Part shown: piece by piece, positions 1-64,000 of the stretch
How the letters are laid out: every line of letters starts with the position of its first letter
Numbering within the stretch: the stretch's first letter is position 1
From: Pseudomonadota bacterium
GTDB lineage: Bacteria > Pseudomonadota > Gammaproteobacteria > Xanthomonadales > Rhodanobacteraceae
Length of the DNA: 64,000 nt
Assembly: GCA_021793195.1 (NCBI GenBank)
Contig: JAJYTG010000001.1
Coordinates: 1 to 64,000, forward strand
Direction: 5' to 3'
Made by a program: the position numbers and the translations under genes
Notes under the pieces: generated by a model
Databases searched by the model: none
The model's input: the letters and a program-made list of their open reading frames with translations, nothing else
What the model was told of the DNA's origin: nothing

Positions 1-327
1 CCGTTGTATCACCGCACCGCACTGACACGCACGACGCAGCAAAGAGGACAACACGATGACCAGCCATGGCCCGAAAGCTCAAGGCAAGAGCCTCAAGCAC
101 GCGGCGTTGACGGGAAGTCTCTTATGGCAAATGAGAGGTGCCAGATGCATGGGGGCACTCGGGTGATCGGTGTTCATGACGCGAGGGTCATCCTCGCGAA
201 TGCCAACGCAGGCGCCAGGGACGGCCGGCGCCGGGTTCGCCCGCACGCGGAAGCGGATGAAGCCCGCCGCAGCGCGTCGGGCGCGACGAAGGCTCGGGCC
301 GCAACTCTCGAACGCCAGGTCACAAAC

Positions 328-513
328 TCACCGGCGGGCCTCCCGCCAGACCATCACCGCCAGCACTGCCGCGACCAGGCATGCGACTGCACTTGCCCAG
401 AGGGGAATAGCGAAACCGTTGACGACAACCGGCCACCCCAGGATCAAGCGCAGCATCTGCAGCAGTGCGACCAGTCCGAATACCAGGGCAGCAATGAGAG
501 TGAATGGCTTCAT
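328..513 (-). CDS. small hydrophobic (predicted 2-TM) protein
   Basis: MKPFTLIAALVFGLVALLQMLRLILGWPVVVNGFAIPLWASAVACLVAAVLAVMVWREARR; two hydrophobic segments; ATG at 513. Confidence 0.6.
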   Translation of the reverse strand: MKPFTLIAALVFGLVALLQMLRLILGWPVVVNGFAIPLWASAVACLVAAVLAVMVWREARR

Positions 514-799
514 GTCGTTGCTCCTGCACTTTGCGGCCTGGCGCACGAGCGCGCCGGGTCCGCCGCCGTGCGGTCGGAGACACGCGCGGCCGGAGACAAT
601 GTAGCGCAGGGCTCAGACCCGCGCGGCGATGGCCTGTCGTGGTGGGTCCGGCGAGCGAGGAGCAATTGCGACAGTCCGCCCGAGCGAAGGGTCGGGCATC
701 ACCTCATCCTGAGTTCGTGATGAAGTTCGGCTGGTTTCCCTTCGGCAGGCAACGCAACGAAAACTCGGATGACGATATCGAGCCCAGGACGGCACTCAA

Positions 800-1453
800 T
801 CAGCCGGCTGGTGGCTTGCCGGCGTTGATCGCCAATTGGGCGGCGAAAGCCCGCCTGTATGCGGGCCGCGCTTCGCCACGGGCGACATAGGCAGCCAGGT
901 TCGGAAATTCGTCCAGAATGCCCGATGATTTCAGCCTGAGCAGCACCGACACCATCATCAGGTCGCCCGCGCTGAACGCACCATCGAGCCAGTCGGCAGC
1001 GCTCAGGCGAGCAGAAAGTTGGCCCAGCCGATTGCGGACGCGATCCTCGACCAGAGGCAGGCGTTCCTTGCTCCAGGGCTGGTCGCCCTCCAGAAGTCTG
1101 GCGTTTGCGAGTTCAAGGATCGGCGGCTCCACGGTGTTGAGCGCGGCAAACATCCATGCGATCGCGCGTGCCCGGGCATTGGCATCGTCCGGCAGCAGGC
1201 CCGCATGACGCTCGGCGATATGGAAGACGATCGCGCCGGTCTCGAACAGGGCGAGATCGCCTTCTTCATAGGTTGGAATCTGGCCGAAAGGATGCAGGCC
1301 CAGATGCGCGGGTTCCTTCATCGCACGAAACGAAACAAGGCGGACCTCGTAGGGTTGACCCGCTTCTTCGAGCGCCCAGCGAACGCGCGTATCACGTGCC
1401 AGTCCCTTGCCGCCATCGGGCGACCGTTCAAAGGCGGTAATGACGATGGTCAT
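800..1453 (-). CDS. glutathione S-transferase family protein
   Basis: MTIVITAFERSPDGGKGLARDTRVRWALEEAGQPYEVRLVSF...HLGLHPFGQIPTYEEGDLALFETGAIVFHIAERH: GST N-terminal thioredoxin-fold pattern. Confidence 0.9.
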   Translation of the reverse strand: MTIVITAFERSPDGGKGLARDTRVRWALEEAGQPYEVRLVSFRAMKEPAHLGLHPFGQIPTYEEGDLALFETGAIVFHIAERHAGLLPDDANARARAIAWMFAALNTVEPPILELANARLLEGDQPWSKERLPLVEDRVRNRLGQLSARLSAADWLDGAFSAGDLMMVSVLLRLKSSGILDEFPNLAAYVARGEARPAYRRAFAAQLAINAGKPPAG

Positions 1454-1619
1454 CGCGAGGCTCCTCCTCACCTTCGGGCCCGACGGACTGTGCTTAAGCT
1501 GTCGCCCGGTGCCTTGGCCGCCGCTGGCGCGGTCCCCTTCCGGGTGGCCACGTCTGACGGGTACCTCCTGGATGCGGCCCGCCCTGAGGGCGGCCAGCGC
1601 GCGGAGCGGGCGACTCGGG

Positions 1620-2198
<579 letters not shown>

Positions 2199-2224
2199 GT
2201 GAGAGTGCCGATTGCCATAGGGCC

Positions 2225-2295
2225 GTCCAACGTTCCCGGTAATCGGCGCCGTGACCGCAGCGTGCTGCGACCGCGGCGTCCGTGTCGACTGGACG
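2225..2295 (-). other. attC-like recombination site candidate between mddA-like and DHFR-like genes
   Basis: On the minus strand: R''-like CGTCCAGT, internal imperfect stem CGGaCGCCG...CGCAGC-AC-GCTGCG...CGGCGCCG, then R'-like GTTGGAC (fits GTTRRRY); orientation correct for an integron cassette. Confidence 0.4.
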
Positions 2296-2309
2296 ATTAG
2301 GCCAGTCGC

Positions 2310-3113
2310 TCACTTTTTCTTGGGAAACGGGAGGATCATCGAAACCCGTCGGCGATACTGTTCGTACGCAGCGCCGTGATACCTCACCAGATCGCGCTCC
2401 TCGAACTGGAGGGCAATCAGGATATAAGCAGTCGTGGCGACGGAGAAAAGCAGATGGGCGGCCGACATGTGTGGCGTCGCCCAAAACGCGACGATGAAGC
2501 CCAACATGATCGGGTGCCGTACCAATTTATAAAGAAACGGTGTCCTGAAACCGATATTGGTGTACTCCTGACCTTTCATATTCAGATAGACCTGGCGCAG
2601 GCCGAACAGATCGAAGTGATTAATTAAGAAGGTGCCGATCAGCACAATTACCCAGCCTATCCAGAAGAGCACCCACAAGACATTGCGCGCCGCGACGTTC
2701 TCGACCGTCCAGACTACTCCATTCATCGGCTGCCATTGCCAGTAGAGCAGAATCAATGCGAGGCTTGACAGCAAAACATAAGTGCTGCGTTCGACTGGCT
2801 GTGGAACGAACCGCGTCCACCAACGCTTGAAGGCTGGCCGCGCCATGACGCTGTGCTGGACGGCGAAGACGCCGAGCAGCAGCGCATCGATCAGCAATGC
2901 CTGACCAAACGAACCCGGTGTGCCAGAATCAATCGACTTCGGCACAACCAGATTACCGACGAATCCAATCGCGTAGAGAAATGTTGCGAAAAAGATCAAA
3001 TAGCAAACCACACCGTACAACAGAGCAAGAGTGCGACCCATGACATAGCCCTCCGGTAGAAAGTAATTCATGGCCCAACTATTATTCGGTTGCGGAGTGG
3101 AGCCTGGTTCCAC
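2310..3113 (-). CDS. mddA: methanethiol S-methyltransferase-like / NnrU-family membrane methyltransferase; initiation may be at an internal ATG ([10 protein letters not shown]...)
   Basis: Multi-TM protein with ...[52 protein letters not shown]...[35 protein letters not shown]...[27 protein letters not shown]. Confidence 0.8.
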
Positions 3114-3239
3114 CGCCTAATTCGTGCGTACGGACGCCGGCGATCAGAGCCGCCCTACATGAATCAACTGCTTCCAACCATCGCGCCGCCTAAAACCGCC
3201 GCCTGATCTCGCAGCCTTTTCCCCACCGCAGCGATCACG

Positions 3240-3954
3240 ATGCCGGCATCCTCCCACCCCGAATCCGCACCTGCAAGTGCGCCCGGCACCACGCCGCCGC
3301 CGCTCCTGCTCGATGTGATGCGTGCCCGCATGCGCCGGCTGGGTTTGTCCCTGCATACCGAGGAAGCTTACGAGCTGGGTGCGATGTTTCATTCTGGCCC
3401 ATGGCATGCGCCAGCCGCGGGAAATGGGCACGCCGCGAGATCACCGTGCGTCACGGCAAGGGCGGCAAGGTCGAGACCGGCGCGATGACGCGATGCGTTG
3501 AAGCGCATCGCGTGCGCCGGGCGAGTGAGGAGGCAGGAAGCCGACTGGAGATGCGCTTCAGGGATGAATCTCGCGAGTCGCGGCTTCGGCCACCTCGGCC
3601 ACGCGTCTGCCGCACGCGCTGGCACGCAAGTATCCACGCGCCGCGCGCGAATTCGGCTGGCAGTTCTCGTTTCCATCCGTGCAGCGCGCGGTCGATCCGC
3701 TGGACGGCACGATGCGCCGCCATCATTTCGACGATGCGATTCTGGCGCGTGCGCTGAAGTCGGCGCGCAATCGGGCCGGCATCGACAAGCCGCTGAGTGC
3801 GCACACGCTGCGGCATTCGTTTGCCACACACCTCATCGAGACCGGCTATGACATCAGGACGGTGCAGGAGTTGCTGGGCCACCAGGACGTGTCCACCACG
3901 ATGATCTACACGCACGTGCTCAACCGCGGTGCGGGGGCGTGCGCAGCCCGCTGA
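3240..3954 (+). pseudogene. integron-type tyrosine recombinase (IntI family), internally deleted and frameshifted
   Basis: N-terminal piece LLLDVMRARMRRLGLSLHTEEAY (frame of 3240); middle REITVRHGKGGK (frame of 3401); C-terminal piece [108 protein letters not shown] (frame of 3607); GVRSPLN tail in another frame. Confidence 0.88.
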
Positions 3955-4007
3955 ACCGGACGGCGTAGGCGCACCGCGCGGAAGCCGCGCCGCGCCGCGC
4001 CGGCGCC

Positions 4008-4937
4008 CTACCCCCACGCCGCATCCAGCCAGTCCAGCAGCGACGCCAGCGGCAGCGACTCGGCCCACTGCACCAGCCAGGGCAACGCCTCCACGTCGTC
4101 CATGCCGACGTTGTGGCCGGGCGGGAAATACGGCGCATAGCGGAAGTACTGGTCGCCGCCCAGCATCATGCGGCACTGGTAGTCGGCGATGCCGGAAACG
4201 CCGTCCATCATCAGCTCGATCAGCCTGGGCGCCCATTGCGCGTAACCCCAGTCCAGCGTGCTGCCGGGCACCACGCGCCGCGCGCTGCCGGTGCCCAGCG
4301 ACAGCAGGCGGATCGACTCCCAGGGCACCGGCCCGCCCGTGCGCGGATCCTGCGTCTGCGCCAGCGCGCACATCGCCGGATTGTTGGCGTACACGCCGCC
4401 GTCCACGTAGCCGTCGAAGCTGGGGAAGAACGTCGGCGCGGCGCTGGTGGCCATGGCCACCTCCCACACCCACGCGGCGCCGTCGCTGTCGCTGCCCGGC
4501 AGGTTGTGGAACAGCTTGGGCTTCCAGTCGCGGCGCAACGGATCCGCGGTTTCCGGATCCAAGTCGAAACTGGTGATCAGCACCGCGCCGCCGAGCTGGT
4601 CGAGCCGGGTGTCGGCCCCCAGCAGGGCCTGCAGCACCGCCGCGCGCGGTTCGGCCGGATAGCGCGCGCCGATGACCTGGCCCAGGCTGCGCAGGCGCCG
4701 CCACGGCCCCGCATCGAAGATGGCGGCACCGCGGTCCAGGTACAGCGCGCGCAACTGCGCCGGCGTCAGCCCCCTGCGCAGGCCCAACGCCAGCAGGCCG
4801 CCGGTGGAAGTGCCGGCCATCAGCGCGACCTCGGCCAGCAGGGCCGGCCGGGCCTGTTGCAGGCGCTGCAGCAGCACCGCGGCTACCACGCCGCGCAGGC
4901 CGCCGCCATCGAAGCTGAGGATGCGATACACCGGCAT
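4008..4937 (-). CDS. patatin-like phospholipase family protein
   Basis: MPVYRILSFDGGGLRGVVAAVLLQ (oxyanion DGGGxRG), GTSTGG (GxSxG), DGGVYANNPAM (catalytic Asp DGG). Confidence 0.93.
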   Translation of the reverse strand: MPVYRILSFDGGGLRGVVAAVLLQRLQQARPALLAEVALMAGTSTGGLLALGLRRGLTPAQLRALYLDRGAAIFDAGPWRRLRSLGQVIGARYPAEPRAAVLQALLGADTRLDQLGGAVLITSFDLDPETADPLRRDWKPKLFHNLPGSDSDGAAWVWEVAMATSAAPTFFPSFDGYVDGGVYANNPAMCALAQTQDPRTGGPVPWESIRLLSLGTGSARRVVPGSTLDWGYAQWAPRLIELMMDGVSGIADYQCRMMLGGDQYFRYAPYFPPGHNVGMDDVEALPWLVQWAESLPLASLLDWLDAAWG

Positions 4938-5044
4938 GGCACCGCTCCGTGCACCCCCCAAGACGGCACTGTAATCGCACCGGCCGCCGGCACCCAGTGC
5001 CGCATCGGCGGCCGCGGCATGCACCGCGCCGCGGGTGCGGCTGG

Positions 5045-5410
5045 TCAGCCTGCGCCGCCGTTGAACCAGCCGCCGAACCGTGGATCGCTGAAGCCGGCGC
5101 CCAGCAACGCACCATCGCGCAGCACCAGCGGGCGGCGCAGCAGCGCGGGATGCTCGCGGATCAGCAGCGTCCATTCCGGATCGCTGGACGGGCTTTTGCG
5201 CTGCGGCAGCAGGTTGCGCCAGGTCGGGCCGGACTTGTTCACCAGCTTGTCCCAGCCGCCGGCCTGGCGCGCCCAGTCGCGCAGGGTGTCCGGTTCGGGC
5301 CGCTGCGTGCGGTAGTCCACGAACGCATACGCGATGCCGCGGCGATCCAGCCAGTTGCGCGCCTTGCGACAGGTATCGCAGTTGGGCAATCCGTACAGGG
5401 TGATGTTCAT
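5045..5410 (-). CDS. ArsC/Spx-family reductase (YffB-like)
   Basis: [69 protein letters not shown] overlap with dapD stop. Confidence 0.93.
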
Positions 5411-6228
5411 GCGCGCAGCAGCTCGTTGATGGCGGTCTTGGCGCGCGTCTTCGCGTCCACCTGCTTGACGATGACCGCCGCATACAGGCTGTGGCTGCCG
5501 TCGGCGGCGGGCAGGCTGCCGGCCACCACCACGCTGCCGGCGGGCACGCGGCCGTAGTGCACCGTGCCGCTGGCGCGGTCGTAGATGCGCGTGCTCTGGC
5601 CCAGGAACACGCCCATGCCGATCACGCTGCCGCGCTCGACGATCACGCCCTCGACCACCTCCGAGCGCGCGCCGATGAAGCAGTCGTCCTCGATGATGGT
5701 GGGCGCGGCCTGCAGGGGCTCCAGCACGCCGCCGATGCCGACCCCGCCGGACAGATGCACGCGCGCGCCGATCTGCGCGCAGGAACCCACCGTGGCCCAG
5801 GTATCGATCATCGTGCCGGCGCCTACGTGAGCGCCGATGTTGAGATAGCTCGGCATCAGCACCGCGTCCTTGCCGATGTGGGCGCCGCGGCGCACCAGCG
5901 CGCCCGGCACCACGCGCGCGCCCAGCGCGCGCAACTCGCCGTCACCGGCCTGCGCGAAGCGCAGCGGCACCTTGTCCCAGGCGGCCATGGCGCCGCCCTC
6001 CATGCGCCGGCTGCCGTGCGCGCGGAAGTACAGCAGCACCGCCTGCTTCAGCCAGGTGTTGACGCGCCAGCCGCCGTGTCCGTCCGGCTCGGCCACGCGC
6101 ACCGCGCCGCGCTCCAACTGGTCCAGAACCTGCTCCAGCACGGGCAGCAGGCCGGTCTCGATGGCGTGCGCGTCGAGCCGGTCGCGGTCGGCCCAGGCGT
6201 TCTCGATGGCGTCTTGCAGTGCGTGCAT
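5407..6228 (-). CDS. dapD: 2,3,4,5-tetrahydropyridine-2,6-dicarboxylate N-succinyltransferase
   Basis: Left-handed beta-helix hexapeptide pattern, ...[89 protein letters not shown]. Confidence 0.97.
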
Positions 6229-8978
6229 CAGCGGATACCTGCGGTGGGTTCGGGCGCGCCCAGGCGCTGTTCGAGCATGTGCGCCAGCCGCGCGCGGGCG
6301 GCATCGTCCAGGGCGCGGTCGCTGCGGTCGCTCAATTCGAAGTAATCCTCGGCGCGGTCGCCGAAGGTGGCGATACGCGCATCATGCACGCGCACCGCGC
6401 ATTCGAGAAAGGCTTCGGCGATGTCGGCCAGCAGGCCGGGGCGGTCGCTGGCGCGCAGTGCCAGGCGGGTGCGGGCCGGATTGTCGGCCGCCTCGAAACG
6501 GATGCGCGGCGCGCGCTGGAAGTGCCGCAGCCGGCGCGGCAGGCTGCGCTGCGCGCGCGGGCGCCGCGCCGAACGCAGCGCCGCCTCGAGGCGCGCGCAC
6601 AGATGGGCGGCGCGCTCGGCGCTGCCGGCGCCGCCGTGCGCGTCCAGCAGCACGAAGCTGTCCAGCGCGCGGCCGCTGGGCGTGCCCAGGATGCGCGCCT
6701 CCTGCACCGAGTAGCCCTCGCGCTCCAGCGCCGCGGTGACGGTGGCGAACAGACCATCGCGGTCGGCCGCCAGGAAAAACAGCTCCAGCCCGCCGCGCAC
6801 CGAGTTCGCCTGCGCGGCCACGACCGGCAGTGTCGCGGCGGCGGCCAGCAGCGCGGCGCTCTGCCAGGCCACCTGCTCGGGCTGCTGGCGCACGAAGGCG
6901 GCCTCGGGAAAGTCCTGCCACAGCGCCGCCACCGATGCAGCCGGATGTCCCTGCCCGGTCAGCAGCGCCAGCGCCTGCGCGCGGCAGCGCGCGGCCAGGG
7001 CGGCGGCGTCGGCGGCGTCGGCATCGCCGCTGAGTACCCGCCGCGCGGCGTGGTAGAGATCGGCCAGCAGGCGGTCCTTGAAGCCGTTCCACAGACTGGG
7101 GCTGGTGCCGATGATGTCGGCCACGGTCAGCAGGTACAGCATCTCCAGCCGCGTCACGCTGCCCACGCGCGCGGCGAAGCGGGCCACCACCTGCGGATCG
7201 CCGATGTCCTGGCGCTGCGCGGTCTGGCTGAGCAGCAGGTGCTCGCGCACCAGAAAGCACACGTCCTCGATGTCTTCCTGCGGCCAGCCCAGTTGCCGCG
7301 CGAAGCCGCGCACCTCGTCCTCGCCCAGCACGCTGTGGTCGCCGCCACGGCCCTTGGCGATGTCGTGAAACAGCGCCGCCAGCAACAGCACCGGCAGCGC
7401 GCGCTGCCGCGCCCACAAGGCGTGCGCCAGCGCGAACTGCTCGGCAGCGGCGGGCGCCGCGAAGGCGGCCAGTTGCGCCAGCACACGCAAGGTGTGCTCG
7501 TCCACGGTATAGATGTGGAACAGGTCGTACTGCATGCGTCCGCTGACCGTGGCGAAGGCCGGGATCAGCGCGCCCAGCGCGCCGATACGCGCCAGCGCGG
7601 TCAGCGCCGCCGGCGCGGCGGCGCCGCGCTGCAGCAGCCGGTCGAATGCGCGCAGGGCATCGGGGTCGCGCGCCAGCGCATCCTCCAGCACGGCTTCATG
7701 CAGCACGGCGCGCGCGGCGCGCGCGGTCTCGGCGCTGAAATGCTGGATGCCGGCATCCGCATCCAGCCAGCGCGCGCCTTCGAGCAGGGCCGCGGGACGC
7801 CGCGCGATCAGGCCGGGATCGCGCGGCTCCAGCGCCGCGCCGCGCCGTTGCCAGTGCCCATCCAGCGGTGCGGCGGGCGGCGGCGGATGCTGGCGCGCGT
7901 CCAGCCGCGCCACCGCTTCGTCGACCAGCGCCGCCACGCTGGCGGCGGCGCGGTAGTAACCCTGCATGAAGCGCTCCACGGCCAGCGCGTCGGCAGCGTC
8001 GCGATACCCCAGCTGCCGTGCCAGCGCGCGCTGGTGCTCGAACAGCAGGCGCTCCTCGGCACGACCGGCCAGCAGGTGCAGGGCGTAGCGGTCGCGTGCC
8101 AGCAGCGCCTCGGCGGCATCCAGCTCATGCGCGGCCGCGGCATCGAGCAGACCGGCCACGACCAGGCCCGCCAGCGTGGCCGGTGCGCCCATGCGCAGGC
8201 CCAGCCAGTACAGCATGTCGAGGTGGCGCAGACCGCCGGGGCCGTCCTTGAGATCGGGTTCGAGGCGGTAACTGTCATCGCCGCGACGCGCGCGACGCTG
8301 CGCCTGCTCGGCGCGGCGCGCATCCAGAAATGCGGGCAGCGGCCACAGTTCTTCGTCTTGCGCCAGCCGTGCCGGTGCCGCGACCAACGCCGCGTCGCCA
8401 GCCAGCCAGCGCGCCTCCAGCATGGCGGTGAACACGCTGAGATCCTGCGCGGCCAGGGCACGCTGCCCGGCCTGCGTGCGCACCGCCTGGGCGGGTTTCA
8501 GGCCCAGATCCCAGAGCACCGCGAACACGCGCTCCAGTCCGCGCGAGGACGGCGCGGAATCGCCCTGCGTCAGCACCAACAGATCGACATCGGAATGCGG
8601 AAACAGGCGCCCGCGCCCGAACCCGCCCTGCGCGAACAGGGCCAGGCCGGCGGGCGCCCCCAGATGCAGCGTCCACACTTGCGCCACGACGCGGCTGACC
8701 AGTTCGGCGCGCGCCGCCGCCAGCACGCGCGCCTCGGCGCCGGCGGCGAACGCCAGCGCCAGCGCACGCGCGTGATCCTCGAGCAGCTGGCGCAGCGCCA
8801 AGCGCGCCTCATCGGACAGGCCGCTGCGCGGCAGCGCGAGCGGCAGCCGCGGCGGCGCGGGAATCGCGGCTTCGGCCCGGGTCACGGCGCCGCGCCGCGC
8901 ACCGCGCGCACGGCGCGGCTCAGAACCTGTGGATGAATCCCCTGCCGTCGCGAGGCTGGCCACGGGCGGGCCCGGCAA
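6228..8978 (-). CDS. glnD: [protein-PII] uridylyltransferase (start uncertain)
   Basis: Nucleotidyltransferase [21 protein letters not shown] motif [15 protein letters not shown]-terminal ACT repeats ([33 protein letters not shown]). Confidence 0.96.
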
Positions 8979-9101
8979 GGCGCCGGGCGCGGAAAACCGC
9001 GCGCATCGCCCGGTCTACGCAAGCGGTTTTCGTGGCCCCGGTGACGTAATGGGGCGCGCTCAGGGGCAGCCGCGGCAGGCAAGGGATTCGTTCGCGGGTT
9101 C

Positions 9102-9890
9102 TCAAGCCGCGTCGGGCCAGGGCGTGAGGATCTCGAAGCCGTTCTCGGTCACGGCCACGGTGTGCTCCCACTGCGCCGACAGCGAGTGGTCCTTGGTCAC
9201 CACCGTCCAGCCATCCGGCAGCAGCCGCGTGTGCGCCTTGCCGGCGTTGACCATCGGCTCGACGGTGAAGGTCATGCCGCGCTCCAGACGCAGCCCGGTG
9301 CCGGGCTTGCCGTAATGCAGCACCTGCGGATCCTCGTGGTAAACGCGGCCGATGCCGTGCCCGCAGTACTCGCGCACCACCGCGTAGCCCGCCGCCTCAG
9401 CCACCTGCTGCACCGCATGGCCGATGTCGCCCAGGGTGGCGCCGGGACGCACCGCGCGGATGCCGGCCATCATCGCCGCGTGCGTGGTCTCCACCAGTCG
9501 CCGCGCCAGCACGCTGGGCGTGCCGACGAAGTACATGCGGCTGGTGTCGCCGTGCCAGCCGTCCTTGATGACGGTGATATCGATGTTGAGGATGTCGCCG
9601 TCTTTGAGGGTCTTGGACGGACTGGGTATGCCGTGGCAGATCACGTGGTTGACCGAGGTGCACAGCGTCTTGGGAAAGCCGCGGTAGCCGACGTTGGCCG
9701 GGATGGCTTTCTGCACGTTGACGATGTGCTCGTAGGCGATGCGGTCCAGCTCCTCGGTGCTGACGCCGGGGCGCACGTGCGGCTTGAGGATGGCCAGCAC
9801 TTCGGCTGCCAGGCGGCCGGCCGCGCGCATTTTCTCGATGTCGGCGAGGCTTTTGGGCAGCACCGCCTGGGTTTTGTCGGGGGAACGCAT
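9102..9890 (-). CDS. map: type I methionyl aminopeptidase
   Basis: [44 protein letters not shown]...[20 protein letters not shown]...TFTVEPMV. Confidence 0.98.
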
Positions 9891-10170
9891 CACTTGCCAT
9901 CCATGCGGGAGACCCGCTAACATTTCAAGGCTTTGCAGCGCCCGCATGGGGCTGCTACAGCACGAGTGTAGCCGCTCGCGGCGCCGCTCGTCCGGCCGCA
10001 AGGCCCAATCCGCACACGCATCGGCACCCGCTCCGGGGTGCCCTGTCGGGTTGCGATCCGCATGCGCCGCGCCCCGTCGCGACGCCGTCCGGAACGCCGC
10101 CACCAGGGTCGGACGGGGGATGCGTGGAAGTCCCAACCCTACGGGCCAGACGGCCCACCCGGAGTACACC

Positions 10171-11052
10171 ATGCCTCAAGTCACCATGCGCCAGATGCTG
10201 GAAGCCGGCGTGCATTTCGGCCACCAGACGCGCTATTGGAATCCCAAGATGGGCCCGTACATTTTCGGCGCCCGCGGCAGGATTCACATCATCAATCTCG
10301 AGAAGACCCTGCCGCTGTTCGGCGACGCCATGAACTTCCTCTCCGGCGTGGCGCAGAAGCGCGGCACGGTGATGTTCGTGGGCACCAAGCGCTCGGCACG
10401 CGAAGCCGTCGAAGCCGAGGCCGCGCGCTGCGGCATGCCCTATGTGGCGCAGCGCTGGCTGGGCGGCACGCTGACCAACTTCCGCACCGTCAAGCAGTCC
10501 GTGGCGCGCCTCAAGGAACTGGAGGCCATGGAAACCGACGGCCGCTTCGAGAAGCTGGTCAAGCACGAAGTGCTGCGCCTGCGCCGCGAGCGCGAGAAGC
10601 TCGAGAAATCCCTGGGCGGCATCAAGAACATGGGCCGCTTGCCCGATGCGCTGTTCGTGATCGATATCGGCTACGAGAACATCGCCGTGCTGGAAGCCAA
10701 GAAGCTGGGCATCCCGGTGGTGGCCGTGATCGACACCAACTACGACCCGGCGCTGGTCGATTACGCCATCCCCGGCAACGACGACGCCATTCGCGCCGTG
10801 CAGTTGTACGCGCGCGCTGCCGCCGACGCCATCCTGGAGGGCAAATCCGCCGCACCGGCCGCCGCACAGGGCGACGAGAACGAATTCGTCGAACTCGACG
10901 CCGCCGGCAACCCGGTGGCCAAGGACGAGGACGCGCCGCGCCGCAAGGCCCCGCCGCGCCGCAACGCCGGCAAGCCCGGCGAGCGCCGCGACACCCGTGC
11001 CCCGCGCGCCGGCCGCGGCCGCGAGCGCGGTGGCGAAGCCGCCCCCGAGTAA
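10171..11052 (+). CDS. rpsB: 30S ribosomal protein S2
   Basis: [53 protein letters not shown] at 10171. Confidence 0.98.
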
Positions 11053-11075
11053 GCGCAGCGTCACACCGCTGCCTC

Positions 11076-11103
11076 TGCCCGCGCGCACACTGGCGCGCGG
11101 GCA
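11076..11103 (+). promoter_or_regulatory. perfect 11-bp GC hairpin in rpsB-tsf intergenic region (possible attenuator)
   Basis: TGCCCGCGCGC-ACACTG-GCGCGCGGGCA. Confidence 0.6.
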
Positions 11104-11125
11104 TCCGCAATCAGAGGAAACACGC

Positions 11126-12004
11126 ATGCAGATCACCGCACAGACGGTCAAGGAACTGCGCGAGCGCACCGGCGCCGGCATGATGGAATGCAAGAAGGCG
11201 TTGACCGAAAACGCCGGCGATATCGACACCGCCGCCGAGTGGCTGCGCAAGCAGGGCCTGGCCAAGGCCGACAAGAAGGCCGGCCGCGTCGCCGCCGAGG
11301 GCCGCATCGCCGTGGCCCGACAGGGCGGCAGGGCGGTGCTGGTCGAGATCAACTCGGAAACCGACTTCGTGGCCAAGGACGAGAACTTCGTCGCCTTCGC
11401 CGCCGCCGTGGCGCAGGCCGCGCTGGCCTCCGGTGCCGGCGACGCCGAGGCACTGAAGACGGTCCGGCTGCCCGGCGGAGAGACCGTGGAGGAAGCGCGT
11501 GCCGCGGTCATCGCCAAGGTGGGCGAGAACGTGCAGGTGCGGCGCCTGACGCGCGTCGACAGCGCGCACACCGTGGCCGCCTACGTGCACGGCGCGCGCA
11601 TCGGCGTGCTGGTCGAGCTGCGCGGCGGCAGCGAGGAGCTGGCGCGCGGCGTCGCCATGCATGTGGCCGCCATGAACCCGCCCTACAACAAACCCGGTGA
11701 CGTGCCGGCCGCGTTCATCGCCAAGGAGAAAGAGATCGAACTGGCACGGATGCCCGGGAAGGACAAGTCCAAGCCAGCCGCGATCCTCGAGAAGATCGTC
11801 TCCGGCAAGATCGCCAAGATCGTCAACGAGAACACGCTCTACGGCCAGCCCTACGTGCTCGATACCGAGCAGACCGTGGAGGCCGTGCTGAGGGCCGCCG
11901 GCGCCGAGGTGCTGCAGTTCCAGCGCCTGGCTGTGGGCGAGGGCATCGAGAAGGTGGTGGAGGACTACGCCGCCGAAGTGATGAAGCAGGCCGGCCTGGC
12001 CTGA
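11126..12004 (+). CDS. tsf: translation elongation factor Ts
   Basis: [59 protein letters not shown]. Confidence 0.98.
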
Positions 12005-12014
12005 GCGCCATCGA

Positions 12015-12215
12015 GCTCCGGGCGATGCCTGTACAGGCCGTTGTGGTTGGCCGACCGCGTCATGGTGTTCGTGACGAAGTCGTACTCCCAGACGGCGATA
12101 CCGGCCATCTCCGTGGCCAGGTGCAACAACTCGTCGGTGCCCGCAGGATGCCGTGGGCCATCATGTGTTCCAGAGCGGAGTCCGTTGCCGCAAGTATGCA
12201 GCGACCCCTCCGGAC
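12015..12215 (-). pseudogene. remnant of a PAS-domain sensor protein
   Basis: Minus-strand LLHLATEMAGIAVWEYDFVTNTMTRSANHNGLYRH (PAS-like), preceded in another frame by LAATDSALEHMMAHGILRAPT; no complete ORF. Confidence 0.5.
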
Positions 12216-12483
12216 AGGACCATCCCCGGAATCCGGGCCACGATGGCGGACTCGATGCTTCCGCACCGGCTTCCGGATCCTGTTCGGCGGATGCCCTGCC
12301 TGCTGTCACAGAAGCACTCGGGGCGGCAGTGACGGAAACCGCGATGGAACGACACCGTTCCCGGTCTATCGCTTCGATGTGGCCTGCGGGTCAGGCACGA
12401 TGCAACGGCGCGGCGCTGTCGCCGGCGCCTCCCGCATTCCGCGCCCGCCGCCGTCCGTACCCGGCAGCCGGATCCGCGGCACC

Positions 12484-13344
12484 TCAACCGGCCTCGACCG
12501 CCCGCCTTGCATCGCTCACCCAGCCGCTCCACGAGGGCGCGTACAGGCGCGAGCCGGCAAGACCGGCGAGTTCCATGGCCAGCAGGTTGTGGCAGGCGGA
12601 CACGCCGGAACCGCAACTGTGCACCACGCGTGCGGGATCGGTGCCGCCCAGCAGCGCCTGCCACTCGGCGCGCAACTGCGCGGGCGGCTTGAAGCGGCCG
12701 CCGGCATCGAGGTTGTGCGCGAACGGGCGGTTGCGCGCGCCGGGGATGTGGCCGGCCTTGGGATCGATCGGTTCGACCTCGCCGCGATAGCGCTCGGGAG
12801 CGCGTGCATCGACGATGCAGACACTGCCGTCGCGTATGCTGCGCTCGAGCTCGGGCGTATCGACGATGGCGTGCGAATCGAAATCGCGCGTGAAAACCAG
12901 GGCAGCGGGGCGCGGTGTGCGCGGAGCGGGGGTCTCCCGCTGCTGCGGGAGGCCCGCAGCCGCCCACGCGGACCAGCCGCCGTCGAGTACCGCCGCCGGC
13001 TGACCCAACAGGCGCAACATCCACCACAGCCGCGCCGCGCCGATCGCGCCGGCGTGCGCGTCGTAGGCGACCACCGGCAGTCCGGGCCGCCAGCCCCAGT
13101 GCGACAGCCGTCCGATGAACGCGGACGCGGCGGGCAGCGGGTGCCGGCCCAGACCCTCGGCCCTGCGCGACAGATCGGAGAGGTCGCGATCGAGATGCGC
13201 ATGCACGGCGCCAGGCACGTGGCCGGCGGCATAGGCACGCGTGCCGGCCTCCGGATCCCCCAGGTCGTGGCGGCAGTCGACGACCAGTGCGGCACCGGCC
13301 GACAGTGCGGCCAACGCAGCGGCATCGAGCAGCAGATCGGACAT
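12484..13344 (-). CDS. sseA: thiosulfate/3-mercaptopyruvate sulfurtransferase (tandem rhodanese)
   Basis: Two rhodanese domains; active-site HSCGSGVSACHNLLAMELAGL; VYDAHAGAIGAARLWWMLRLLG-type N-domain. Confidence 0.93.
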   Translation of the reverse strand: MSDLLLDAAALAALSAGAALVVDCRHDLGDPEAGTRAYAAGHVPGAVHAHLDRDLSDLSRRAEGLGRHPLPAASAFIGRLSHWGWRPGLPVVAYDAHAGAIGAARLWWMLRLLGQPAAVLDGGWSAWAAAGLPQQRETPAPRTPRPAALVFTRDFDSHAIVDTPELERSIRDGSVCIVDARAPERYRGEVEPIDPKAGHIPGARNRPFAHNLDAGGRFKPPAQLRAEWQALLGGTDPARVVHSCGSGVSACHNLLAMELAGLAGSRLYAPSWSGWVSDARRAVEAG

Positions 13345-13346
13345 GG

Positions 13347-13943
13347 TCAGGGCTCCAGGCGCTGCAGCAGGTTGAGCAAGATGCCGGCGGTGGCGCCCCA
13401 GATGCGGTGCGGGCCGTAGTTGAACTCGTGCAGGGTGCGCATGTGACCGCGGTACTCGACGCGGCGCGCGATATGGTTGGCCGGCTCGCGCAACCAGGCC
13501 AGCGGCACTTCGAACACCTCGGCCACCTCGTCCGGGTTGGGCCGCGCCACGAAGCCGGGCGCGATGCGCGCCACCACCGGCGTGACGCAGTAGCCGCTGA
13601 TGGTGTCGAAGCAGTCCAGATAACCGATGGGCCGCACTTGCGCGGCGGTCAGACCGATCTCCTCCTCGCTCTCGCGCAGCGCCGTGGCCAGCGCGCCGGC
13701 ATCTTCCCGATCGCAGCGGCCGCCGGGGAAACTCACCTGCCCCGCATGCTGGCGCAGATGCGCCACGCGCCGCGTGAACAGCACCTGCGTGCCGTCCCCC
13801 GCGGGACGCAGCGCCAGCAGTACCGCCGCCGGCGCCAGCGGCGCATCCTCCAGCAGGCCGGCCAGTTCGGCGTGATTCCAGCCCGGCGGCCGCGGCGGCT
13901 GCCGCAGCGGATGCAGCACCCGCAGCAGCCCGTCGTCAGGCAC
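13347..13943 (-). CDS. NUDIX hydrolase / CoA pyrophosphatase-like
   Basis: NUDIX box: SFPGGRCDREDAGALATALRESEEEIGL. Confidence 0.94.
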   Translation of the reverse strand: MPDDGLLRVLHPLRQPPRPPGWNHAELAGLLEDAPLAPAAVLLALRPAGDGTQVLFTRRVAHLRQHAGQVSFPGGRCDREDAGALATALRESEEEIGLTAAQVRPIGYLDCFDTISGYCVTPVVARIAPGFVARPNPDEVAEVFEVPLAWLREPANHIARRVEYRGHMRTLHEFNYGPHRIWGATAGILLNLLQRLEP

Positions 13944-14130
13944 GCCGCGCCTCGATGCGACGCAGCGGCAGCACCTCGCGCATCAGGCGCAGCCGCTCGG
14001 CCTCGCTCATGCGTGACCATCCGGCGATCTCGCCCAGGCTGCGCCGGCAGCCCATGCACAGGTTGTCGCGATCGAGCCGGCAGACGCCGATGCAGGGCGT
14101 GGATGCGGGGATGTGCGGCATCACGGACAT
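13936..14130 (-). CDS. DUF1289 (predicted Fe-S binding) small protein
   Basis: STPCIGVCRLDRDNLCMGCRRSLGEIAGWSRMSEAERLRLM. Confidence 0.92.
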   Translation of the reverse strand: MSVMPHIPASTPCIGVCRLDRDNLCMGCRRSLGEIAGWSRMSEAERLRLMREVLPLRRIEARRA

Positions 14131-14377
14131 GGCGCGCAGTGTAGCCCGGCACGTGCCGCACGCCACGGTGGAATTGCCGTGCGGCACAGCAGTACTAACG
14201 TCCCTGCCGGTCGCCATGCCACCGGCTCACAAGCCGGTTGCGCAGCGCTGCCGCAGGATGGATGTCTCGGATTGCCGGCCGGCGGCAGGCACGCCCGGGA
14301 GCCCGCGAAGATTCCCCTCGCCCCCATATCCACGCCCGGGCCGTCCTTTCCCGGTCGACGTGTCATGCCACGCCCGG

Positions 14378-14412
14378 CCAAAAACGAAGCCCGGCTTGCG
14401 CCGGGCCTCGTT
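14378..14412 (-). terminator. rho-independent terminator of the ompA-like gene
   Basis: Minus strand AACGAGGCCCGGC-GCAA-GCCGGGCTTCGTTTTTGG: long stem followed by T-run. Confidence 0.8.
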
Positions 14413-14433
14413 CTGCAGTGCGGACGGCCGCAA

Positions 14434-15495
14434 TTACTGCTGCATCTGGTTCGGATTCTGAACCTTGAACTCCACGCGGCGGTTGCGCGCACGGCCGTCG
14501 GCCGTCGAGTTGCTCGCGACCGGGTCGTCCTTGCCGAAGCCCTTGACGCCGACGATCTGCGATGCGGACACGCCGTGGGCGATCAGGTAGTTCTTCACGA
14601 ACTCGGCACGCCGGTCGGACAGCTTCAGGTTGTAGGCCTGCGAACCGATCGAGTCGGTGTAGCCATCGATCTGCACCTGCATGTCGGGGTAGCGCTTCAG
14701 CGTGTCGGCGGCCTGCTTGAGAATGGCTTCCGAATCGGCGACCGGCTTTTCGAGGATGCCGTTGATGTCGGTCTGGCCGGGCATCGGCCGCGCGAACTGG
14801 AAGTGCACGCCGCGCAGTTCGATGACCACCTGGTGCGCAGCCGGGGCCGGAGGCGGCGGCGGCGGCGGGGGCGGAGGAGGCGGAGGCGGAGGCGGCGGGG
14901 GCGGAGGCGGAGGTGGGGGCGGGGGCGCCATCGAGATCACCAGGCCCAGCGTGGCGGCCCAGTCACCGTAGTTGTTGGTGGTGGGCAGCGACACGCGGTC
15001 GCGGTTCCAGCGATAGTCGATTTCGCCGCGCAGGGCCACGCGGTCGGTCAGCGCGCGCTGCACGCCGCCGCCGACCAGGAAACCCGGACCCCAGCCGGCG
15101 TGCGTCATAAAGGCGTCGTAGCCGTACATGCCGAGGCCGCCGGCCACGAACGGACGCCAGCCGGCAAAGCCGTCACCCTTGGGGTCGCCGAAGAAATAGC
15201 GTCCGGTGACACCGAGGCTCTGCGTCTGCCAGCTGTGCGTAGCGAACGGAGAACTGGTCTTGTAGTTGGCGTCGGTGAGCGTGTACTCGAGATCCACCGC
15301 GAAATTGGGGGTGGCCCAGAAGCCCACTCCCAGGCCGCCCAGCACGGAATTCTGGGTGTCGCGCTTGGAATCGGGCACCAGCACGCCGAGGCGCGGCGCG
15401 ATGTACCAGTTGCCGTAATCCACGGCCTGCGCGGTGCCGATACCGCCACCTGCAACAGCCAGTGCGATCAGAGCGTAGAGGCCCTTTCTTTTCAT
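14434..15495 (-). CDS. OmpA-family outer membrane protein with beta-barrel, polyproline linker and peptidoglycan-binding domain
   Basis: Signal peptide, OmpA-like barrel, 26 consecutive Pro codons, C-terminal IDGYTDSIGSQAYNLKLSDRRAEFVKNYLIAHGVSASQIVGVKGFGKDDPVASNSTADGRARNRRVEF. Confidence 0.95.
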   Translation of the reverse strand: MKRKGLYALIALAVAGGGIGTAQAVDYGNWYIAPRLGVLVPDSKRDTQNSVLGGLGVGFWATPNFAVDLEYTLTDANYKTSSPFATHSWQTQSLGVTGRYFFGDPKGDGFAGWRPFVAGGLGMYGYDAFMTHAGWGPGFLVGGGVQRALTDRVALRGEIDYRWNRDRVSLPTTNNYGDWAATLGLVISMAPPPPPPPPPPPPPPPPPPPPPPPPPPAPAAHQVVIELRGVHFQFARPMPGQTDINGILEKPVADSEAILKQAADTLKRYPDMQVQIDGYTDSIGSQAYNLKLSDRRAEFVKNYLIAHGVSASQIVGVKGFGKDDPVASNSTADGRARNRRVEFKVQNPNQMQQ

Positions 15496-15694
15496 CGCAG
15501 TCTCCCAAGGTTTGATGATGCGCCCGTTCGGTCTGGCGTCGGCGCCACGCGGATCGCGGTTTCCGTTGCCTGCCGATCCGCCGGTGAACCGACAGCAACA
15601 GCTCCCAGCTTAGCAAAAAACAAACAAATTCCGTCGACTCCGTCACGTCCGTTCAGTTTCGCGTCAATCCCGCGAGCCTGGCGTGAAAACCGGA

Positions 15695-17146
15695 TCACAA
15701 AACGAACAGGTCCATGAACCGGTCCACCGGTTGCGCGTCGAAGCGCCCGGCATCGGCGCACAGCGCCAGGATGGCGTCCGCCCGTCGCGCCGGCAGATGC
15801 CCGCGCAAGGCCTGCTCGAACTTGCGCAGCAGCACCGGCTGGCCCTCGCCCCGGCGCCTGCGATGGCCGATCGGGTAGTCGATCGAAACCTTTCGCGTGT
15901 GACTGCCGTCCTTGAAAAACACTTGCACGGCGTTGCCGATGTAGCGCTTGTCGGGGTCGAAGTAGTCGCGGGTGAACTGCGGGTTCTCACGCACGGTCAT
16001 CCTGGCGCGCAGGGCGTCGATGCGCGGGTCGGCGGCCACGGCGTCGCCGTAGTCGTCGGCGGTGAGGCGGCCGCAGATCAGCGGCACCGCCACCATGTAC
16101 TGGATGCAATGGTCGCGGTCGGCGTAGTTGGCCAGCGGCCCGGTCTTGTCGATGATGCGGCAGCCGGCTTCCTGGGTCTCGATCTCGATGCGCTCGATTT
16201 CCTGCAGCCGGTGCGCCACCTCGGGATGCAGGCGCAGCGCGCATTCCACCGCAGTCTGCGCGTGGAACTCGGCGGGATAGCTGATCTTGAACAGCACGTT
16301 TTCCATCACGTAGCTGCCGAAGAGGCGCTCGAACTCGAACGGCTTGCCGCCGAAGGCGACGTCGTAGAAACCCCAGGTCCTGGCGCTCAGTGCCGAGGGA
16401 TAGCCCACGACGCCCTTGTCGACTGCGTTCAACGCGTGGATCACCGCACGGCGACAGGCGTCGCCCGCGGCCCAGCTCTTGCGCGGGCCGGTGTTCGGCG
16501 CATGCCGGTAGGTGCGCAGGGCGCCGTTGTCGATCCAGCTGTGCGAAACCGCGCTGATGATGGCGTCCTTGTCGCCGCCCAGCATGTGCGTGGCCACTGC
16601 GGTGGAGGCCAGCCGCACCAGGATCACGTGGTCGAGGCCGACGCGGTTGAAGCTGTTCTTCAGCGCGTAGACGCCCTGGATCTCGTGCGCCTTGATCGCC
16701 CAGGTCAGCACCTCGCGCAGGGTCGGCTTCGAACCGCCCTCGCGTGCCGCCCGCCGCGCGAGATAGTCGGCCACGGCCAGGATTGCACCGAGGTTGTCGG
16801 AGGGGTGGCCCCACTCGGCCGCCAGCCAGGTGTCGTTGAAGTCCAGCCAGCGGATCTGCGTGCCGATGGCGAACGCCGCCTGCGCCGGGTCCAGCTCGTG
16901 GCTGGTGCCCGGCACACGCACGCCGCCGGCCATGGTCGCACCGGGCACCACCGGACCGAGATGCTTGACGCACTCGGGAAACTTCATCGCCAGCATGGCG
17001 CAGCCCAGCGAATCCATCAGCACGTGGCGCGCGGTGTCGTAGGCCTCTTCCGAGCGGATCTCGAAATCGGCGACGTAGTCGGCGATCGCCGCCATCGGTG
17101 CATCCGGAGCGGGCCGGCGGGCGGAGCGGATGTCGTGCTGGGCCAT
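15695..17146 (-). CDS. prpD: 2-methylcitrate dehydratase (MmgE/PrpD family)
   Basis: MAQHDIRSARRPAPDAPMAAIADYVADFEIRSEEAYDTARHVLMDSLGCAMLAMKFPECVKHLGP...VGLDHVILVRLASTAVATHMLGG. Confidence 0.96.
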   Translation of the reverse strand: MAQHDIRSARRPAPDAPMAAIADYVADFEIRSEEAYDTARHVLMDSLGCAMLAMKFPECVKHLGPVVPGATMAGGVRVPGTSHELDPAQAAFAIGTQIRWLDFNDTWLAAEWGHPSDNLGAILAVADYLARRAAREGGSKPTLREVLTWAIKAHEIQGVYALKNSFNRVGLDHVILVRLASTAVATHMLGGDKDAIISAVSHSWIDNGALRTYRHAPNTGPRKSWAAGDACRRAVIHALNAVDKGVVGYPSALSARTWGFYDVAFGGKPFEFERLFGSYVMENVLFKISYPAEFHAQTAVECALRLHPEVAHRLQEIERIEIETQEAGCRIIDKTGPLANYADRDHCIQYMVAVPLICGRLTADDYGDAVAADPRIDALRARMTVRENPQFTRDYFDPDKRYIGNAVQVFFKDGSHTRKVSIDYPIGHRRRRGEGQPVLLRKFEQALRGHLPARRADAILALCADAGRFDAQPVDRFMDLFVL

Positions 17147-17215
17147 GGGTCGATTCCTGCAGGCGATCGTCGAGACAGCCCGGCATTGTGCCAGAGGACC
17201 TGTTCGCACCCGATG

Positions 17216-17236
17216 CTGTTGCCCCCGGGGCAACAG
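17216..17236. promoter_or_regulatory. 21-bp perfect palindrome in divergent prpD / dioxygenase promoter region (operator candidate)
   Basis: CTGTTGCCCC-C-GGGGCAACAG. Confidence 0.5.
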
Positions 17237-17290
17237 GCCATTCGCACGGTGCGAGCTGTGCCCGGCAGCGGGCGACGCCATCATGGGCGC

Positions 17291-18094
17291 ATGTCCGATC
17301 CGATCCGTTCCGTCACGATGCCCAGCCTGTTCCTCTCGCACGGCGCGCCGACGCTGGCGCTGGAGGACAGCGCCACCGGTCGCTGGCTGGACGGCCTGGG
17401 TGCAGCGCTGCCGCGGCCGCGCGCGGTACTGGTGGCCTCTGCGCATGCGCTGGCGGGCGTACCGCACCTGGGCGCCGGCGCCCGCCCCGCGACGTTGCAT
17501 GATTTCGCGGGATTCCCGACGGCGCTCGACGCGCTGCGTTACCCCGCACCGGGGGCACCGGATCTCGTGCCGCAGGCGGCGGAACTGCTGGGTGCTGCGG
17601 GTTTCGAGGCGACCCGGGATGCCGCCATGCCTTTCGATCACGGCATCTGGGTACCGCTGATGCGGATGTACCCGGCGGCCGACCTTCCGGTGCTCGCGCT
17701 CAGCATCTCTCCGCGGCGCGATGCATCCTGGCATTACGCCCTGGGCCAGGCGCTGGCGCCTCTGCGCGACGCCGGCGTGCTGATCGTGGGCTCGGGCGGA
17801 TTCGTGCACAACCTCGGCGCACTGCAGTGGCACGAACACGATGCACCGCCGGCGCCGTGGGCACAGGCGTTCGCGCGGTGGCTGACTGCACGCGTGCGCG
17901 AGGGCGATACCGGTGCCGCGCAGGACTGGTCGGCACGGGCGCCGCATGCCTCCCGCGCGCATCCGACCCCCGAACATCTGCTGCCGCTGTTCGTGGCCTG
18001 GGGTGCGGCCGGAGGCAGCGGCACGCCGCTGCACGAGGCCTGGGAATACGGTTCGCTGGCCATGCACGCGTTCCGCTTCGGGACCCGCGCTTGA
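17291..18094 (+). CDS. class III extradiol (DODA/LigB-type) dioxygenase
   Basis: MPSLFLSHGAPTLALEDSATGRWL...DHGIWVPLMRMYPAADLPVLALSI...VGSGGFVHNLGAL...HEAWEYGSLAMHAFRFG. Confidence 0.93.
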   Translation: MSDPIRSVTMPSLFLSHGAPTLALEDSATGRWLDGLGAALPRPRAVLVASAHALAGVPHLGAGARPATLHDFAGFPTALDALRYPAPGAPDLVPQAAELLGAAGFEATRDAAMPFDHGIWVPLMRMYPAADLPVLALSISPRRDASWHYALGQALAPLRDAGVLIVGSGGFVHNLGALQWHEHDAPPAPWAQAFARWLTARVREGDTGAAQDWSARAPHASRAHPTPEHLLPLFVAWGAAGGSGTPLHEAWEYGSLAMHAFRFGTRA

Positions 18095-18130
18095 CCGCGC
18101 CGGGTACAGCCTCAACACTGCGCGCCTGCT

Positions 18131-18270
18131 TCCCATCGGGAGTAGCTCCGGGCAGCCGTCATGTCTGCCTGTGCGGCGGTCGTCATCACGGGCCTCGCGC
18201 TCCGGCCGCCGTGGCAGCCTGCATGCGGCAGGCGGCGGGCGAGACGCTGGGCAGGCCGCGGTGGCCGCGC
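18131..18270 (+). ncRNA. yybP-ykoY (Mn2+-sensing) riboswitch candidate
   Basis: Conserved pieces in order: TCGGGAGTAGC ... CCGTCAT / TCGTCATCACGG ... GGGCGAGACG, directly upstream of a TerC-family gene. Confidence 0.7.
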
Positions 18271-18307
18271 GCACCGCGTTCTGCCGTTCCCGCGCGCCGG
18301 AGTACGC

Positions 18308-21129
<2,822 letters not shown>

Positions 21130-21168
21130 ATCCGGCGGGCATGCGCGCGGCCGATGACCGCCGCCGCC

Positions 21169-22329
21169 TCAGCGCTTCTCGATCGGCACGTACGCGGTGT
21201 CTTCCGGACCGGTGTAGTTGGCGCCGGGACGGATGATCTTGCCGTCCTCGCGCTGTTCGATCACGTGCGCACCCCAGCCCGAGGTGCGCGCGATGACGAA
21301 CAGCGGCGTGAACATCGGCGTGGGCACGCCCAGCATGTGGTAGGCGCTGGCCGAGTACCAGTCCAGGTTGGGGAACATGCGCTTGAGGTTCCACATCACC
21401 TGTTCGATGCGCTCGGACACCTCGAACAGCCGCGGGTTGCCGCCCTCCGTGCAGAGCTTGCGGCTGATCTCCTTGATGATCGGATTGCGCGGGTCACCGA
21501 TGGTGTACACCGGATGGCCGAAGCCGATCACGATCTCCCTGCGTTCCACCCGCGCGCGGATGTCGGCCTCGGCTTCGTCAGCACTGCGGTAGCGGGCGAT
21601 GATCTCCATCGCCACCTCGTTGGCCCCGCCGTGCTTGGGCCCGCGCAGCGCGCCGATGGCACCGGTGATGGCCGAATACATGTCCGAACCGGTGCCCGCG
21701 ATCACGCGCGCGGCGAATGTGCTGGCGTTGAACTCGTGCTCGGCGTACAGCGTCAGCGAGCGGTCCAGCGCCTGCACCTGGGCGTCGCCGGGCGCGTGCC
21801 CGTGCAGCAGGTGCAGGAAGTGCCCGGCGATGGAGGCATCTTCGGTTTCGGTGTCGATGCGCCGACCACTGTGGCTGTAGTGGTACCAGTACAGCAGCAT
21901 CGAACCGAAGCCGGCCAGCAGGCGGTCGACGATGGCGCGGGCGCCGACTGCGTCGTGCGATTCGTGCTCGGGCAGCGTGGTGCCCAGCACCGAACAGCCG
22001 GTGCGCATCACGTCCATCGGATGCGTGGCGGCCGGCAACTGCTCCAGGGCGACGCGTACCGGCTGCGGCAAGCCGCGCAGCGATTTCAGGTGCGTCCGGT
22101 AGGCGTTCAGTTCGGCCCAGTTGGGCAGTACCCCGTGCACCAGCAGGTGCGCGACCTCCTCGAAACTGGCGCGCGTGGCCAGATCGTGGATGTCATAGCC
22201 GCGATAGTGCAGGTCGTTGCCGCTGCGCCCGACGGTGCAGATGGCGGTGTTGCCGGCGGCCACACCGGAAAGAGCCACCGATTTCTTGGCCTTGGGCAGG
22301 ATCTGCTGGGTGTTCTCGTTCATCGTCAT
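21169..22329 (-). CDS. prpC: 2-methylcitrate synthase
   Basis: [33 protein letters not shown]...[14 protein letters not shown]...[15 protein letters not shown]...[18 protein letters not shown]. Confidence 0.97.
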
Positions 22330-22382
22330 GGCTCCGTGGGATGCGCGTCTGCGTCGCGGCGGCTGCAGCGGAATGCCGGGGA

Positions 22383-23276
22383 TCAACCGGGACGGCCGCC
22401 GCGCCCGAACAGCGCGTCGAGCTTCTGCTCGTAGCCGTGGTAGCCCAGCACTTCGTACAGCTCCTCGCGCGTCTGCATCTTCGGCAACAGGGCTTTCTGG
22501 GTGCCGTCGCGGCGCAGGGTCTCGTAGAAGTCCAGCGCCGCCTTGTTCATGGCGCGGTAGGCACCACAGCAGTACAGCGCGATGTCGACGCCGGCGCCGC
22601 GCAATTCCTCGAGCGTGAAGTACGGCGTGGCGCCGAACTCGGTGAGGTTGGCCAGGATCGGCACGCGCACCGCCTGCCTGAAGCGGCGATAGTCGTCCAG
22701 CGTGCGCATGGCTTCCGGGAAAATCATGTCGGCGCCCGCGTCGACATAGGCACAGGCGCGCTCGATGGCCGCGTCGAGACCCTCCACCGCGGTCGCGTCG
22801 GTGCGCGCCATGATCACGAAACCGCCGTCGCTGCGCGCATCGACGGCGGCCTTGACGCGGTCCACCATCTCTGCGCACGCCACCACCTCCTTGCCCGGGC
22901 GGTGGCCGCAGCGCTTCTGTCCGACCTGGTCCTCGATGTGCACGGCGGCCGCGCCGCAGCGCTCGAAGCTGCGGATGGTACGGGCGATGTTGAAGGCGCC
23001 GCCCCAGCCGGTGTCGATGTCCACCAGCAGCGGCATGCGCGTGGCTTCGACGATGCGCCGCGCGTCGGTCAGCACGTCTTCCATGGTGCTGATGGCCAGA
23101 TCCGGAACACCCAGCGAGTTGGCAGCCACGCCGCCGCCCGAGAGATACAACGCGCGGTAACCCGCACGCCGCGCCAGCAGACCGGCATAGGCGGTGATCG
23201 CGCCCACCACCTGCAGCGGGCTTTCGTCGGCGAGGGCGGCGCGGAACCGCGCGCCGGCGGATGCGTCTGTACCCAT
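22383..23276 (-). CDS. prpB: methylisocitrate lyase
   Basis: [35 protein letters not shown]...[50 protein letters not shown]. Confidence 0.98.
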
Positions 23277-23327
23277 GGGCGCTCCGGTGAAAGCGCCTAT
23301 TGTAGTCGCGTCGCGATCGCCGGCGGC

Positions 23328-23798
23328 TCAGGCTGCCGGCTTCAGTACGGCGCGCAGTTGCGTCTCGAGGGCGGCCAGGTCGGGAATCAGCGCCGGCTCG
23401 TCGCGTACCATGACCTCGCTGCGCACGCCCGGCGGCGGTGCCTCGCTGCCGCCCGCCGGCATCAGCACCTCGTGGGTCAAGGTGACCAGTCGCGGGAAGC
23501 CCTGCGTCAGCAGCGCCAGATAGGGCATGCGCGGGTCGCCGCCGAGCGCCTTCAGCACGGCGACGCGGGCGTGCACGGTGCCTTCCGCCGGCGCCAGGCC
23601 GGCGAGTACCGAATACGCCACCAGCGGCAGCCGCCAGCCGCGCCAGGGGATGCGCCCCAGCAGCCAGTCCGGCGCGCCGGACACCGGATCGGGCGTGGTC
23701 AGCGTGATCACCTCGGCCACGCTGGCGTTGGGCAGCAGGACGCGGCCTTCCGTCACCGGGATCATCACACCGCGAATTTCCGAGCTGCTCATCAACAT
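23328..23798 (-). CDS. chpC: CheW-like protein of Pil-Chp cluster (ChpC-like)
   Basis: [55 protein letters not shown]; position at the end of the pil-chp cluster. Confidence 0.88.
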
Positions 23799-23801
23799 GG
23801 C

Positions 23802-25829
23802 TTAGCCCTGTGCGAGACGGGTGTTGAGTTCAGCGGCCAGCGCGCCCGGCAGTCCGCTGCGGCGCTCCAGTCGAGCGGCCCGTGCCGCGTCCACCATGGC
23901 GCTCACCACGCAGTTCTCCGGCGCCTGCGTCCAGATCTCGCCGCCGGCCGCCGCGACCGCGCGCATGCCTCGCACACCGTCGCTGGCCATGCCGGAGAAC
24001 ACCAGCGCCAACGTGCGCGCAGCAAACACGCCGGCGACGGCTGCGAACGTGTCGTCGATGGAGGGCGTGTAGCGCGCCTCGGCCGCGGGCTCGACGTGCA
24101 CGCTGCCGTCGGCACCGAGCAGCAGACGCGCACGCGGCGGCACCAGCAGCACATCGCCGGCCTGCACCCGCAGTCCTGCGCGGGCAACGTGCACGGGATG
24201 CGGCAGCGCGCGCTGGAACTGTTCGGCATATCCGGGGAAGAACGTCTCGTCCAGGTGCTGCGCCACCACCACCAGCAACGGCAGGCCCGGCTTCAGCGCC
24301 ACCAGGAATTCGCGCACGGCATCGGGTCCGCCGATGGATGCACCGATCACCACCACGCGCTCGAAATCGCGCGCTGCACCGGCCATTCGCGCCGGAGCGG
24401 CGGCATCATCCAGAGGCACCAGTTCCAGCCCCTCGGCAGCGTACGTACGGGCCGGCGGCGCGGCCATGGCCGCCACGGTGGAATCCTGCAGCGGCGCGGC
24501 CGGCGCGGCGTCGGCATCGAGCAGTCCCCATTCGGGCGCGGCGGGCGGGGCGGGGCGATCGGCCGGATTTTCGGCGGACAGCGGCTGCTCGAACATGGCG
24601 TCCAGCATCAGTTCGAGATCGGGTTCGGCATCGCCCAGATGCACCGCCACCGCGGCGGGCGCCTCCGCCGGCGCGGGCACGGCGGCGGTTTCCGCATCGG
24701 CAGCGGGTGCCGCTGGCGCGATCTCCGGCGGCGTCCAGGTTTCCGGATCGAACCCGGCCAGATCCTCGGGCAGGGCCGGCTCGGACTCCGCGTCCAGGCT
24801 GGCCAGCAGCGGATCGGCGGATCCCAGCAGGGGATCGGGTCCGGCCAGGGTCGGCAGGACCGCCGCATCGGCGGCAGGCGCCGACTGCGGCAGCAGTTCG
24901 GCCAGCAAGGCATCGAGCTCGGCACCGTCGAACGCGGGCATCGGCAGATCGGGTGCGGCCGGCGCCAGAGCCTCGTCGCGCGGGATGCGTCGCGGCAGCA
25001 CCGGCTCGTCCGCCGCGGGTCCATCCTCCGCAGGCACCCCCGCGGGGTCGACTTCCGGTGACGCCGGCGGCTCCGGAAAACCGGCCAAAAGGGCATCGAG
25101 ATCGGCCGTCGCGCCGTCGCCGTCCGGCGAGACCGCGACCGGTTCCGGGCCGGCCCGTGGCACGGCCGCCGGATCGTCCGCGGGGAAACCGCTGCGCAGC
25201 GAGGACAGCAGGACGTCAAGGTCGTCCTCCGCAACCGGCGGTGCCGGGGGCGCCGCGGCTGCGGCGATGTCAGGCAGGAGGCTTTCGGGTGCGGCGGATT
25301 CGATCAGTGCCTCGATCTCGCGTCCCAGCGCCGCATTCATGGCCGGCTCGGTCATTGCGACAGGAGCGGCCGTGTCGCGCCCCTCGGGCAACGCCCCGCC
25401 CGGGCCGGCATCCGCAGCGGCAGCTGGCAACAACGACGCCGCCGGCGGCGGCGGCTCGGCGCCGGCCGGGCGCGGCGGATCGACATCCGTACCCAGGATC
25501 TTGTTGGCCAGGTGCCGCGCCCAGCGCGCCGCATCCCAGCCGGCCAGCCCGCGCGTGGCCTCGGCATCGTTGAGCACCAGACGCTGCCGTGCCGGATCCA
25601 GCGCCTCGAACACGCGCTCCAACGCGGCGTCGTTGGCCGGATCGAGATTCAGTACGACCACTTCCGGCGCATGTTCGCAGAAGGTCTGCGGCTCGAAGGC
25701 TTCCATGCCGCCCTCGAACACGATGCGCGCGCCGCGCGCCTGCAATGCCTCACGCAGGCGTGCGCCGCTGTCGGCGTCGTCGAACAGCAGCGCGACCGTG
25801 GTGGGCTCGCGCTCAGGCGTGCTGTCCAC
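23802..25829 (-). CDS. chpB: CheB-type protein-glutamate methylesterase (ChpB-like), GTG start
   Basis: C-terminal [48 protein letters not shown]...[36 protein letters not shown]. Confidence 0.9.
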
Positions 25830-28800
25830 CGAGCACCTCCTGCACGTTGCGCAACAGATCGGCCTCCTGGTAGGGCTTGCCCAGATAGCGCTCGACGCCG
25901 ACCTCGAGCGCGCGCTGGCGGTGCTTCTCGCCGGTGCGCGAGGTGATCATGATGATGGGCACCTGCCTGAGGCGGGCATCGCCCTTCATGTGCGTGGCCA
26001 GCTCGTAACCGTCCATGCGCGGCATCTCGATGTCCAGCAGCATCACGTCGGGCACGCGTTCCTGCAGGCGTTCCAGCGCGTCGATGCCGTCCTTGGCGGT
26101 GACCACGTCCATCTCCATGCGTTCGAGCACGCGCGAGGTGACCTTGCGCATGGTGATCGAGTCATCCACCACCATCACCAGCGGCCGCGCACGCACGGCA
26201 GCGGGCACCACCGGCGGCAGCCCGGTGGATTCGGATTCGGCCAGCGCGCGCGCGGCTTCCGCGTGCTGGCCCAGGGCGGTACCGCGGCGCACCAGCGGCG
26301 GCAGATCGAGAATCATCACCACCGAACCGTCGCCCATGATGGTGGCGCCGAACAGGCCGGGCACCGAGCTCACCTGCGGGCCGACCGACTTCACCACGAT
26401 CTCGCGCGAACCGACCACCTGGTCCACGTGCACGGCGGCGCGCAGATCGCCGCTGCGGATCAGCAGCAGCGGCAGCTGCGGCTCCTCGCTGCGACGCGAG
26501 CCGACTCCCAGCAACCGGCCCAGTTCCTGGATCACGTAGCGCTCGCTGGCGTAGGTGTACAGCGGCACTTCCTCGGCCAGCCGTGCCGCCAGGTCGTCGC
26601 GCGCGATGCGCGCCATGCCCTGCACCGAGGTCATCGGCACCGCGAACACCGACTCGCCCTGCTTGACCAGGATGGCCTGGGTCACCGCCAGGGTGAACGG
26701 CAGGCGCACCTGGAAACGCGTGCCCCTGCCGCGCTGCGAGTCGATGCTGAGCGAGCCGCCGAGCTGCTTGATCTCGCTGGCCACCACGTCCATGCCCACG
26801 CCGCGGCCAGCGATCTGGGTGACGGCCCCGGCGGTGGAAAAACCGCTCTCGAGAATGAATGCGTAGAGATCCCGGTCGGACAGCTGCGCATCCTCCAGCA
26901 GCATGCCGCGCTCAATGGCCTTGGCGCGGATGGCGTCACGGTCCAGGCCACGGCCGTCGTCGCTGACTTCCAGCACCACCTCGGTGGCTTCGCGGCCGAC
27001 GCGTATGGTGACCGTGCCCTCTTCGGGCTTGCCCGCTGCGCGGCGTTCGGCGGCCGACTCGATGCCGTGCGCCACCGCATTGCGCAGCATGTGCTCGAAC
27101 GGGGCCTTCATGCGCTCCAGCAGCGTGCGGTCCATCTCGCCGTGGGCGCCTTCGACCCGCAGTTGCACCTGGCGGCCCAGTTCCTGCGCGGTCTGGCGCA
27201 ACGTGCGCCGCAACGACGGTACCTGCGCTTCGAATGGCACCATGCGCGTACGCATCAGGCCTTCCTGCAGCTCGGAGCTGACGCGCGACTGCTGCAGCAG
27301 CAGGGTCTCGGCCTGGCGCGCGGTATCGTCCAGCAGGCTCTGCAGCGAGGTGAGGTCGGACACCGATTCGGCCAGCGCGCGCGAGTATTGCTGCAGCTGC
27401 GAGAAGCGATCCAGCTCCAGCGGGTCGAAGGCGCTGTCGGCCGCGGCGATCTGCTGTTCGCGCTGGAAGCGCGCGATGATCTGCGCCTCGGTCTCGATCT
27501 CCAGCTTGCGCAGCTGTTCACGCAGGCGGGTGACGGTCTGGTCCAGCTCGACCAGGTTGAAGCGGAACGTGGTGACCTGCTGCTCCAGGCGCGAGCGGTA
27601 GATGGACACCTCACCGGCATGGTTGACCAGGGTGTCCAGCACTTCGGAGCGCACCCGGATCATTTCCTGCGCACTGCGCTGCGGCTCGTCCAGTTCGATC
27701 GGCGGCAAGGGAGTCAGCGGGACGCGCGGCGCCTCCGTGGCCCGGCCCTCGGCTGCAGGCATGCCTTCGCCTTGCGGCTGCGCCGTAGCAACCGACGCCA
27801 ACTGCTCGAACAATCCGATGGCGCCGTCGGGGCGTGCCAGCGCCTGCCCCACCTGCACGCGCCGTACCAGCTCGTGCAGGCGGTCGAAACCTCGTTCCAG
27901 CGATCCGACCACCGCGGTATCGGCCAGGCGGCGGCCCGCAGCGACGGCATCCAGCAGGCTTTCCATGGCATGCGCGAGATCGCCCACCGGCAGGATGCCG
28001 GCCATGCGCGCGCCGCCTTTGAGGGTGTGCAGATCGCGCTGCAGTCCGATGATCGGCTCCTGCGAGTCGGGCTGGACGCGCCAGCCTGCCAGCCGTGCAT
28101 CGGCGGCATCGAGGATTTCGAGACCCTCCAGCACGAACACATCGACCAGATCCGGATCGGATTCGGCCAGCGCCAGCGCACCGTCGGGCTGGATGTCCTC
28201 GGGAAACTCCGGTATCGGCGCCTCGGGCAGACGCGCGCGCGGCGGCGGTACCGGTTCATCGGCGGCGGGTGTCGCGGACGGCGCGCCGTCGGCATCGGCA
28301 TCGACGGGAACCTCGGCATCGTCAGGCACGGACGCGGCCACGGACCCGGAGTCTTCCAGACCCTGCAGCAGCAGTGCGGTCAGCGGATCGGCAGCCAGGC
28401 CTTCCACCGATTCGGGTTCGGATGTCGCCATCGGGACGGTCGCAGCGCGCGGCAGATCATCCGCCAGTCCGAGCAGCCACGTGTCGAGCTGCGCATCCTG
28501 CAAAGCTTGCTCGCGGGCCTGCTCGGATGCTTCCCGCGCTGCAGCCTCGCGCGCCTCGGCGGCGAGGCGCTCCGCCTCGGCCTGTTCAGCCAATTGCCGG
28601 GCAGCCAGACGCTCGGCCTCGAGCTGTGCCGCCTGAGCACGCTCGGCTTCGAGACGCTCGGCTTCGAGACGCTCGGCTTCGAGACGCTCGGCTTCGAGAC
28701 GCTCGGCTTCGAGACGTTCGGCTTCGAGACGTTCGGCTTCGAAACGCTCGGCTTCGAGACGCTGGGTTTCGGCAGTTTCCTCTCCCTGCATGGACACGCC

Positions 28801-31734
28801 GTACAGCGTGCCGGCCTGCTCGGGCTCGGGCAGCGCATCGCGCAGGGCGCGGATACGGGCCGCCAGCGCAGCGGAGTCGGGTACCTGCGGCTGTGGCCGA
28901 TCGTACTGGTCCATCACGTGTTCGATCAGTGCGGCCGTTTCCGCGAGCACGGCGCGGCCCTCGGCATCCAGCGCCTGGCCGCACCCGCGCAGGCGCTTCA
29001 GGCAGGTCTCCAGCGGCGCCAGCACCTGTCCGATCACGGGAATGTCCACCATGGCAATGGCGCCGTTGAGCGTATGCACGCTGCGCAGCAGCGGCTCGCC
29101 GACGTCGCCATCACCCGGTGCGGCCAGCCATCCGCGGATGGCCTCGACGTGTTGCGCGGTTTCGCTGCGCAGGATCTCCAGCAGCACGGCATCGAGCGGC
29201 GGCAGCGGCGGACCGGCAAGACCGGAGGCATCCGCGACCGGCACGGCTTCGGTTTCGGCTGCTGGCAGCGGTTTCCACACCCGCCGCGTGACGGTGCGCC
29301 TGCGTACCGCCGGACCGGCGGCGGTCTGATCCTCCACCGTCGCGGCTTCGCCCACGGACAGCCGGTCGGCGACCTGCATGATGGCGGGCAGCGGCGCATA
29401 CACCGTCTCGCCCTGCAGCGACGCCTGCACGGCGGGCAACGCGGCGATGGCGTGCTGCACCAGCGATTGCACCAGCGGTGTGGGCGCGACGCTGCGATCG
29501 AGCACACGGTTGAGCAGGTTCTCCACTTTCCAGGCGAACTCGCCCAGCTCCATCGCCCCGACCAGGCGGCCGGAACCCTTGAGCGTATGGAATGCCCGGC
29601 GCAGACCGCGCAGCGTTTCCAGATCCTCGGGATTCGCCAGCCAGGTGTCGAACCCGCTGCGCAGGATCTGGATCTCCTCGCCGACTTCCTCGATGAACAC
29701 CTCGCGGATCTCTGCATCGGCGGCCTCGCCGTCGGTACGGAATCCCAGCAGCGGCACCTCGCCTCCTGCTGTCGTTTCCTCGATCTCCTCGCTGATCTTG
29801 ATCCACTCGCCCGGGCCTTCGCCGGCGGTCACCGTGGCATCGGGCATCGGCTCGGCGGCCTGCTGCGGCCCGGGGCCGCCCACGGCGGCGGCCCCCACGA
29901 CTTGCGTATCGTCCGCGGCCGGCACCGGCAATGCCGCAGCGGCGGCGGTGGCCTCCCCGCCTGCCGCGGCGGGCGCAGGCGCCGGCTCTTCCGCGGGCAC
30001 GGAGGTCGCGGCGGTTTTCGGCAGCGGCCGCGCGGCGGGCGCCGGCCAGTAGCCCAATGCCGCCAGGCTGCGCTGGGTGACGTCGAGAATGCGCTCGCGC
30101 TGCGGTCGCTGCTCGCGCACCGCCTCGAGGAAATATTCCACCGAGGCCAGGGCGTCGGCCAGCAGGTCCATCTGCTCGGCGGTGGGCACACGCCGGTCCG
30201 CCAGCAGTTCGTTGTGCACGAAGCGCCCGATGGCCTCGGTCAACGCCGGCAGCCGCGGCAGATCGAGCATGCGCAGCGCGCCGCCCAGTTCGTCCATCAG
30301 CGTCGGCACCGCCTCGACGCGCGCGTGGATCCACGGCGACTCGATGAAAGCCACCAGGTCGTCCTTCACTCTGGCCAGATTGGCGGAGGCTTCTTTCAGC
30401 ACCGCATCGAGCAGACGGCGCGCCTCGGCCTTGGGCAGGCTGAGGCCGGCATCGCCGCTCTCGGCGCCCAGGCGGTCGATGTGGTCATCCAGCGAGGATT
30501 CGACATACAGCAGCGCGCCGGCCACATCCAGCAGCGTGGCCTCATCCACCATGCGCGCGCCCGCGGCGATCTGCGCGATGGTCTCACGCTGCTCGTGCAC
30601 CACGCGGCGCGGAACGTTCAGGCCCAGCATGCCCAGCGTATCCGCGACGCGGCTCAGCGTGTCGGCCTCGGCGTGGAGCTGCTGCGGATCGTGCTCGGTC
30701 TTGCGCAGGTAGAGGTCCAGCGCATCCTTGACGCGCAGCAGATCCTCGCGGATGGCCCGCGCCACCGTGTCCAGCAGCATCCGGTTGTGGCCGGAGATGG
30801 CACTGGTGGCGTGCTCGATCTCGCTCTGCGAGGGCAGCAGGCGGTCCAGCCGGTAGGTGCTGTAGACGGCGGCCAGACGCTCGCTGCCGGGGCGCGCGCG
30901 CGCCACGTAGTACAGCAGGCTGCGCGCCAGCTCCTCGGATTCACCGCGCGCCAGTGCGGCCTCGCCCTGCTCGACCAGCGCGCGCACGCTGCGGTCGACC
31001 TTGCCGATCAGTTTCCTGACCTCGACGCTGTGCTCCTCGAGCAGGCCGCGTTCGAGACCCTCGACTACGCTGCCGGCGATCCACCACAGACGCCGGCCGG
31101 GCAAGGTGTAGCACTGCGCGCCGATGGCATCGAGCGTGCGGTGCATGACGGCCAGATGCTGGCGGGTATCGCCCTGGTTGCGGATCCACGCCAGCAGCGG
31201 CAGCTGCAGCTGGGTCCGCAGCGCGCCCACCGCGCGCTGCTGCGCGGCGGGCGCCGGCGCCGCGGCCAGGCCCGGCACGAATGCGGGCAGTTCGGCGCCG
31301 AGGTCGGGCATGAACAACGCCGTTTCGCCGATCTGCATCTGGCCGCGGCAGCCGCGCAGTTCGTTGAGCAGCGGCAGCAGCACCAGCGGCACATCGCGAT
31401 GCCCCCCCTGCAGGCGCTCCAGATAGTCCGGCAGCTGCATCATGCCGCGCATCAGCACGGCGAGCGCGGCGTCGCGGTCGGCCACCGCGCTATCGAGCAG
31501 CGCACGCGCCAGCGCTTCCATCTCTTCGGCGACCATGGCCGCGCCGTACAGCTCGACCATGCGCAGCGTGCCCTGCACCTGGTGCAGATAGGTGGCGCAG
31601 AAGCGCATCTGGCTGGTATCGGCCGGATCCTGCGCGTAGGCCTCCAGGGCGATGCGCGCCTGGCGCAGGGTCTCATCCAGCTCGCTCTTGACCCAGCCCA
31701 GCGTGGTGAAGTCGAGATCTTCGTCGAGTCGCAT
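25813..31734 (-). CDS. chpA: hybrid CheA-type histidine kinase with multiple Hpt domains and C-terminal receiver (ChpA)
   Basis: Repeated Hpt motifs (AFHTLKGSGRL, VHTLNGAIAM, LHTLKGGARM), CheA kinase HMLRNAVAHGIES, GRGVGMDVV, CheW-like region, receiver LVMVVDDSITMRKVTSRVLERM...VMLLDIEMPRMDGYEL. Confidence 0.96.
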   Translation of the reverse strand: MRLDEDLDFTTLGWVKSELDETLRQARIALEAYAQDPADTSQMRFCATYLHQVQGTLRMVELYGAAMVAEEMEALARALLDSAVADRDAALAVLMRGMMQLPDYLERLQGGHRDVPLVLLPLLNELRGCRGQMQIGETALFMPDLGAELPAFVPGLAAAPAPAAQQRAVGALRTQLQLPLLAWIRNQGDTRQHLAVMHRTLDAIGAQCYTLPGRRLWWIAGSVVEGLERGLLEEHSVEVRKLIGKVDRSVRALVEQGEAALARGESEELARSLLYYVARARPGSERLAAVYSTYRLDRLLPSQSEIEHATSAISGHNRMLLDTVARAIREDLLRVKDALDLYLRKTEHDPQQLHAEADTLSRVADTLGMLGLNVPRRVVHEQRETIAQIAAGARMVDEATLLDVAGALLYVESSLDDHIDRLGAESGDAGLSLPKAEARRLLDAVLKEASANLARVKDDLVAFIESPWIHARVEAVPTLMDELGGALRMLDLPRLPALTEAIGRFVHNELLADRRVPTAEQMDLLADALASVEYFLEAVREQRPQRERILDVTQRSLAALGYWPAPAARPLPKTAATSVPAEEPAPAPAAAGGEATAAAAALPVPAADDTQVVGAAAVGGPGPQQAAEPMPDATVTAGEGPGEWIKISEEIEETTAGGEVPLLGFRTDGEAADAEIREVFIEEVGEEIQILRSGFDTWLANPEDLETLRGLRRAFHTLKGSGRLVGAMELGEFAWKVENLLNRVLDRSVAPTPLVQSLVQHAIAALPAVQASLQGETVYAPLPAIMQVADRLSVGEAATVEDQTAAGPAVRRRTVTRRVWKPLPAAETEAVPVADASGLAGPPLPPLDAVLLEILRSETAQHVEAIRGWLAAPGDGDVGEPLLRSVHTLNGAIAMVDIPVIGQVLAPLETCLKRLRGCGQALDAEGRAVLAETAALIEHVMDQYDRPQPQVPDSAALAARIRALRDALPEPEQAGTLYGVSMQGEETAETQRLEAERFEAERLEAERLEAERLEAERLEAERLEAERLEAERAQAAQLEAERLAARQLAEQAEAERLAAEAREAAAREASEQAREQALQDAQLDTWLLGLADDLPRAATVPMATSEPESVEGLAADPLTALLLQGLEDSGSVAASVPDDAEVPVDADADGAPSATPAADEPVPPPRARLPEAPIPEFPEDIQPDGALALAESDPDLVDVFVLEGLEILDAADARLAGWRVQPDSQEPIIGLQRDLHTLKGGARMAGILPVGDLAHAMESLLDAVAAGRRLADTAVVGSLERGFDRLHELVRRVQVGQALARPDGAIGLFEQLASVATAQPQGEGMPAAEGRATEAPRVPLTPLPPIELDEPQRSAQEMIRVRSEVLDTLVNHAGEVSIYRSRLEQQVTTFRFNLVELDQTVTRLREQLRKLEIETEAQIIARFQREQQIAAADSAFDPLELDRFSQLQQYSRALAESVSDLTSLQSLLDDTARQAETLLLQQSRVSSELQEGLMRTRMVPFEAQVPSLRRTLRQTAQELGRQVQLRVEGAHGEMDRTLLERMKAPFEHMLRNAVAHGIESAAERRAAGKPEEGTVTIRVGREATEVVLEVSDDGRGLDRDAIRAKAIERGMLLEDAQLSDRDLYAFILESGFSTAGAVTQIAGRGVGMDVVASEIKQLGGSLSIDSQRGRGTRFQVRLPFTLAVTQAILVKQGESVFAVPMTSVQGMARIARDDLAARLAEEVPLYTYASERYVIQELGRLLGVGSRRSEEPQLPLLLIRSGDLRAAVHVDQVVGSREIVVKSVGPQVSSVPGLFGATIMGDGSVVMILDLPPLVRRGTALGQHAEAARALAESESTGLPPVVPAAVRARPLVMVVDDSITMRKVTSRVLERMEMDVVTAKDGIDALERLQERVPDVMLLDIEMPRMDGYELATHMKGDARLRQVPIIMITSRTGEKHRQRALEVGVERYLGKPYQEADLLRNVQEVLGGQHA
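28651..28770 (-). repeat. 15-bp tandem repeat (8 units) encoding (L/F)EAER pentapeptides inside chpA
   Basis: gagacgctcggcttc repeated with few substitutions in phase from 28651 to 28770. Confidence 0.97.
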
Positions 31735-31787
31735 GGTGTGGTCCTGGATCAGTGGCCGGCACGGGTGCACATGGGCGTGCCGCCGGT

Positions 31788-32654
31788 TCAGCGCCGCCGC
31801 TGGTAGGCCAGCGTGCCCTGCCAGGCCACCCGCGCCAGCGCGGGATGGTTCCAGGCGGTGACCTCGCCGGGGCCGATCAGCAGCAGGCCGTCGGGTTCGA
31901 GCAATCCGGCCAGACCGTCCAGCAGTTCGCGCCGGCGTTCGCGCGAAAAGTAGATCAGCACGTTCTGGCAGAAGACCAGATTCAGGCGCTGCAGGGGCGC
32001 CGCGGCCGCTTCCAGCAGATTGACCCGTGCGAACGCCACGCGCTTGCGCAGGCCGGTCACCGGCGAGAACGCGTTCTCGCCGCGCATTTCCACGTAGGTA
32101 CCCCGGTACAGCGGCGGAATCTCCTCGATGCGCTCGCTGCGGTAGACCGCGGTACGTGCCGCAGCCACCGCGGCAGCGCTGACGTCGCTGGCGGTGACGC
32201 CGAAATGCGCCTTGCCGCCGGCCTGCGCCAGGCCATGGTGCAGGACCATGGCCAGCGACCACGCCTCCTCGCCGCTGGCACAGCCCACGCTCCAGGCGTG
32301 CAGGTTGCCGCCACCCGCGGCCAGATGCTCCGGCAGCCAGCGGCGGGCAATCAGGTCGAACGAAGCCTGATGGCGGAAGAAGCGGGTCTCGTGCACGGTC
32401 AGGCGGTCGACCAGCGTGGCCCATTCGACCGCGCCCGCGCCGGGGGCGCGGATGTGCTGGAAATACTGCTCGAAGCTTGCGTAGCCCACCTCGCGCATGC
32501 GCGCGCGGACGGCGCTGACCAGGAAGGGCTTGCGTTGTGGCGCCACCACCACGCCGGTGCGGGCCTCCAGCAGATCCACCCAGGACGCGAACACGGCGTC
32601 GTCCATGCCGGCAAGGGCAAGGGTGGCGGCGTCGGGCGTGAGGGCGGTGGCCAT
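31788..32654 (-). CDS. pilK: CheR-type methyltransferase (PilK-like)
   Basis: LTVHETRFFRHQASFDLIARRWLPEHLA...AWSVGCASGEEAWSLAMVL...NLVFCQNVLIYFSRERRRELLDGLAGLL. Confidence 0.95.
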   Translation of the reverse strand: MATALTPDAATLALAGMDDAVFASWVDLLEARTGVVVAPQRKPFLVSAVRARMREVGYASFEQYFQHIRAPGAGAVEWATLVDRLTVHETRFFRHQASFDLIARRWLPEHLAAGGGNLHAWSVGCASGEEAWSLAMVLHHGLAQAGGKAHFGVTASDVSAAAVAAARTAVYRSERIEEIPPLYRGTYVEMRGENAFSPVTGLRKRVAFARVNLLEAAAAPLQRLNLVFCQNVLIYFSRERRRELLDGLAGLLEPDGLLLIGPGEVTAWNHPALARVAWQGTLAYQRRR

Positions 32655-32667
32655 GAGGGATCCGGAT

Positions 32668-34698
32668 TCAGCGCGGCAGCTTGAAGTCGGCGACCGAACG
32701 GCGCAGATCCTGCGCCATCTGCGCAAGGTTGCCGATCGACTCGGCGGTCTGGCTGGCACCCATCGAAGTCTGCGAGGTGATCTCCTGGATGACGTTCATC
32801 GTCGAGGAGATGTTGGTGGCCGCCGCCGACTGCTGGCGCGCCGCCTCGGAGATGTTCTGGATGAGGTCGGCAAGGTCGTTGGAAACCTTCTCGATCTCGC
32901 CCAGCGCGGCGCCGGCGTCCTCGGCGCGGCGGGCGCCGGTGACCACCTCGGCGGTGGTCTGCTCCATCGAGCTGACCGCCTCGTTGGTGTCGGACTGGAT
33001 CGCCTGCACCAGCGCCTCGATGCGCTTGGTGGCGGCGGCGGAGCGCTCGGCCAGTCGCTGCACCTCGTCGGCCACCACCGCGAACCCGCGGCCGGCCTCG
33101 CCGGCGGAGGCGGCCTGGATGGCGGCGTTCAGCGCCAGGATGTTGGTCTGCTCGGCGATGTCGTTGATCAGTTCGACGATCGAGCCGATCTCCTGCGAGG
33201 ACTCGCCCAGTCGCTTGATGCGCTTGGAAGTTTCCTGGATCTGGTCGCGGATGGCGTCCATGCCGGCGATGGTCTGGCGCACCACCGCCGCGCCCTTGCC
33301 GGCGATCTGCACCGAGCGCTGCGCCACTTCGGCCGACTCCGACGAGTTCTTCGACACCTCGTCGATCGACACCGCCATCTCGTTGATGGCCGCCGAAGCG
33401 GAGGTGATCTGCTGCGCCTGCTGCTCGGCCGCCTCGGCCAGATGGGTGGCGGTGGCCTGCGTCTCCTGCGCGGCGGCGGACACTTGCACCGCGGTCTCGT
33501 TGATGGTCGACACCAGGCTGCGCAGGGCCTCGACCGCGAAGTTCACCGAGTCGGCGATCGCGCCGGTGATGTCCTCGGTCACCGTGGCGCGCACGGTCAG
33601 GTCGCCTTCGGCCAGCGAGCCCATTTCGTCCAGCAGCCGCAGGATGGCCTCCTGGTTGCGCTGGTTCAGCTCGCTGGAAACCGCCAGACGCTGCCGCTGC
33701 GCACGCGACTGCGCGAACACCAGCAGGATGGCGAACAGCAGTGCGCCGCCGGCCCCCAGGGCACCCAGCCAGACGTTGGGGAACAGACGCCGCAGCGGCA
33801 GCTGGTCGAGGCGCTTGGCGGTCTCGTTGGCGGCCAGCAGCACCGATTGCGAATCCACCGAGGCCTGATTGGCCGCCTGCTTGACCTCGACCAGCGTCGG
33901 TGCCGCCGCCAGCAGCTTGTTGAGCGGATCGGACACGCCCTGCCAGCCCTTGGCCACGGCCTGCAGGATGCCCTGTGCGGCGGGCTGCGGCAGGCGGTTG
34001 ACGCCGACCTCGCTGTTGCCCTGCTGCAGGCCGCTGAGCACGGCGCCGTAGAGCTGCGCATCGCGCGCCAGTCCGTCCGCGGCGGTCTGCGCGTCCTCAC
34101 CGCCGGCCTGCACCTCCAGGGCGCGCCGGATCATGCGGTCGCCCAGCAGCATCTGGCTGACCACGGTGTAGGTCTGGCCGGCGCTGCCGCCGCCCTGCTT
34201 GACGATGTTGGCGACCTGGTCCATGCGCGAATCCAGCACCGGCACCTCGCGGGTGAACGCGTCGGTCTGCTGCTTGGAATCGAGCACCAGTTCCTTGTTG
34301 TGCAGCACTTTGGTGAGATCGCCGTCCAGTTGCGCCCACGCCTTGTCCAGCGCGGTGACCGCGGCGCCCACACCGGCACCGGCGTTGCCGTAGCCGGGCA
34401 TGCCGCTCTGCGGGTTGCCGCTTTTCAATCTGCGGTTCAGCGTGTCCAGGGTGGCACGGGTGGCGTCGAGCTCCTTGAACGAGTCCAGGTTGCCCGATGC
34501 CGCCTCCAGCGCGAACTTGGCCGCGGACTGCGAGAGCACCTGGATCTGCGTAGTCAGATTGGACGCTTCGCGCTCGTTGCGGCTGTTGTAGGTCAACAGT
34601 CCGAAATCGACCGCCGCCAGCGCGATGGATGCCAGCAGCAGCACGATCAGGACCGTGTTGCTGCGCTCCTTGCCGATGACGTTGCTGGTTGCACTCAT
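32668..34698 (-). CDS. pilJ: type IV pilus methyl-accepting chemotaxis protein
   Basis: N-terminal TM, periplasmic region, HAMP, MCP hairpin LAEQTNILALNAAIQAASAGEAGRGFAVVADEVQRLAERSAAATKRIE. Confidence 0.96.
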   Translation of the reverse strand: MSATSNVIGKERSNTVLIVLLLASIALAAVDFGLLTYNSRNEREASNLTTQIQVLSQSAAKFALEAASGNLDSFKELDATRATLDTLNRRLKSGNPQSGMPGYGNAGAGVGAAVTALDKAWAQLDGDLTKVLHNKELVLDSKQQTDAFTREVPVLDSRMDQVANIVKQGGGSAGQTYTVVSQMLLGDRMIRRALEVQAGGEDAQTAADGLARDAQLYGAVLSGLQQGNSEVGVNRLPQPAAQGILQAVAKGWQGVSDPLNKLLAAAPTLVEVKQAANQASVDSQSVLLAANETAKRLDQLPLRRLFPNVWLGALGAGGALLFAILLVFAQSRAQRQRLAVSSELNQRNQEAILRLLDEMGSLAEGDLTVRATVTEDITGAIADSVNFAVEALRSLVSTINETAVQVSAAAQETQATATHLAEAAEQQAQQITSASAAINEMAVSIDEVSKNSSESAEVAQRSVQIAGKGAAVVRQTIAGMDAIRDQIQETSKRIKRLGESSQEIGSIVELINDIAEQTNILALNAAIQAASAGEAGRGFAVVADEVQRLAERSAAATKRIEALVQAIQSDTNEAVSSMEQTTAEVVTGARRAEDAGAALGEIEKVSNDLADLIQNISEAARQQSAAATNISSTMNVIQEITSQTSMGASQTAESIGNLAQMAQDLRRSVADFKLPR

Positions 34699-34732
34699 GC
34701 TCCACCTCACCCCGGATTCTGGACCGCGCCGC

Positions 34733-35272
34733 TCATGCGGCGGCTTGCTGGAAATCGGCCGCGCGCGTCAGGCGCGGCATGCTGAACAGCCCCAGGCGCT
34801 GGCCGTCCACGCGTACGTTGCGTTCGACGAAGCGCTGCAGCGCCGGATCATCCTCGCCCTCGGCGTCTGCCTGCATCTCCATCGTCAGGCTGCGCTGGCC
34901 GTACACCTCGTCGACCAGCAGCCCGACGCTGCCGCCGGCGCCCTGCCGCACCAGCAGTACGCGCACGCGATCACCCGGCGCGGTGGCACTGCCGAAGAGG
35001 AAATGACCGAGATCGATCACCGGCACCAGGTTGCCGCGCACGTTGGCCACGCCCAGCAGCCAGGGCCGGGTACCCGGCACCGGCGTCAGCGCCTGCGGCA
35101 GGGTGATCTCGTTGACCTCGGCGATGCTGCTGGCCAGGCGGCGCGCGCCCACCCGGAAGGCGATGCCGCGCCAGAGACCCGGCGCCTCGATCTGTTCGGG
35201 CGGGCCGGCCGAGTGCGCCAGGCTGAGACGCTCGTATTCGGCCAGGATGGCGAAGGGCATCTCGACATTCAT
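34733..35272 (-). CDS. pilI: CheW-like twitching motility protein
   Basis: GIAFRVGARRLASSIAEVNEITLPQALTPVPGTRPWLLGVANVRGNLVPVIDLGHFLFG. Confidence 0.94.
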   Translation of the reverse strand: MNVEMPFAILAEYERLSLAHSAGPPEQIEAPGLWRGIAFRVGARRLASSIAEVNEITLPQALTPVPGTRPWLLGVANVRGNLVPVIDLGHFLFGSATAPGDRVRVLLVRQGAGGSVGLLVDEVYGQRSLTMEMQADAEGEDDPALQRFVERNVRVDGQRLGLFSMPRLTRAADFQQAAA

Positions 35273-35282
35273 CGCGCGCCCC

Positions 35283-35654
35283 TCACGCGGAAGATCCCAG
35301 CAGCTTGTTGATGCGCGCCAGCAGTTCCTTCTCGCCCACCGGCTTGGTCATGAAATCCTTGGCACCCTGGCGCAGTCCCCAGACGCGGTCGGTTTCCATG
35401 CTCTTGGTGGTGATGATCAGCACCGGCACGTTCTGCGTGCCCGGATCGCGGCTGAGCGTGCGCGTGGCCTGGAATCCGTTCATGCCCGGCATGATCACGT
35501 CCATGATCACCAGGTCGGGACGCATGCTGCGCGCCATCTCGATGCCCTGCTCGGCGGTGGCGGCGCTGGAGACGCGGTGGCCGGCCTTTTCGAGCAGCGT
35601 GGTGAACACGCGCACGTCGGTTGGCGAGTCGTCGACGATGAGGATGTGCGCCAT
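35283..35654 (-). CDS. pilH: response regulator PilH
   Basis: MAHILIVDDSPTDVRVFTTLLEKAGHRVSSAATAEQGIEMARSMRPDLVIMDVIMPGMNGFQATRTLSRDP. Confidence 0.95.
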   Translation of the reverse strand: MAHILIVDDSPTDVRVFTTLLEKAGHRVSSAATAEQGIEMARSMRPDLVIMDVIMPGMNGFQATRTLSRDPGTQNVPVLIITTKSMETDRVWGLRQGAKDFMTKPVGEKELLARINKLLGSSA

Positions 35655-35664
35655 GACCGGGCCC

Positions 35665-36063
35665 TCAGTGGGTGTCCACGTGGGCGCGGATGGCTGCCAG
35701 CAGCTCGTCGCGCGTGAACGGCTTGGTGAGGTACTGGTCGGAACCGCAGATACGGCCGCGCGCCTTGTCGAACAGGCCGTCCTTGGAGGACAGCATGATC
35801 ACCGGCACGTGGCGGAAGTTCTGGTTGTTCTTGATCAGTGCACAAGTCTGGTAGCCGTCCAGCCGCGGCATCATGATGTCCACGAAGATGATGTGCGGCT
35901 GCAGGTCGGAAATCTTGGCCAGGGCCTCGAATCCGTCCACCGCCGTCACCACCTCGTAGCCTTCTTTTTTCAGCAGCGTCTCGGCGGTGCGGCGGATGGT
36001 CTTGGAATCGTCGATGACCATCACGCGCAGCGTCGGGCTGCCGGTCTTGCTGTCTGCGAGCAC
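35665..36063 (-). CDS. pilG: response regulator PilG
   Basis: LRVMVIDDSKTIRRTAETLLKKEGYEVVTAVDGFEALAKISDLQPHIIFVDIMMPRLDGYQTCALIKNNQNF. Confidence 0.96.
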   Translation of the reverse strand: MLADSKTGSPTLRVMVIDDSKTIRRTAETLLKKEGYEVVTAVDGFEALAKISDLQPHIIFVDIMMPRLDGYQTCALIKNNQNFRHVPVIMLSSKDGLFDKARGRICGSDQYLTKPFTRDELLAAIRAHVDTH

Positions 36064-36298
36064 TTGTCACCCCCGCCGCGTCAGGGCCGCTGCGGCACCA
36101 ATGAGCATGCAAGGCGCATGCCGTGGACAGGACACGCTGCGCGATGCACGTGGACGGAACCCTGTTCCGCGCTTGTCGGACTGTTTAGCGCGCGTTTATG
36201 AGAAGTGTCAAGTTGAGCGCGCAAGTCGTTGTCGGCGATCATGGTTTCGTTCCGCCCACGCTGCGTGACGCGGGTCACGCCACATCCCGGGAGCGCGC

Positions 36299-37258
36299 AT
36301 GACCACAAGCCCCAGCCGCAGTCTGGCCGTGCTGATGGATCCCATCGCCGGCATCCGGCCCTACAAGGACACCACCCTGGCCATGCTGCTGGAGGCACAG
36401 CGGCGCGGCTGGGCGCTGCACTACGCCGAACAGGGCGATCTGGCGCTGCGCCAGGGCGAGGCCTGGGGCCGGCTGCGGCCGCTCGGCGTGCGCGACGATG
36501 CGCACGACTGGTACCGGCTGGGTGACGCGCAGTGGCAACCTCTGACGCGCCAGCGCCTGATCCTGGCCCGCAAGGACCCGCCGCTGGACGCCGAATTCCT
36601 CTACGACACGCAGGTCCTGGAACGCGCCGCCGAGGCCGGCGTGCTGGTGGCGAACCCGCCGCAGGCCCTGCGCGACTGCAACGAGAAGCTCTATGCGCTG
36701 CGCTTTCCGCAGTGCTGCGCGCCGACCCTGGTGGCGCGCAGCCGGAGTGAACTGCGTGCGTTCGCCGCCGAGCACGGCGAGATCGTGCTCAAGCCGCTGG
36801 ACGGCATGGGCGGTCGGGGCATCTTCCGCAGCAGCGCGCATGACCCCAATCTCAACGTGATCCTGGAAACGCTGGTCGGCAACGACCAGCGTTTCGCCAT
36901 CGCGCAGCAATTCATCCCGGCCATCCGCGAGGGCGACAAGCGCATCCTTGTGGTGGACGGCGAGCCGGTTCCCTTCGCGCTGGCGCGCATTCCGCAGGGC
37001 GACGAGTTCCGCGGCAACCTGGCCGCCGGCGGGCACGGCGTCGGCGTGCCGCTCACGCCGCGGGACCGCTGGATCGTGGCGCAGGTGGCCCCCGACCTGC
37101 GACGGCGCGGCCTGCTGTTCGCGGGACTGGACGTGATCGGCGAATGGCTGACCGAGATCAACATCACCTCGCCCACCTGCGTCCGCGAGCTGGACGGGCA
37201 GTACGGGCTGAACATCGCCGGCCTGCTGTTCGACGCCATCGAGCAGCGCATCGCGTGA
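36299..37258 (+). CDS. gshB: glutathione synthetase
   Basis: LAVLMDPIAGIRPYKDTTLAMLLEAQRRGWALHYAEQGDL...VLKPLDGMGGRGIFR...WLTEINITSPTCVRELDGQYGLNIAGLLFDAIE. Confidence 0.97.
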   Translation: MTTSPSRSLAVLMDPIAGIRPYKDTTLAMLLEAQRRGWALHYAEQGDLALRQGEAWGRLRPLGVRDDAHDWYRLGDAQWQPLTRQRLILARKDPPLDAEFLYDTQVLERAAEAGVLVANPPQALRDCNEKLYALRFPQCCAPTLVARSRSELRAFAAEHGEIVLKPLDGMGGRGIFRSSAHDPNLNVILETLVGNDQRFAIAQQFIPAIREGDKRILVVDGEPVPFALARIPQGDEFRGNLAAGGHGVGVPLTPRDRWIVAQVAPDLRRRGLLFAGLDVIGEWLTEINITSPTCVRELDGQYGLNIAGLLFDAIEQRIA

Positions 37259-38130
37259 ACGCCGCGCCCGCCCCCGACCTGGGCCGCGAGCGGATCGGCG
37301 TGACCCTGCTGTTCTCGCTGATCGTGCATGCCGTGCTGGTGCTGGGGCTGGGCTTCACGCTGCAACCGCCGCGGCCCAGCCTGCCGGCGCTGGACATCAC
37401 CCTGCTGCACACCGCCAACGCGCAGACCCCCGCACGGCCGGATTTCCTGGCCCAGGCCGACAATGCCGGCGGCGGCACCCGCGCGCGGCCGCGCAGGCCC
37501 GGTGCGCCGTTCTCCACGCCGCTGCCGGACAGCCGCGGCCAGGCTCCGCGGCCGCTGGTCCCGGCCGCACCGGCGCCCATGCCGGCGCGCGGCCCGCAGC
37601 TGGTGACCACCCGCGGCGCCAGCCGCTACAGCGTCGACACGCAGCCACGCAGCGATGCGGCACCGCCGCTGCCACTGCCGCAAGCGGCGCTGCCGGCCGC
37701 ACAGCAGCAGGAAATGGCGCAGTTGAGCGCGGAGATCCGCGCCGAACGCGAGGCCTACGCCCGCCGGCCGCACCGCAAGTTCATCTCGGCCAACACGCGC
37801 CAATACGCCTACGCGGCGTATATGCTGGCCTGGGTGGCGCGCATCGAGCGCATCGGCAACCTCAACTATCCGCGGGCGGCGCGCCAGCGGCGGCTGCACG
37901 GCAACCTGATTCTCACCGTCTGCATCGCGCGCGACGGCGGACTGTGCGGCGTGGACGTCGTGAAACCCTCCGGCATTCCGCTGCTGGACCGTGCCGCCGA
38001 ACGCATCGTGCGCATCGCCGCGCCGTTCCCGCCGCTGCCGCAGGGGGACGGCCGCCTGGACCAGCTGTTCATCACCCGCACCTGGCAGTTCCTGCCCGGC
38101 GGCCGCCTGCGTGAGCGCACGCCGCCCTGA
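37255..38130 (+). CDS. energy transducer TonB family protein (GTG start overlapping gshB stop)
   Basis: N-terminal TM anchor, Pro-rich middle, C-terminal NLNYPRAARQRRLHGNLILTVCIARDGGLCGVDVVKPSGIPLLDRAAERIVRIAAPFPPLP. Confidence 0.92.
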   Translation: MNAAPAPDLGRERIGVTLLFSLIVHAVLVLGLGFTLQPPRPSLPALDITLLHTANAQTPARPDFLAQADNAGGGTRARPRRPGAPFSTPLPDSRGQAPRPLVPAAPAPMPARGPQLVTTRGASRYSVDTQPRSDAAPPLPLPQAALPAAQQQEMAQLSAEIRAEREAYARRPHRKFISANTRQYAYAAYMLAWVARIERIGNLNYPRAARQRRLHGNLILTVCIARDGGLCGVDVVKPSGIPLLDRAAERIVRIAAPFPPLPQGDGRLDQLFITRTWQFLPGGRLRERTPP

Positions 38131-38163
38131 ACGCGGACGGCCGCCCGCCGCTACAATGCCGGC

Positions 38164-38727
38164 ATGATCGATGTCCGCTCGCTTACCGGAGATCTGCTGG
38201 TCGCCATGCCCGGCCTGCGCGATCCCAACTTCGAGCACACCGTCACCCTGGTCTGCCAGCACAACGAGGACGGCGCGCTGGGGCTGGTGATCAACCGGCC
38301 GTCCGACTACCGGCTGGGCGAGTTGCTGCGGCATCTGGATCTATCCAGCGACGACGACGGGCTGACCGGACAACCGGTGCTCAACGGCGGCCCGCTGCAA
38401 CGCGAGCGCGGTTTCGTGCTGCATCCGCCGGACGGACACTGGGCCTCGACCCACACCATCGACGCCGGCCTCAGCCTGACCACTTCGCGCGACATCCTCG
38501 AAGCGCTGGCCGCCGGTCGCGGCCCCGCGCGCGCGCTGGTGGCACTGGGCTACGCCGGCTGGGAGCCCGGACAGCTCGAGCGCGAACTGCGCGACAACGC
38601 CTGGCTCACCGTGGGCGCCGACCACGAGCTGCTGTTCAGCGTGCCGCTGGAGCAGCGCTGGAGCGCCGCCGCAGCGCGCATGGGCGTGGACGCGCAGCGC
38701 CTCAGCCCCTATGCCGGCAACGCATGA
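38164..38727 (+). CDS. algH: YqgE/AlgH family protein
   Basis: LTGDLLVAMPGLRDPNFEHTVTLVCQHNEDGALGLVINRP. Confidence 0.96.
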   Translation: MIDVRSLTGDLLVAMPGLRDPNFEHTVTLVCQHNEDGALGLVINRPSDYRLGELLRHLDLSSDDDGLTGQPVLNGGPLQRERGFVLHPPDGHWASTHTIDAGLSLTTSRDILEALAAGRGPARALVALGYAGWEPGQLERELRDNAWLTVGADHELLFSVPLEQRWSAAAARMGVDAQRLSPYAGNA

Positions 38728-39170
38728 GCCCGCCGGCGCTGGCGGCTGCGGGCAGCGTGCTGGGATTCGATTTCGGGCGCCGCTGCATCGGCGTGGCCGT
38801 GGGCGAGACGGTGACCGGCGGCGTGCGGCCGCTGGCGGCGCTGACGGCGCGTAACGGCGAGCCGGACTGGCCGGCCCTGGACACGCTGCTGCACACATGG
38901 ATGCCCGCCGCACTGGTGGTCGGCCTGCCGCTGGACCACGACGGCGGCGGGCGGGCGATTACCGCCGCCGCGCGCGCGTTCGCCGCACAGCTCCGGGCAC
39001 GCTACGCACTGCCCGTGCATCTGTACGACGAGCGGCACAGCTCGCAGGAAGCCACGCGCCGTTTCGCCGCCCAGCGCGCACGCGGGCAGCGCCGCCGTCG
39101 CGATGCGGCACGGCTGGATGCCGTGGCGGCGGCGGTCATCCTCGAATCCTGGCTGGGCGCATCCCGATGA
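38724..39170 (+). CDS. ruvX: Holliday junction resolvase-like RuvX (YqgF)
   Basis: VLGFDFGRRCIGVAVGETVTGGVRPLAAL...VVGLPLDHDGGG...YDERHSSQEA. Confidence 0.95.
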   Translation: MSPPALAAAGSVLGFDFGRRCIGVAVGETVTGGVRPLAALTARNGEPDWPALDTLLHTWMPAALVVGLPLDHDGGGRAITAAARAFAAQLRARYALPVHLYDERHSSQEATRRFAAQRARGQRRRRDAARLDAVAAAVILESWLGASR

Positions 39171-40093
39171 GCACGCACCTCCGCCACCTGATCACCCTGC
39201 AGCATCTGGACGCCGCCACGCTGCAGCGTCTGCTGGACCGCGCCGAATCGCTGCGCGACGCCTGTGCGCACGGCACGCGCAGGCTGGACCTGCTGCGCGG
39301 ACGCACGGTACTCAACCTCTTCTTCGAGCCGTCCACGCGCACGCGCACCTCGTTCGAGCTGGCGGCGCGGCGGCTGGGCATGGACGTGGTGAACTTCGAC
39401 ATCACCAGCTCCTCCACCAGCAAGGGCGAAACGCTGCTGGACACGCTGCACACGCTGGAGGCGATGCATCTCGATGCGCTGGTGGTGCGCCACCGCGAGA
39501 GCGGCACCCCCGATTTCCTGGTGCGCCACGCCGCCAGCGCCGTCAGCATCATCAACGCCGGTGACGGCAACCACGCGCACCCAACCCAGGGCCTGCTGGA
39601 CGCGCTGACCGTGCGCCAGCACCGGCGCCGTTTCGACACGCTGACCGCCACCCTCTGCGGCGACGTACTGCACTCGCGCGTGGCGCGTTCGGACGTGCAC
39701 GCCCTGCAGACACTGGGCGTGCGGCGGCTGCGGCTGTGCGGGCCGCCGGCACTGCTGCCGGCGGCGGCCGATTTCCCGGGCTGCACCCTGCACGACGACT
39801 TCGACGCCGCCATCGAGGGCAGCGACGTGGTCATCATGCTGCGCCTGCAGAAGGAGCGCATGGTGGCGACGCTGCTGCCGGACGAAGCGGCCTATTTCCA
39901 GCGCTACGGCCTCACCGCGGACCGGCTGCGCCGCGCCGCGCCCGAGGCACTGGTCCTGCACCCGGGTCCGATCAACCGCGGCATCGAGATCGCCTCCGAA
40001 GTGGCCGACGGCCCGCAATCGCGCATCCTCGAGCAGGTGGCCAACGGCGTGTTCGTGCGCATGGCCGTGCTGGCCGATCTGCTGGCGCGCTGA
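39167..40093 (+). CDS. pyrB: aspartate carbamoyltransferase catalytic subunit
   Basis: LNLFFEPSTRTRTSFELAARRLGMDVVNFDITSSSTSKGETLLDTLHTLEAM...HPTQGLLDALT...LHPGPINRGIEI. Confidence 0.98.
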   Translation: MSTHLRHLITLQHLDAATLQRLLDRAESLRDACAHGTRRLDLLRGRTVLNLFFEPSTRTRTSFELAARRLGMDVVNFDITSSSTSKGETLLDTLHTLEAMHLDALVVRHRESGTPDFLVRHAASAVSIINAGDGNHAHPTQGLLDALTVRQHRRRFDTLTATLCGDVLHSRVARSDVHALQTLGVRRLRLCGPPALLPAAADFPGCTLHDDFDAAIEGSDVVIMLRLQKERMVATLLPDEAAYFQRYGLTADRLRRAAPEALVLHPGPINRGIEIASEVADGPQSRILEQVANGVFVRMAVLADLLAR

Positions 40094-40110
40094 GCCGCGC
40101 CGGCGACACC

Positions 40111-41259
40111 TCAGCGCCGGTAGTCGCTGGGCGTGGCCTCCAGCACCTCGACATCGCCCAGGCCCTGCGCCAGCGTGTTGGCGTCGCCTCCCTGCGCCAG
40201 CTTGATCGCCAGGCGCACTTCGTTGGCGCTGTCGGCGTGGCGTAGCGCGTCGTCGTAGGTGATCTCGCCGGCGTGGTACAGCTCGACCAGGCTCTGGTCG
40301 AAGGTCCGCATGCCGAGCTGCGTGGAGTCCTTGATCACTTCCTTGAGCTTGTGGACCTCGCCCTTGCGGATGTAATCCGACACCAGCGGCGTGCCCAGCA
40401 TCACCTCGACCGCCACGCGCCTGGCCTTGCCGTCCGGGGTGGGGATCAGCTGCTGCGCGATCACGCCCTTCAGGTTGAGCGAAAGGTCCATGAACAGCTG
40501 TTCGCGCACGTCCACCGGAAAGAAATGGATGATGCGCTCCATCGCCTGGTTGGCGTTGTTGGCGTGCAGCGTGCACAGCACCAGGTGGCCGGTCTCGGCG
40601 AAGTTGATGGCATGCGACATGGTCTCGCGCGTGCGCACCTCGCCGATCATGATCACGTCCGGTGCCTGGCGCAGGGTGTTCTTCAGCGCGTTCTCCCAGC
40701 TGTCGGTATCGATGCCCAGCTCGCGCTGGGTCACGATGCAGCCTTCGTGGCGGTGCACGTACTCGATGGGATCCTCGATGCTGATGATGTGGCCCGTGGA
40801 GTTCTGGTTGCGGTAGCCGATCATGGCCGCCAGCGTGGTGGACTTGCCGGCGCCGGTGGCGCCCACCACGATGATGATGCCGCGCTTGGTCATCGCCAGC
40901 TGCTTGAGGATGGGCGGCAGGTTCAGCTCCTCCACCGTGGGAATGCGCGTCTCCAGGCGGCGCAGCACCATGCCCACGCAGTTGCGCTGGTAGAACGCGC
41001 TGACGCGGAAGCGTCCCACCCCCGAGAGGCTGATGGCGAACTGGCACTCGTGGGTCTTCTCGAACTCCTCGCGCTGCGCCGGCGTCATCACGTTGAGCAC
41101 CATGTCGCGCGACTGGCTGGCGGTCAGCGGCGTCTGCGTGATCGGCGTGATGCGGCCGTTGATCTTGATCGAAGGCGCCACGCCCGCGGTGACGAACAGG
41201 TCCGAGGCCTTCTTGTGCGCCATCAACTTGAGGAAACTGGTGAAATCCGGCGTGCTCAT
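40111..41259 (-). CDS. pilU: type IV pilus retraction ATPase PilU
   Basis: KKASDLFVTAGVAPSIKINGRITPITQTPL...VGATGAGKSTTLAAMIGYRN...DVIMIGEVRTRETM. Confidence 0.95.
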   Translation of the reverse strand: MSTPDFTSFLKLMAHKKASDLFVTAGVAPSIKINGRITPITQTPLTASQSRDMVLNVMTPAQREEFEKTHECQFAISLSGVGRFRVSAFYQRNCVGMVLRRLETRIPTVEELNLPPILKQLAMTKRGIIIVVGATGAGKSTTLAAMIGYRNQNSTGHIISIEDPIEYVHRHEGCIVTQRELGIDTDSWENALKNTLRQAPDVIMIGEVRTRETMSHAINFAETGHLVLCTLHANNANQAMERIIHFFPVDVREQLFMDLSLNLKGVIAQQLIPTPDGKARRVAVEVMLGTPLVSDYIRKGEVHKLKEVIKDSTQLGMRTFDQSLVELYHAGEITYDDALRHADSANEVRLAIKLAQGGDANTLAQGLGDVEVLEATPSDYRR

Positions 41260-41361
41260 AACGCCCTCCCGCGATGCGCCGCGCCCGCGCGCGGCGGAAC
41301 CTGCTGATTGCGCGCGGCGTACGCCGCGCCCCGCAACCCTACACCCGCGCGCGCCGCGCGG

Positions 41362-42402
41362 TCAGGCCTTGAAGATCTCCTTGTTCTTGGCGTATTCCAG
41401 CGCCTGCTGACGCGTGACCGCACCACGCTTGACCATGTCCTGCAGGCACTGGTCCATGGTCTGCATGCCGTACTGCTGGCCGGTCTGGATCGAGGAGTAC
41501 ATCTGCGCCACCTTGTCCTCGCGGATCAGGTTGCGGATGGCCGGAATGCCGACCATGATCTCGTGCGCGGCGATGCGCCCGCCGCCGATCTTCTTCAGCA
41601 GCGACTGCGCGATCACCGCGCGCAGGCTCTCCGAAAGCATCGAGCGCACCATGGGTTTCTCGCCGGCCGGGAACACGTCGATGATACGGTCGATGGTCTT
41701 GGCCGCCGAGGAAGTGTGCAGCGTGGCGAACACCAGGTGGCCGGTTTCCGCCGCAGTCAGCGCCAGGCGGATGGTTTCGATGTCGCGCATCTCGCCGACC
41801 AGGATGTAGTCCGGGTCCTCGCGCAGCGCCGAGCGCAGCGCTTCGTTGAAGCCGTGGGTGTCGCGGTGCACCTCGCGCTGATTGACCAGGCACTTCTGCG
41901 AGGTGTGCACGAACTCGATCGGGTCCTCGATGGTGAGGATGTGGCCGTAGTGGTTCTTGTTGATGTGGTCGACCATCGCCGCCAGCGTGGTGGACTTGCC
42001 CGAGCCGGTCGGCCCGGTGCATAGGATCAGGCCCTGCGGCTGGTCGATCAGTTCCTTGAAGATCTTGGGCGCGCCGAGATCCTCCAGCGTCCACACCTCG
42101 GAGGGAATGGTGCGGAACACCGCCGCCGCGCCGCGGTTCTGGTTGAAGGCGTTGACGCGGAAGCGCGCCAGTCCGGCGATCTCGAACGAGAAGTCGACTT
42201 CGAGGAACTCCTCGTAGTCGCGCCGCTGCTTGTCCGACATGATGTCGTAAATCAGCGTATGCACCTGCTTGTGTTCCAGCGCCGGCACGTTGATGCGGCG
42301 CACGTCGCCGTCGACGCGGATCATCGGCGGCAGGCCCGCCGACAGGTGCAGGTCCGAAGCCTTATTCTTCACCGAGAAGGCCAGCAGTTCGGCGATATCC
42401 AT
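41362..42402 (-). CDS. pilT: type IV pilus twitching ATPase PilT
   Basis: MDIAELLAFSVKNKASDLHLSAGLPPMIRVDGDVRRIN...CTGPTGSGKSTTLAAMVDHIN...YILVGEMRDIETIRLALTAAETGHLVFATLHTSSAAKTIDRI. Confidence 0.97.
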   Translation of the reverse strand: MDIAELLAFSVKNKASDLHLSAGLPPMIRVDGDVRRINVPALEHKQVHTLIYDIMSDKQRRDYEEFLEVDFSFEIAGLARFRVNAFNQNRGAAAVFRTIPSEVWTLEDLGAPKIFKELIDQPQGLILCTGPTGSGKSTTLAAMVDHINKNHYGHILTIEDPIEFVHTSQKCLVNQREVHRDTHGFNEALRSALREDPDYILVGEMRDIETIRLALTAAETGHLVFATLHTSSAAKTIDRIIDVFPAGEKPMVRSMLSESLRAVIAQSLLKKIGGGRIAAHEIMVGIPAIRNLIREDKVAQMYSSIQTGQQYGMQTMDQCLQDMVKRGAVTRQQALEYAKNKEIFKA

Positions 42403-42489
42403 GCGCGTATCCCCCACAGCCGCCCCGGGCGGCGACGACACCCGTTTCGAGTATAGCCGGCGGCCATCGGCGCGCAGCAGGCGCGGGCC

Positions 42490-43161
42490 GTGAGCGCGCG
42501 CTGCGTCACGCTCGAGGCGGTGTGCCGGCGCATCGCGGCGGCGCAGGGCGATGGTCCCGGCGTGCGCCTGCTGGCGGTCTCCAAGAGGCAGCCGGCCGCC
42601 GCGCTGCGCGAACTGGCCGGCTGCGGGCAGCGCGCCTTCGGCGAAAACTATGTGCAAGAGGCGCTGGCCAAGCAGCGCGAACTGGCCGGACTCGGCATCG
42701 AGTGGCACCTGATCGGCCCGCTGCAGTCCAACAAGTGCCGCGAGGCGGCGCGGCACTTCGACTGGCTGGAAAGCCTGGACCGCGCCAAGCTGGTCCCCCT
42801 GCTGGCGGCCGCGCGCCCGCCGCAGCGGCCGCCGCTGAACGTGCTGATCCAGGTCAACATCGAGGGCGAGGCCGGCAAGTCGGGCTGCGCGCCGCAGGAC
42901 GTCGAAACGCTGGCACGGCAGGTGGCGCAAGCGCCGGCGCTGGCCCTGCGCGGGCTGATGGCCATCCCGGCACCGCACCCGGACAGCGCGCGGCGCGTGG
43001 ACGCCTTCCGCCGCATGCGCGCGCGATTCGAAACGCTGCGCGCGGAGTTCCCCGGCATCGACACGCTGTCGATGGGCATGTCCGAGGACTTCGAACTGGC
43101 CATCGCCGCGGGCGCGACCGAGGTGCGCATCGGCAGCGCGCTGTTCGGACCGCGCGGGTGA
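42490..43161 (+). CDS. yggS: YggS family PLP homeostasis protein
   Basis: RLLAVSKRQPAAALRELAGCGQRAFGENYVQEALAKQRELAGLGIEWHLIGPLQSNKCREAARHFDWLES...GMSEDFELAIAAGATEVRIGSALFG. Confidence 0.96.
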   Translation: MSARCVTLEAVCRRIAAAQGDGPGVRLLAVSKRQPAAALRELAGCGQRAFGENYVQEALAKQRELAGLGIEWHLIGPLQSNKCREAARHFDWLESLDRAKLVPLLAAARPPQRPPLNVLIQVNIEGEAGKSGCAPQDVETLARQVAQAPALALRGLMAIPAPHPDSARRVDAFRRMRARFETLRAEFPGIDTLSMGMSEDFELAIAAGATEVRIGSALFGPRG

Positions 43162-43165
43162 AATG

Positions 43166-43193
43166 CCGGGACTCGGGACTCGGGAAAAGTCCG
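43166..43193 (+). repeat. GGGACTCGGG-type intergenic repeat, left copy
   Basis: CCGGGACTCGGGACTCGGGAAAAGTCCG immediately after the yggS stop. Confidence 0.9.
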
Positions 43194-43308
43194 AAAATCA
43201 AATAACCAAGCACAAGCTCCTTGCTCCCGGCTCCCGCCCCCTCTGCCGATCCTGATTAACCCCTAGAATTCAGGGAACCCGGATGTCTCCGGATCGTCGG
43301 CTCCCAGC

Positions 43309-44211
43309 ATGAATTCGCTTCCACCCGAGTCCCGAGTCCCGAATCCCGAGTCCCGGGCATCTGTTTCGAGTCCCGAGTCCCGCACACCCGGCGCCATCGT
43401 CTTCCTCGGCGGCGGCAATATGGCACGCGCGCTGATCGGCGGGCTGCTGCGCGGCGACGGCGACGCCGCGCGCATCCGCGTCGCCGAGCCGCGCCCCGAG
43501 GCGCGCGACGAACTGGCACGGACGTTCGGCGTCGGCGTCCACGCGGACAACGCCGAAGCGGTACGCGGCGCCGCCCTGTGGGTGCTGGCGGTCAAACCGC
43601 AGGTGCTGCGTGAGGTCTGCCGCGGCCTGGCGACGCCGGCCCAGCGCGAGCGGCCTACGGTGCTCTCGATCGCCGCCGGCATCCGTTGCGATGCGATCGC
43701 AGGCTGGCTGGGCGGCGGCCTCGCGGTGGTGCGCGCCATGCCCAACACGCCGGCGCTGCTGGGTGCCGGCGCCACCGGCCTCTATGCCAATGCTCGCGTG
43801 GATGCCGCTGGGCGCGCGCACGCGGAACGCATCATGGCCGCGGTGGGCGCGGTCTGCTGGATCGCCGAAGAGGGCTGGATGGACATCGTCACCGCACTGT
43901 CGGGCTCGGGGCCGGCCTATTTCTTCCTGCTGGCCGAGGCCATGGAAGCTGCCGCGGTGGCGCAGGGTCTGCCGGCGGAAACGGCGCGCCTGCTGGCGGC
44001 ACAGACCTGCCTGGGCGCCGGTCGCATGCTGCGCGAGGACGGCGCCGACGCGTCCATCCTGCGCCAGCGGGTGACCTCGCCGGGCGGCACCACCCAGGCC
44101 GCGCTGCAGGTGCTGCAGCGCGGCGGATTCGCCGAACTGGCGGTACAGGCCGTCGCCGCGGCCGCGCGGCGCGCAGCCGAGCTGGCAGCCACGGCCGGGG
44201 CCGCGCCGTGA
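43309..44211 (+). CDS. proC: pyrroline-5-carboxylate reductase with repeat-encoded N-terminal extension
   Basis: AIVFLGGGNMARALIGGLL (Rossmann), VLAVKPQVL, RAMPNTPALLGAGATGLYA, SGSGPAYFFLLAEAMEAAA; extension MNSLPPESRVPNPESRASVSSPESRTPG. Confidence 0.95.
   Translation: MNSLPPESRVPNPESRASVSSPESRTPGAIVFLGGGNMARALIGGLLRGDGDAARIRVAEPRPEARDELARTFGVGVHADNAEAVRGAALWVLAVKPQVLREVCRGLATPAQRERPTVLSIAAGIRCDAIAGWLGGGLAVVRAMPNTPALLGAGATGLYANARVDAAGRAHAERIMAAVGAVCWIAEEGWMDIVTALSGSGPAYFFLLAEAMEAAAVAQGLPAETARLLAAQTCLGAGRMLREDGADASILRQRVTSPGGTTQAALQVLQRGGFAELAVQAVAAAARRAAELAATAGAAP
43324..43382 (-). repeat. GGGACTCGGG-type repeat, right copy in inverted orientation, within the proC ORF
   Basis: CCCGAGTCCCGAGTCCCGAATCCCGAGTCCCGGGCATCTGTTTCGAGTCCCGAGTCCCG; minus strand ATGCCCGGGACTCGGGATTCGGGACTCGGGACTCGGG. 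Confidence 0.92.
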
Positions 44212-44798
44212 ACGGCTATTTCGCCAGTGCGGCGCAACTGCTGATCACCTTCGTCTTCGGCGCGGCGATGGCGATGTTCGTGCTGCGCCTGCTGGCCGAA
44301 CTGGCGCGCGTGAATTTCTACAACCCGGTCTGCCAGTTCCTGTTCCGCGGCACCCACCGGCTGGTGGCGCCTCTGCGGCGCTTCGTGCCCAGCCTGCATC
44401 GCGTGAGCCTGGCGCCGCTGCTGCTGGCCTACCTGCTGGCGGCATTCAAGGTTGCGCTGCTGGTGCTGCTGCAGGGAGCGCTGCCGCAGCCCGCCGGCCT
44501 GCTGCTGATGGCGCTGGCCGACCTGCTGGACTTCGTGCTGGTGCTCTACCTCGCGATCATCTTCGCGGCCGCGCTGATGAGCCTGTTCGCGGTGGACCCG
44601 CAGCATCCGCTGGTGCCTTTCATCAGCCAGATCGCCGAGCCGGTGCTGCGCCCGCTGCGTCGCGTGGTGCCGGCCCTGGCCGGGCTGGACTTCTCGCCGG
44701 CCATCGCCATTCTGCTGATCATGCTGGCGCGGCTGCTGCTGGTGCAGCCGCTGTTCGATTTCGCGACGCGCCTGGCGCTGGGCGGTGCGGGATCGTGA
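44208..44798 (+). CDS. yggT: YggT family membrane protein (GTG start overlapping proC stop)
   Basis: Two YGGT repeats: LLITFVFGAAMAMFVLRLLAELARVNFYNPVCQFLFRGTHRLVAPLRRFVP; ...QIAEPVLRPLRRVVPALAGLDFSPAIAILLI. Confidence 0.94.
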   Translation: MNGYFASAAQLLITFVFGAAMAMFVLRLLAELARVNFYNPVCQFLFRGTHRLVAPLRRFVPSLHRVSLAPLLLAYLLAAFKVALLVLLQGALPQPAGLLLMALADLLDFVLVLYLAIIFAAALMSLFAVDPQHPLVPFISQIAEPVLRPLRRVVPALAGLDFSPAIAILLIMLARLLLVQPLFDFATRLALGGAGS

Positions 44799-44823
44799 GC
44801 CGGACCCGGTCCCATCGGCAGAC

Positions 44824-45519
44824 ATGCAGGCGCTGCTGATCCGGCACGCCCAGGCCGACTGGGGCGGTTCCCGCTACGACCGGCTCAGCGATCGCGGCCG
44901 ACGGCAGGCCGCGCAGCTGGGCCGCTGGCTGGCCGGCAGCCCGGACTGGCGCCCGCAGCGTCTGCTCTGTGGACCGCGCCGGCGCCACCGCGACACCGTG
45001 CAGGCGATCCGCGCCGCGTATCGCGCCGCCGGCATCGCCACGCCGGCCGTCGAGGTCGAACCGGACTGGGACGACGGCGATGCCGAGGCATTGCTGCGGG
45101 CATTCCGCAGCACCTATCCGGATGCGCCGGAGCTGGCCTACGTCGCCGCCGGTGCCACCGCGGCCCAGGGACGTGCGTTGCTGCGTGTGGTGTTCGCCGC
45201 CTGGCGCAGCGGCAGGCTGGATGCAGACATGCCCGAGCGCTGGGATGCCTTCGCCGCGCGCGTGGCGCGCGCCCGCGCGGCGCTGGCGGCGCAACCCTGC
45301 GCGCAGGTACTCGTCGTCAGTTCGGCCGGCGCCATCGCGCGCTGCGCACAGGCTGCGCTGCGCCTGGATGATGCCGCGCTGGTGGAACTGAACGTGCGCC
45401 TGGCCAATGCGGCGCTGGCCCTGTTCAGCATCGAGGAAAACCAGTGGTACCTCGAGGCCTGGAACCTGCAGCCGCTGGTCTGCGCCGGCGCGGACGCGGA
45501 GCTGGCCAGCAGCCACTGA
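44824..45519 (+). CDS. histidine phosphatase (phosphoglycerate mutase-like) family protein
   Basis: MQALLIRHAQADWGGSRYDRLSDRGRRQAAQLGRWL (RHxxx motif). Confidence 0.93.
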   Translation: MQALLIRHAQADWGGSRYDRLSDRGRRQAAQLGRWLAGSPDWRPQRLLCGPRRRHRDTVQAIRAAYRAAGIATPAVEVEPDWDDGDAEALLRAFRSTYPDAPELAYVAAGATAAQGRALLRVVFAAWRSGRLDADMPERWDAFAARVARARAALAAQPCAQVLVVSSAGAIARCAQAALRLDDAALVELNVRLANAALALFSIEENQWYLEAWNLQPLVCAGADAELASSH

Positions 45520-45525
45520 GCTCAC

Positions 45526-46317
45526 TCAGCGCCGGGCCCAGGCGCGGATGCGCGCATGCAGCGCGTCCAGCCCGTCGGTGAGCGCCGCCGGTCCCGGCTG
45601 CAGGATCAGCGGCGAGCGGATTTCGAACACCTGCCCGGTGCGCACGGCGGTGATCGCCGCCCAGCCCGGCCGCGCGGCCAGCCGTTCGGGACGGAAGCGC
45701 TTGCCGCACCAGGAGGCGAGGATGATCTCGGGATCGCGCCGCACCACCTCCAGCGGATCGGCCAGGATGCGGTCGCGCGCCAGGGGTTTTTCCGCCCGCT
45801 CCGGAAACACGTCCTCGCCGCCGGCGATGCGCACCAGTTCCGTCACCCAGCGGATTCCGGTGATGGGCGGCTCGTCCCATTCCTCGAAATACACGCGCGG
45901 ATGCCGCAGCAGCGCCGCCCCCGCCGTACGCACCGCTTCCAGGTGCCCCGCGAGCCGCGTGGCATAGGCGGCGGCCGCGGCCGCTTCGCCCACCAGCGCG
46001 CCCAGCCGGCGCACATAGTCGAGGATGCCGTCCACCGAGCGGTGGTTGCTGATCCATACCTCGATGCCGGCCTTGACCAGATCGTGCGCGATGCCGGCCT
46101 GGATGTCGGAAAAACCGATGGCGAGGTCCGGTTCCAGCGCCAGGATCGCGTCCAGCCTGGCGCGGGTGAATGCCGAGACCCTGGGTTTCTCCCTGCGCGC
46201 CCGCGGCGGGCGCACGGTGAAGCCGCTGATGCCCACGATGCGGTCCTGCGCACCCAGGGCGTACAGCACCTCGGTGGGCTCTTCGGTCAGACAGACGATG
46301 CGCCGCGGACCGTGCAT
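45526..46317 (-). CDS. BtuF-like cobalamin/metal-chelate substrate-binding protein
   Basis: RIVCLTEEPTEVLYALGAQDRIVGISGFTVRPPRARREKPRVSAFTRARLDAILALEPDLAIGFSDIQAGIAHDLVKAGIEVWI: periplasmic-binding-like class III fold, no obvious signal peptide. Confidence 0.85.
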   Translation of the reverse strand: MHGPRRIVCLTEEPTEVLYALGAQDRIVGISGFTVRPPRARREKPRVSAFTRARLDAILALEPDLAIGFSDIQAGIAHDLVKAGIEVWISNHRSVDGILDYVRRLGALVGEAAAAAAYATRLAGHLEAVRTAGAALLRHPRVYFEEWDEPPITGIRWVTELVRIAGGEDVFPERAEKPLARDRILADPLEVVRRDPEIILASWCGKRFRPERLAARPGWAAITAVRTGQVFEIRSPLILQPGPAALTDGLDALHARIRAWARR

Positions 46318-46336
46318 GCTCGCCGCCCGGGCCCGC

Positions 46337-47710
46337 TCAGCGCACTTCCAGGTAGTAGCCGCGGTTGCCGCGCAGAATGGTGAGCACCAGCGGGTGCAGG
46401 TGCCGGCGCAGCAGCGCGTCGAGGCCGTGCAGCCCGATCACGCCGGCGCGGTTGACGGCGATCACCACATCGCCCACGCGCAGCCCGGCGCGTGCCGCGG
46501 CGCTGCCCGGCAGCACGCGCGTCACCGCCACGCCGTAACGGCCCTGTTCACGCTGGCCGGGCGGAATGTCGCTGAAGCTGGCACCGGCCAGGCGCGGATC
46601 CAGCGCCCCGCCTTCGCTGTCGGCGATGCCGGGCCCCTGCAGCACCGCGGCGAGGCCCAGCGTGCGGCCCGCGCGCAGCACCTGCATGCGCACCCTGCGG
46701 CCCACCGGCAGCAGGCCTTCCAGGGTGCCCAGCGCCAGATCCGAATCGACCGCCTGTCCGTTGACCGCCTGCAGCACATCGCCCACGCGTACGCCGGCGC
46801 GTGCCGCGGTGGAACCGGCCGCCACCCGCGTCACCACCACGCCGGCCGTTCCCGCCGGCAGTTTCAGCGCGCGCCGCAGCGGCGGGTCCAGGCGCTGTAC
46901 CTGCACGCCCAGCGTGCCGCGCCGCACGCTGCCGTAGTCGATCAGCTGGCGCATCACGTCCAATGCCAGATCGGAGGGGATGGCGAAACCGATGCCGACA
47001 TTGCCGCCGCTGGGGCTGATGATCATGGTGTTGATGCCCACCAGCTGCCCGGCCAGATTCACCAGTGCGCCGCCGGAATTGCCCGGGTTGATCGAGGCAT
47101 CGGTCTGGATGAACTCCTGGTAGCCGTCACCCACGCCGCTGCGCCCGAGCGCCGAAACGATCCCCGAGGTCACGGTCTGCCCCAGGCCGAACGGATCGCC
47201 CACCGCCACCACGAAGTCGCCCACCTGCAGCTTCGAGGAATCGGCCACCGGCAGCGCGTGCAGCGACTGCGCGGGAATCTGCAGCACGGCCAGGTCGCTG
47301 CCCGGATCGGCACCCAGCACGCGCGCGTCGAAGCTGCGCCCGTCCTGCAGGGTGACGCGGATGCGGTCGGCGCCGGCGATGACGTGGTTGTTGGTCAGCA
47401 CGTAGCCTTTGCGCGCGTCGATGATCACGCCCGAGCCCAGCGACTGCTCGGTGCGCTCCTGCTCGGGCGGCAGGCCGAAGAACTGCCGGAACACCGGGTC
47501 GTCGAAGAACGGGTTGCGCTCGCGTACGCGCGTCTTCGAGGCGATGTTGACCACCGCCGGAGTGACGTTTTTCAGCATCGGCGCCAGCGAGGGCAGCGCC
47601 TGCCCGCCCACCGTGACCGGCAGCGTGCCGGCGGCGGCGGGTAGCGCGGGCAGCGCCGCGCAAGCGCCCAGAACCAGCCGCAACAGCACCGCGCCGGATG
47701 TCTTTCGCAT
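46337..47710 (-). CDS. DegP/DegQ-family serine endoprotease (Do) with PDZ domains
   Basis: LTNNHVIAGAD, GSDLAVLQI, TDASINPGNSGGALVNLAGQLVGINTMI, two PDZ regions. Confidence 0.95.
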   Translation of the reverse strand: MRKTSGAVLLRLVLGACAALPALPAAAGTLPVTVGGQALPSLAPMLKNVTPAVVNIASKTRVRERNPFFDDPVFRQFFGLPPEQERTEQSLGSGVIIDARKGYVLTNNHVIAGADRIRVTLQDGRSFDARVLGADPGSDLAVLQIPAQSLHALPVADSSKLQVGDFVVAVGDPFGLGQTVTSGIVSALGRSGVGDGYQEFIQTDASINPGNSGGALVNLAGQLVGINTMIISPSGGNVGIGFAIPSDLALDVMRQLIDYGSVRRGTLGVQVQRLDPPLRRALKLPAGTAGVVVTRVAAGSTAARAGVRVGDVLQAVNGQAVDSDLALGTLEGLLPVGRRVRMQVLRAGRTLGLAAVLQGPGIADSEGGALDPRLAGASFSDIPPGQREQGRYGVAVTRVLPGSAAARAGLRVGDVVIAVNRAGVIGLHGLDALLRRHLHPLVLTILRGNRGYYLEVR

Positions 47711-47824
47711 GGCCGTGGATCCATCGGGAAAGCGTCCCAAGGTGCACCGGCGCGGCGATGCGCGCAAGCGCTGCCGGACGCATTGACACCCTGCCATGCC
47801 GGCGCTAGCGTTGCAGATGCCCCA

Positions 47825-47873
47825 TCACAAGATGTTGTGGCCAGATCGCCCGCACCGACACAACCGGTGGGGC
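47825..47873 (+). promoter_or_regulatory. NrdR-box-like dyad (TCACAAGATGTTGTGG) plus degenerate second copy 33 bp downstream, upstream of nrdJ
   Basis: CACAA-GATG-TTGTG at 47826-47839 resembles aCACwAtATaTwGtGt; ACACAACCGGTGGGGC at 47858. Confidence 0.4.
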
Positions 47874-48017
47874 CGCTGTCCATCCGGGAGGGAACGTCCG
47901 ATGCTGTCACCGCCGCCGTGCCGCGTGCGCTCCGCCCGTGGTCGAGGGCGCGACGTCGCGTACCGCTGAGCACCCGATCCCCGGCTTATCATCACCTATC
48001 CAGGAGTTCCAACACCG

Positions 48018-51000
48018 ATGAGCACGGTTCGCGCCTCCTCCGCTCTGCCCAGCGCCGCGGAAATTCCGCTGCAGCCGGCGTCCTACGACATCTGGGACAA
48101 GAAGTACCGGCTGAAGACCAAGCAGGGCGCGGCGGTGGACGCGGATATCGACGCCAGCTACCAGCGCATCGCGCGGGCGCTGAGCGAGGTGGAGGCCACG
48201 CCGGAGCTGCGCGAGCACTGGCGCGAGCGCTTCCTGTGGGCGCTGCGCCACGGCGCCATTCCCGCCGGACGCATCACCTCCAACGCCGGCGCGCTGGCGC
48301 ACAAGCCGGCTACCAGCACCATCAACTGCACGGTGTCGGGCACCATCCGCGACTCGATGGACGACATCCTCGAGAAGGTGCACCAGGCCGGGCTGACGCT
48401 GAAGGCCGGCTGCGGCATCGGCTACGAGTTCAGCACCCTGCGCCCGCGCGGCGCCTACGTGTCCGGCGCCGGTGCCTACACCTCGGGGCCGCTGTCGTTC
48501 ATGGACATCTACGACAAGATGTGCTTCACCATCTCCAGCGCCGGCGGCCGTCGCGGCGCGCAGATGGGCACCTTCGACGTCTCGCACCCGGACGTACGCG
48601 AATTCATCCGCGCCAAGCGCGAGGACGGCCGCCTGCGCCAGTTCAACCTCTCGCTGCTGGTCACCGACGGCTTCATGCAGGCCGTCGAACGGGATGCCGA
48701 GTGGCCGCTGGTATTTCCGGTGCACGTCAAGGAACGCGACGAGGTCGACCTCGCCGACCCCGCACAGGTGGTCTGGCGCGAATGGCCCACCCACGAGAAT
48801 TACATCGCCCGCGAGGACGGGCTGGTGGCCTGCAGGATCTACGGACGCGTCAAGGCGCGGCACCTGTGGGACATGATCATGGTCTCCACCTATGACTATG
48901 CCGAACCGGGCTTCATCCTGATCGACCGCGTCAACGAAATGAACAACAACTGGTGGTGCGAGAACATCCGCGCGACCAATCCCTGCGTCACCGCCGACAC
49001 GCGCCTGGCGACTCAGTACGGCTTGGTGCCGATAGGCGAGCTGTGCGCAACCGGCGCTCACTTGTCGGTGACGGTCGACAAGCGCTCACTCGGCATGAAA
49101 GACCGAGGCGTGGACACCCGATCCGCCGAGCCGGCTTTCATGACTGCGGCGCGCGCATCCGTTTATCGCGTTCGGACCGAGGACGGCTACGAGATCAAGG
49201 CCACCGAATGGCACGACTTCTATGTTGAACGCGGCAAGATCAAGCTGCGCGACCTCAAGATCGGCGACCATATCCTGGTGCAGTCCGGCAAAGGGCAGTT
49301 CGGACAGCAGGGCAGCGAGGATCTGGGACTGCTGCTGGGGCTGGTCACTGGCGACGGGCATTTCACCAACCGCGGCAAGGAGCGACGCGCTGCAGTCGTG
49401 ACCCTGTGGGGCGAGGAACGCGCCCTGGCTGATTGGGTTGCGGCCTATGTCAACACCTTGATTGCGCATACAGCAAACACCGGGCGTGACTACCAGGTCT
49501 CGCCGGTAGCCGTTCCGCAACGCCGGCAGGTGTTCATCCGCTCCGTATTGCTCGCTCGTCTGCTCGAACACTACGGCTTCAGCGCCGCCACCAAGCTGCG
49601 GGTACCCGAAGTGATCTGGCGTGGTTCGGAGGCATGCGTCAGGGGATACCTGCGCGCTCTGCTCCAATGCGATGGCACGGTGAACATTTCGAGCGCCAGC
49701 CAGAATTGCTCGATCCGCTTGGCATCCAGCGAAGAGGGGCTGCTCAAGGACGTGCAGATGCTGCTGGCCAACTTCGGTGTGTTCTGCCGCATCCGCAAGC
49801 GGCGTGACGCGCGGCTGGCGAGCCTGCCCGATGGACACGGCGGAGATCGCGTCTATCGCTGCCTTGCGCAATACGAGCTGATCATTGATGGCGAGTCGCG
49901 CGAGCGCTTCATGGATGAGATCGGCTTCCTGTTGCCGGCCAAAACCGAGCGCTACCGCGCCTGGAGGGCGGACAAGATCCTGCGCAAGCAGCAACGCTTC
50001 ACCTCCCGCATCGAGAGTATCGACTACGTGGGCGAAGAGGCGGTGTTCGACACCACGCAGCCCGACCACAATGCAGTGATCCTCAACGGGCTGGTCACCG
50101 GACAGTGCGGCGAGCAGCCGCTGCCGCCGTACGGCTCGTGCCTGCTGGGTTCGGTCAACCTCACCCTGTTCGTGCGCGATCCCTTCGGCCCCAAGGCGCG
50201 CTTCGACTGGGACGAATACCGCGAGGTGGTGCGCGTATTCACGCGCATGCTGGACAACGTGGTGGAGATCAACGGCTTGCCGCTGCCGCAGCAGCGCGAG
50301 GAGATTCTGCGCAAGCGTCGCCACGGCATGGGTTTCCTGGGCCTCGGCAGCACGCTGGCCATGCTCAAGCAGCGCTACGGCAGCAGCGATGCCTGCAAGT
50401 TCACCGAGGACGTCGCGCGCGAGATGGCCATCGCCGGCTGGGAAGTGGCGCTGCAGCTGGCCGAGGAAAAAGGCCCCGCGCCCATTCTCGCCGAGGATTT
50501 CGAGGTCACCGGCGCCATGCTGCGGCAGCGTCCGGAGATGGCGCGCGACGGCTACAAGGCGGGCGACAAGGTGCCCGGGCGCGTGCTGCACGCCAAGTAC
50601 AGCCGCTACATGCAGCGCATTGCCGGGGTGCGCCCCGACCTCACCGAAAAACTGGCCCAGGTCGGCGCACGTTTCACCCACCACAGCTCGATCGCGCCCA
50701 CCGGCACCATTTCGCTGAGCCTGGCCAACAACGCCAGCAACGGCATCGAGCCCAGCTTCGCGCACCATTACTCGCGCAACGTCATCCGCGAGGGGCGCAA
50801 GACCAAGGAGAAGATCGCGGTGTTTAGCTTCGAGCTGCTGGCCTACCGCGCGCTGATCAATGCCGAGGCCATGCCCTCCGGCGACGACCCCAAGACAAGG
50901 TTGCCCGAGTACTTCGTCGCCGCCGACGACATCACCCCGAAGGAACACGTCGACATCCAGGCCGCCGCGCAGATCTGGATCGATTCCTCGATCTCGAAGA

Positions 51001-51287
51001 CGGCCAACGTGCCCACCGAGTATCCCTTCGAGGCATTCAAGGACATCTACCGCTACGCCTACCAGCAGGGCCTCAAGGGCTGCACCACCTTCCGCTTCAA
51101 TCCGGCGGCGTTCCAGGGCGTACTGGTCAAGGATTCCGATCTCGAAAACACCCTCTACCGCTTCGAGTTGGAAGACGGTAGCGTTGTCGAGGCGAAAGGC
51201 AACGAGGAAATCGAATACGACGGCGAGACGCACACCGCCGCCAATCTGTTCGATGCACTGAAAGAAGGGTATTACGGCAAGTTCTGA
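48018..51287 (+). CDS. nrdJ: adenosylcobalamin-dependent (class II) ribonucleoside-diphosphate reductase, interrupted by an intein
   Basis: Exteins TSNAGALAHKPATSTINCTVSGTIRDSMDDILEKVHQAGLTLKAGCGIGYEFSTLRPRG...NNNWWCENIRATNP | CGEQPLPPYGSCLLGSVNLTLF...HHSSIAPTGTISLSLANNASNGIEPSF; single 1089-aa ORF. Confidence 0.96.
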   Translation: MSTVRASSALPSAAEIPLQPASYDIWDKKYRLKTKQGAAVDADIDASYQRIARALSEVEATPELREHWRERFLWALRHGAIPAGRITSNAGALAHKPATSTINCTVSGTIRDSMDDILEKVHQAGLTLKAGCGIGYEFSTLRPRGAYVSGAGAYTSGPLSFMDIYDKMCFTISSAGGRRGAQMGTFDVSHPDVREFIRAKREDGRLRQFNLSLLVTDGFMQAVERDAEWPLVFPVHVKERDEVDLADPAQVVWREWPTHENYIAREDGLVACRIYGRVKARHLWDMIMVSTYDYAEPGFILIDRVNEMNNNWWCENIRATNPCVTADTRLATQYGLVPIGELCATGAHLSVTVDKRSLGMKDRGVDTRSAEPAFMTAARASVYRVRTEDGYEIKATEWHDFYVERGKIKLRDLKIGDHILVQSGKGQFGQQGSEDLGLLLGLVTGDGHFTNRGKERRAAVVTLWGEERALADWVAAYVNTLIAHTANTGRDYQVSPVAVPQRRQVFIRSVLLARLLEHYGFSAATKLRVPEVIWRGSEACVRGYLRALLQCDGTVNISSASQNCSIRLASSEEGLLKDVQMLLANFGVFCRIRKRRDARLASLPDGHGGDRVYRCLAQYELIIDGESRERFMDEIGFLLPAKTERYRAWRADKILRKQQRFTSRIESIDYVGEEAVFDTTQPDHNAVILNGLVTGQCGEQPLPPYGSCLLGSVNLTLFVRDPFGPKARFDWDEYREVVRVFTRMLDNVVEINGLPLPQQREEILRKRRHGMGFLGLGSTLAMLKQRYGSSDACKFTEDVAREMAIAGWEVALQLAEEKGPAPILAEDFEVTGAMLRQRPEMARDGYKAGDKVPGRVLHAKYSRYMQRIAGVRPDLTEKLAQVGARFTHHSSIAPTGTISLSLANNASNGIEPSFAHHYSRNVIREGRKTKEKIAVFSFELLAYRALINAEAMPSGDDPKTRLPEYFVAADDITPKEHVDIQAAAQIWIDSSISKTANVPTEYPFEAFKDIYRYAYQQGLKGCTTFRFNPAAFQGVLVKDSDLENTLYRFELEDGSVVEAKGNEEIEYDGETHTAANLFDALKEGYYGKF
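48984..50105 (+). mobile_element. intein with LAGLIDADG (DOD) homing endonuclease inside nrdJ, 374 aa
   Basis: Starts CVTADTRLAT (block A), GYEIKATEWHDFYV (block B TxxH), LGLLLGLVTGDGHF and YLRALLQCDGTV (two LAGLIDADG motifs), EEAVFDTTQPDHNAVILNGLVTGQ (blocks F/G) then extein Cys. Confidence 0.95.
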
Positions 51288-51352
51288 GCACCCAGGGAAT
51301 GCATGCGCGTCCCGCAAGGCTCAGTATCCAACCACTGTCGGAGCTGATCACC

Positions 51353-51817
51353 ATGCAAAGCGAACACACCAACCCCGAGATCCCGATGGGCGAGAGCTTC
51401 ATCTCCATCGCGCCCGCACCGGCGGCGCCCGCCGCGCCCGCCGCCACGGCGGCAGCGAGCGCCCGGCCCGCCAAGAAAACTGCCCCGAAGCGGGCCGCGG
51501 CGCGCAAGCCGGCTGCCCCGAAGGCCGTGAAAAAAGCCGTCAGAAAAGCCGCGAAGAAGGTCGCGAAGAAAAAGAAGGCTGCCGCCAAGCCTGCACGCAA
51601 GGGCCCGGCCAAGACCGCCAAGGCGTCCAAGAAGGCGGTCAGGAAAGCCGTCCGGAAAACCACCAAGAAAGCCGTGAAGAAGGCCGCGAGGAAGGCCGCC
51701 AAGAAAACGGTCAGGAAGGCCGTCCGCAAGACGGCCGCCAGGAAAGCGGTCCGCAAGGCCGGCAGGCCGGCCGGTCGCAGGAAGGCCGCACGCAAGTCCA
51801 CTGCCAAGAAGAAGTAA
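51353..51817 (+). CDS. histone H1-like Lys/Ala-rich DNA-binding protein
   Basis: KKTAPKRAAARKPAAPKAVKKAVRKAAKKVAKKKKAAAKPARKGPAKTAKASKKAVRKAVRKTTKKAVKKAARKAAKKTVRKAVRK. Confidence 0.88.
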   Translation: MQSEHTNPEIPMGESFISIAPAPAAPAAPAATAAASARPAKKTAPKRAAARKPAAPKAVKKAVRKAAKKVAKKKKAAAKPARKGPAKTAKASKKAVRKAVRKTTKKAVKKAARKAAKKTVRKAVRKTAARKAVRKAGRPAGRRKAARKSTAKKK

Positions 51818-51881
51818 CGCAGCCGTGCCGGGCGGGCGCCGGCCGGCGCCCGTCCCTTTCCGCCCCGGGAACGCCGTCACC

Positions 51882-52619
51882 ATGAGCATCCACATCACCA
51901 GGAAGATCAAGGGCTACAGCGTCAAGCGGCCCGAATCCCAGGCCGCCGTACCCGCCGCACCCGCCGCGCCGTCCGAGCCGCAGGCCGAAGTGATCCAGAT
52001 GCACGAGCGCCTGGAGCGCCCGGACGTGCTGGTCGGCGCCACCTACAAGATCAAGTCGCCGCTGTTCGAACACGCGCTGTACGTCACCCTCAACGACATC
52101 GTGCTCAACGCCGGCACCCCGCACGAGTCGCGCCGCCCCTTCGAGATCTTCATCAACTCGAAGAACATGGACCACTTCCAGTGGATCGTGGCGCTGACGC
52201 GCATCATGTCCGCCGTGTTCCGCAAAGGCGGCGACGTCACCTTCCTGGTCGAGGAACTGAAGGCGGTGTTCGATCCGCGCGGCGGCTACTTCAAGCCCGG
52301 CGGCACCTACATGCCCTCGATCGTGGCCGAACTGGGCCTGATCGTGGAGCAGCATCTCAAGAGCATCGGCCTGATCCAGGACGGCGAACTCTCCGCGGCG
52401 CAACGCGCGCTGATCGACGAGAAGCGGGCGGCCTACGAACAGCATCGCGGCGGCGCGAAAAAAAAGTCCGACACGGGTCCGGCGACCGCTGACGCCGCCG
52501 GGGACCCCGGTGCGTTCCCGTCCACCGCCACGCTGTGCGGCAAATGCGCCGCCAAGGCGGTGGTGCTGATGGATGGGTGCTCGACGTGCCTGAACTGCGG
52601 ATACAGCAAGTGCGGGTGA
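51882..52619 (+). CDS. TSCPD domain protein, NrdJb-like partner of class II RNR
   Basis: RPFEIFINSKNMDHFQWIVALTRIMSAVFRKGGDVTFLVEELKAVFDPRGGYFKPGGTYMPSIVAELGLIVEQHL; C-terminal CxxC...CxxCxxC zinc-type motif LCGKC...CSTCLNCGYSKCG. Confidence 0.92.
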   Translation: MSIHITRKIKGYSVKRPESQAAVPAAPAAPSEPQAEVIQMHERLERPDVLVGATYKIKSPLFEHALYVTLNDIVLNAGTPHESRRPFEIFINSKNMDHFQWIVALTRIMSAVFRKGGDVTFLVEELKAVFDPRGGYFKPGGTYMPSIVAELGLIVEQHLKSIGLIQDGELSAAQRALIDEKRAAYEQHRGGAKKKSDTGPATADAAGDPGAFPSTATLCGKCAAKAVVLMDGCSTCLNCGYSKCG

Positions 52620-52711
52620 GACGGGCAGCCATGGGCTTCGTGGCGTAGGGCCGGGAAAGAACATCACCGCCGGCCACCGCCGGGGCCCGCGGGCCCTTGC
52701 GGGACGCCCGT

Positions 52712-53731
52712 TCAGGGCCAGACCAACATGGCGTCGCCGTACGAGAAGAACCGGTAGCGCGCCTGTACCGCGTGCCGGTAGGCCGCCAGCACGTGCTCGC
52801 GCCCGGCCAGCGCCGCGACCAGCATCAGCAGGGTCGATTCGGGCAGGTGGAAATTGGTCAGCAGGCCGTCGATCTGGGTGAACCGGTAGCCAGGCAGGAT
52901 GAAGATGTCGGTCTCGCCGGCGAACGGCGCCAGTACGCCGCGCGGGGCCGCCGACTCCAGCGCGCGCACCACCGTGGTGCCCACCGCCACCACCCGCCCA
53001 CCGGCGGCGCGTGTGTCGCGGATCTGCCGGACCAGCGGGGCGCCGACGTTGATCCACTCGCGGTGCATGCGGTGCTGCTCCAGCGCCTCGCCGCGTACCG
53101 GCTGGAACGTGCCCGCGCCCACGTGCAGCGTGAGCTGCCCGAATCGCACGCCGCACGCCGCCAGCGCGTCCAGCAGCGGCGCGTCGAAATGCAGTCCCGC
53201 CGTGGGTGCGGCCACGGCACCCGGCACGCGCGCATACACCGTCTGGTAGCGTTCGGCGTCCTGCGGCTGTGCCGCGCGTCTGATGTAGGGCGGCAGCGGC
53301 ATCCGGCCCAGCCGAGCCAGCAGCTTCTCCAGCGGCTCGACGGATTCGAAGCGCAGGCGGAAAAACGCGTCCTCGCGACCCAGCACGCGCACGCGGCTGC
53401 CATCGGCCAGCAGCAGGGCCGAGCCGGCGGCGGGTTTCTTGCTGACGCCCAGCTGGGCCAACGCCTCGTGGCCGCCGGTGATGCGCTCGATGAGGATCTC
53501 GGCGGTCCCGCCGGTCTCCTTGCGCGCCGGAAGCCGTGCCGGAATCACACGGGTGTCGTTGAACACCAGCAGGTCGCCCGCGCGCAGTTCCTGCGGCAGC
53601 GCGCGGATGCCGCTGTCGCGCCAGCCGCCGCCGGATTCCAGCACCAGCATGCGGCTGTCGCTGCGCTGCGGCAGCGGCTGCTGGGCGATCAGCCCGGGCG
53701 GCAGCTCGAAGCGAAAATCGGACTTCTTCAA
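52712..53731 (-). CDS. queA: S-adenosylmethionine:tRNA ribosyltransferase-isomerase
   Basis: [28 protein letters not shown]...[18 protein letters not shown]...[14 protein letters not shown]...[19 protein letters not shown]. Confidence 0.98.
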
Positions 53732-53780
53732 ACGCGCGCTCGCGACGGATCGGGGGCGCGATTATCCCAGTCCGTCCATG

Positions 53781-53798
53781 TTGCAGCACAAGCTGTAA
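53781..53798. promoter_or_regulatory. LacI-type operator candidate upstream of the lacI-family gene
   Basis: TTGCAGC-ACAA-GCTGTAA imperfect dyad in queA/lacI divergent region. Confidence 0.4.
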
Positions 53799-53849
53799 CG
53801 CGCGGACGTCGCGCCTAGACTGCGGCCAGCGTCACCGCCGGTACCGGCC

Positions 53850-54965
53850 ATGGTCGTGAAGGGCAAAGCCAATTCGCTGGACATCGCGCACCTGGCCGGA
53901 GTCTCGCAGGCCACGGTCTCGCGCGCGCTGCGCGGCCATCCCGCGGTCAACCGCGCCACCCGCGAACGCGTGATGGAGATCGCGCGCCAGCTCAACTACC
54001 AGGTGGACAAGAACGCCTCGAACCTGCGCACGCAGCAGTCCGGTACGCTGGCGGTGCTGCTGTTCGAGGATCCCACGGTCGACGACTCCAGCATCAACCC
54101 GTTCTTCCACTCGATGCTGGGCTCGATCACGCGTGCCTGCGCGCAGCGCGGCTACGACCTGCTGATCTCGTTCCAGCAGCTCTCGCGCGACTGGCATGCC
54201 GATTACGAGGACAGCCACAAGGCCGACGGCCTGATCCTGCTGGGCTACGGCGATTACCGTGAATACCGCAGTCGCCTCGAGGCACTGGTGGCGCAGGGCA
54301 CGCATTTCGTGCGCTGGGGCGCGGTGCTGGCCGGACAACCGGGCCTGTCCATCGGCTGCGACAACCATGCCGGGGGACTGGCCGCTACCCGCCACCTGCT
54401 GTCGCTGGGGCGCCGCCGCATCGGCTTTCTCGGCCACGCTTCGCAGGGAGCACCCGAGTTCCTCGAACGCTACCAGGGCTATGCGTGCGCCTTGCGCGAG
54501 GCGGAGCTGACGCCCGATCCCCTGCTGCAGGCGGAAGCCATCTCCACCGAGCAGGCCGGCCGCGAGGCAGCCGAACTGGTGCTTGCCCGCGGCGCGCGGC
54601 TGGATGCACTGGTCTGCGCCAGCGATCTGATCGCGATCGGCGCGCTGCGCGCACTGCAGGGCCACGGCCTGCGCGTGCCGGAGGACGTCGCCGTGGTGGG
54701 CTACGACGACATCCCCATGGCGCAATACGCGCACCCGGCGCTGACCAGCGTGCAGCAGGACACCCGTCGTGCCGGCGAACTGCTGGTGGATACGTTGCTG
54801 CGCCTAGTGCACGGCGAGGAGGCGCAACCGGTCAAGCTGCCGCCGCTGCTGATGGTGCGCCAGTCCTGCGGCGCCGGCCTGCCGGCGCCGCCGACACGCC
54901 GCAGTGCCACCGTCACCGCGCTACGCAGCGGCGCCCGCAGCGGTACCCGCCGCACGCCGCGCTGA
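53850..54965 (+). CDS. LacI family transcriptional regulator
   Basis: NSLDIAHLAGVSQATVSRALRGHPAVNRATRERVMEIARQLNYQ; periplasmic-binding-like C-domain. Confidence 0.96.
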   Translation: MVVKGKANSLDIAHLAGVSQATVSRALRGHPAVNRATRERVMEIARQLNYQVDKNASNLRTQQSGTLAVLLFEDPTVDDSSINPFFHSMLGSITRACAQRGYDLLISFQQLSRDWHADYEDSHKADGLILLGYGDYREYRSRLEALVAQGTHFVRWGAVLAGQPGLSIGCDNHAGGLAATRHLLSLGRRRIGFLGHASQGAPEFLERYQGYACALREAELTPDPLLQAEAISTEQAGREAAELVLARGARLDALVCASDLIAIGALRALQGHGLRVPEDVAVVGYDDIPMAQYAHPALTSVQQDTRRAGELLVDTLLRLVHGEEAQPVKLPPLLMVRQSCGAGLPAPPTRRSATVTALRSGARSGTRRTPR

Positions 54966-54971
54966 GCGGCC

Positions 54972-56474
54972 TCAGCGCGCGGTCGACACCACCGGCTCGC
55001 GTACACGCAGCACCGCCAGCCCGGCGATGAACAGGCTGAACGCGCCCAGCGCCAGCGCGCCCATCGGCTGGCCGTGGAAGACCGCCTGCACCAGCAGCCC
55101 CAGCACGCTGGCCGCCAGCAACTGCGGGATCACGATGAAGAAATTGAAGATGCCCATGTACACGCCCATCTTGCGCGCCGGCAGGTGGTCGGCCAGCAGC
55201 GCGTAGGGCAGCGACAGGATCGAGGCCCAGGCGATGCCGACGCCGAGCATCGAGGCCAGCAGCCAGTGCGGATCGCGGATCAGCGTGATCGAGAACAGCC
55301 CTGCCGCGCCCAACCACAGGTTGAACAGATGCGCGCGGCGCAGGCCCAGCAGGCGCACCAGCGGCGCCAGCAGCGCCGCCGCCAGCGCGGCCACGCCGTT
55401 GTAGGTGCCGAACAGCACGCCCACCCAGTTGGCTCCCGTGTTGTAGGCCGCCGATTGCGGACCGCCGGCATGGAACTGCACCGCAGTCACGGCCGGCGTG
55501 GTGTAGATCCACATGGCGAACAGCGCGAACCACGAGAAGAACTGCACCCAGGCCAGGCGCCGCATCGCCTCGGGCATGGTGTACAGGTCACGCAGGATCT
55601 GCGCCCAGGCCGGCGTCGCGGCCGCGTCATGCCGCGTCCCGCCACGCGCGGCCAGCACCGCCAGCAGCACGCCGTAGGTCAGCAGTCCCGCGGCCAGCAG
55701 GTACACCTCCGGCTTCAGCGCCAGCGCGACCACGGCCAGCGCCACCAGCAGGCCCGCCGCCGACCATGCCGCCGCGCTGCGCCGCAGCCGCGCCGGCACG
55801 ATTTCCGCCGCCGGCTCCTGCGTGGAACCGGATTCGAACGACTGCAGTTGCTGCGGCGGATACTCGCGGGTATTGCCCACGGTCCAGAGAATCGACAGCA
55901 ACAGCACCACTGCGCCGGCGTAGAACGCGTAGCGCACCGTCTGCGGAACCATGCCGGGCGCCGCGGTGTTGTCGAAACCGATCTGCGCCAGCAGCCAGGG
56001 CAGCACCGAGGCCACCACCGCACCGACGCCGATGAAGAACGTCTGCATGGCGTAGCCGGCCGGACGCTGGTGCTCGGGCAACTGGTCGGCCACGAAGGCG
56101 CGGAAGGGCTCCATCGAAACGTTGAACGAGGCATCCATGATCCACAGCGTCAGCGCCGCGAACCACAGGGCCGGTGCGTTGGGCATCACTAGCAGCGCCG
56201 CCGTGCTGAGGATGGCGCCGGCCAGAAAGTACGGCCGGCGCCGGCCCAGTCGCGTCCAGGTGCGGTCCGAGTAGTGGCCGATGATCGGCTGCACCAGCAG
56301 CCCGGTCAGCGGTGCCGCGATCCACAGGATCGGGATCTGCTCGACGCTGGCGCCGAGAGTCTGGAAGATGCGGCTGACGTTGGCGTTCTGCAGGGCGAAG
56401 CCGAACTGGATGCCCAGAAAGCCGAAGCACATGTTCCAGATCTGCCAGAACGACAGCGCGGGCTTGCGATTCAT
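54972..56474 (-). CDS. MFS transporter (SLC45/maltose-type sugar:cation symporter)
   Basis: LSFWQIWNMCFGFLGIQFGFALQNANVSRIFQTLGASVEQIPILWIAAPLTGLLVQPIIGHYSDRTWTRLGRRRPYFLAGA. Confidence 0.94.
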   Translation of the reverse strand: MNRKPALSFWQIWNMCFGFLGIQFGFALQNANVSRIFQTLGASVEQIPILWIAAPLTGLLVQPIIGHYSDRTWTRLGRRRPYFLAGAILSTAALLVMPNAPALWFAALTLWIMDASFNVSMEPFRAFVADQLPEHQRPAGYAMQTFFIGVGAVVASVLPWLLAQIGFDNTAAPGMVPQTVRYAFYAGAVVLLLSILWTVGNTREYPPQQLQSFESGSTQEPAAEIVPARLRRSAAAWSAAGLLVALAVVALALKPEVYLLAAGLLTYGVLLAVLAARGGTRHDAAATPAWAQILRDLYTMPEAMRRLAWVQFFSWFALFAMWIYTTPAVTAVQFHAGGPQSAAYNTGANWVGVLFGTYNGVAALAAALLAPLVRLLGLRRAHLFNLWLGAAGLFSITLIRDPHWLLASMLGVGIAWASILSLPYALLADHLPARKMGVYMGIFNFFIVIPQLLAASVLGLLVQAVFHGQPMGALALGAFSLFIAGLAVLRVREPVVSTAR

Positions 56475-58705
56475 GGTGCGTCTCCGGCGGCGGGCCGTGG
56501 TGCCGCCGCTGGCTGCGGCGACGCCGAAATCAGCAGATCGCCGATGCCGGCCTCGTTCAGCGGCCCGGCGCTGCCGCCCGCGCCGCCGGTATACAGCGCG
56601 GCCTGGGCCAGGAAGCTCATGTTGAAGCCCTGCTCCAGCGCGAAGCTGCAGCGGGCGCCGGCGTCCGCGCGGAAGTACGCCGTGGTGGAGCGCGCGGTAC
56701 CCACGGCCTGCGGCATCACCACCGGCACGGTCCGCGCGGGCGCATTGCCGCAGCGCACGATGATGCGCTTCACCGCCGCGGTGATGCCGGTGTTGATGGG
56801 GCCGTGCGGATTCGCGTAGTTCAGCCGCAGCACGTACAGGCCGGTGGCCGGCGCCGTCCATGCGCGCGGCCAGGCGCCGCCGACACGCGCGGTATCGCCC
56901 ACGCACAACGGCCGGCTGGGCAGCGAATCCACACCGTGGCGGCGCACGGTCAGGACCAGGCAGCGGCGTACGCCGTCGGCGGGGAGGGTCCACGCGCGCG
57001 CGGGTGCGCCGCCCTGCGCGCGGCCGTCCACCCACAGCGTGGCCGGTTCGGCGCTGGCGACCTGCCACCGGCCGTCCCGTTTTCGCACGACGGGCGGCGC
57101 GGGCGTGCGCGGCGCGAACTCAGGATGCGGCGCGTGCAGCGGCGGATCGGGCACCGTGATGGCCGCGAGCCGGACCGTGGTGGTGCCGCGCCGTGTCTGC
57201 TGCCGCGCGGCCACCAGCAGGTTGCCGGCAAGCCGCCGCGGCCGGTGCAGGACCACCGTCCGCGCGGGCGTGTGCAGCGTGATCGTGGTGCGGTCGCCGA
57301 ACAGCATGGGCACCAGGCTCACCGGGATCTCCGGGGCCACGCGGTCGCCGGATTCCAGTCCGAACACGCCCTCGACCACCGCATCGAGGTAGCCCGCCAC
57401 CGACCACAACTGCCGGCGCGAATCCACCACCGGGCCGCCGAGCCTGCCGGGCAGACGGGTGCTGAGCTGCGGCAGCGCGAAGTTCTCCATGTCCGAGCCG
57501 CTGAGCGCCGCCGCGCGGATTACGCTGCGCAGTTCGTGGGCGATGCGGTCGGGCTGGCGCAGCACGCGCGCGGCGCGCAGCGCGTAGGCGCTGACGAAGG
57601 GCCACAGCGCGCGGTTGTGGTACACGGGCTGGCTGGCGCGCTCGGGCCAGATCACCGGGCTGCCGGCCGGCCAGGTGGGGTAATGCGCCAGCGCCTGCTG
57701 CGCGCGCGCGCCGTCGGCCACGCCGCTGGTGATCGCCAATGCGGTGCCCAGCAGGTCGTATGCATCCACCGGCAACGGTGGATCGCCGGGGCCCAGGTAG
57801 CTGCGGTACAGGCCGCGGCGCGGGTTCCAGAACCAGCGGTTGATGGCGGCCTTCAGCCCGGCGGTCTGCGCGGCGTAGCGCGCGGCCAGCACCGCATCGT
57901 GATGCTGCCTGGCCAGCCGCGTGCCTAACTGCAGCGCCTGGTAATGCAGCACGTTGGTGGACAGCGCATAGGAGCCGGCAATGAAGCGCACGTCGTCCTT
58001 CGTCCAGCCGGGATAGGTCTGCTCGCGCCAGTCCATGAACGAGGTCTCGCCGCGGTACAGGCCCACGCGCGCGTCGAAGGCATAGGTGCGGTCCTGCGCC
58101 AGGGTGTCGCGCAGCGCCCGCCAGGCGGTGACGGCGAAGGCGCGGTCGTCCAGCAGGTGCCGCGCACCCAGGAACCACACCACGCGGTCGGTGCTGACCG
58201 GCCAGCTGCCGCCGGAACCGGTGTCCTGCAGCACATACAGTCCCTGCGGCGCATCCGCGACGCGCACCCCGGACACCTTGAACGCCAGCGAGCGCCGCGC
58301 GCGCGGTGCATCGAAGCGCCACAGCGCGAGATCGGTCGAGTAGGAAAGATCACGCGTCCACACGAACGGCCACTGCTTGCCGGCGATGAAGCATTCGCAG
58401 GGAATGGGCCGGCCGTGGTTCCAGGCGCCGTCGGTGATCTGCGCGACGGCATCGCGGCGCAGGTCGTCCTGGGCCATGGCGAACAGCCCGTCGAACAGGG
58501 TGCTGGCGGTATCGGCGCGCCAGGCCGGCGCCGGGATGCGGCGTGCGCCCCGTGCGGTGTGCAGCACGAAGCCCGCACCCTCGCGCCGCATCGAGGCCGT
58601 ACGGCCCTGCCAGTCCAGCCGGGTGTGCCAGGCGTCCGCAGCCTGGGCGCGCAGCGGCAGCACTGCCGCCAGCACCAGCAGCGCCGCGCCCGCAAGCCGC
58701 ATCAC
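56471..58705 (-). CDS. secreted six-hairpin glycosidase-like protein
   Basis: Signal peptide; GRPIPCECFIAGKQWPFVWTRDLSYSTDLALWRFDAPRARRSLAFKVSG...SFMDWREQTYPGWTKDDVRFIAGSYALSTNVLHYQAL; located among maltodextrin genes. Confidence 0.75.
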   Translation of the reverse strand: MMRLAGAALLVLAAVLPLRAQAADAWHTRLDWQGRTASMRREGAGFVLHTARGARRIPAPAWRADTASTLFDGLFAMAQDDLRRDAVAQITDGAWNHGRPIPCECFIAGKQWPFVWTRDLSYSTDLALWRFDAPRARRSLAFKVSGVRVADAPQGLYVLQDTGSGGSWPVSTDRVVWFLGARHLLDDRAFAVTAWRALRDTLAQDRTYAFDARVGLYRGETSFMDWREQTYPGWTKDDVRFIAGSYALSTNVLHYQALQLGTRLARQHHDAVLAARYAAQTAGLKAAINRWFWNPRRGLYRSYLGPGDPPLPVDAYDLLGTALAITSGVADGARAQQALAHYPTWPAGSPVIWPERASQPVYHNRALWPFVSAYALRAARVLRQPDRIAHELRSVIRAAALSGSDMENFALPQLSTRLPGRLGGPVVDSRRQLWSVAGYLDAVVEGVFGLESGDRVAPEIPVSLVPMLFGDRTTITLHTPARTVVLHRPRRLAGNLLVAARQQTRRGTTTVRLAAITVPDPPLHAPHPEFAPRTPAPPVVRKRDGRWQVASAEPATLWVDGRAQGGAPARAWTLPADGVRRCLVLTVRRHGVDSLPSRPLCVGDTARVGGAWPRAWTAPATGLYVLRLNYANPHGPINTGITAAVKRIIVRCGNAPARTVPVVMPQAVGTARSTTAYFRADAGARCSFALEQGFNMSFLAQAALYTGGAGGSAGPLNEAGIGDLLISASPQPAAAPRPAAGDAP

Positions 58706-61125
58706 GGTGCCTCCAGCGTCAGTTGCTCGCCCTGTCCGGCCGGCAGGCGGATGTAGGTGACGGCGCCGTAGCGGTCGCGCCCGGTGGTCCAGCCCGGCGC
58801 GGTGCCGGCTTCCAGCGCGCGCAGGCCGGCGCGCCGCGGCAACGCATCGCCCGAACTGCGCAGCGCCCGTGCCGAGATGCCGTGCACGGCGAACAGGTAC
58901 GTGCGCAGGGCCGGCCGGAAGCCGCCCTGCGGCGGCGACAGCGTCAGCCGCACCGAACCGCCCAGCCGCTGCGTGCCGATGCGCTGCACGAAGTAGGCCC
59001 CGTGCTCGTAGGCGTAGCTGTCGCCGTCATCGTCGTAGTAGTCGAAGTCGCTGCGGGCGGCGGCGGGAAACACCTCGACCGTGATCTGCGTCACCGGCTT
59101 CTGGTGCACGTACTCCATCACCGGCTGCATCGGGATGATGGCCCCGGCACGGATGAACAGCGGGATGTCGGCCCAGGTCTTCGCGTCCACCGGGAGCGTG
59201 ATGGTTCGCCCGCCGGCGTAGATCCGGCCGCTGCTCCAGTCGGTCCAGGTACCCGGCGGCAGCCGGAGCGTCTTCTCGGTCTGGCCCTGCCGCATCACCG
59301 GCGCCACCAGCAGTCCGTCGCCGAACATCCAGGCATCGATGTCGTTGCGCAATGCGGCATCGTCCGGGAAGGCCATCGCCAGCGGACGCACGGGACCGAC
59401 CCCGCGCCGATGGTCCTGCCAGGCGTAACTGTAGATGTAGGGCAGCAGCCGGTAGCGCAGGCGTATGGCCGCCACCGCGGCGGCCTCGGCCTTGGGCCCG
59501 TACACCCAGGGCTGCCGGCGCTGGTCGAAGGTGCCGTGCACGCGGAAGATCGGGCAGAACGCGTCGAACTCGATCCAGCGCGCGTAGTTTTCCGGGCTGG
59601 GATGGCCGTTGAAGCCGCCGCCGTCCATGCCCCACCACATCTCGCCGGCGTTGACGGCACTCAGCATGCGCTCGCGCTGGGCCGCCATGCTGGAGAAACC
59701 GGTGTCGATGTCGCCCGACCACAGCGCGTAGGCGTAGCGCTGCGCGCCGAGGTAGAAGTCGCGGTTCAGCGAGAACACGCGCGTGTCGGGGAAATACTTG
59801 CGCTGGCCGTCGTACAGCGCGCGCTCCATGTTCATGAACTGGGTGTCGTCGGGCGTGGTGTCGGCCTCGTCGTTCCACCAGCCGACGATGCCGGTGGCGA
59901 AACTGTGGCGCAGCGCCGGGTTGAAGAACCAGGCGCGCACCGCCGGGTTGTCGAAGGCCAGATCCTGCACCAGCTTGTGCGAGAAGTAGTCGGGCTCGGC
60001 GGCGAGGCCGGGGAACCAGAAATCGTGTGCACTGGCGTACTCGCCTTCGATGGTCGCCACGTGGATGCGCGGCTTCATGATGCCGATCAGGTGGACACCG
60101 AGCCGGTCGAGCTGCTTTTTCAGCGAACCGTCGGGGCCGCCCGGGAATTTCTTCGTATTCCAGCGGAATTCGCCGTAGTCATTGCGGCCCCAGGCCTTCC
60201 AGTCGAAGTCCAGCGCGAAGGCATCCAGCGGAATCTGCAGCGCGCGGTACTTGCGCACGATGTGCAGCAACTCGCGCTGGTCCATGCCCCACTGGCTGTT
60301 GATGAAGCCCAGCGACCACTTGGGGAACAGCGGCGCCGCGCCGCTGAGCGTGCGCAGGCCGGCGAACAGCGCATCGGGCGTACCGGCCAGCACGAACAGG
60401 TGCGTGTCCGGCTTGGACAGGCTGCTCCAGGCGATGCGCCCGTCGTCGATGGACACGTCGGCGCCGAGGGTATCGACCAGCACGCCCCAGCCCGCCGTGC
60501 TCCACAGCCACGGCGCGCCGGGGTGGCCCTGCTCGCCGGCCTTCACCGCCCATGCACCCGTGCGCAGGATGCCCGCGCTCGAATCGCTGGACTTGCTGTA
60601 GCCGCCCAGGCCATACAACGCGTCGTCGGGTGCTGCGCGCAGGTCGATGCGTCCCCGCGCCAGCAGGCCGACGCCGTCCACGGTCAGCAGCGGCCTGCCG
60701 GCGGCATCCTCGATGCGCAGCTGCTGCCGCGCTGCGCGCCACAGCACGCGCATCGCCGGCGAACGCTGGGTGATGTCGCCCTGCGCGTCCTGCCGCACCT
60801 GCGGCGCGTAGCGCGCGGGCATGCGCTGCGGGTCGAGCACCGGCGTGTCCGGGCCGGCGTGGGCATCGGGCAGCAGGTGCAGTTCGACGACACCGGGCGC
60901 GCACCAGCGCACGCTGAGCACGTCGGTTCCCCAGGGGGTCTTCGCGGCGGGCGTGCCCGCTGCGGCGGCGGACGTCGGCACGCGCAGGCTGCGCAGATCG
61001 AAGCCGTAGCGGTGCGCGCTGACCAGCGCGAAACGCACCGCTGTCGCGGGCTGCGCCCGCGCCGGCAGCGCAGTCGTCAGCGCCAGCAGCGCGCCGGCGA
61101 GGAGAACGGTGGTGAAGGTGCGCAT
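58702..61125 (-). CDS. GH31 family alpha-glucosidase
   Basis: QIPLDAFALDFDWKAWGRNDYGEFRW...GIVGWWNDEADTTPDDTQFMNMERALYDGQR...ALWSGDIDTGFSSMAAQ. Confidence 0.95.
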   Translation of the reverse strand: MRTFTTVLLAGALLALTTALPARAQPATAVRFALVSAHRYGFDLRSLRVPTSAAAAGTPAAKTPWGTDVLSVRWCAPGVVELHLLPDAHAGPDTPVLDPQRMPARYAPQVRQDAQGDITQRSPAMRVLWRAARQQLRIEDAAGRPLLTVDGVGLLARGRIDLRAAPDDALYGLGGYSKSSDSSAGILRTGAWAVKAGEQGHPGAPWLWSTAGWGVLVDTLGADVSIDDGRIAWSSLSKPDTHLFVLAGTPDALFAGLRTLSGAAPLFPKWSLGFINSQWGMDQRELLHIVRKYRALQIPLDAFALDFDWKAWGRNDYGEFRWNTKKFPGGPDGSLKKQLDRLGVHLIGIMKPRIHVATIEGEYASAHDFWFPGLAAEPDYFSHKLVQDLAFDNPAVRAWFFNPALRHSFATGIVGWWNDEADTTPDDTQFMNMERALYDGQRKYFPDTRVFSLNRDFYLGAQRYAYALWSGDIDTGFSSMAAQRERMLSAVNAGEMWWGMDGGGFNGHPSPENYARWIEFDAFCPIFRVHGTFDQRRQPWVYGPKAEAAAVAAIRLRYRLLPYIYSYAWQDHRRGVGPVRPLAMAFPDDAALRNDIDAWMFGDGLLVAPVMRQGQTEKTLRLPPGTWTDWSSGRIYAGGRTITLPVDAKTWADIPLFIRAGAIIPMQPVMEYVHQKPVTQITVEVFPAAARSDFDYYDDDGDSYAYEHGAYFVQRIGTQRLGGSVRLTLSPPQGGFRPALRTYLFAVHGISARALRSSGDALPRRAGLRALEAGTAPGWTTGRDRYGAVTYIRLPAGQGEQLTLEAP

Positions 61126-62741
61126 CAGCGGTTCTCCATGGCGGCGGCCGTTGCGGATCCGGCGCGCCCCTCCAGCACGGCGCTGCCGTAGGCGGGCAGC
61201 CGCAGCACACCGGCCTCGAGGCGCGTGGCCGGTTCGCTGGCGCGCAGCAGTGCGTCGTAGGCATAGCCCCGCACCGGCCGCAGCCGCAGGCTTTGCGCGC
61301 GCGCCGAGAGGTTGTGTACCACCAGCACGCGGCCGGATTCATCCTGCAGTCGCCACGCCGCCAACACCGGGTTGCCGGTGGCGTATTCGCCGGCCACACC
61401 GTCGCGCAGCGGCGCGATGGTCTCGCGCCAGCGGATCAGCATGCGGTAGCGGCTGAGCAGCGAGTGCGGATTGCCGTTCTCGGCCTGCACCGAGACATCC
61501 TGACTCATCGGTACCGGCGAGGTTTCCCACGTCGTTTCGCCCCGCGCGCTGCGGCTGAGGTTCCAGCGCATGGGTTCACGGATGTGCGGGTCGGGCTTCA
61601 CCCCGCGCATGCCGATCTCCTCGCCGTAGTACACGAACGGGTTGCCCGGCAGGGTCATCAGCATGGCGGCAGCCAGCTTCATCTTGCCGAGGTTGCCGCC
61701 CAGATCGCTCATGACGCGGTTCTGGTCGTGGTTGCTCAGGAACGGCGCGTCCATCACGTAGTGCCCGGCGGCCGCCCGGTACACGGTCTGCATGTGCACC
61801 AGAGCATCGCCAATGCCGTCATCGCGCCCGCTCCTGGCGCTCTTGACCAAACGCACCGCCATCGGGAAATCGAACACCGCGTTCAGCGGCTTCACGAAAG
61901 GCGCGTTCAGCCTGTAGCGGTTGCCCGTCACCTCGCCCACCAGATAGGCGTGCGGGTCGACGCTGTCGAGGCCTCGCCGGTACTCGTCCCACCACGTCGC
62001 GTCCTTGTCCATGATCGCCATGCTGTGGTCGTCCTGCTCGAGCTTGTCGAAGATGTGCTTGGCGGCATCCAGCCGGAAGCCGTCGGCGCCTTGGCGCAAC
62101 CAGTAGCGTCCGATCGAAATCATCTCGTTGCGCACGGCGGGATTGTTGTAGTTCAGATCGGGCATGCACCCGCAGAAAATGCCCATGTAATGCTGCTTGC
62201 CCGACGTGCGCCACACCGGGCCGCCCCACGGGCTTTTCTCGTCGAGGTTGGTATGCGGTCCTGCCCAGAGGTACCAGTCGTGGTAGGGGCTGGCCGGATT
62301 CTGCGCGGCGACGAACCATGGATTCCGGTCGCTGGTGTGGTTGATCACCATGTCCAGGATCACCTTGATGCCGTCGGTGTGCGCGGCCTTCACCAGGCGT
62401 TCGAAGTCGGCCATCGTGCCGTACTGGGGATTGATGGCGCGGTAATCGGTGATGTCGTAGCCGTGATAGCTGGGCGAGGAGAAGATCGGCATCAGCCACA
62501 GCCCGCTGACGCCGAGGCTCTTGAGGTAGGGAAGCTTGGCGGTGACGCCGTCGAGATCGCCGATGCCGTCACCGTTGCTGTCGTAAAACGAACGCACGAA
62601 GACCTCGTAGTACACGCCCGAGGGCGCCGGTGCACCGATGCCGGGGGCGGTATGTGCGCGCGCGGCGAGCGGCAGCAGGGGCATCAGCAGCAGTGCGGGC
62701 AGCAGGCTGCGCAGCGGACGTCTTGGCGTCATGATCGGCAT
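61125..62741 (-). CDS. GH13 family alpha-amylase/alpha-glucosidase
   Basis: YYEVFVRSFYDSNGDGIGDLDGVTAKLPYLKSLGVSGLWLMPIFSSPSYHGYDITDY...DGFRLDAAKHIF...FLSNHDQNRVMSDL. Confidence 0.97.
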   Translation of the reverse strand: MPIMTPRRPLRSLLPALLLMPLLPLAARAHTAPGIGAPAPSGVYYEVFVRSFYDSNGDGIGDLDGVTAKLPYLKSLGVSGLWLMPIFSSPSYHGYDITDYRAINPQYGTMADFERLVKAAHTDGIKVILDMVINHTSDRNPWFVAAQNPASPYHDWYLWAGPHTNLDEKSPWGGPVWRTSGKQHYMGIFCGCMPDLNYNNPAVRNEMISIGRYWLRQGADGFRLDAAKHIFDKLEQDDHSMAIMDKDATWWDEYRRGLDSVDPHAYLVGEVTGNRYRLNAPFVKPLNAVFDFPMAVRLVKSARSGRDDGIGDALVHMQTVYRAAAGHYVMDAPFLSNHDQNRVMSDLGGNLGKMKLAAAMLMTLPGNPFVYYGEEIGMRGVKPDPHIREPMRWNLSRSARGETTWETSPVPMSQDVSVQAENGNPHSLLSRYRMLIRWRETIAPLRDGVAGEYATGNPVLAAWRLQDESGRVLVVHNLSARAQSLRLRPVRGYAYDALLRASEPATRLEAGVLRLPAYGSAVLEGRAGSATAAAMENR

Positions 62742-62892
62742 CTCTCCCGTGGTAGGGCCGGTGGTGGCGGCGGCACCGGTCGATGGTAGGCCGCCGCGCC
62801 GCCGTCTGCAGCGGGTGCATACGTATTCATCGGGACCCGTGTGCGGCACCGTGGGGCCGCGACCACGGACGCCGCGCGCGGCGGCGGCGGAA

Positions 62893-63360
62893 TCAGGCGC
62901 CCGGAACGGGATGCAGCTGCCTGCCCTCGGCGTCGATCACGCGCGCGCTCACCTCGATGCCCTCGCGCACGCTCTGCGTCACCACGCAGAACTGCTCGAA
63001 CTGCCCGAGGATGCGTTCGAGCTGCTGGTGGCCGGCGGCGGATTCGGCCAGCCGCAGTTCGACCTCCACATGCGGCACGCGCCAGCGGCCCTCGGCGTTG
63101 CGCGCGGGCGTGGCGCGCACGCGCACCGTGAGCGGCCCCGGTCGGTTCCTGAACTTGCGCAGCGCGAACACCAGGCTGGCGCCCATGCAGTTGCCGATCG
63201 CGGCCAGCAGCAGGCGCGAGGGATTGGGTCCTGCGCCCTGCCCCAGCGGCGGCGGCTCGTCGCCCAGCAGCGCCGGCACACCGGCACCGTCGAATTCGAT
63301 GCGGAAGGCGTAGTCGCCGACCTGGGTCAGGTGCAGCAGCAGCTCGCTGTCGATGCTCAT
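62893..63360 (-). CDS. OsmC family protein
   Basis: GPNPSRLLLAAIGNCMGASLVFALRKFRNRPGPLTVRVRATPARNAEGRWRVPHVEVELRL...FEQFCVVTQSVREGIEV. Confidence 0.92.
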   Translation of the reverse strand: MSIDSELLLHLTQVGDYAFRIEFDGAGVPALLGDEPPPLGQGAGPNPSRLLLAAIGNCMGASLVFALRKFRNRPGPLTVRVRATPARNAEGRWRVPHVEVELRLAESAAGHQQLERILGQFEQFCVVTQSVREGIEVSARVIDAEGRQLHPVPGA

Positions 63361-63379
63361 CGCGACATTCCGGAACGGT

Positions 63380-64000
63380 TCAAAGACACGCGGCCAGAGC
63401 CTGATCGAGGCGCTCGGCGGCGACGATTTCCAGCGCGCCATGATGGCCCTTCCTGGGCGCATTGGCGCGCGGCACGATGGCGCGCGCGAAGCCGTGCGTG
63501 GCGGCTTCCTTCAGGCGTTCCTCGCCGTTGGGAACCGGCCGCAACTCGCCGGACAGGCCCACTTCGCCGAAGGCGACGGTCTTGCCGAGCAGTGCGCGGT
63601 CGCGGAAGCTGGAGTACACGGCCAGCAGCACCGGCAGATCGGCCGCGGTCTCCTGCACGCGGATGCCGCCGACCACGTTGACGAACACGTCCTGGTCGTA
63701 CACCGCGGCACCGCCGTGGCGGTGCAGCACCGCCAGCAGCATGGCCATGCGGCTGCCGTCCAGGCCCAGCGCCACGCGCCGCGGGTTGGCCAGCGGCGAG
63801 GCGTCGACCAGCGCCTGCACTTCGACCAACAGCGGGCGCGTACCCTCGCGCGTGGCCATCACCGCGCTGCCCGGCGTCGGCCCGCTGTGCGCGCCGAGGA
63901 AGATCGCCGAAGGATTGCTCACCTCGCGCAGGCCACGCTCGCCCATGGCGAACACGCCCAGCTCGTTGACCGCGCCGAAGCGGTTCTTGAACGCGCGCAG
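63380..64000 (-). CDS. radA: DNA repair protein RadA, C-terminal part (truncated by window end)
   Basis: LRAFKNRFGAVNELGVFAMGERGLREVSNPSAIFLGAHSGPTPGSAVMATREGTRPLLVEVQALVDAS...GEVGLSGELRPV. Confidence 0.96.
   Translation of the reverse strand: MRAFKNRFGAVNELGVFAMGERGLREVSNPSAIFLGAHSGPTPGSAVMATREGTRPLLVEVQALVDASPLANPRRVALGLDGSRMAMLLAVLHRHGGAAVYDQDVFVNVVGGIRVQETAADLPVLLAVYSSFRDRALLGKTVAFGEVGLSGELRPVPNGEERLKEAATHGFARAIVPRANAPRKGHHGALEIVAAERLDQALAACL

Follow-up and report, generated by a model that had tools for sequence, protein, structure and literature searches.

A dispersed heptamer repeat at the predicted N-terminus of the proline biosynthesis enzyme ProC

The proC locus and its heptamer array

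We analyzed a 64-kb stretch of DNA (hereafter, the window) from a genome that we call G000. The genomes compared with it are given G-numbers and the loci extracted from them L-numbers. The proC gene, its upstream neighbor and the elements between and within them are arranged as follows:

42490..43161, plus strand: gene for a yggS-family PLP-binding protein, the upstream neighbor (GTG start; TIGR00044, 218.6 bits against a cut-off of 106)
43168..43184, plus strand: G-strand heptamer array GGGACTCGGGACTCGGG, which follows the yggS stop by 6 bp and is the inverted counterpart of the proC array
43264..43269, plus strand: TAGAAT, putative -10-like box, in seven repeat-bearing species located 35-45 bp upstream of the proC start
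43283..43312, plus strand: upstream ORF of 9 codons (MSPDRRLPA), found only in G000/G006 and G005, with a TGA stop that shares bases with the proC ATG (ATGA)
43309..44211, plus strand: proC, pyrroline-5-carboxylate reductase, 300 amino acids including the tail (TIGR00112, 267.5 bits, residues 30-292)
43309..43395, plus strand: putative repeat-derived N-terminal tail, residues 1-29, based on sequence, frame, relatives and pLDDT
43327..43354, plus strand: four C-strand heptamers (GAGTCCC, GAGTCCC, GAATCCC, GAGTCCC; GAGTCCCGAGTCCCGAATCCCGAGTCCC) within the coding sequence
43368..43381, plus strand: two more heptamers (GAGTCCCGAGTCCC), inside a 36-nt in-frame insertion common only to G005 (and G006)
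43396..43398, plus strand: ATC, the sole near-cognate start in the interval from ATG 43309 to the GGGNM loop, encoding the conserved Ile/Val of strand 1

The profile match of the 43309 ORF lies above the curated TIGR00112 cut-off of 196.75 bits and covers the whole profile (1-263 of 263), and the protein retains the Rossmann loop and the C-terminal motifs (GGGNMA, AVKPQ, MPNTPA, SGSGPAY and RVTSPGGT). By this full-length match and these motifs the ORF is ProC, with a predicted enzyme activity. The alignment with its best solved relative, 3tri, begins at residue 29. We considered that a second, normal ProC could make the copy at 43309 dispensable and rejected this, as the complete relatives G005, G008 and G011 each contain a single full match.

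Translation from ATG 43309 gives MNSLPPESRVPNPESRASVSSPESRTPGAIVFLGGGNMA. There is no in-frame ATG, GTG or TTG from 43312 up to ATG 43420, which encodes the Met of GGGNM, and the 14 codons that separate 43309 from the preceding stop include no in-frame NTG in G000, which rules out a start farther upstream in this genome. No Shine-Dalgarno-like sequence precedes ATG 43309, and a scan of the proC locus found neither a consensus promoter (including a -35 box) nor an intrinsic terminator. The earlier note on this DNA had described the stretch from 43312 to the motif AIVFLGGGNMA as free of in-frame ATG, GTG and TTG, and we find the sequence and the coordinates as it gave them. Its conclusion that initiation at 43309 appears obligatory holds with a qualification: no NTG other than this ATG precedes the GGGN-M loop in frame, and ATC 43396 would be a possible, though weak, non-canonical start.

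The note had also proposed that the residues following the ATG are encoded by a repeat, and the heptamers at 43327-43354 and 43368-43381 bear this out: together with short spacers, (GAGTCCC)n heptamers encode about codons 4/5-28 of ProC. Because the unit is 7 bp long, it is read as a cycle of seven codons, GAG TCC CGA GTC CCG AGT CCC, and as GGG ACT CGG GAC TCG GGA CTC on the opposite strand. Read directly, this cycle is free of stop codons and of NTG in every frame of both strands. An array of such heptamers is therefore passable in any frame and unable to start translation, and the lack of an NTG between 43309 and the enzyme core follows from the composition of the heptamer itself.

The 9-codon ORF is possibly coupled to proC in translation through the ATGA overlap. 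Frameshift entry into proC from this ORF was rejected, because the ORF terminates at the proC ATG and most relatives lack it.

The repeat family and gene starts in related genomes

Within the window, exact copies of GGGACTCGGG all lie within 43168-43381, on the plus strand after the yggS stop (43168-43184) and on the minus strand in the proC array, and matches with one mismatch are at chance level. Throughout G000, in comparison, GGGANTCGGGANTCGGG has 17 matches against 0 for a reversed control pattern, and the heptamer pattern has 61 matches in G005 and 86 in G008. The repeat is thus dispersed, as had been claimed, on the scale of the genome and not on that of the window. Its unit is mainly GGGACTC, with variants GGGATTC and GGGACCC. 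It is present in 8 of 12 genomes of the same genus and absent from G001, G002, G003 and G010.

Array positions in G000, G005 and G008 were compared with gene calls from a simple codon model, whose gene ends are not curated. In these three genomes, G-strand arrays typically start 1-40 bp past the edge of the left-hand gene and C-strand arrays often end 1-23 bp ahead of the right-hand gene, so that most arrays adjoin ORF starts in antisense or ORF stops in sense. The two-array geometry seen between yggS and proC recurs at many sites. An ATG lies just past the array in carB-like, guaA-like, nrdR-like and lpd-like genes (named by eye from their N-termini), and at most other sites arrays abut genes without entering the coding sequence. 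Arrays of 18-19 heptamers are found at contig ends in G005 (L159, end of C35; L162, end of C58), and the repeat probably breaks short-read assemblies.

The earlier note had suggested comparing the 5' ends of proC among close relatives. In this comparison, an ATG, an open frame through the array or a degenerate remnant of it, and the Rossmann strand occur in one frame in seven distinct genomes (G000, to which G006 is identical, G005, G008, G007, G012, G011 and G004). The array is degenerate in G012, G011 and G004. The stretch from ATG to GGGN measures 33, 33, 21, 23, 21, 21 and 24 codons in the seven species, and all four length classes are in frame although the repeat unit is 7 bp. TAGAAT is located 41-45 bp upstream of the proC ATG in six of the seven repeat-bearing species and 35 bp upstream in G004; G010 and G001, which have no array, carry TAGGCT 43 bp before the ATG. 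Since the ATG lies similarly far from the -10-like box whether or not an array is present, the start codon looks orthologous, with the array lying behind it, and the tail would thus sit between an orthologous start and the enzyme. ProC begins with MTDIAFIGGGNM and MTDIVFIGGGNM in the repeat-free G010 and G001, respectively, and has a tail of non-repeat sequence in G002 and G003. The four repeat-free genomes are exactly those of the genus whose ProC has no repeat tail, and repeat-tailed ProC is found in repeat-rich genomes. The proposed capture of a non-coding repeat as the ProC N-terminus gains support from the orthologous ATG, open frame and array kept before the Rossmann strand in seven distinct species. 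The ProC tree is compatible with a single origin of the repeat tail and with two changes alike.

A sequencing error hiding a nearer start, which the earlier note had named as a possible refutation, is excluded, because a second assembly (G006, JAJYTR010000016.1, MAG DX2.bin25) is identical to G000 over 6.9 kb and the distinct species G005 has the same ProC tail with 92% DNA identity. As a separate observation, G000 and G006 are treated as separate species yet are identical over these 6.9 kb (window versus L048); they are possibly near-identical or cross-binned MAGs.

Repeat-coded N-termini occur in two other enzymes. ThiD starts with an ATG followed by RVPSPQSPVPDVESRVPAVPVVLTIAGSDSGGG or close variants in G005 (L157:2135-2977), G008 (L202) and G006 (L203), and with a diverged version of the repeat N-terminus after a GTG in G009 (L207). 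None of these four genomes has a start codon between the array and the ThiD core VVLTIAGSDSGGG, and ThiD of the repeat-free G002 and G003 has start codons near PVVLTIAGSD. In an ArgE-type deacylase gene of G000 (L223, contig C7 near 43.8 kb), a GGGTCCC-type array is read as PRVPGPGSRVPSPVPSLLTAALQHLRALVAFDTRNPPR, and again no start codon lies between array and core. The ArgE-type gene of G008 (L179/L218) has a TTG after the array as an alternative start, and that of G005 starts with MNPLLASTLEHL, without the array. The sequence, the frame, their conservation over seven species and their recurrence in two more genes are direct observations. As far as can be read from the DNA, tail capture is a genus-level feature, seen again in ThiD and in an ArgE-type enzyme, and is specific neither to one strain nor to ProC.

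Reading of the tail and its alternatives

The explanation that we consider very probable places the translation start of proC at ATG 43309 and takes the intervening (GAGTCCC)n array as coding for a tail, most likely a passenger on a normal enzyme. Translation would begin at ATG 43309, with an array of the dispersed heptamer family placed between this codon and the first Rossmann strand. The array would encode an N-terminal tail of some 28 residues rich in Pro, Glu, Ser and Arg, and, being free of stops and NTG, would join the downstream frame unbroken and supply no nearer start. It is initiation at ATG 43309 and the order of events that we infer here.

The ProC tail is predicted to be disordered: in an AlphaFold model based on a 20-sequence alignment, residues 1-4 and 6-25 have pLDDT values under 50, the core has values of about 90, and strand 1 spans residues 30-33. 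Across Xanthomonadaceae, ProC tails are unrelated and of low complexity, and their length ranges from a few residues to over 20; given this variability throughout the family, the enzyme evidently tolerates extra N-terminal residues. In the G000/G005 pair, pN and pS both equal 0.08 in the tail, compared to 0.18 and 0.43 in the core, all from tiny numbers. Predicted disorder, variable length, pN close to pS in this one pair and variable tails in the family lead us to read the tail as most likely a disordered passenger, tolerated by an enzyme that is normal in other respects, and to infer from them that it has no function.

Alternatively, translation could start at the non-canonical ATC 43396 (ATC or ATT in relatives), leaving the array as a 5' untranslated leader. 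At most other sites the array does end 1-23 bp ahead of the start codon, and the product, MVFLGGGNM, would resemble the MKIVFLGGGNM start of distant homologs. We regard this as improbable, because AUC initiation is very weak, the ATC corresponds to the conserved strand-1 Ile in homologs that start 2-3 codons earlier, and all seven species retain the ATG and the frame despite the varying length of the array. Moreover, repeat-free relatives have an orthologous ATG equally far from the -10-like box.

Another alternative is that the early-codon array has been retained for what it does as nucleic acid, with the peptide as a by-product: it could form a quadruplex or i-motif, or pair with the GGGACTC array after yggS in a hairpin that would hide proC on read-through RNA. 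The four G-rich units on the minus strand at 43327-43354 are, by sequence, a candidate G-quadruplex, the predicted fold of the read-through RNA pairs the yggS-end and proC arrays, and the two-array geometry is widespread. Furthermore, G000 and G005 share 88-100% identity over the block 43240-43395, which comprises promoter, leader and tail (92% in the tail and 100% in the promoter stretch), against 75-78% in the flanking yggS and the ProC core. Conservation above that of flanking coding sequence is not what a pure passenger tail would predict. The conserved promoter explains part of this identity, and array homogenization or selection at the nucleic-acid level may be behind the rest. On the other hand, G005 has a degenerate form of the upstream G array, G012 and G011 have none near proC, and in G007 it lies nearly 500 bp away; for this lack of conservation we rejected the hairpin between the two arrays as a conserved control. 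The degenerate proC arrays of three species and the failure to find a terminator-like site also argue against such a role, which we consider unlikely.

Recruitment of the tail for a protein function, such as an oligomer contact, localization or protein turnover, appears very unlikely: the tail is retained in seven species and similar Pro/Glu/Ser/Arg tails occur on three enzymes, but its length and sequence vary, pN is close to pS in the one pair with few sites, disorder is predicted and the tails of sister genera are unrelated. The chance that an assembly or sequencing artifact conceals a nearer start codon is negligible, since, even though long arrays do end contigs in G005, the DNA is identical in a second assembly, six other species have the same layout and the proC array has just 4+2 units, well within one read.

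Beyond the passenger reading, start-abutting arrays might form a standing, genus-wide source of N-terminal sequence that ProC, ThiD and the ArgE-type enzyme absorbed repeatedly, some being kept because the array also controls expression by pairing with GGGACUC arrays in the 3' ends of other transcripts. This broader idea is speculative, and we hold it to be rather doubtful.

Relation to known repeats

Heptameric quadruplex-forming repeats have been described in Xanthomonas and Nostoc (Rehm et al. 2015, PMC4692102). They are dispersed, usually in about four tandem units, at most 50 bp upstream of ORFs in antisense or at most 50 bp past stops in sense, and 7-11% of them at least partly overlap ORFs. 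The repeat described here resembles them in its G-rich 7-bp tandem unit, in its dispersal above chance (17 versus 0 in G000) and in the position of its arrays beside ORF starts (antisense) and stops (sense). It differs from the consensus given there, GGGNATC or GGGAATC, in that its unit is mainly GGGACTC. Arrays of GGGACTC and GGGAATC coexist in the relatives G029 and G036, which suggests that the repeat works like the Rehm family and that its unit is a variant. Genus-wide fixation as the N-terminus of a housekeeping enzyme is not described for the Xanthomonas and Nostoc repeats in the passages of that report consulted.

Rickettsia palindromic elements (Ogata 2000, 2002; reviewed in PMC10969869) are in-frame insertions in unrelated metabolic enzyme genes and are about 150 bp long, palindromic and presumably mobile. 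The arrays reported here are likewise in frame in unrelated metabolic genes (ProC, ThiD, ArgE-type); unlike those elements, they are short tandem heptamer arrays at the extreme N-terminus, with no 150-bp palindrome. Bacterial genes are enriched in simple sequence repeats close to their N-termini (Lin and Kussell, as quoted in PMC4692102). Like these repeats, the heptamer lies near a start codon and its unit is not a multiple of 3, so that a change in unit number would shift the frame. In contrast to phase-variable repeats, the frame is intact across seven species, the arrays are short and in some cases degenerate, and the gene is a housekeeping one; among the seven species compared, we found no change in unit number that switches the frame.

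The locus thus combines two known things, a heptamer repeat family and the in-frame capture of repeats, in a combination that we did not find described in the literature searched. With relatives that have and lack the array, it offers a clean case of non-coding repeat DNA that would have turned into the sequence of a housekeeping enzyme, and it suggests a route: a repeat with no stop or start codons in any frame, placed against start codons. Repeat DNA becoming protein is not a new mechanism, and here it probably adds only a floppy tail. The case is also a warning that automatic start calls in repeat-rich Xanthomonadaceae may err in either direction.

Two further ProC starts were seen along the way. 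In Pseudoxanthomonas sp. NC8 (L112), the stretch examined has no nearby in-frame NTG before the Rossmann loop. In another Lysobacterales MAG (L053, near position 3001), the ProC tail consists of MTSAS five times, in 15-bp units that each contain their own ATG.
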